A DNA stretch of 21,564 bases from a virus: positions 1-21,564 of the IMG/VR virus record IMGVR_UViG_3300027963_000382. The stretch is one strand, 5' to 3'. This document shows positions 1 to 21,564 of this stretch, in pieces (the first letter of the stretch is position 1; each line of letters opens with the position of its first letter). A program made the position numbers and the translations under genes. Under the pieces are notes generated by a model, which did not search any database, was not told the DNA's origin, and saw nothing but the letters and a program-made list of their open reading frames with translations.

Positions 1-2
1 CT

Positions 3-86
3 TCACTCAACATTGCACAAAATGTAGCTAACGATTACATAGACCAGGGTTATGATGATGTACGCATTGAGCGGGTATCGGTATGA
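3..86 (+). CDS. C-terminal end of an unidentified gene (cut by window edge)
   Basis: An open frame runs in from the left edge for 27 codons to a TGA at 84-86. The visible tail is acidic and Tyr-rich (NDYIDQGYDD) and shows no family motif. The next gene begins inside its stop codon (ATGA overlap), which is the coupling style of this whole plus-strand cluster and the main reason to accept it as a real gene end. The function cannot be judged from this fragment. Confidence 0.5.
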   Translation, partial: SLNIAQNVANDYIDQGYDDVRIERVSV

Positions 87-232
87 GTATGCAAGAGTTT
101 GACGGCAACGCCTGCCCTAATTGCTTAGACATTATGGATAGTAACGCAACGCAGCTACGCCCTATCTGGTCAGATTATTATGATGACGTGGTATGCCTTA
201 CTTGCGCCGAGGAGATGTTGCCACGTGATTAA
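83..232 (+). CDS. small Cys4 zinc-ribbon-like protein, 49 aa
   Basis: A 49-residue protein starts at an ATG that overlaps the previous stop by 4 nt. It has two CxxC knuckles, CPNC (residues 11-14) and CLTC (38-41), about 24 residues apart, the spacing of a minimal zinc ribbon. The space between is acidic and aromatic. No enzyme motif is present. Small zinc-binding proteins like this are common in phage early regions and often bind nucleic acid or a host protein, but that is inference here. Its neighbours are other tiny overlapping genes and WhiB. Confidence 0.6.
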   Translation: MSMQEFDGNACPNCLDIMDSNATQLRPIWSDYYDDVVCLTCAEEMLPRD

Positions 233-329
233 CCTATCGCTTGAACGTATGGCCGAGGTAATAAAGCTATCACTAGAGCCTATCCCTTATTGGGGGGTGG
301 ACAATGAGCAGGAAACCGAACGGCCGTAA
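225..329 (+). CDS. possible tiny ORF upstream of whiB, 34 aa
   Basis: A GTG at 225 overlaps the preceding stop by 8 nt (GTGATTAA) and opens a 34-codon frame that ends 26 nt inside whiB. The peptide contains LSLERMAEVIKLSLEPIP, a loosely repeated amphipathic segment. An alternative start is the ATG at 249. Support is only the overlap geometry, which matches other real junctions in this phage. It could equally be a leader sequence holding the whiB ribosome-binding site (292-300). Confidence 0.25.
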   Translation: MINLSLERMAEVIKLSLEPIPYWGVDNEQETERP

Positions 330-729
330 GCTACGGCCACGTGAGCAACAGGCAATAGACGCACAAAAGCTATTCGCACACCTGACACACGACGGGTCAC
401 TATGGGACAACGCGCTATGCGCGGGTGCTACCTATCCCGATTGGTGGTATCCCGCGACAACTAATCACATCACACTTGATGAGATAGCTACGGCGGGTAT
501 GGCACTAGAAATCTGCACGGCCTGCCCGATCCGAGAACAATGCCTAGAGGTAGGTATGCAAGATGATGACATACGTTATGGTATCTGGGGCGGGCTACTA
601 GCGGGTGAACGCCTGGCAATACGTGCCAAGCTAACCCGTAAGAAACTAACCAATGCTGAACGTATGGCAGTAGGCGGGGCACGTATCGTACGTGAACGCT
701 TGAGTAAGATGAATGGAGTCAAGTTATGA
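304..729 (+). CDS. whiB: WhiB-family iron-sulphur transcriptional regulator, 141 aa
   Basis: WhiB-like (Wbl) proteins are actinobacterial [4Fe-4S] regulators that bind region 4 of the primary sigma factor and change promoter choice. The hallmark pattern is complete: four cysteines at 39, 71, 74 and 80 (LCAG, then CTACPIREQC), PDWWYP at 45-50, the GIWGG turn at 93-97 followed by GER, and a basic C-terminal tail (KLTRKK, then RIVRERL) for DNA contact. Length is in the usual range, with an N-terminal basic extension of about 30 residues. The purine-rich stretch GGGGGGTGG lies just upstream of the ATG. The next gene overlaps its stop (ATGA). Phage WhiB proteins are known to interfere with host WhiB regulation; the target here is unknown. 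It is strong evidence for an actinobacterial host. Confidence 0.95.
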   Translation: MSRKPNGRKLRPREQQAIDAQKLFAHLTHDGSLWDNALCAGATYPDWWYPATTNHITLDEIATAGMALEICTACPIREQCLEVGMQDDDIRYGIWGGLLAGERLAIRAKLTRKKLTNAERMAVGGARIVRERLSKMNGVKL

Positions 730-887
730 TTAAGGAATTAAAGTTAAAGCGTATGATCCGCAAGGATCTACAATACCTAGACGGGTTACAGCACCTAGTG
801 ATGAATGATCCTACCCCCGATAGTGATAATGCTATGATCCGTTACCTACTGGATAGCATTGAGTGGTTAGATAGCTTTAATGAGTAA
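726..887 (+). CDS. hypothetical small helical protein, 53 aa
   Basis: The ATG overlaps the whiB stop by 4 nt, so translation is probably coupled to whiB. The 53 residues have a very basic N-terminus (KELKLKRMIRKD) and an acidic, leucine-rich C-terminal half (MIRYLLDSIEWLDSFNE), predicted by eye to be mostly helical. No Cys motif, membrane segment or known domain is seen. The following gene starts 8 nt inside its end. Function unknown; it may act together with WhiB because of the coupling. Confidence 0.55.
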   Translation: MIKELKLKRMIRKDLQYLDGLQHLVMNDPTPDSDNAMIRYLLDSIEWLDSFNE

Positions 888-1020
888 CTATGAGCACCTA
901 TGGATAGATAGTGATGACGGTTATGATGTATGCACTATCTGTAACGCACGTATTTACCACGGCGTAGCTTATGACCGTGAAGATGACCACGATACCCGCA
1001 CGATCCGAGATGAGGAATAA
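880..1020 (+). CDS. small CxxC protein, 46 aa
   Basis: A 46-residue acidic protein whose ATG overlaps the preceding stop by 8 nt (ATGAGTAA) and whose TAA shares its last base with the next ATG. It has one CxxC knuckle (CTIC, residues 18-21) followed by NARIYHGVAYD, with His at 28, so a half zinc ribbon is plausible. The C-terminus is strongly charged (DREDDHDTRTIRDEE). No known family is recognised. Confidence 0.55.
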   Translation: MSNYEHLWIDSDDGYDVCTICNARIYHGVAYDREDDHDTRTIRDEE

Positions 1021-1271
1021 TGTTTAAGCTGCATAACCCGATAAAGTCTGATGACTTAGAGTGGTACACAGTAACGTCACACCCTTGCCCTACCTGTAAC
1101 ACCACCGTATCCATAGAGATACGCCCTGACAAGCTGTACGCATACAACCAGGGCGCATACGCGCAAGAGGTATTAAGTGAGCACGATCCTAGCGTACGTG
1201 AACGGTTCATTAGTGGTATGTGCGATCCGTGTTGGAAGGAATTGTATAGTGAGTGGGGTGATGATGAATGA
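1020..1271 (+). CDS. zinc-ribbon protein, 83 aa, paralogue of the 5867-6079 product
   Basis: Two cysteine pairs, CPTC (23-26) and CDPC (68-71), can form a treble-clef or ribbon site. Between them is a helical segment with an RERFISG motif, and the end is CWKEL plus an acidic tail. The same skeleton (Y, G, A, then REQIISG, then CW-E-, then DDD) occurs in the 70-residue product at 5867-6079 on the other strand, so the two are paralogues. Function is unknown. The start overlaps the previous stop by one base (TAATG) and the stop overlaps the next start (ATGA). Confidence 0.7.
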   Translation: MFKLHNPIKSDDLEWYTVTSHPCPTCNTTVSIEIRPDKLYAYNQGAYAQEVLSEHDPSVRERFISGMCDPCWKELYSEWGDDE

Positions 1272-1417
1272 AACCTATGCTGCACCCAATAACTATTAAA
1301 GATACCTTATTCTACTTAACTTACCGTGAGCTATGTGCGCTCTCTAGGCAACTTGAAAATGCCGTTCAAGAAGCTGACGTGCTTGAGTACGTTGCCAGTA
1401 AGGAACGCGCCCAATGA
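1268..1417 (+). CDS. hypothetical helical peptide, 49 aa
   Basis: The ATG overlaps the upstream TGA by 4 nt and the TGA overlaps the next ATG, so it sits in the coupled chain. From residue 20 to the end (ELCALSRQLENAVQEADVLE and on) it looks like one continuous amphipathic helix, possibly a short coiled coil. No catalytic or metal motif. It is too short for the usual gene-length cut-off but has conserved overlap geometry on both sides. Confidence 0.5.
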   Translation: MKPMLHPITIKDTLFYLTYRELCALSRQLENAVQEADVLEYVASKERAQ

Positions 1418-1482
1418 AGCTGCTTATGATTTACGTGGTGACTATGCTTACCCTGGCTCTAGTGATTAGGTACACAGACTAG
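1414..1482 (+). CDS. predicted single-pass membrane peptide, 22 aa
   Basis: A 22-codon ORF lies exactly between two coupled genes: its ATG overlaps the upstream TGA and its TAG shares a base with the GTG of the next gene. The translation is nearly all hydrophobic (LLMIYVVTMLTLALVIRY) with a Lys near the start and Arg/Tyr/Asp at the end, that is, a bare transmembrane helix. Phages use such peptides as membrane effectors or antiholin-like modulators, but no function can be assigned. Tiny size is the main doubt. Confidence 0.4.
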   Translation: MKLLMIYVVTMLTLALVIRYTD

Positions 1483-1781
1483 TGCTACAGATTAGACCAA
1501 CAGAAATTAAGGCCGTATCCGACCTGCTATCGCAGGAACACGAAAGCGTAGATGACCTGGCAAGATCCGTCATTGAGCTGATTGACAGTATGCGTTCCAA
1601 GCGGGACACCTACGTGCTAGTACAGATTGAACCCTCGCTTAGTGTGGCTAAGGCTATAGGCCCGTACGCTACGTCTAACCAAGCGATCAAAGACATACCG
1701 ACTAAGCTCACCAAGTATGACGAGCGCAGCCGTGCTTATTTGGCAAAGCTACAAGATCCGTGTATGATAAACATTAGTTAG
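1482..1781 (+). CDS. hypothetical protein, 99 aa, last gene of the plus-strand cluster
   Basis: A GTG start shares its first base with the preceding TAG (TAGTG). The protein opens with a helical domain (residues about 6-40, ending DSMRSKRD), then a strand-rich part (YVLVQIEPSLSVAKAIGPYA) and a basic helical C-terminus. No family recognised. Its stop lies 27 nt before a strong intrinsic terminator, so it closes the rightward transcription unit. Confidence 0.65.
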   Translation: MLQIRPTEIKAVSDLLSQEHESVDDLARSVIELIDSMRSKRDTYVLVQIEPSLSVAKAIGPYATSNQAIKDIPTKLTKYDERSRAYLAKLQDPCMINIS

Positions 1782-1808
1782 AGTCCCTATCCTCTCACTA
1801 ATTGCAAG

Positions 1809-1841
1809 CCCCTAGCGTACTCCTATCCGCTAGGGGTTTTT
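1809..1841 (+). terminator. intrinsic terminator of the rightward cluster
   Basis: A perfect 9-bp GC-rich inverted repeat (CCCCTAGCG / CGCTAGGGG) with a 10-nt loop is followed directly by five T residues. It is 27 nt after the last plus-strand stop codon. This is a textbook rho-independent terminator and separates the rightward cluster from the convergent leftward operon. Confidence 0.9.
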
Positions 1842-1872
1842 GCATTGACCCTAATCACACAGTCCCGTATGT

Positions 1873-1963
1873 CCAGCCCTAGCTGGCAAACAACAATGCC
1901 CCGAACCAATTAAGATCCGAGGCATTGCCTAATCCGATAGCCAGCTTCCCCTCTGGTATCGGA
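1873..1963 (-). terminator. triple-hairpin zone at the end of the leftward early operon
   Basis: Three inverted repeats follow one another: CCAGC/GCTGG with a 4-nt loop (1873-1886); AATGCC/GGCATT with further partial pairing (1895-1926); and TCCGATA-CCAG/CTGG-TATCGGA with one bulged base (1933-1963). On the minus strand the middle one is followed by TTGTTGTTTG, a weak U-rich tract, so it is the best candidate terminator for the leftward operon. The third begins only 7 nt after the sigma-like gene's stop and may protect the mRNA 3' end. Which hairpin terminates is inference. Confidence 0.5.
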
Positions 1964-1970
1964 AATCTAT

Positions 1971-2648
1971 TTAGTTGTTATCAGACACTATAGCATTGGC
2001 CTGGGAGTTAGACATAACCCGCCGTGAGGTATACGCCCAAGGACTTTCGCCACCTAGTACCTTGACCATACGCTTGAGTGATCCGTTGATCCGTCTATGT
2101 ATGGTGGTATCAGACAAGTCAAACACGGTAGCTATCTGCCCCAATGTCATGTTCTCCTGGTATCTCATCTCAAGTATAATCCTATCGTCAGGATCTAACT
2201 TATCCATAGCAGAGCGTACGTCAATGATAGAGATCAAGAAGTTACCACCAGTAGCGGGGTCACCACCACCACCAGAGACCCGTATCTGCTGGGTAGCTTG
2301 CTGCTCATTGGCTTCATTCATGTGAGCGATTAGCTCCTCGACTATGCCAATGTTATAGAACGCTTCATCCCTGGTCTCATACCCAACGGCCTTGGCCTTA
2401 CGGCTACGGCAATACCTATCTGCCTCACGTTGCATGGCCTTAGCGCATTGGCGTATGCCACCCTTGCGATCCGCTGATTCTTGTTCATGGTTTAACCATT
2501 CCTTAATCTTATGGGGTCTCTTAAGTGCCCAGATAATAAGCTCTTGCTTAACATCTGCAGAATCAAAGTAGACTGCGTACCTATTATGTATCTGTCTGGC
2601 TACTGTTGCCGCTATCTCATCAGCTTCCACTAACCATTGATCGTTCAC
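1971..2648 (-). CDS. RNA polymerase sigma-70-like factor (actinophage type), 225 aa
   Basis: The layout fits actinophage sigma-like proteins. An N-terminal region-2-like helix pair (DSADVKQELIIWALKRP, about 29-45) precedes a basic linker (READRYCRSRKAKAVGY) and a Gly-rich hinge (SGGGGDP, 125-131). A clear region-4 helix-turn-helix follows at about 150-198 (LDPDDRIILEMRY, then MTLGQIATVFDLSDTTIHRR), which would contact the -35 element. The start is a GTG overlapping the stop of the metallophosphoesterase gene (GTGA). It is the last gene of the leftward operon. A role in switching host polymerase to late phage promoters is plausible from family knowledge but not shown. It could also be a region-4-only regulator, because region 2 is weak. 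Confidence 0.75.
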   Translation of the reverse strand: MNDQWLVEADEIAATVARQIHNRYAVYFDSADVKQELIIWALKRPHKIKEWLNHEQESADRKGGIRQCAKAMQREADRYCRSRKAKAVGYETRDEAFYNIGIVEELIAHMNEANEQQATQQIRVSGGGGDPATGGNFLISIIDVRSAMDKLDPDDRIILEMRYQENMTLGQIATVFDLSDTTIHRRINGSLKRMVKVLGGESPWAYTSRRVMSNSQANAIVSDNN

Positions 2649-3388
2649 TTACCCCATACCTTCCCTTCAGCAAAGAAAGAACCATCACGTGCGATAGGTA
2701 TGAGCTGCGGTACTACGGTCTTACCGTCTACCCATAGGATACCGAAACCCTGTTGCCAGTTACTTATGCCAGCCTTTAGATAGCTTGCTTGCTTGGCATC
2801 CATTAGGTTACCCACTTCCATACCCCATAGGGTACGTGTAGGCACACCAGAGAACGATTCAGTGTGGTGTACCAGACCCATGCGGTGTGTATGGCCACAT
2901 ACCACGCTCTTACCAGTCTTCTTGGCCAGGTTAAGGGCAGTAGTGCCACCATTTTGAGAGATGTTACCCTCATCACCGTGCATTAGTATCCAACCTGGTG
3001 CTAATTCGTATGGCTTCTTATGGTATTTGATACCAAGCTCAGGAAAGCGTAGGAAATTACCAATCTCTAGCTCAGGTAGGGAGATAAGGCCAGGTGCGCG
3101 CATCATAACGGTATTAAACAACCGATCAGTGTGATTACTGCGTATCACATGGTCTACCTTTAAGGATTCAAGCACAGCAACGGTAGTATCACGGTCACGG
3201 CCAATGGTACGCTCGTATTCTAGTGGTGTACCCTGTGCCCAACGGCTAATGGTTTGGAAATCCATCTCATCACCAACAGATACCACGGTATCAGGCTTGA
3301 ACGCACGAATGAATGTAGCTACGTTAGCAACAGCGCGCCTGTCATGGTAGGGAACTTGCAGGTCTGAGATGCAGACGATAGCTTTCAT
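2645..3388 (-). CDS. calcineurin-like metallophosphoesterase, 247 aa
   Basis: The two-metal phosphoesterase motifs appear in order: SDLQVPYHD near the N-terminus (D9; the usual D-x-H has Gln11 in place of His, with His15 nearby), GDEMDF (39-44), SNHTDR (84-89, the GNHD-type motif), MHGDE (136-140) and GHTH (165-168). These coordinate the dinuclear metal and phosphate. Substrates in this family range from nucleotides to nucleic-acid ends, and phage members usually sit with DNA-processing genes, as here. The start is ATG, with the DUF1599-like gene ending 1 nt upstream. The altered first motif is a point to check, since it could weaken one metal site. Confidence 0.85.
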   Translation of the reverse strand: MKAIVCISDLQVPYHDRRAVANVATFIRAFKPDTVVSVGDEMDFQTISRWAQGTPLEYERTIGRDRDTTVAVLESLKVDHVIRSNHTDRLFNTVMMRAPGLISLPELEIGNFLRFPELGIKYHKKPYELAPGWILMHGDEGNISQNGGTTALNLAKKTGKSVVCGHTHRMGLVHHTESFSGVPTRTLWGMEVGNLMDAKQASYLKAGISNWQQGFGILWVDGKTVVPQLIPIARDGSFFAEGKVWGK

Positions 3389-3389
3389 T

Positions 3390-3803
3390 TTAGTCCTCTA
3401 GTTTAGGCCACGTGCCATCAAGCACCATGAGTGCAATGATGCCGTAATTGGCTAGATCAAGGAATGAATCACGAAGTGACTCATGCTTAGGGTCTTGGTT
3501 CTCGTCAATCAAATTGTTAATGCGAGAGATCTTGTCATAGATACGTACCCGTAAGCCATTAAGCGGGCCACCAGGGGCACGTGCAATGTTAAGTGGGCCG
3601 TAGTCCTCTTGCTTTGAGATCAATACATTGCCGCAGTGGTCAATAACATCCCACATGTCAATGGCAAACTGTTGCATACTTAATTTCTTGTCGGTGGTAC
3701 TTGGACTAAGATAGTCCCACTCGTCGTATCCACTTGGATAATCCCCAAACCCATCGAGGTAAGGCACGTGATTAGGTTTTCCCAGTCTGTCTTTGTCACT
3801 CAT
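3390..3803 (-). CDS. DUF1599/Nmad1-like nucleotide-modification-associated protein, 137 aa
   Basis: The C-terminal two-thirds carries the pattern I associate with DUF1599 (Nucleotide modification associated domain 1): SKQEDYGPLNI (63-73), then RVRIYDKISRINNLI, then HESLRDSFLDLANYGIIALMV at the end. The family is all-helical and related to MazG-like or deaminase-like nucleotide enzymes, and occurs in phages with altered or policed nucleotide pools. The 40-residue N-terminus (YLDGFGDYPSGYDEWDYL) is acidic and aromatic and may be a separate tail. The ATG overlaps the upstream stop (ATGAGTGA) and follows a GGAAGAAG ribosome-binding site. The family call is from memory of the motif; the reaction is unknown. 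Confidence 0.6.
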   Translation of the reverse strand: MSDKDRLGKPNHVPYLDGFGDYPSGYDEWDYLSPSTTDKKLSMQQFAIDMWDVIDHCGNVLISKQEDYGPLNIARAPGGPLNGLRVRIYDKISRINNLIDENQDPKHESLRDSFLDLANYGIIALMVLDGTWPKLED

Positions 3804-3981
3804 CTTCTTCCTCTATTTCCCCACAATATTGAAACCATGGATGATCGTCACACTTCTCATAATAGTAACTTACAAACTTGCCTTTGGCAATGGGTCGCTC
3901 AACAATAAGGTAGTCCTGCTTAACTAGGAACGCAGGTATCTCAGCTCCGTCTGCAGGGCCACCGTAATACGTGTAAATCAT
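3796..3981 (-). CDS. hypothetical small protein beginning MIYTYYGGPADG, 61 aa
   Basis: I start this gene at the ATG at 3981, which overlaps the upstream stop by 4 nt, and not at an in-frame ATG 30 nt further up that lies inside the neighbouring gene. The N-terminus YYGGPADGAEIP recurs in many phage hypothetical proteins. The rest is a small beta-rich domain (YLIVERPIAKGKFVSYYYEK) with two Cys (about 44 and 53) and an acidic end (EIEEEDE). Function unknown. Confidence 0.65.
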   Translation of the reverse strand: MIYTYYGGPADGAEIPAFLVKQDYLIVERPIAKGKFVSYYYEKCDDHPWFQYCGEIEEEDE

Positions 3982-4499
3982 AGAACCAGCGTATCTACTG
4001 GCCCTTGGCACGTAGGAGAGTACCTAATAGAGGCCTTCACAGCCTCTCTAACACGGTTACGGGGACTATCCCAGTCACGGGTAGTGAACAATGACCCCAT
4101 TGCATAGGCGTAGCCTGATCCCGTGGCTATCATGTCGTATTCTGCTACTGACCAGCTCTCTGTAGTGATCTCAAAGAGCCTGCCACCTACACCAACAAGG
4201 AAATCAGCACCATTTTCCTCAGTGTTAATGTCTACCTTAAATAATTCTGCTGCTTTCTGTATAGCATCACAGAAATCTATGCGTAGCCAGGCTTCAAGGT
4301 TCTCATACACTGGCTTGGGATAGGTAATCAGGTGTGCAAGCTGACCTGTACCCTGGGATGCAGAGTAACCCATAATTATGGGTCCAACCTTGTGTATCTT
4401 AGGTGTAACAATGCTACCTATGAACTCTTTGTCTGACATACCACGGTCACCAGCCATGTAAACCTTACCGTTGTGGGCTATGCCCACTATGATCGTCAT
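3978..4499 (-). CDS. proteasome-beta/HslV-like Ntn-hydrolase peptidase, 173 aa
   Basis: After removal of Met1 the N-terminus is TIIVGIAHNGKVYMAGDRG. Counting Thr as residue 1 puts Asp at 17 and Lys at 33 (PKIHKV), exactly the catalytic Thr1/Asp17/Lys33 set of proteasome beta subunits and HslV. Further matches are IIMGYSASQG (fourth strand and turn) and ATGSGYAYAMGSL (the Ser129-type region). At 173 residues it is the length of HslV, with no propeptide, so it is ready to self-process by Met excision. It would act as an oligomeric threonine protease in the cytoplasm, but no unfoldase partner is encoded nearby. It lies between primase and small genes in the coupled operon (ATGA junctions on both sides). 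Alternatives are a non-proteolytic Ntn hydrolase or a capsid-related protease; the operon position argues against the latter. Confidence 0.8.
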   Translation of the reverse strand: MTIIVGIAHNGKVYMAGDRGMSDKEFIGSIVTPKIHKVGPIIMGYSASQGTGQLAHLITYPKPVYENLEAWLRIDFCDAIQKAAELFKVDINTEENGADFLVGVGGRLFEITTESWSVAEYDMIATGSGYAYAMGSLFTTRDWDSPRNRVREAVKASIRYSPTCQGPVDTLVL

Positions 4500-5131
4500 G
4501 CCAGCGCCCTTTCACGTAGCCATTCCTCGCCACCGTCCAAGAACACCTGGTTTACATCATGGTTCTCAGGTAATGAGATGACTACTGCCTTATCCAAGTC
4601 CTCTTTGATGCGCTTGGCCAACTCCATGCCAGGGTTACGGCCATCCTCTTTCAAATCATTGTCTGCAAAGATAACAATACGATCAAACCCTTCAAACATC
4701 TTAGGAAAGTGTGGCTTCCATTGGCTTACGCCAGCAATACCCACAGCAGGCACACCCACAAGAGCAGACATAACCAAGGTATCCAACTCACCCTCGCAGA
4801 TAGCAATAACATCTGAGCTTTTGTGTAGGTCAATGACGTTATACATCCCAACCTTTTGACCAGTAGGCCACAAGTATTTAGGAGAGCCTCCGTCAACTTT
4901 ACGAAACTTGATACCAACAATCCCAGTGGGAGTACGATAAGGGATACTAAGACAGCCAACAGCATGCTCATGGCCAGGCGCGGGGTCATTTACTGTACCT
5001 AGGCGGAACATACCTGCGGCTTCCTTGGTTATTCCTCGACCTAGCAGGTAAGAGGCCGTTGCTTGATCCAGTGTTCCTGCGTACTTCTCTGCGGTTTCCG
5101 TTAGCAATAGCTTCTGCTCTTGTGACAGCAT
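4496..5131 (-). CDS. DNA primase, TOPRIM catalytic half, 211 aa
   Basis: This carries the catalytic core of a DnaG-like phage primase without its zinc finger. It has the helical N-lobe typical of primases (ASYLLGRGITKEAAGMFRLG, about 26-45), a beta section (GCLSIPYRTPTGIVGIKFR), then TOPRIM motifs: CEGELDTL with catalytic Glu113, and FADND with Asp157/Asp159, and a DVNQVF element near the end. It would make RNA primers for phage replication. The zinc-binding half is the upstream gene at 4986-5348, in another frame, and the two ORFs overlap by 146 nt. Its frame is closed upstream by a TAG about 9 nt before the ATG, so the start cannot move much further up. Coupled to the HslV-like gene by ATGA. 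Confidence 0.85.
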   Translation of the reverse strand: MLSQEQKLLLTETAEKYAGTLDQATASYLLGRGITKEAAGMFRLGTVNDPAPGHEHAVGCLSIPYRTPTGIVGIKFRKVDGGSPKYLWPTGQKVGMYNVIDLHKSSDVIAICEGELDTLVMSALVGVPAVGIAGVSQWKPHFPKMFEGFDRIVIFADNDLKEDGRNPGMELAKRIKEDLDKAVVISLPENHDVNQVFLDGGEEWLRERALA

Positions 5132-5348
5132 CCTTAAAACCTATCTCTTCCTTCTTGGATACCACGTCATACACATCGCCATCGAACTGGCAGACAAAGC
5201 AATGGTATCGTTGCTTGTCTATGTTCACTGTTGCACTTGAGTGCGTGTCCTCATGCAGTACACACCGCATTGAGATGTAGCCATACTTGTTAGGTATTGT
5301 TGCACCGTAGTGCTCTAGTACCGTGGCAAGGTCAGGCTTGTCGGTCAT
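4986..5348 (-). CDS. DNA primase, CHC2 zinc-finger half, 120 aa
   Basis: The zinc ribbon of a DnaG-type primase is present: C29 and H32 (MRCVLHED), then C50 and C53 (HCFVCQFDGDVYDVV), preceded by the helix PDLATVLEHYGA that normally begins such enzymes. It binds template DNA and passes it to the TOPRIM core in the next gene. I start at the ATG at 5348, which overlaps the upstream stop (ATGA). From about residue 73 on, where it overlaps the TOPRIM gene, the sequence becomes Arg/Ser/Gly-rich and loses domain character, as if translation were meant to leave this frame. It may be a true split gene, a programmed +1 frameshift, or a single-base error in the sequence. Confidence 0.8.
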   Translation of the reverse strand: MTDKPDLATVLEHYGATIPNKYGYISMRCVLHEDTHSSATVNIDKQRYHCFVCQFDGDVYDVVSKKEEIGFKDAVTRAEAIANGNRREVRRNTGSSNGLLPARSRNNQGSRRYVPPRYSK

Positions 5349-5524
5349 AGTAGCTTGAGCACCAAGTCGCATGGATCTCCACCCTCATCCCATTGCTCAC
5401 GCTCTTCATCGGTTGCGTACTCGTAAGTACCATCGTGAGTAGCGCAAATGCTATCTGTTACCCACCCCTTTTGGATACCGTATTGTACCCAATCAGCACG
5501 TTCATTCCATTGTTCAGTGTTCAC
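5345..5524 (-). CDS. hypothetical acidic protein, 59 aa
   Basis: I place the start at a GTG at 5524 overlapping the resolvase stop (GTGA), because upstream ATGs in this frame lie inside the resolvase gene. The product is acidic and Trp-rich (NTEQWNERADWVQYGIQKGW, then YATDEEREQWDEGGDP), mostly helical by eye, with two isolated Cys. No known domain. It sits between the resolvase and primase genes and may be a small DNA-metabolism accessory. Confidence 0.55.
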   Translation of the reverse strand: MNTEQWNERADWVQYGIQKGWVTDSICATHDGTYEYATDEEREQWDEGGDPCDLVLKLL

Positions 5525-5877
5525 TGTTGTCCTATCCATTGTTCGAGGGTTTGTACTACCCATGCTTGGTCAATGCTTGCTTGACGGCGCTTAACAATGA
5601 CGTAGGCTGGTGGCACTGGGGTAATACCACGTGCCTTTGCATAGTTCTCGGCCTCAACTGTAGCCTCTCGCCAAAAAGCTGGTAGGTCCAGTCGTGCAGT
5701 AGCCTTAAGTTCAAGTACGTAAGGTGAGCCTGACACAAAACAAACGATGTCACCTTCGTCTGCCTTTCCTGCAAGCCGTAAACGCTCCGCAGTAATTCCT
5801 TTATTTCGCAACCACTTGAGAACTGACGTTTCAAAATTGGCTCCTTTTGCTTTAGCTGCTGCCTGTTTACTTGCCAT
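5521..5877 (-). CDS. Hjc-like/PD-(D/E)XK Holliday-junction resolvase, 118 aa
   Basis: The motif order is that of archaeal-type Hjc and phage VRR-like PD-(D/E)XK nucleases: GANFETSVLKWL (first-helix Glu), ERLRLAGKADEGDIVCF (catalytic Asp), YVLELKAT (ExK) and a following helix REATVEAENYAKARG, ending with YVIVKRR. Such enzymes cleave four-way junctions or branched replication intermediates. The start at 5877 has a good AAGGA site 5 nt upstream and overlaps the preceding gene by 11 nt; two upstream ATGs lie deeper in that gene. The position between helicase and primase genes suits a recombination or replication role. Confidence 0.75.
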   Translation of the reverse strand: MASKQAAAKAKGANFETSVLKWLRNKGITAERLRLAGKADEGDIVCFVSGSPYVLELKATARLDLPAFWREATVEAENYAKARGITPVPPAYVIVKRRQASIDQAWVVQTLEQWIGQQ

Positions 5878-6079
5878 CGTCATCCTTAAAGATTTCATTC
5901 CAGCACTCAGGATGAGTGCCACTAATTATCTGCTCACGTATTGGTGCAAGTAGATCAGGAAAAGCATCTTTAGCATCAGCACCATTAAGATACCTAGTGT
6001 AATCATGTTCCCAAATAGTTAACATGCCATGCTTCTTACAGCTTGGGCAGTCTTTAGTTACGTATGTCTTGTAGCTCAC
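5867..6079 (-). CDS. zinc-ribbon protein, 70 aa, paralogue of the 1020-1271 product
   Basis: It starts at a GTG overlapping the helicase stop (GTGA). CPSCKKHG (11-18) gives one cysteine pair and HPECWNEI (56-63) offers a further His/Cys. The block YLNGADAKDAFPDLLAPIRE followed by QIISG corresponds to the block in the plus-strand protein at 1020-1271 that ends RERFISG; both end CW-E plus Asp residues. The second cysteine pair of that paralogue is reduced to one Cys here, so a zinc site would be incomplete or use His56. Function unknown; probably a small nucleic-acid or protein-binding module. Confidence 0.65.
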   Translation of the reverse strand: MSYKTYVTKDCPSCKKHGMLTIWEHDYTRYLNGADAKDAFPDLLAPIREQIISGTHPECWNEIFKDDDGK

Positions 6080-6903
6080 GATAATCCTCTCCAGTATTCT
6101 GCATTGCTACCACCTTGGCGATCGTTGTACAACGTCATGCGAGAAGCATCAGCATACAACACCGTAAAGTTAGCACCACTTGCACTGTTCTTAGCAAAAC
6201 GATTCTTAACACACGCTATGCGGTATTCATTAGTGTCATGGTCCATTGCTACAGTAAGGATCATCTCAGGTAACTGGCTGATCTTACCCTGAATAGACTT
6301 GCGTGATGGTGGTAGCTCTGGTCTACCTTCACCCTCTGACGTATGGTGCAACAGAAATACTGCTGCTTCTGTTTGCCTGGCCACGTGGTGCATAGCCTTG
6401 GCTATGTCACGCATACCAGTCCACTCATTGTCGTGTAGTGCAGCTACGTTCATTAAGTTGTCAATGATAATCAAGTGAGGGTATTCCCCAAACGCTTCAC
6501 CGTACGCCTGGATAGACAGATCAATGTCATCCAAGGTAGGTGATGGATCAAAGCTGAACTGTAAGTTCTTCAATGTTTCCAGTTCGTCTTGGTAAAACTC
6601 ATACCCGTTGCCACTGTTGAATGATTCCTCAACACTGGACACCTGATTACCTGTGATAACTGCGGCAGCTCGGATCGCTGTGGTGTAAGCATCTGTATCA
6701 GCACTGACGTACAGTGTTGGCACATCTGACTTAACCGCATAGAACAAAGCAAGCAATGACTTACCACTATTGGGTTGGCCAGCAATCATGGTTACCTGTC
6801 CCCTACGGAACCTGACACCATCATTAGCCAACGCAGGAAACAGATCAGGAAGTAGTTGCGCTCCACTCTTTTGCTTGTTCGCTGCTTGAGCGAGAGTCAA
6901 CAT
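6076..6903 (-). CDS. RecA/DnaB-like replicative helicase ATPase, 275 aa
   Basis: A single RecA-fold ATPase. Walker A is GQPNSGKS (42-49), Walker B is LIIIDNL (Asp148), and LLHHTSEGEGRPELP supplies the HHT sensor loop common in RepA/DnaB-like phage helicases; CVKNRF near the end fits the last strand. It lacks a DnaB N-terminal domain, so it resembles the short phage RepA/RadA-like helicases that unwind DNA at the fork as a hexamer. It would work with the split primase downstream. A GAGGA site lies just upstream of the ATG, and the start lies 59 nt inside the preceding HTH gene. Confidence 0.8.
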   Translation of the reverse strand: MLTLAQAANKQKSGAQLLPDLFPALANDGVRFRRGQVTMIAGQPNSGKSLLALFYAVKSDVPTLYVSADTDAYTTAIRAAAVITGNQVSSVEESFNSGNGYEFYQDELETLKNLQFSFDPSPTLDDIDLSIQAYGEAFGEYPHLIIIDNLMNVAALHDNEWTGMRDIAKAMHHVARQTEAAVFLLHHTSEGEGRPELPPSRKSIQGKISQLPEMILTVAMDHDTNEYRIACVKNRFAKNSASGANFTVLYADASRMTLYNDRQGGSNAEYWRGLS

Positions 6904-7069
6904 CGTCTAATCCTCTCCTACGTTGGTGTAATACTATTTGCTGTACCCTCGATGGAGTAACGTCAAGTAGATCGCTGAGGTCTTCATAAGTAAAACCCCA
7001 ACCATCTTTCAACTTGAGCACTATTTCAAACGACGCAGGGTGTACCTTAGTTCCCTTGCGTACGGTCAT
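6845..7069 (-). CDS. small helix-turn-helix DNA-binding protein, 74 aa
   Basis: After a basic N-terminus (MTVRKGTK) comes a helical domain with an HTH: GFTYEDLSDLLDVTPSRVQQ followed by IVLHQRR. The T-Y-E-D-L then V-T-P-S-R-V-Q pattern is like sigma region 4 or MerR/Xre-type recognition helices. The last 19 residues overlap the helicase gene and are low complexity (SRSSSEQ). Its ATG follows the preceding stop directly (TAA then ATG). It could regulate the operon or load the helicase; the sequence cannot decide. Confidence 0.65.
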   Translation of the reverse strand: MTVRKGTKVHPASFEIVLKLKDGWGFTYEDLSDLLDVTPSRVQQIVLHQRRRGLDDVDSRSSSEQAKEWSATTS

Positions 7070-7498
7070 TTAGCTTCGGACCCACTGTGGATCACACTTG
7101 TCAGCAGCACCCTTTTGTGCTGAACACATCCAAGCTTTCCAGTCCTTGCCATTCTTACTGCCAGTCTTCCACTCCATTGCACCGTGACGGCACATAGGTG
7201 CAGATGGTGCGGCAGATGAAGCATCCTGAACTGGTTGCTGTACTGGTGCTGGCTGTTGTACCTGCACTGGTACTTGCTGTGGTGCTACTTGCTGTACTGC
7301 AGGTGCTAGTGGGATATGCTGTGCAATAGTCTGGCCCGTGGCCAGGGCCTGCTCAACAGAAATGATTACTGCCACTAGATCACCCATGTCATTGAGTGCG
7401 CTGATGAACTCTTCGGTACTGCTGGCGTACACGTTGTACAGTGCGCCCGATGCTGTCTTGAAGTTGGCCTGGAACTTAGTGCTTTCTGGTGCGCTCAT
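7070..7498 (-). CDS. two-domain protein with PQ-rich linker and C-terminal zinc ribbon, 142 aa
   Basis: The N-terminal ~60 residues form a small alpha/beta unit (FKTASGALYNVYASSTEEFI). Residues about 66-100 are a Pro/Gln/Val-rich linker (QQVPVQVQQPAPVQQ). The C-terminus is Cys-containing, with MCRHGAMEWKTGSKNGKDWK and then AWMCSAQKGAADKCDPQWV, a C/H..C..C zinc-ribbon pattern reminiscent of topoisomerase-type ribbons. I have seen this linker-plus-ribbon layout in actinophage proteins next to replication genes, where single-stranded DNA binding is the usual suggestion. The start overlaps the previous stop by one base (TAATG). Confidence 0.6.
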   Translation of the reverse strand: MSAPESTKFQANFKTASGALYNVYASSTEEFISALNDMGDLVAVIISVEQALATGQTIAQHIPLAPAVQQVAPQQVPVQVQQPAPVQQPVQDASSAAPSAPMCRHGAMEWKTGSKNGKDWKAWMCSAQKGAADKCDPQWVRS

Positions 7499-7665
7499 TA
7501 CTTAACCGCTTTCTTTGTGGTTTTTCCTACTGGATTGGTTGCTTTCTTTATTGCTTCTCTAGCTGTTGCCTTTGCAAGGCGTGAACGAAGTGATGCGTTT
7601 TCTAGTCTTACTATGTACAATTCATCCTGTAAGATCTGGATTTTCTTTTTACTTTTACTAAACAT
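7498..7665 (-). CDS. small basic coiled-coil protein, 55 aa
   Basis: Translation from the ATG at 7665 gives 55 residues with a lysine-rich start (MFSKSKKK), a heptad-like helix (IQILQDELYIVRLENASLRS) and a lysine-rich tail ending KTTKKAVK. The ATG overlaps the nuclease stop by 8 nt (ATGTTTAG) and the TAA shares a base with the next ATG, so it fits the coupled chain exactly. It could dimerise and bind DNA or act as an adaptor. Function unknown. Confidence 0.6.
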   Translation of the reverse strand: MFSKSKKKIQILQDELYIVRLENASLRSRLAKATAREAIKKATNPVGKTTKKAVK

Positions 7666-8341
7666 TTATTTCCTTCGGGTTTGCTATTAGTGCTAATGGA
7701 TCTACGGCATCCTTGAAGTCCCCGCCATAGGCGTAGCAAAAGTCTTTCACTGAGCAGTAGCTACACATCATGCTCAAGTTTGGTAAGAAGATCTGGTTCT
7801 GCACCGCAAACTCAAACTGCCTAAACAGTTCAGTAAACAGTGGGTATGTCCAGTTGTTAAAGCCTGCTGCTGGTAGCAACATGACGTTACGTGCATCATA
7901 ATAATAACCCTGACTTGGGCGTAAGCCAAACTGCTTCTCAATACTGCAGGCATACAATGCCAACTGCATTGCATTGGTTGGCATGTTAGCACCAGTCTTA
8001 AAGTCAATGACTACAAGTTCACCATCAGGAGTAACGGCAACCAGGTCAACGAAAGCTTTAATGCGTACGTCACCGTAATCAATGTTTAACTGTAGTTCGA
8101 TGGCTTTGATACCTTCAGGAGTTTCCCAAACCTGCCAGCCTGACTGTTCCCAGAACTCAATGAAGTTGGCAACCATCTCTGGACCTTTCTCAGCCCACCA
8201 GTCACCGTTCTCTTTATTAGGCCAAGCCTTACTGGTTCTACCGCCAGCTTTCCAATCAACAGGGTTAGTGCCGTACTTCTCTTGCTCGGCACCGATGCTT
8301 TCATTGAAAGCCCTTTCCCATAATAGTTTTACGTTAAGCAT
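7658..8341 (-). CDS. Cas4/RecB-like PD-(D/E)XK nuclease, catalytic C-terminal part, 227 aa
   Basis: It carries the core of a RecB/Cas4-family exonuclease: IKAFVDLVAV (Asp99), ELVVIDFKTG (Asp113/Lys115, the D-x-K motif), MQLALYA (Gln126, motif QhxxY), and a C-terminal cysteine set C193-x2-C196-x5-C202 (MCSYCSVKDFC) that in Cas4 and AddB holds a 4Fe-4S cluster. The fourth cysteine and the GxxxH motif are missing here but present in the ORF just upstream at 8334-8528. The two overlap by 8 nt (ATGCTTAA), in a +1 frame relation. The product probably works as the second half of a split nuclease for end resection or recombination. A one-base sequencing indel is the main alternative. Confidence 0.8.
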   Translation of the reverse strand: MLNVKLLWERAFNESIGAEQEKYGTNPVDWKAGGRTSKAWPNKENGDWWAEKGPEMVANFIEFWEQSGWQVWETPEGIKAIELQLNIDYGDVRIKAFVDLVAVTPDGELVVIDFKTGANMPTNAMQLALYACSIEKQFGLRPSQGYYYDARNVMLLPAAGFNNWTYPLFTELFRQFEFAVQNQIFLPNLSMMCSYCSVKDFCYAYGGDFKDAVDPLALIANPKEINV

Positions 8342-8528
8342 CAGGTAGTTCTCCCTTGAGGTAGCGTTCTGCTGCTAGATGGAAGGCTGACCCTCCGACA
8401 AAGTACCAAGCTGTTTCAGTAGGTACCTTTAATTCCCGTTCAAGTTGCCATGACTTACCGCACTTGACCCAGGATGTAAATGACGAGAAGGATCTGTGTC
8501 CTATCGTTGTTTCTTTTAATATTCCCAT
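8334..8528 (-). CDS. Cas4/RecB-like nuclease, N-terminal part, 64 aa
   Basis: From the ATG at 8528 the product begins MGILKETTIGHRSFSSF and contains SFTSWVKCGKSWQLER (Cys23, where Cas4 proteins have their first Fe-S cysteine) and FVGGSAFHLAAERYLKG (GxxxH, His50), the motif that opens the PD-(D/E)XK core. It then stops at 8334. The remaining catalytic residues and three further cysteines are in the next ORF. A longer reading from an in-frame ATG at 8564 is possible but would lie across the promoter. There is no Shine-Dalgarno site; a good -10 box ends 8 nt before the ATG, which suggests a leaderless mRNA. It is the first gene of the leftward early operon. Confidence 0.7.
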   Translation of the reverse strand: MGILKETTIGHRSFSSFTSWVKCGKSWQLERELKVPTETAWYFVGGSAFHLAAERYLKGELPDA

Positions 8529-8564
8529 GTCACACACTGTACACACAACGAGTACACAATGCAA
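8529..8564 (-). promoter_or_regulatory. promoter for the leftward early operon
   Basis: On the minus strand TTGCAT (8564-8559) and TACAGT (8541-8536) are separated by exactly 17 nt. The ATG at 8528 begins 8 nt after the last base of the -10, the distance of a transcription start, so the transcript would be leaderless. This agrees with the lack of a ribosome-binding site. Near-repeats of ACGAG-CACAA at 8548-8559 and 8618-8627 flank the promoter region and may be operators. Confidence 0.5.
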
Positions 8565-8586
8565 ACGAGCTTGGTAACGCCGTGAT

Positions 8587-8617
8587 TTGACAAGTTCCTT
8601 GAAGGTGTGAGTATACT
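8587..8617 (+). promoter_or_regulatory. rightward promoter candidate with consensus boxes
   Basis: A perfect TTGACA (8587-8592) and a TATACT (8612-8617) lie on the plus strand with a 19-nt spacer, slightly longer than ideal. The -10 is inside the 8-bp palindrome AGTATACT, so it also reads as TATACT on the minus strand, but with no good -35 there. Transcription would start near 8624 and run towards the small ORF at 8669 and then antisense to the lysis genes. Confidence 0.45.
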
Positions 8618-8642
8618 ACGAGCACAAGCGAGTAAACAGGTA

Positions 8643-8659
8643 GGGCGGTTTCACCGCCC
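8643..8659. other. perfect 7-bp hairpin in the regulatory gap
   Basis: GGGCGGT and ACCGCCC flank a 3-nt loop. The hairpin falls in the would-be 5' leader of the rightward transcript, between the promoter and the 8669 ORF, and has no T-tract on either strand, so it is not an intrinsic terminator. It could be a leader structure or a protein-binding site. Role unknown. Confidence 0.45.
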
Positions 8660-8668
8660 AACAGGGCC

Positions 8669-8806
8669 ATGGTGCGTAAACCCCTTAGTTATGCCCCCAG
8701 GAACGACAAAAAGGGCCACCTGATACCGAAGTACCAAGTGACCCTTAAAGTCGCTCTACGTGGCGCTGTGCGCCAGCAATGGGTATGTTACCCCACTGTT
8801 TACTGA
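8669..8806 (+). CDS. possible small basic protein, 45 aa, on the plus strand
   Basis: The ORF opens with ATG 45 nt after the predicted rightward start site and ends with TGA at 8806, just short of the endopeptidase stop at 8810, so it fills the gap precisely. The product is basic (MVRKPLSYAPRNDKKGH, then LRGAVRQQWVCYPTVY) with no known motif. Against it: the ribosome-binding site is weak (AGGG), and the ORF lies antisense to the late-operon terminator, so its sequence is partly explained by that structure. An open frame of this length can arise by chance. Confidence 0.3.
   Translation: MVRKPLSYAPRNDKKGHLIPKYQVTLKVALRGAVRQQWVCYPTVY
8708..8746 (-). terminator. UUCG-capped intrinsic terminator of the late operon
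   Basis: On the minus strand, beginning at 8746, 16 consecutive base pairs (three of them G-U) form a stem from AAGGG to CCCTT, closed by C(TTCG)G, the exceptionally stable UUCG tetraloop. The stem's end runs into five T residues (plus-strand A run 8708-8712). It lies about 65 nt downstream of the M23 peptidase gene and is the end of the leftward late transcript. Confidence 0.85.
8761..8775. other. short perfect hairpin before the late terminator
   Basis: TGGCGC and GCGCCA flank a 3-nt loop. On the minus strand it sits between the endopeptidase stop and the main terminator. There is no T-tract, so it probably protects the mRNA end or pauses polymerase. It is inside the possible plus-strand ORF. 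Confidence 0.4.
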
Positions 8807-8809
8807 GTT

Positions 8810-9217
8810 TTATTTAGCGCTAATTATAGCTGCTGGATCTAGGCCTCCGCCTTTTTTCCAACCTGGACCAGCCTGTAATTCCATGTGAAGATGTGGACCT
8901 GTGACATTTCCGTCTGCTCCCACCTTCCCAATTACATCTCCAATTTTTAGGTCCTGGCCAACCTTAACGCCATAGGATGACATGTGGGCAAAGAGAAGGT
9001 GTCCACCTGGAACCTTGACTAGCACGGAGTGCTTGCCAAAAGCTGCACCCCATACTTGACCAACCTTGGCTACCCTGCCAGCAATAGGGGCAACAACTAC
9101 TGCGCCAACTGGTGCAGCATAGTCAATTCCTTCATGCTTTCCGCTGGACCAGCGATCTCCCTTTATACCAAAAGCGGTCGTGGCCTTGTACTTCTTGTCC
9201 TGCATTGGTGAAGCCAT
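8810..9217 (-). CDS. M23-family zinc endopeptidase (endolysin), 135 aa
   Basis: The lysostaphin-type metallopeptidase motifs are all present: H28-x3-D32 (KHEGIDYAAP) binds zinc, His78 (LFAHMS) and H109-x-H111 (TGPHLHMEL) complete the site. It cuts peptide cross-bridges in peptidoglycan. It is a lone catalytic domain with no signal peptide or wall-binding domain, so access to the wall needs the holin encoded just upstream. Start ATG overlaps the holin stop (TAATG); Met5 is a second choice. It is the last gene of the late operon, and the usual order holin then endolysin supports lysis. A virion-borne lysin is a less likely alternative. Confidence 0.9.
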   Translation of the reverse strand: MASPMQDKKYKATTAFGIKGDRWSSGKHEGIDYAAPVGAVVVAPIAGRVAKVGQVWGAAFGKHSVLVKVPGGHLLFAHMSSYGVKVGQDLKIGDVIGKVGADGNVTGPHLHMELQAGPGWKKGGGLDPAAIISAK

Positions 9218-9432
9218 TATTTTACTTTTCCGTACCGTGCATCCATACCGTTAACATAGTTAATTGCTACTGGAAGTGCAGCACCTATGGCAACAATAAG
9301 AATTGGGTCTAGATTAAAAGATGTAAGGTTGTCTAGTATGTAAACAAGTGAAGCACCTAGTGCTGTCTTAAAGATACCACCTAGCGGGCTATCGGCTAAC
9401 CATATACCAAACTTACTGATTTTTTCTGACAT
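9217..9432 (-). CDS. holin-like two-helix membrane protein, 71 aa
   Basis: Starting at the ATG at 9432, which has AAGGA just upstream, the protein has two hydrophobic helices, about 17-36 (LGGIFKTALGASLVYILDNL) and 42-60 (DPILIVAIGAALPVAINYV), separated by a short polar turn, with a charged N-terminus (MSEKISK) and C-terminus (DARYGKVK). Length and topology suit a class II phage holin, which would release the adjacent M23 enzyme or collapse the membrane. The start lies 20 nt inside the preceding gene; a longer in-frame start at 9468 lies further inside it and is less likely. No family-specific motif, so the call rests on topology and position. Confidence 0.75.
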   Translation of the reverse strand: MSEKISKFGIWLADSPLGGIFKTALGASLVYILDNLTSFNLDPILIVAIGAALPVAINYVNGMDARYGKVK

Positions 9433-9721
9433 GTTCCTTGAACTCTCCTTTGAGTTGAGATAAATCATTACTTACGTTGTCTAGCTTTACATCCATGTGT
9501 TTCAAATTATCAGAGATGTGGTTAACTGCTTCACGCAGGCCACCACCATTGGGTCCAAACTGGGATTCAATACGGTCAAGTCTTACTTCCAAAATATCTG
9601 AACGCGCAGCGCTGTTAGCTTGGTGTTGATCTATCTTTCGCCAGATCTTCCATAGCGCAAACAACATGCCCCCCACAATAGATACTATTTGTGCAACACT
9701 TGCCCAGTAATCAACACCCAT
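9413..9721 (-). CDS. membrane-anchored coiled-coil protein (DUF2746-like or spanin-like), 102 aa
   Basis: One N-terminal membrane helix (WASVAQIVSIVGGMLFALWK, about 6-25) is followed by a long heptad-patterned helix with LEVRLDRIESQFGPNGGG then LREAVNHISDNLKHMDVK, and a charged tail. An FG-NGGG-LREAVN segment is typical of actinophage proteins in the DUF2746 group found next to lysis genes. It could be an envelope-disrupting third lysis protein, an antiholin, or a minor tail component. It is coupled to the large tail gene by TAATG. Confidence 0.6.
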   Translation of the reverse strand: MGVDYWASVAQIVSIVGGMLFALWKIWRKIDQHQANSAARSDILEVRLDRIESQFGPNGGGLREAVNHISDNLKHMDVKLDNVSNDLSQLKGEFKEHVRKNQ

Positions 9722-11913
9722 TAGGTTGTTCTCACCGATACGTAGATGATTCCACCAAAGCCCTGGAACCTGCGGTCAGGTGGGGAGATGCGGTCAAAGG
9801 TTATCTTTTCAATCAAACCTTCTATTTGCTCACCGCTAGTAAAGTCCTGGATGGTAATGGTGTTACCGTTGGACTCAATATCTTCTAGTGCAGATAAGCG
9901 TGACCAGGCACGGCCATCCCAACCAACCATGATGTTGTTACGGTCTTGCTCAAAGTCATAGCAAAGTAATGGTATTGAAATACTGCGAGTTCTTTTGTTT
10001 GCAGGCAACGCCTTAACTTGGTAACCAACTATGCCACCACCCTTGGATGTGTCCACAGTGCTACGGCCAAGGGTAAACCTAAAGGCTAATTGCTCTTGAG
10101 CTGTAGTGATGTTAGTTGTAAAGTCTTGATCTGCTGAAGCCGCGCTACCTACGGTAATAATACTTGCTACATCACCATCTTTAGCTATGGTTGAGATAGC
10201 AACCGTTCCCTCAAATGGGGAAGCAATGCGAACCTTAACTAACTTAAAGTGCTTCTTCTCCATGGTGTTGTAACGTATTGCGCCAGTGTCTATGTAACCA
10301 GATGCAACGAGCTGAGTTGGATGTTGGAAGTACAAGCCACTACCCTCAACCACAAAAGCAAGGCGACCAGTTTCACCAATAAAAGCAACACTGTTGCAGT
10401 TACCAGTTGCAGATGATGCAAGGTCATTGGCATACGGGTATAAACCATCAGTGTTTGGAGCAGACAAGTCAATGCGGATTAAACCAGATTTACCGTCAAT
10501 ACCTTGAGTTACGGTTGCGTAAGCAAAGCGATCTTGGAAAGCAAAGCCAGTAATGTGGTCGTTAGAACCTTGTTCGTAAGTTAGACCACCGTAGGCTATG
10601 TTACCTGCGGTATCTATTAAACCTACACGTACACCCTTGTTAGTTCCGATCAACATGTACTTACCAAGGTATGTTCCAAGGCTAGTTACATGTTCTTCAT
10701 CTGGGAAGTCTGCTGCTGTTACGGCATTAGTTAGTGTAGGTAAAGTGCCATCAGTGTTAAGACTTATCTTGTAAATAGCCGAAGACGTGCCAGCATAACC
10801 TGAAGCATAGATAGCAGTTGGACCTTCAACAATAGAAGTCCATTTCCAGTTTGCATTAGGATGGTCGTAAATAGCTGTTGGAAGTGTCGGCCCAGTGCCA
10901 GTTAGTTGATACAGTTTGTCAGCAATGCCAGCAAACAGACGTTGCTTAACCCAACCCATAGATACATTAGATGAACCAGTGTTCCAGGCAAGAGTTCCAG
11001 TACCTGAGCCAGTTAATAGTCCCTTGTAAATACCAGTGCTGTTAGCTGCGTAGTAGTTAGTTCCATCTTGGGTCAAGGCAACTATGTCAGATCCTGAACC
11101 ACCGTAAGTTACAGTAGTCGTAGATCCTGTGGCACCAGTAGGGGCAACGCGCTTAAGCGTTGCACCGTCAGATACAAATACACAAGATACATTGTTGCCA
11201 TCAATAGCTCCAGTAATTTGGCTCTCGCCAGATACGGCTAGTACGTTAGCCACATCGGGCAACAAAGTTGCTTCGCCTGGAGTCCAAACATCTACACCGT
11301 TTGACTTATTGAATCGGTAGATAACATCGTCACCCTGCAATGGCTCAAGGTAGTTAATACCTGCGCCTAAATGCCAAGAAGACTGGGACCGAAGCCACCA
11401 GCCTTCAAAGGTCTGCTCACCTGGTTGTTGGGTGAGATCCAACTGTTGCCGTTTATAGGATGCAGTTTCCCTGTGGTACGGGTACTTGTCTGAGGCACCC
11501 AAAAAAAATGGTTCGCCACCAATAGCTACGTCGTACACATTGTTTTGATTTGTGTACAGAACTGTAGTTTCAGGTGGTCGGCCTATTGGACTTACTGGAT
11601 CGTCTGTAATACTAAATGCAGTATTTGAATTTGCACTTGGATTAAAATAAAATGTTGTTGCAGTTCCACCACTTGACCAAGTACCAGACAAAGTGGAAGG
11701 TGGTAACAACACAGTAAAAGATGATCCACTGCAAGAGGCAATTTGAACATTAGAAACATTTAGTGTTGTTGGTGTAATACCAGTAATGTTTACACCATCA
11801 CCAATATTAAATAAGTTAGTTGCTGTAAATACTACAGATTGATATGGTTGGGGACTGGTTGCATTTGTTATTGCAACACCAGTTATTGAAGCAGTTAATC
11901 CTACGGTTGTCAT
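9721..11913 (-). CDS. large tail protein (possible tail tubular B-like, beta-rich), 730 aa
   Basis: The first ~120 residues are Ser/Thr-rich beta sandwich sequence (ITGVAITNATSPQPYQSVVF). The middle, about 120-480, has recurring short beta units ending in variants of YAS, YK and LY (for example IYKGLLTGSGTG, LYQLTGTGPTLP, IYASGYAGTSS), suggesting a beta-propeller. The C-terminus, about 540-730, is a second beta-domain (WDGRAWSRLSALEDIESNG) ending in IYVSVRTT. Its place after the connector, with no tape-measure protein seen, fits a tail nozzle like T7 gp12, but that is by analogy. It could be a fibre or spike. It starts directly at the preceding stop (TAA then ATG). Confidence 0.6.
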   Translation of the reverse strand: MTTVGLTASITGVAITNATSPQPYQSVVFTATNLFNIGDGVNITGITPTTLNVSNVQIASCSGSSFTVLLPPSTLSGTWSSGGTATTFYFNPSANSNTAFSITDDPVSPIGRPPETTVLYTNQNNVYDVAIGGEPFFLGASDKYPYHRETASYKRQQLDLTQQPGEQTFEGWWLRSQSSWHLGAGINYLEPLQGDDVIYRFNKSNGVDVWTPGEATLLPDVANVLAVSGESQITGAIDGNNVSCVFVSDGATLKRVAPTGATGSTTTVTYGGSGSDIVALTQDGTNYYAANSTGIYKGLLTGSGTGTLAWNTGSSNVSMGWVKQRLFAGIADKLYQLTGTGPTLPTAIYDHPNANWKWTSIVEGPTAIYASGYAGTSSAIYKISLNTDGTLPTLTNAVTAADFPDEEHVTSLGTYLGKYMLIGTNKGVRVGLIDTAGNIAYGGLTYEQGSNDHITGFAFQDRFAYATVTQGIDGKSGLIRIDLSAPNTDGLYPYANDLASSATGNCNSVAFIGETGRLAFVVEGSGLYFQHPTQLVASGYIDTGAIRYNTMEKKHFKLVKVRIASPFEGTVAISTIAKDGDVASIITVGSAASADQDFTTNITTAQEQLAFRFTLGRSTVDTSKGGGIVGYQVKALPANKRTRSISIPLLCYDFEQDRNNIMVGWDGRAWSRLSALEDIESNGNTITIQDFTSGEQIEGLIEKITFDRISPPDRRFQGFGGIIYVSVRTT

Positions 11914-12426
11914 TTAGATTCCATATTTCCATTCTGTGCCATTCCAAACGCGAGCTTGAGCAGTTACCCATGCGCTGCCATTCCAAACTTTTGGGGTGCC
12001 ATCTACCCATGCACTACCATTCCAGACATTTATGATTCCACCTGGTCGTGCAGGTATAGCACTTGTTATGGTGTGCGTTGGTGTAACGCCATTGTAAGTT
12101 CCAGAAACAGTTGCTGTAAATGTTGCAGTACCTGGACTTGTACCGTAAGAACCAGCAGTATAGGTGTATGTGTAAGTTTTAGTTGCACGTAAAGTATCTA
12201 GCCCACCAGCTTGGTTATTGGTGTATGCGGTAGTACCAGATATATTTCCACTGTAAGTTAATGTCTGAGAATCAGCATACGAATATTGATTTTCTGTATA
12301 AATTTCTACAGTTGCTGTTACTGTTGTTGATGCACTAGTGACAGCAGACCATGTAACGGTAGACATGCCAACACGCATACCGTTACCACTGGCATACTCC
12401 CAAGCACCATAAGTTGAAACTGCCAT
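11914..12426 (-). CDS. Ig-like tail protein with WNGSAWV repeats, 170 aa
   Basis: The N-terminal ~125 residues are an all-beta, Thr/Tyr-rich domain (YTYTYTAGSYGTSPGTATFT). The C-terminus has three copies of a V-W-N-G-(S/T)-(A/E)-W unit: VWNGSAWVDGTPK, VWNGSAWVTAQAR and VWNGTEWKYGI. Such Trp-Asn-Gly repeats occur in phage fibre and baseplate proteins, where they can trimerise or bind sugar. It lies between two fibre-type genes. Likely a receptor-binding or fibre-tip component. The start is ATG; the upstream fibre gene ends 8 nt before it. Confidence 0.6.
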   Translation of the reverse strand: MAVSTYGAWEYASGNGMRVGMSTVTWSAVTSASTTVTATVEIYTENQYSYADSQTLTYSGNISGTTAYTNNQAGGLDTLRATKTYTYTYTAGSYGTSPGTATFTATVSGTYNGVTPTHTITSAIPARPGGIINVWNGSAWVDGTPKVWNGSAWVTAQARVWNGTEWKYGI

Positions 12427-12434
12427 GCTAGCTC

Positions 12435-13619
12435 CTAGTAGTCAATCCAGATATCATAAAGAGTTGGACTTGCTGGTGTTGAAGTTTGAATAAATACTTT
12501 GGCTCCAGTGCGACTAGTTTCTAGTCTGCTATTTAACTGTGTTTGAATAGCAGAAGTTACGCCGTTAAGATACCCAATTTCTGCAGCAGTAGTAGCAGGC
12601 GAAGCAACGTTTCCACTTGAGTTAGTTACAACAGCGCGTGAAGCAATAAGATTCGCAAGTGCGCTAATTTGAACACCAGTGCTACTAACTCCGTCAAGTT
12701 TATTTAATTCCGTAGAGGTAACAGTTAGCGCAGCCCCACCATTTAACGTGCCACCAGTAATTACTGGACTTGTTAGACCTTTATTGGTTAATATGTCTGA
12801 GCTAGTAGGGGTTACTACGCCACTTAGTTTAGAAGCAGCAATGGCAGCGCTAGCACTAATGTCAGCATTAACAATAGTTCCGTCGGCAATGTTTGTCGAA
12901 GTAATAGTTCCAGACGCTATATCAGAACCAGTTACAGTTCCGTCCAAGATATTAGTTGAAGTTATAGTTCCAGTTGCTATGTCAGTTCCAGTAATGGTTC
13001 CATCAACAATGTTTGCACTAGTTACAACAGAGCCAGTAATAGTTCCAGAAATAGTTGGTGAGGCAATAATTGGACTAGTCAAAGTCTTATCAGTTAATTC
13101 TTGTACGCCAGTTGTGGTAACTACAGGTAAGCCACCTTTTTGAAGCGTGGTTGCATTAACGGTTCCACCAGTAATGGTCTTATTGGTTAGTGTTTGTGAA
13201 GCAGTTGTTCCGACAACGGTTCCACCACTTGCACCAGCAGGACCTGCAACTGCAAGTCCATGAATGTCAGCTTCAGCAGCAATGTGAGCCTGGGCTTCAG
13301 CCATGTCTCGCGCAGAAATGACATGCTTTACTGGTTCACCTGCAGCGTGAGCCTGGTCGTTTGTACCATCTACGCCACGACCAGCTATGTTAGCGCCACC
13401 AGCAACAGTTGTACCTACGGTTAGAGTAGATCCAGATGCACCAACAATGGTAACAAGTTCTTCGTTACTTAAGTCGTAACCAACGGCAAGTGTGTATGGG
13501 TATGAAGTTGGAAAACCCGCTGTTGATCCAACAACAAGTGTAAGGTCGGAACTTGTAATTGAAAAACTTAATGTTGTATCAACGGCAACTGATGAATAAT
13601 AACGATTTACTGCTGGCAT
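12435..13619 (-). CDS. repeat-rich tail fibre/spike protein, 394 aa
   Basis: N-terminal ~130 residues form a structured head (LTLVVGSTAGFPTSY, EELVTIVGASGSTLTV, then a VKHVISARDMAEAQAHIAAE helix). Next come fibre units of the TLTNKTITGG and LTDKTLTSP type. Residues about 195-260 hold about seven tandem ~10-residue strands (IVDGTITGTDIATGTITSTN and so on), the pattern of a triple beta-helix shaft. The end has LNKLDGVSSTG and AEIGYLNGVTSAIQTQLNSR, common phage fibre elements. It is most likely the trimeric shaft of a tail fibre. The 7-nt gap to the preceding gene holds only a weak ribosome-binding site. Confidence 0.75.
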   Translation of the reverse strand: MPAVNRYYSSVAVDTTLSFSITSSDLTLVVGSTAGFPTSYPYTLAVGYDLSNEELVTIVGASGSTLTVGTTVAGGANIAGRGVDGTNDQAHAAGEPVKHVISARDMAEAQAHIAAEADIHGLAVAGPAGASGGTVVGTTASQTLTNKTITGGTVNATTLQKGGLPVVTTTGVQELTDKTLTSPIIASPTISGTITGSVVTSANIVDGTITGTDIATGTITSTNILDGTVTGSDIASGTITSTNIADGTIVNADISASAAIAASKLSGVVTPTSSDILTNKGLTSPVITGGTLNGGAALTVTSTELNKLDGVSSTGVQISALANLIASRAVVTNSSGNVASPATTAAEIGYLNGVTSAIQTQLNSRLETSRTGAKVFIQTSTPASPTLYDIWIDY

Positions 13620-13626
13620 GGTTTAC

Positions 13627-14514
13627 CTATCTTGTGTAGTGAACGCGGACTGGGAAGTATTCTTGCTGACGACGTATTTCAGAACTTAAGCGATCCTTGT
13701 ACTGAGCAAAAAGATAACGGGAAACTTGAGCGCCAGCACCTGATGGGCTTGACTGGTCAAGAGCATCGGCCTCAACGGACATACCTGTAACACGTGCTTG
13801 ATCTAGATAAGCGGCTACGCGGTATGAAGCACCTAAAAGGATAACTTCCTGGGCAGAGTTAGGTAAACCTGAATCTGTAAAGTCATCTGAATTAAGTACA
13901 AGCTGGCTTGGTTGCTTAGAGTAAACTACGTTTACTGTACGGCCAGGAACAATACCATCGTAGATGGATAGTGATTTACCTGTGTTAAATGTCTGTGGGT
14001 TTGCGGTCTTATCAATGCGCCAACGGCGTACTGGTAACCATTCCTTTGTAGGTCCTACGGTCTGCCAGGATACGGCAAGCACATCTACTGCGTCCGAAGG
14101 TAACTGGTAGGTAGAGCGTGTAGCCACAAATGAGAACGTGGTGTAGAACGTACCGAATAGGTCAGGGTACACACCATTGATGGCATTGTTGATTGCTTTC
14201 TTAACTACTACCCGTGGGTATGCAGGGCTAATAACAACACGTGCACCAATAGCGTGTGGTGCTACCGTTGAGTTACGAAAGCCACGGCCAGATGGTGCAA
14301 CATAAGCAATACCATTGGCACGGTCAAAGCGGTCAACCCATACAAGTTCATCGTCAATTTCTACAAGGCCACGGGACAATACAGTTCCGTCTTGCACTGT
14401 GAACTGAAGCGCTGATTCGTTTATAGCAGCCGTTAAGAATGTTGCTTGATCCTGGCGCTGTGTATAGCCAGCCACATTGATGAGTACCTCATCAACCATG
14501 TCTCCAAAATTCAT
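13627..14514 (-). CDS. head-tail connector/adaptor-like structural protein, 295 aa
   Basis: A helix near the start (GDMVDEVLINVAGYTQRQD) leads into a beta domain (LVEIDDELVWVDRFDRANG, then YVAPSGRGFRNSTVAPHAIGARVV), then helical and beta segments with KKAINNAINGVYPDLFGTF. The C-terminus is a helix pair (EVILLGASYRVAAYLDQAR and FAQYKDRLSSEIRRQQ). Layout and size match phage adaptor proteins such as tail tubular protein A (T7 gp11-like) and connector proteins downstream of capsid genes. No sequence motif proves this; order and fold impression are the basis. Overlaps the preceding stop by 4 nt (ATGA). Confidence 0.6.
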   Translation of the reverse strand: MNFGDMVDEVLINVAGYTQRQDQATFLTAAINESALQFTVQDGTVLSRGLVEIDDELVWVDRFDRANGIAYVAPSGRGFRNSTVAPHAIGARVVISPAYPRVVVKKAINNAINGVYPDLFGTFYTTFSFVATRSTYQLPSDAVDVLAVSWQTVGPTKEWLPVRRWRIDKTANPQTFNTGKSLSIYDGIVPGRTVNVVYSKQPSQLVLNSDDFTDSGLPNSAQEVILLGASYRVAAYLDQARVTGMSVEADALDQSSPSGAGAQVSRYLFAQYKDRLSSEIRRQQEYFPVRVHYTR

Positions 14515-14765
14515 GCCGTAATCCTCGCTGCAGCTTCGTTAACGCCGAGACCAGAAGTCCCAGCAAGTTTGTTTAGTGCACCTTGAGTAGCAAGGCCAGA
14601 TGTTCCAGCCTTTTTATTCAAAGCACCCTGAAGAGCCAGACCGCTGGTGCCAGCCCAAATATTTGCAGCACCTTGAGCGTCATAACGTGGGACGTTACTA
14701 GAGTTTAATGTCCCAGCCAAACGATTAAGGTGGTATTGCATTGTGCGTCCATCACCAGCAGCCAT
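14511..14765 (-). CDS. small repeat protein with AGTSGL units, 84 aa
   Basis: Residues about 38-78 are three near-identical units of AGTSGL-(x2)-QGALNK (AGTSGLALQGALNK, AGTSGLATQGALNK, AGTSGLGVNEAA), preceded by a looser version in NRLAGTLNSS and QGAANIW. An AAGGG site is upstream of the ATG. Short proteins with this Ala-Gly-Thr repeat occur near fibre and capsid genes of actinophages. Such repeats suggest a helical or decoration module; function unknown. Confidence 0.65.
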   Translation of the reverse strand: MAAGDGRTMQYHLNRLAGTLNSSNVPRYDAQGAANIWAGTSGLALQGALNKKAGTSGLATQGALNKLAGTSGLGVNEAAARITA

Positions 14766-14795
14766 AATTACTTACCCTTCTTTTTAGAATTACTA

Positions 14796-14909
14796 TTACT
14801 TAGATCCGCCAACGCCTTCGTAACCGCCACCTGGTTTGTCAGGCTTGCCAGTTAACTTGTCATTGATCTTTCCAATTTGAGTCTTGTTGCATCCACATTC
14901 AACGCACAT
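14796..14909 (-). CDS. tiny Cys-rich protein beginning MCVECGC, 37 aa
   Basis: The 37-residue product has three cysteines in MCVECGCNK and a Gly/Lys tail (KPDKPGGGYEGVGGSK). It starts 1 nt after the stop of the upstream small gene, which supplies a ribosome-binding site (AAAGGA). Very short MCVECGC proteins occur among actinophage structural genes and may bind metal. Function unknown. Confidence 0.5.
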   Translation of the reverse strand: MCVECGCNKTQIGKINDKLTGKPDKPGGGYEGVGGSK

Positions 14910-14910
14910 G

Positions 14911-15072
14911 TTACTTTCCTTTCTTTTTAGCAGCGTTCATGTTGTCTACTAAATTTGGGTATGGTCTACCAGCAGCCTTGGCTTTAGCCTTAGCGCTAGA
15001 CTTTTGACTTGATGTTAAAGGTTTAGATTTTGTATTTGGGTTTGGTTTATCCCATACTTCTTTCTTCACCAT
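14911..15072 (-). CDS. small Lys/Ala-rich basic protein ending RPYPNLVDN, 53 aa
   Basis: A 53-residue protein: VKKEVWDKPNPNTKSKPLT, then an Ala/Lys helix (SSAKAKAKAAG), then RPYPNLVDNMN and a basic end. An AAGGAG site overlaps the region; the ATG at 15072 is only 2 nt from it, while the in-frame GTG at 15069 is 5 nt away, so either start is possible. The AKAKAKAAGRPYPNLVDN block is a motif I recognise from small phage proteins. The high charge suggests nucleic-acid binding inside the capsid, by inference. Confidence 0.55.
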   Translation of the reverse strand: MVKKEVWDKPNPNTKSKPLTSSQKSSAKAKAKAAGRPYPNLVDNMNAAKKKGK

Positions 15073-15332
15073 TTCTCCTTGTTTGCCCAGTAAGCTGCAG
15101 ACATTTTGCCTTTAGCAATGTTTTTTGCATGACGTGCCTTAAACGCTTCGTTGCGTTTAGAACCATCGGGAGAACCAGAGACACCTTGTTGACCAAAGCG
15201 AATGGTCTTAACCTGTGTGCCTTCTTTAGCCACAACAACATGTGACTTAGTTGGATGACTTGGTGTACGCTTTGGCTTGTTGTAGCCAGAGACACCAGCG
15301 TTCTTTAAGCGTGGATCGGGAGTATTAGCCAT
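15066..15332 (-). CDS. DUF6321-like small basic protein, 88 aa
   Basis: The C-terminus FKARHAKNIAKGKMSAAYWA plus NKEKW is the core of a short protein family found in phages (DUF6321 as I recall it). The N-terminal half is Pro/Lys-rich (SGYNKPKRTPSHPTKSHVVV), followed by KTIRFGQQGVSGSPDGSKR. It is strongly basic, small and located with other tiny structural genes. It may bind DNA or other virion proteins. Its ATG shares a base with the preceding stop (TAATG). Confidence 0.65.
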   Translation of the reverse strand: MANTPDPRLKNAGVSGYNKPKRTPSHPTKSHVVVAKEGTQVKTIRFGQQGVSGSPDGSKRNEAFKARHAKNIAKGKMSAAYWANKEKW

Positions 15333-15649
15333 TACAGACCAACTTCTTTCATAGTATTTGCAGTTGCTTTATCTATCGTCTTAGCCGCTGGCATAGTGCC
15401 TGCGTCATATGCCCTACCCAAAGTTTCACTAGCCTTTTCAGCCTCAATAATTTGACCCATGCGAGTACCTGCAGGCTGTATGCCTTGTGCCCTGGCGTTA
15501 GCGTAAGCATCAAGCTCGCCGTTCCATTTAGCATTAGACATTGCTTTGCCACTGGCTGCATCGCCAGCGTTCATTTGTATGTTGGAAGCGCGCAAGCAAT
15601 CTCCCCAAGTGGGGTGATCCTGTGTGCGACAACCTGTTCTACATGCCAT
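15332..15649 (-). CDS. MACRTGC-family protein, full-length copy, 105 aa
   Basis: The N-terminus carries the Cys motif C3-x3-C7-x4-H12-x5-C18 (MACRTGCRTQDH, then GDC), which could bind zinc, followed by a helical Ala-rich body (NAKWNGELDAYANARAQG, PAGTRMGQ, EAEKASETLGRAYDAG). It starts 11 nt inside the end of the glycosyltransferase gene. The first 33 nt match the start of the 31-residue ORF at 16739-16834 at 27 of 33 positions. This N-terminal module is common in actinophage small virion proteins. Function unknown. Confidence 0.65.
   Translation of the reverse strand: MACRTGCRTQDHPTWGDCLRASNIQMNAGDAASGKAMSNAKWNGELDAYANARAQGIQPAGTRMGQIIEAEKASETLGRAYDAGTMPAAKTIDKATANTMKEVGL
15617..15649 (-). 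repeat. direct repeat copy downstream of the glycosyltransferase gene
   Basis: A 33-nt segment matching 16802-16834 at 27 of 33 positions, including the first 17 nt with one mismatch. It encodes the MACRTGC start of the 105-residue protein and supplies the TAG of the glycosyltransferase gene in another frame. Confidence 0.6.
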
Positions 15650-16721
15650 TAGTTTGTCCCTCTAACATAGTTTTGTAGTTATTTTCAAGCCGTAGGAAAT
15701 TATCGCTATTAGGGCCCGCGCCCTCCATAGCCAATCTTGCCCACTTCTTAGCCGAACCTTTTTTGTTTAAGTTCCAAGATGATACGGCTAAAAGATCGTA
15801 GCAACGCCACTTCCACACTGATTCATTTATCAGGTAATGTGCGCCACATTCAAGTTCATTAACTTTGTTTGCTGCGTCCCAGCAAAGTTGCCATTCTTGA
15901 TTCTGATAATAGTGGTGCGCTAGGGCAAACCATGATTCAAGTTGATCTGAGGCGCAATCCACATTCTTTAGGAACCAATGTAGGGCTTGTTCTCTATTAC
16001 CTAACCTGATGTAGCTATCGCCCACAGCGCGACAAGAAGCAGCAGACTCAATGTTCCAACCAGTATCTTCTCGTCCATCGAAGAATACGCTGGCTCGTTC
16101 AATGATTTCATCCCATTTTTCATGGAAGTAAAGTTCCCTAATGTAGTAATGCCACATGCGTGGATCATGCGGATCTTCTTCTATCGCAGCTTTTAGCATT
16201 GGCAAATACTGACCGCGTGACTTATTGTTGTCTGGCTTGTGGAATACGGTAGTCTCAACTACCACTTCTTTATCCACAGTTCCCATGCTTGTAACCGTAA
16301 CTTCATGGCATGGCTTTACCCATCGGTATCCATGTCTTGCATGGATCCGATTGTTATTTGCCCAACGGTTATCACCCTCGGTGTTCCAAAATACAAATGC
16401 TCTGGTTGTATCTGGTTGCCAGGCTTCGCGAAGTTTATCAAAGAACTCTGGCTCTGGAACTTCGTCTAGGTCCAAGGAAACACACACATCCACGTCAGCA
16501 GGCACTAGGGCTAGGGATGCATTACGAGCATCATCAAACCTAAAAGGGCTTACAGTAATGCTGTGGGTTTTTATGCCATATTTGGCCAGCAGTTGCATTG
16601 TGTTGTCAGTTGACCCAGTATCTGCTACAATTCTTATATCAGCACCCGCTGTAGCCTTGGCCCAGCGAGCTACGTGCTTTGCCTCATTTAGGGCAATGGC
16701 GTACACTGCTATCTTTACCAT
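15639..16721 (-). CDS. family-2 (GT-A) glycosyltransferase with C-terminal helical repeats, 360 aa
   Basis: A GT2 fold is clear: IAVYAIALNEAKHVARWAKA (1-24), IVADTGSTDNT (31-41) and SLDLDEVPE with the D84-x-D86 metal/nucleotide-sugar motif. The VKPCHEVTV and TTVFHKP elements belong to the later core. Residues about 170-350 are paired helices with TPR-like spacing (MWHYYIRELYFHEKWDEIIE; SYIRLGNREQALHWFLKN; LESWFALAHHYYQNQEW). It transfers a sugar to an unknown acceptor. Its position among fibre genes, beside a GPT-rich collagen-like protein, suggests glycosylation of virion fibres; host surface or DNA glycosylation are alternatives. No ribosome-binding site is seen and a TACAAT box sits 6 nt before the ATG. 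Confidence 0.85.
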   Translation of the reverse strand: MVKIAVYAIALNEAKHVARWAKATAGADIRIVADTGSTDNTMQLLAKYGIKTHSITVSPFRFDDARNASLALVPADVDVCVSLDLDEVPEPEFFDKLREAWQPDTTRAFVFWNTEGDNRWANNNRIHARHGYRWVKPCHEVTVTSMGTVDKEVVVETTVFHKPDNNKSRGQYLPMLKAAIEEDPHDPRMWHYYIRELYFHEKWDEIIERASVFFDGREDTGWNIESAASCRAVGDSYIRLGNREQALHWFLKNVDCASDQLESWFALAHHYYQNQEWQLCWDAANKVNELECGAHYLINESVWKWRCYDLLAVSSWNLNKKGSAKKWARLAMEGAGPNSDNFLRLENNYKTMLEGQTNGM

Positions 16722-16727
16722 GCCCAG

Positions 16728-16756
16728 ATTGTATCACACTATGGGCGTAAAGACGA
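16728..16756 (-). promoter_or_regulatory. weak candidate leaderless promoter before the glycosyltransferase
   Basis: On the minus strand TACAAT (16733-16728) ends 6 nt before the ATG at 16721, which would put the start site on the ATG itself. A -35 at 17-nt spacing (TCGTCT) matches the consensus at only three of six positions. The 17-nt gap has no Shine-Dalgarno site, unlike most genes of the operon, and this is the main support. Confidence 0.3.
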
Positions 16757-16834
16757 TTTGTTTATAGCTACACCCTTACAGCAGTCTGCGTATGATTCGC
16801 AATCCTGGGTAGGGCACCCTGTTCTACAAGCCAT
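16739..16834 (-). CDS. MACRTGC-family protein, short copy, 31 aa
   Basis: A 31-residue Cys-rich ORF (MACRTGCPTQDC, then ADCCKGVAINKSS) with C3, C7, C12, C18 and C19. It is the N-terminal module of the 105-residue protein at 15332-15649 without the helical body, and it starts the same way: its ATG lies 11 nt inside the end of the preceding gene. It may be a functional mini-protein or a remnant cut short when the glycosyltransferase cassette arrived just downstream. Confidence 0.5.
   Translation of the reverse strand: MACRTGCPTQDCESYADCCKGVAINKSSLRP
16802..16834 (-). repeat. direct repeat copy upstream of the glycosyltransferase gene
   Basis: Partner of the 15617-15649 copy: 27 of 33 nt identical, in the same orientation. 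It holds the start of the 31-residue ORF and the TAG of the 46-residue gene. The two copies bracket the glycosyltransferase gene. Confidence 0.6.
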
Positions 16835-16964
16835 CTACTTGAACCTTGTCTGTAATTTCCATACCACATGGTCCACAAAAACATAGGTCTGCAGGGTCTT
16901 CAAAAGGAATCGCAATGCTTTGGTTTTCACAACCATCTGTGTGACAAGTTAAATTGATAATCAC
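16824..16964 (-). CDS. small Cys-rich zinc-ribbon-like protein, 46 aa
   Basis: I start at the GTG at 16964, whose first base is the last base of the collagen-like gene's TAG (TAGTG). The product has CHTDGC (7-12) and CFCGPC (33-38) and a hydrophobic strand between (SIAIPFEDPADL), fitting a small zinc ribbon. A longer frame upstream overlaps the collagen-like gene and is not used. Function unknown; probably a small virion or assembly factor. Confidence 0.55.
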   Translation of the reverse strand: MIINLTCHTDGCENQSIAIPFEDPADLCFCGPCGMEITDKVQVDGL

Positions 16965-18541
16965 TATTGAGCCGTTCCTGCCGAGTAAGCGGATGTAGTC
17001 ATTTGTATTGCTTGCCAACCAGCACTTAATGCACTTGTCCATGTCTGCGTAGCCGCACTGGGATTGTAAACATAGTAAGTAAATCCAGTAGTGCTTGAAG
17101 CAAGTCCTCTTGGAACAAGGTTTCCAGTGCCAGAAGGAGCGCCCTGCAATGTTGTTATAACAACTGGGGCAACACTAAATCTACTAGCAGGAAAAGTGAC
17201 AGAAGCATTTGTTTGTCCACTTGCAACAACAGAACCTGTTGCAAAACTAATAAGACCAGCAGAAATTGCATATGGAAGTGGTTTACCACTAGAAGAGTTA
17301 GTTGCACTAGTTGCTGTACTTGCATTTCCAATTACACTACCAGTTAGTGTTCCACTAAAACCATTTTGTGCGTAGATATTTCCAATAGAACTTACGTTTC
17401 CCGAACCATCTACTTTGAACACAGGTGCAACAGCATCTTGACCATCTGGAGTATTCCTAAGTTCAAATAAATTACCAGAGTGAGTTCCAGCAGCAACGGT
17501 TGTATCAATAATAATTGCTGATGAGTTAGCACTTGTTGTAGCAGTAACACCACCAGTTAATGCTGGACTTGCAGAAAATACCAGTGACCCAGTACCAGTT
17601 TCATTGGAGATAACTCCAGCAAGTTCTGCAGAAGTTGTAGCAGCAAACTGTGATAATTTACCTGCGGTAGTAGCAATACCAGTTACTGCACCAGTAGTAC
17701 CATTAACTGAGTTAACACCAGTAACAGCGCCAGTAGCACCATTGAAAGATGCAACATAGGCTAACGGTGTTGAGCCTGTCGCTCCTGTTGCACCTGTTGC
17801 ACCTGTAGCTCCATTAGTTCCGTTAGTACCATCAGTACCCGTAGCACCCGTTGAACCTGTTGGACCAGTGCTACCTGTAGCACCAGTTGGACCTGTAGGT
17901 CCCGTACTTCCAGTAGAACCATTAGTGCCATTGGTACCTGCAGTACCAGTCGCTCCAGTAGGTCCAGTAGGACCTGTCGCACCAGTTGCGCCAGTGGCTC
18001 CCGTAGCACCATTCGTACCATTCGTACCATTAGTTCCGTTAGTACCTGTAGGTCCAGTAGGACCTGTTGCACCCGTACTTCCAGTAGAACCAGTAGAACC
18101 TGTTGGTCCTGTAGGACCAGTTGCGCCTGTTGCACCATTAGTTCCATTTGTACCAGAGCTACCTGTTGGTCCAGTAGATCCAGTATTGCCTGTCGATCCA
18201 GTAGGACCAGTAGGACCCGTTACTGTACTTGCTGCTCCTGTTGCACCAGTTGGACCAGTTGGACCAGTTGGACCAGCGACTGTACTATTAGCACCAGTAG
18301 AACCAGTGCTACCAGTTGCACCCGTAGAGCCAGTTGGACCTGTAGGTCCAGGAACCGTAGAGTTTGCGCCCGTAGGTCCTGTAGGACCCGTAACAGAAGG
18401 ACCAGTTGATCCAGTTACACCTTGGGTTCCTTGAGGACCAATGACACCAAGTTCAATGGTAACGGTTTCTGAGTAGTTAACGTCCATAGTGGTACGTTCA
18501 ACAGGAATTTCAACAACGGAAGTAATTTCAGTTAATGCCAT
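16964..18541 (-). CDS. collagen-like tail fibre protein rich in GPT triplets, 525 aa
   Basis: Residues 1-33 are a short beta-rich anchor ([19 protein letters not shown]). From about 35 to 257 the chain is Gly-X-Y collagen-like sequence dominated by GPT, GAT, GST and GTN triplets, interrupted by N-S-T-V spacers, and would form a triple helix. The C-terminal ~265 residues are a globular fibre-tip domain with [20 protein letters not shown] and a beta-rich end ([14 protein letters not shown]). Threonine at most Y positions replaces the proline normal for animal collagen; in bacterial GPT repeats such as BclA these threonines carry O-linked sugars. The next-but-two gene downstream is a glycosyltransferase. 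TAATG coupling to the gene above. Confidence 0.85.
17768..18440 (-). repeat. degenerate 9-nt tandem repeat coding for collagen triplets
   Basis: Minus-strand GGN-CCN-ACN and related units (Gly-Pro/Ala/Ser-Thr) repeat over about 670 nt. Third codon positions vary freely while the amino acids are fixed, which shows protein-level selection and avoids long exact DNA repeats. Some blocks repeat exactly over 12-20 nt. Confidence 0.8.
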
Positions 18542-18888
18542 TACTGGGTTACCTCAGCAATCACGGAAAAGCCACCAGTTAAAATTTTAGTTACTGTGCC
18601 ACCAGGGGATGTAACCTCAAGGTCGTAAACGTAGTTGCCTGGAGGCAAAGCTGCAGTTTCAACAGCAGTAAGAGTAAGAGTAAATTTACCATCAGTAGTA
18701 CCAGCAACAATGCGACCATTGGCGGTAGATAGTTCTACAATAACAGAAGCGGAATTAACATCTTGACGGACCTGCATCTTGGCAGAATAACCCGTAACAT
18801 TGACATAGGAATTGTTGATCTTCCAAGCAGGGGAAGTATTAAAAGTGTCACCTTCATAGATGCGAAAGTTGAAACGCCCAGGTTGCAC
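18541..18888 (-). CDS. Ig-like/beta-sandwich structural protein, 115 aa
   Basis: Starts at GTG sharing a base with the preceding TAG. The opening [18 protein letters not shown] and the later [40 protein letters not shown] and [16 protein letters not shown] give an all-beta domain like those that carry or join phage fibres and baseplates (the GDTF-W start is a recurring opening of such proteins). It sits directly above the collagen-like gene and may anchor that fibre. No enzyme motif. Confidence 0.6.
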
Positions 18889-19145
18889 TATTCCTCCGTA
18901 ATGTTAGGACCGTAGCCACCGTTAATTAGGCTTGTACGTTCCGCGTCTGTAATTGGATATTTATGTCCACCTTGGTAGAAGCGCACTGCAGCTTCAAGTT
19001 CTTCAATACCAGGGGATCGGTAATGCGAGTAAGTTCCGTCACTGTTAAGTAAAACGGTATCTGCTCGGTTAAGACGGTAGCGGTAAAACAATGTTCCACC
19101 ACCAGCAGGACCTTCTTCAACAGTAGGTGGGGTGAAGTAGTAAGT
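18888..19145 (-). CDS. small virion protein following the capsid gene, 85 aa
   Basis: I choose the GTG at 19145 as start: GAAAGG lies 6 nt upstream, whereas an in-frame ATG at 19193 falls inside the intergenic hairpin. The product is beta-rich at first (VTYYFTPPTVEEGPAGGG, YRYRLNRADTVLL) and helical later (GIEELEAAVRFYQGG, TDAERTSLINGG). It follows the major capsid gene and is likely a head completion or decoration protein. No family recognised. Confidence 0.6.
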   Translation of the reverse strand, partial: TYYFTPPTVEEGPAGGGTLFYRYRLNRADTVLLNSDGTYSHYRSPGIEELEAAVRFYQGGHKYPITDAERTSLINGGYGPNITEE

Positions 19146-19178
19146 CACTGCTATCCTTTCAAAAGTTATGGGGGTAGT

Positions 19179-19210
19179 GCAGTCCCCGCCCATTATATGA
19201 CGGGGACTAC
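19179..19210 (-). terminator. hairpin after the capsid gene (attenuator-like)
   Basis: A 10-bp stem (GTAGTCCCCG with CGGGGACTGC, one G-U pair) and 12-nt loop lie in the 86-nt gap after the capsid stop. There is no T-tract, so it is not a strong intrinsic terminator. It could be a partial attenuator or protect the capsid mRNA 3' end, both usual behind phage capsid genes. Confidence 0.55.
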
Positions 19211-19231
19211 ACAGAATTACCTAGGGTTTAA

Positions 19232-20191
19232 TTAGGTAAGGTTGATGCTTGAGGTGGATTCGATACGGTAAAGCGCAGCTTCACGGTAACGCTTCCAGCC
19301 AAGTACGCCGTACCATCCGATTGGACGGAAGCGCATCAACTTGTCAACAACTGGGCCAATGATTACATGTGGCTCTTCTGCTACAGCCTCAGCAAGTGCT
19401 TGCTGGCCTGCAACGATGGTGCGGAACACGCGAGTGCTTGAAGTACCATCAGTTGTGTTGTATAGACGTGGAGATTCAACGAACATTGCACCTTCGTATG
19501 TACCGATGGAGCCTGGCCATAGCTGACCTGCACCTGAATCGTTGTATACGTGGGCTTCGCGCCATCCACCTGCACCAGTCTCAGCACGAAGATCGTGTGA
19601 AACTTCAGGGTGGATACCACACCAGTATAGTTCGCCCATACGTGGGACAGCCTTGCCAGCACGAAGCTTGGCTACTGCCTTACGTACGTCAGCGGACTTA
19701 AGGGTGTTGGTTGTGCCAATGTAGGCAGTGCCAGTTGCGGCAGTGCCAGTTGAGTTAGCTGAGTAGATTACGTTGCTTCCACCGCGTAGTTCGGTAAGAG
19801 CTAGTTCATCTAGTGAGTCAGCCATGTTGAACGCGATGATGTTAGCAATAGCTGGATCAACATCGGACAGCGAGAACAGTTCCAACTTGCGAGTTGCAAG
19901 GGCTGCGTTGCCGTATTCGTTCAGTGTTACGGATACAGATGTGGTGTTGCCAAGAGCAACTGCATCTGGATCTGTTGTTTCGGTTAATGCTGTGGTAGCC
20001 TTAGCCATGTCGCTGTAAAGCTGGAACACGACTGAGGAACCTGGCATTGCTTGCTGCGCTGGGCGCTTGTCTGCAACGTCGCGGATCAGTGGGATCGCAC
20101 GAAGCGCAAACTCTACATAGCGGTCATAGGCTGCTTGTACCAAGTTGGTACCGAGCGAGCTGCCGCTTGTATCTGTATATGCGTTAGCCAT
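19232..20191 (-). CDS. major capsid protein, N4-gp56-like, 319 aa
   Basis: The sequence fits the N4-gp56 family of HK97-fold capsid proteins: an N-terminal helix (LVQAAYDRYVEFALR), a GSSVVFQLYSDMAKATTALTE stretch, an E-loop-like region (LNEYGNAALATRKLELFSLS), the spine helix (PAIANIIAFNMADSLDELAL), then MGELYWCGIHPEVSHDLR, YEGAMFVESPR, and the C-terminal GWYGVLGWKRYREAALYRIE. No protease cleavage domain is present. It forms the icosahedral shell with the scaffold encoded just upstream. The ATG has a very strong AAGGAGG site that is partly held in a hairpin (20198-20212). Confidence 0.85.
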   Translation of the reverse strand: MANAYTDTSGSSLGTNLVQAAYDRYVEFALRAIPLIRDVADKRPAQQAMPGSSVVFQLYSDMAKATTALTETTDPDAVALGNTTSVSVTLNEYGNAALATRKLELFSLSDVDPAIANIIAFNMADSLDELALTELRGGSNVIYSANSTGTAATGTAYIGTTNTLKSADVRKAVAKLRAGKAVPRMGELYWCGIHPEVSHDLRAETGAGGWREAHVYNDSGAGQLWPGSIGTYEGAMFVESPRLYNTTDGTSSTRVFRTIVAGQQALAEAVAEEPHVIIGPVVDKLMRFRPIGWYGVLGWKRYREAALYRIESTSSINLT

Positions 20192-20197
20192 TCTTTA

Positions 20198-20212
20198 CCC
20201 CCTCCTTGGGGG
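20198..20212 (-). promoter_or_regulatory. hairpin enclosing the capsid gene's Shine-Dalgarno site
   Basis: On the minus strand CCCCC-AAGGA-GGGGG forms a five G-C pair stem with AAGGA in the loop. The Shine-Dalgarno sequence AAGGAGG is thus half in the loop and half in the stem, 6 nt before the ATG at 20191. It could set capsid translation or act as a stable mRNA 5' end after processing. Confidence 0.5.
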
Positions 20213-20234
20213 CTAGGGTTTGTTGTAGTTGCTG

Positions 20235-20696
20235 TTAACGACCTGTGGACATACCAAAGATCAGTTGATCCAGCTCTTCCTTGCTATTAGTTGCAGCTAA
20301 ACGAGCACCTAAGTCCTCATCACGACTGGAAGTATTAGCAGTAGAAGTGGATTCCTGAATACGGCGAGCCGAATCTGGAGCCACAATGTCGTCTGACTGC
20401 CCATTGGTTTGATACCCAAATACATCTGAGTATTCGTCAAGCCATAGAGCAACCTTTTCGGGTGTATCCGCATCTGCTGGAATGAACGCAGCAATCTTTG
20501 GATTAACGCCCTTGGTTTCCAGGACGTCCTTTACGGTTCGTGAACGCGATTCTGATCGCAAAGAATTAAGTTCATCTCGGAGCTGCTTTGATTCACGTTC
20601 AGCTTTTTTCAAAGCCTTGCGAAGGTTTGCAGGACCGCTTTCTTCTTCGGTATCGAAGTCATCGTCGTCATCGTAATCGTTGTACTGGTTGGCCAT
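20235..20696 (-). CDS. capsid scaffolding protein, 153 aa
   Basis: A very acidic N-terminus (NQYNDYDDDDDFDTEEES) is followed by a charged coiled-coil (LRKALKKAERESKQLRDELN), then a middle domain (VLETKGVNPKIAAFIPADAD) and a flexible Ser/Thr-rich tail ending with EELDQLIFGMSTGR. This acidic-coiled-coil layout and the position just before the capsid gene are typical of phage scaffold proteins, which direct shell assembly and then leave. I start at the ATG at 20696, 8 nt after GGGAG; a GTG 9 nt upstream lies too close to that site. A 189-nt gap behind the preceding gene's stop hosts the tRNA-like element. Confidence 0.8.
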   Translation of the reverse strand: MANQYNDYDDDDDFDTEEESGPANLRKALKKAERESKQLRDELNSLRSESRSRTVKDVLETKGVNPKIAAFIPADADTPEKVALWLDEYSDVFGYQTNGQSDDIVAPDSARRIQESTSTANTSSRDEDLGARLAATNSKEELDQLIFGMSTGR

Positions 20697-20738
20697 AGCA
20701 GCCACTCCCTTTCATTTGTTGGGTTTAACGCGAACCAC

Positions 20739-20762
20739 AATACAAGCAGGGGAACCTGTATT
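20739..20762. other. imperfect hairpin in the gap between virion genes
   Basis: AATACA and TGTATT flank CAGG/CCTG with a 4-nt loop and a small bulge. It is between the tRNA-like element and the scaffold ribosome-binding site on the minus-strand transcript. No T-tract. Possibly a processing or stability element; role unknown. Confidence 0.3.
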
Positions 20763-20817
20763 GGCTTTCACTATCGGGCTTATTTACGCGCACAAGGGCC
20801 GATCGATCCGTGCGGAG

Positions 20818-20895
20818 TGGATGTGTGCGGAATCGAACCGCGTCCCGTATCTGTCCGTCATGCGGATTTTAGATTCGGTCTAACCTGTCACACCC
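20818..20895 (-). tRNA. tRNA-like element, 78 nt, anticodon unclear
   Basis: On the minus strand GGGTGTG (20895-20889) pairs over all seven positions (one G-U) with CACATCC (20825-20819), followed by an A as discriminator; no CCA is encoded. Just inside it is a canonical T-arm, GCGG-TTCGATT-CCGC (four pairs; the fifth is a C-A mismatch). A D-stem is possible (AGGT/ATCT, one G-U) but the D-loop lacks GG. The anticodon arm is poor: TCCG-CATGA-CGGA gives a 5-nt loop, and reading it as 7 nt puts ATG at the anticodon with C instead of U33. It starts 7 nt after the stop of the upstream virion gene. It may be a decayed or unusual tRNA, a processing signal, or a tRNA-like fragment. Confidence 0.4.
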
Positions 20896-20901
20896 TTGGG
20901 A

Positions 20902-21564
20902 CTAGAACTGTCCCGACTTGCTTGACTTTAATGAACCAGCGGCTACGCCAGACTGTCCACTAAAAGTTGAGGTTTCCATTTGGCCAAGTTTCTGGCGCTT
21001 ACGCTTTGCAGACTCAAGGCCAGAGAATACTTCTTGTTCTGCTGTTGCCTGGTCGTAAGTTTCGCCGTAGATGTTTCCAAGGTTCTGAGCCGTTGGAAGC
21101 ATCCCTGCAATAGCGCCGTAACCTTGATCTGCACTGTAGCCAGTGGTAGGACCACGCTGTGCAAATTGCTCACCAAATGTAGTAGCTTGCAATCCTTGCC
21201 TAACAGCAGCAGTTCCAAACTCAACAGCCTTGGCTTGCTTTTCTACTAGAGGTAGTGCGCGATCTGGGTCTAACATAAACGCAGTCATCATGCCTTCGTC
21301 TATGCCATAGATATCCCTAAGTGCTTTTGTGTATGCAGGATCTGTATTGTTTACAGCGCGAGCTGCTGCATCTGCTCTGGTTTTAATTTCAGCAGGAGAG
21401 GTATCTTGGCCAATGAATCCAGCAAAGTCATCTGAGCTGTCATAGAAACCTGATGGAAGCATAGCATCTTTAAGCACACCTCGGTACGAAGCTTCGGCAG
21501 ATAGGTACTGAGATGGAGTTAGTGGGGTTAAACCATTTTTAATCCGAATTGCGTTAGCAGAAAA
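20902..21564 (-). CDS. virion-associated structural protein, C-terminal 220 aa (cut by window edge)
   Basis: The frame is open to the right edge, so the gene is truncated there; a GTG at 21477 is internal and not a likely start. Visible features: LTPSQYLSAEASYRGVLKDA, a helical core (DTSPAEIKTRADAAARAVNN; YTKALRDIYGIDEGMM; DPDRALPLVEKQAKAVEFG) and a C-terminus of FSGQSG, SLKSSKSGQF. I recognise this pattern from actinophage head or internal virion proteins near the portal, not from portal proteins themselves. Predicted function: internal or head-associated structural protein. Upstream of the scaffold in the late operon. Confidence 0.6.
   Translation of the reverse strand, partial: FSANAIRIKNGLTPLTPSQYLSAEASYRGVLKDAMLPSGFYDSSDDFAGFIGQDTSPAEIKTRADAAARAVNNTDPAYTKALRDIYGIDEGMMTAFMLDPDRALPLVEKQAKAVEFGTAAVRQGLQATTFGEQFAQRGPTTGYSADQGYGAIAGMLPTAQNLGNIYGETYDQATAEQEVFSGLESAKRKRQKLGQMETSTFSGQSGVAAGSLKSSKSGQF

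Follow-up and report, generated by a model that had tools for sequence, protein, structure and literature searches.

A predicted proteasome-type threonine hydrolase in the primase operon of a probable freshwater actinophage

A small gene in a phage replication operon encodes a protein resembling a proteasome subunit, which raises the question of the family to which the protein belongs and of how a phage would use it. The window analyzed here is the whole stretch of 21,564 nucleotides of IMG/VR record IMGVR_UViG_3300027963_000382, a fragment of a phage genome of ~40 kb (a near-full-length relative measures 40,245 bp). The original prediction described the gene product as an HslV/proteasome-beta-like peptidase with an exact Thr1-Asp17-Lys33 spacing, encoded at positions 3978–4499.

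The coordinates of the gene stand, but the reading frame lies on the minus strand, with a start ATG at 4499 and the stop at 3978; a plus-strand reading was rejected, as it contains stops throughout. The gene, called here Ntn, and its active-site codons are:

3978..4499, minus strand: proteasome-homolog N-terminal threonine hydrolase (AAH-like, PHROG 1040; Ntn), 173 amino acids
4494..4496, minus strand: codon of Thr2, which is the catalytic Thr1 of the mature enzyme; it adjoins the start codon
4446..4448, minus strand: codon of Asp18 (mature Asp17), invariant in the alignment
4398..4400, minus strand: codon of Lys34 (mature Lys33), invariant in the alignment
4368..4370, minus strand: codon of Gly44, aligned with the oxyanion-hole Gly of HslV

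Once Met1 is subtracted, Thr2, Asp18 and Lys34 fall exactly on the predicted spacing. In a MAFFT alignment of 170 distinct homologs, drawn from cultured phages as well as environmental viruses, each of the three residues is present in 170 of 170 sequences. The column of Gly44 contains Gly in 151 of them, Ala in 18 and Ser in one, and Ser128-Gly129 of the window protein occupies the place of the HslV GSG motif; the oxyanion Gly and the GSG motif are nearly invariant in this set. The threonine codon lies immediately 3′ of the start codon in all of the first 96 homologs aligned, and the protein therefore has no propeptide. The gene is under purifying selection (dN/dS 0.08–0.13 against ten close relatives) and this, together with the PHROG 1040 match, the invariant triad and a confident structural model, shows that Ntn is a real gene and not a chance reading frame.

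The HMM search proposed with the original prediction gave a divided answer. The profile of PHROG 1040, named “peptidase HslV family”, matches the full length of the protein (residues 1–172, E 7.8e-18), while the protein falls far short of the models of the classical enzymes: the HslV equivalog TIGR03692 (12.1 bits, cut-off 157.75), the model TIGR03690 of the bacterial 20S beta subunit (15.2, cut-off 191.9) and the beta-subunit model TIGR03634 (19.7, cut-off 224). The score for the Pfam Proteasome family is just below its cut-off (21.4 versus 22.4). The nearest non-phage proteins found are encoded on plasmids of Rhizobium, Sinorhizobium, Paraburkholderia, Streptomyces and Bacillus, and we read the rhizobial, Streptomyces, Paraburkholderia and Bacillus proteins as the published AAH family (PMC8665760). 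In an hhalign comparison, a profile of the window relatives matched six AAH-like proteins from bacteria along 170 columns (E 1.5e-42, 31% identity), and the same profile gave 5e-8 with E. coli HslV, which is a single sequence, so that the comparison is not strict. Judged by these scores, the window protein is neither HslV nor a 20S beta subunit. Its affinity to the AAH/PHROG 1040 group, known from phages before (PMC8665760), is much stronger. The HslV label is consequently dropped, while the wider description, a phage-encoded proteasome-beta-like enzyme with an intact active site, is borne out by the PHROG 1040 match, the fold and the invariant triad. Two pattern scans of bacterial and archaeal genome contigs confirmed no relative, but their sensitivity is limited and plasmid relatives do exist.

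On the Sinorhizobium fredii plasmid pSfreGR64b, an AAH-like gene annotated as hypothetical (L454:6001–6546) is located inside the nif cluster, with nifQ on one side and iron-sulfur assembly/nifS genes on the other. A link of this rhizobial gene to nitrogenase maturation or turnover is possible.

The AlphaFold2 model of the window protein, made with a 37-sequence alignment, has a pLDDT of 91.8 and a pTM of 0.88 and predicts the proteasome-beta/HslV/BPH fold. The closest solved structure is that of BPH, the beta-proteobacterial proteasome homolog (5ovt; Z 21.2, 165 residues aligned with rmsd 2.3, 19% identity), followed by HslV (6kui, Z 19.8), and these matches span residues 2–173. Residue 2 of the model superposes on residue 1 of BPH and on residue 1 of E. 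coli HslV (1e94). The model contains helices at residues 49–57, 65–86, 130–139 and 146–160 and a last strand at 169–172. The model of a protein from the clade of the isolated phage F5 (pLDDT 88.8) also has BPH as its best match, with Z 18.5. These models support the fold of the single subunit with confidence.

Group I proteasome homologs were surveyed by Fuchs, Alva and Lupas in 2021, who described PPH and AAH in phages; the survey reported neither an AAA+ partner nor a telling context, and AAH in no actinophage (PMC8665760). The window protein resembles AAH in being compact, with helices H1–H4 and without insertions, S12/H5, a propeptide or an AAA+ partner. It differs in that the window relatives form their own supported clade in the tree and are actinophage-borne, unlike any AAH of that survey. 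It shares with PHROG 1040 members the triad and the start codon directly before the Thr, but is only about 24–33% identical to the best-matching cultured-phage members, and the cultured-phage search returned no close cultured member for the freshwater actinophage branch of the window. PPH is likewise a phage-borne group I homolog; however, it has ~140 residues and no helix H2 (PMC8665760), and identity with PPH was rejected for a protein of 173 residues with H2 at 65–86. The loop between H1 and H2 has seven residues and is non-acidic, whereas BPH possesses a long acidic pore loop (PMC8665760). The likeness to HslV extends to triad spacing, length, fold and oxyanion Gly, but no HslU accompanies the window protein.

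The replication-operon context claimed in the original prediction is confirmed by ATGA overlaps at both ends of Ntn, where the Toprim primase gene stops within the Ntn start and a small acidic gene starts within the Ntn stop. Given these overlaps, Ntn looks like a translationally coupled member of the operon, which runs from a PD-(D/E)XK exonuclease through a RecA/DnaB-like ATPase, a RusA-like resolvase and a split primase to Ntn, and continues with a DUF1599 protein, a metallophosphoesterase and a sigma-70 region-4 protein. The features around Ntn are:

6076..6903, minus strand: RecA/DnaB-like replication ATPase (AAA_25, E 8.2e-14), not an AAA+ unfoldase
4986..5372, minus strand: zinc-binding part of the split DnaG-like primase (Zn_ribbon_DnaG, E 6.6e-13)
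4496..5131, minus strand: Toprim part of the split DnaG-like primase (Toprim_3, E 1.9e-8)
3796..3981, minus strand: small acidic protein downstream of Ntn, with no match in the PHROG search
3390..3803, minus strand: DUF1599 (nucleotide-modification-associated) protein (E 1.3e-7)
2645..3388, minus strand: metallophosphoesterase (phrog_221, E 4.1e-76)
1971..2648, minus strand: sigma-70 region-4 protein (E 6.3e-10)

The claim that no ATPase is encoded nearby is true of AAA+ unfoldases but not of ATPases in general, as the operon includes the one at 6076–6903, which looks like a replication protein. The absence of an HslU-like partner was upheld in near-full-length relatives, where neither an HslU/ClpX-like ATPase nor ClpP was found. 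HslU-type AAA_2 (PF07724) had no match in 15 related records, ClpP none in 17, and the AAA family (PF00004) gave short P-loop matches alone, in G004 and G005, among 11 records. An AAA+ partner was rejected, as the PF00004 matches are short and are taken to be the replication ATPase, and PF07724 had none. PADLOC gave no match to known defence systems.

Two other genes deserve mention. The window encodes at 16964–18541 a 525-residue protein with long collagen-like Gly-X-Y repeats (GPTGPTG, GATGATG), which is probably a tail or fibre protein; the long reverse-strand reading frames over this gene are probably spurious. In the relative G001, a gene resembling DNA cytosine methyltransferases by eye (L104:11091–11840) lies between the resolvase and the primase, and the window has none.

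The large terminase of the window is 48% identical to those of phages LanE43-AprE7 (E7) and F5, isolated on Ca. Planktophila (PMC10202952), and 45% identical to those of Streptomyces phages such as Immanuel3. These relatives, together with a WhiB gene in the window, indicate that the host is very probably a freshwater actinobacterium. No literature on a proteasome in Nanopelagicales was found. The isolate F5 also carries a homolog (PHROG 1040, E 6.9e-28), which is located directly after the portal gene and outside the primase operon, and the homolog of E7 is 91.6% identical to it; the presence of the gene beside the portal in isolated Planktophila phages is new. In the tree, the window type and the F5 type fall into two different clades, each with support. 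Homologs are also found in Microbacterium phage Pumpernickel and Actinomycetia phage DSL-LC01, so that the lack of actinophage AAH noted in 2021 was closing anyway. The related Streptomyces phages with the 45% identical terminase yielded no homolog.

To avoid selection on Ntn itself, contigs were chosen by their large terminase or capsid protein. All 12 contigs chosen by terminase (36 kb or longer) and all 5 chosen by capsid protein (38 kb or longer) have exactly one PHROG 1040 gene, which gives the new observation that 17 of 17 near-full-length genomes, from the two phage groups nearest to the window, contain exactly one copy of Ntn, at either of two loci. Contigs of 30–35 kb are mixed, as fragments would be, and G027, G031 and G066 lack the gene.

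The window type of Ntn also occurs, at 60% identity, in complete or near-complete miniphages of ~15 kb, one of which has a 127-bp terminal repeat. These actinophage-like genomes (L101, L102, L438–L445) come from environmental viromes. Ntn is present in six of 16 miniphage contigs picked by their portal protein. Among the genomes compared in full, a gene for a 160-residue nuclease-like protein accompanies it in 5 of 5 Ntn-positive miniphages, both genes are absent from 5 of 5 Ntn-negative ones, and the flanking genes are the same in positive and negative genomes. Miniphages thus gain or lose Ntn and the nuclease-like gene together as a two-gene cassette, which has not been described before. The Pfam PDDEXK match of the 160-residue protein is weak (E 0.0046). 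In five of about fourteen distinct contexts, Ntn has beside it a small protein in which an E-x-K motif was recognized by eye, a pattern noticed after the fact; PHROGs calls none of these neighbours a nuclease and the Pfam PDDEXK match is limited to the miniphage one, so nuclease-type neighbours as a general pattern are a hint.

Ntn is a variable gene. Within the branch of the window, the slot after the primase is occupied by one of three distant types, namely the window type, a type nearer to that of F5 (two genomes) or a third type (one genome), and the Toprim primase beside this slot is 66–97% identical. Among 12 relatives compared with F5, Ntn ranks last in conservation out of 25 core genes, with a median identity of 38%, against a median of 84% for the portal adjoining it. 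The all-pairs median for Ntn is 41%, with WhiB similar and two internal virion proteins lower (25–29%). According to these identities, very few core genes equal Ntn in divergence or exchange, and yet its triad is fixed, an observation not made before. The pattern could also result from ordinary recombination between phages. In the F5 group, the large internal virion proteins between portal-Ntn and scaffold (L197:22668–30342 and relatives) belong to the least conserved genes, with 25–30% identity, although the genes beyond them are 68–84% identical.

The divergence of Ntn tracks best that of replication-block genes 10 kb away (rho 0.67–0.79, Mantel p 0.0005 to 0.003, n 10–11), while its correlation with the adjacent terminase and internal proteins is weak; a coupling to the internal virion proteins was rejected (rho 0.06 to 0.19). 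The primase of the same replication block does not track Ntn (rho 0.35). With a small sample and many genes compared uncorrected, the co-divergence with the replication block is a hint only and may reflect phage descent. The best co-variation with Ntn is shown by p123 of F5-like phages, a small, acidic, zinc-finger-like protein (L197:9857–10228 and homologs), which ends in EGGA or EGGE and was considered as a Pup-like tag. This candidate was rejected. Its tail is encoded by GAAGGCGGAGCGTGA, or by a variant with one base changed, just ahead of the next start codon, and this stretch keeps its nucleotides at synonymous sites too; the tail is therefore better explained as a translation-initiation region.

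We consider it somewhat probable that Ntn is an active threonine peptidase of the AAH-like/PHROG 1040 type, which would remove or trim host proteins in the replication phase without a dedicated ATPase. As there is no propeptide, a host methionine aminopeptidase would take off Met1 and expose Thr1. The fold suggests that the subunits would form a homo-oligomeric ring, as in HslV and BPH, and would hydrolyze peptides. With no dedicated ATPase in use, the substrates would be proteins that are short, unfolded or folded only loosely, or else a single specific partner. In the infected cell, host proteins that hinder the phage would be removed or trimmed during replication. Such a host-takeover role fits the location in the primase operon, the way distant alleles replace each other in one fixed slot, and the joint gain and loss with the nuclease-like gene. 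The role is the least certain step, and the timing and the host-protein targets are guesses.

The main rival is a virion-assembly protease, which would trim scaffold, portal or internal virion proteins in place of a prohead protease; overall this is rather unlikely. The position of Ntn directly after the portal in F5 and its relatives is the usual one for a head protease and suggests a late, structural role for the portal-adjoining type in related phages. No Peptidase_S78 or ClpP-type protease was moreover found in 13 of 13 ~40-kb genomes searched, and the internal virion proteins downstream of the F5-type Ntn are hypervariable too. However, the divergence of Ntn does not follow that of these proteins, the gene of the window lies in the primase operon and outside the head module, and the related Streptomyces phages have no detected homolog. 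In miniphages a head-protease role is unlikely, because the Ntn-positive genomes tested already have a Peptidase_S78-like region fused to the major capsid protein (E 4e-7 to 1e-5).

Docking of Ntn on a host ATPase (Mpa/ARC, ClpX or ClpC), redirecting degradation to chosen host proteins, is improbable, although the phages themselves have no detected AAA+ unfoldase, their hosts are actinobacteria and some actinobacteria have Mpa. Mpa docks on alpha rings, in pockets between alpha subunits, and the finding of a single proteasome-like gene (PHROG 1040) per genome speaks against an alpha-type partner and hence against an alpha ring; the Mpa/ARC docking put forward earlier accordingly finds no support. 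A narrower role in amide-bond chemistry, as a connectase-like ligase or as the processing enzyme of one peptide and not as a general peptidase, is quite improbable as well. Related proteasome homologs include connectase, a monomeric ligase (PMC8665760), and the fast replacement of Ntn could mirror a changing partner, but the compact four-helix, HslV/BPH-like model has no long S3/S4 insertion such as that of connectase. A decayed or non-functional relative of HslV, as the scores far under the HslV models might indicate, has a negligible probability in view of the invariant triad, the low dN/dS and the one copy kept in all near-full-length genomes.

Beyond the host-directed peptidase favoured above, it is conceivable, although doubtful, that a proteasome-type peptidase is obligatory in this phage group at one of two loci, with very distant alleles swapped as the host target changes; in this reading the target would be a host defence or regulatory protein. 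If true, phages of this group would possess a means of proteolysis that needs no ATPase and whose turnover is driven by the host, perhaps assisted by a small nuclease-like protein.

The literature yielded no reported function for AAH/PHROG 1040 proteins, whether from phages or from bacteria. Ntn is an ordinary member of this known but uncharacterized enzyme family, yet its setting is unusually informative. The rule of one copy at two loci, and the divergence around a fixed active site, provide clues to its role that were absent from the 2021 survey. Since Ntn has been traced to freshwater actinobacterial phages, including the isolates E7 and F5 with a cultured host, its function is directly testable.
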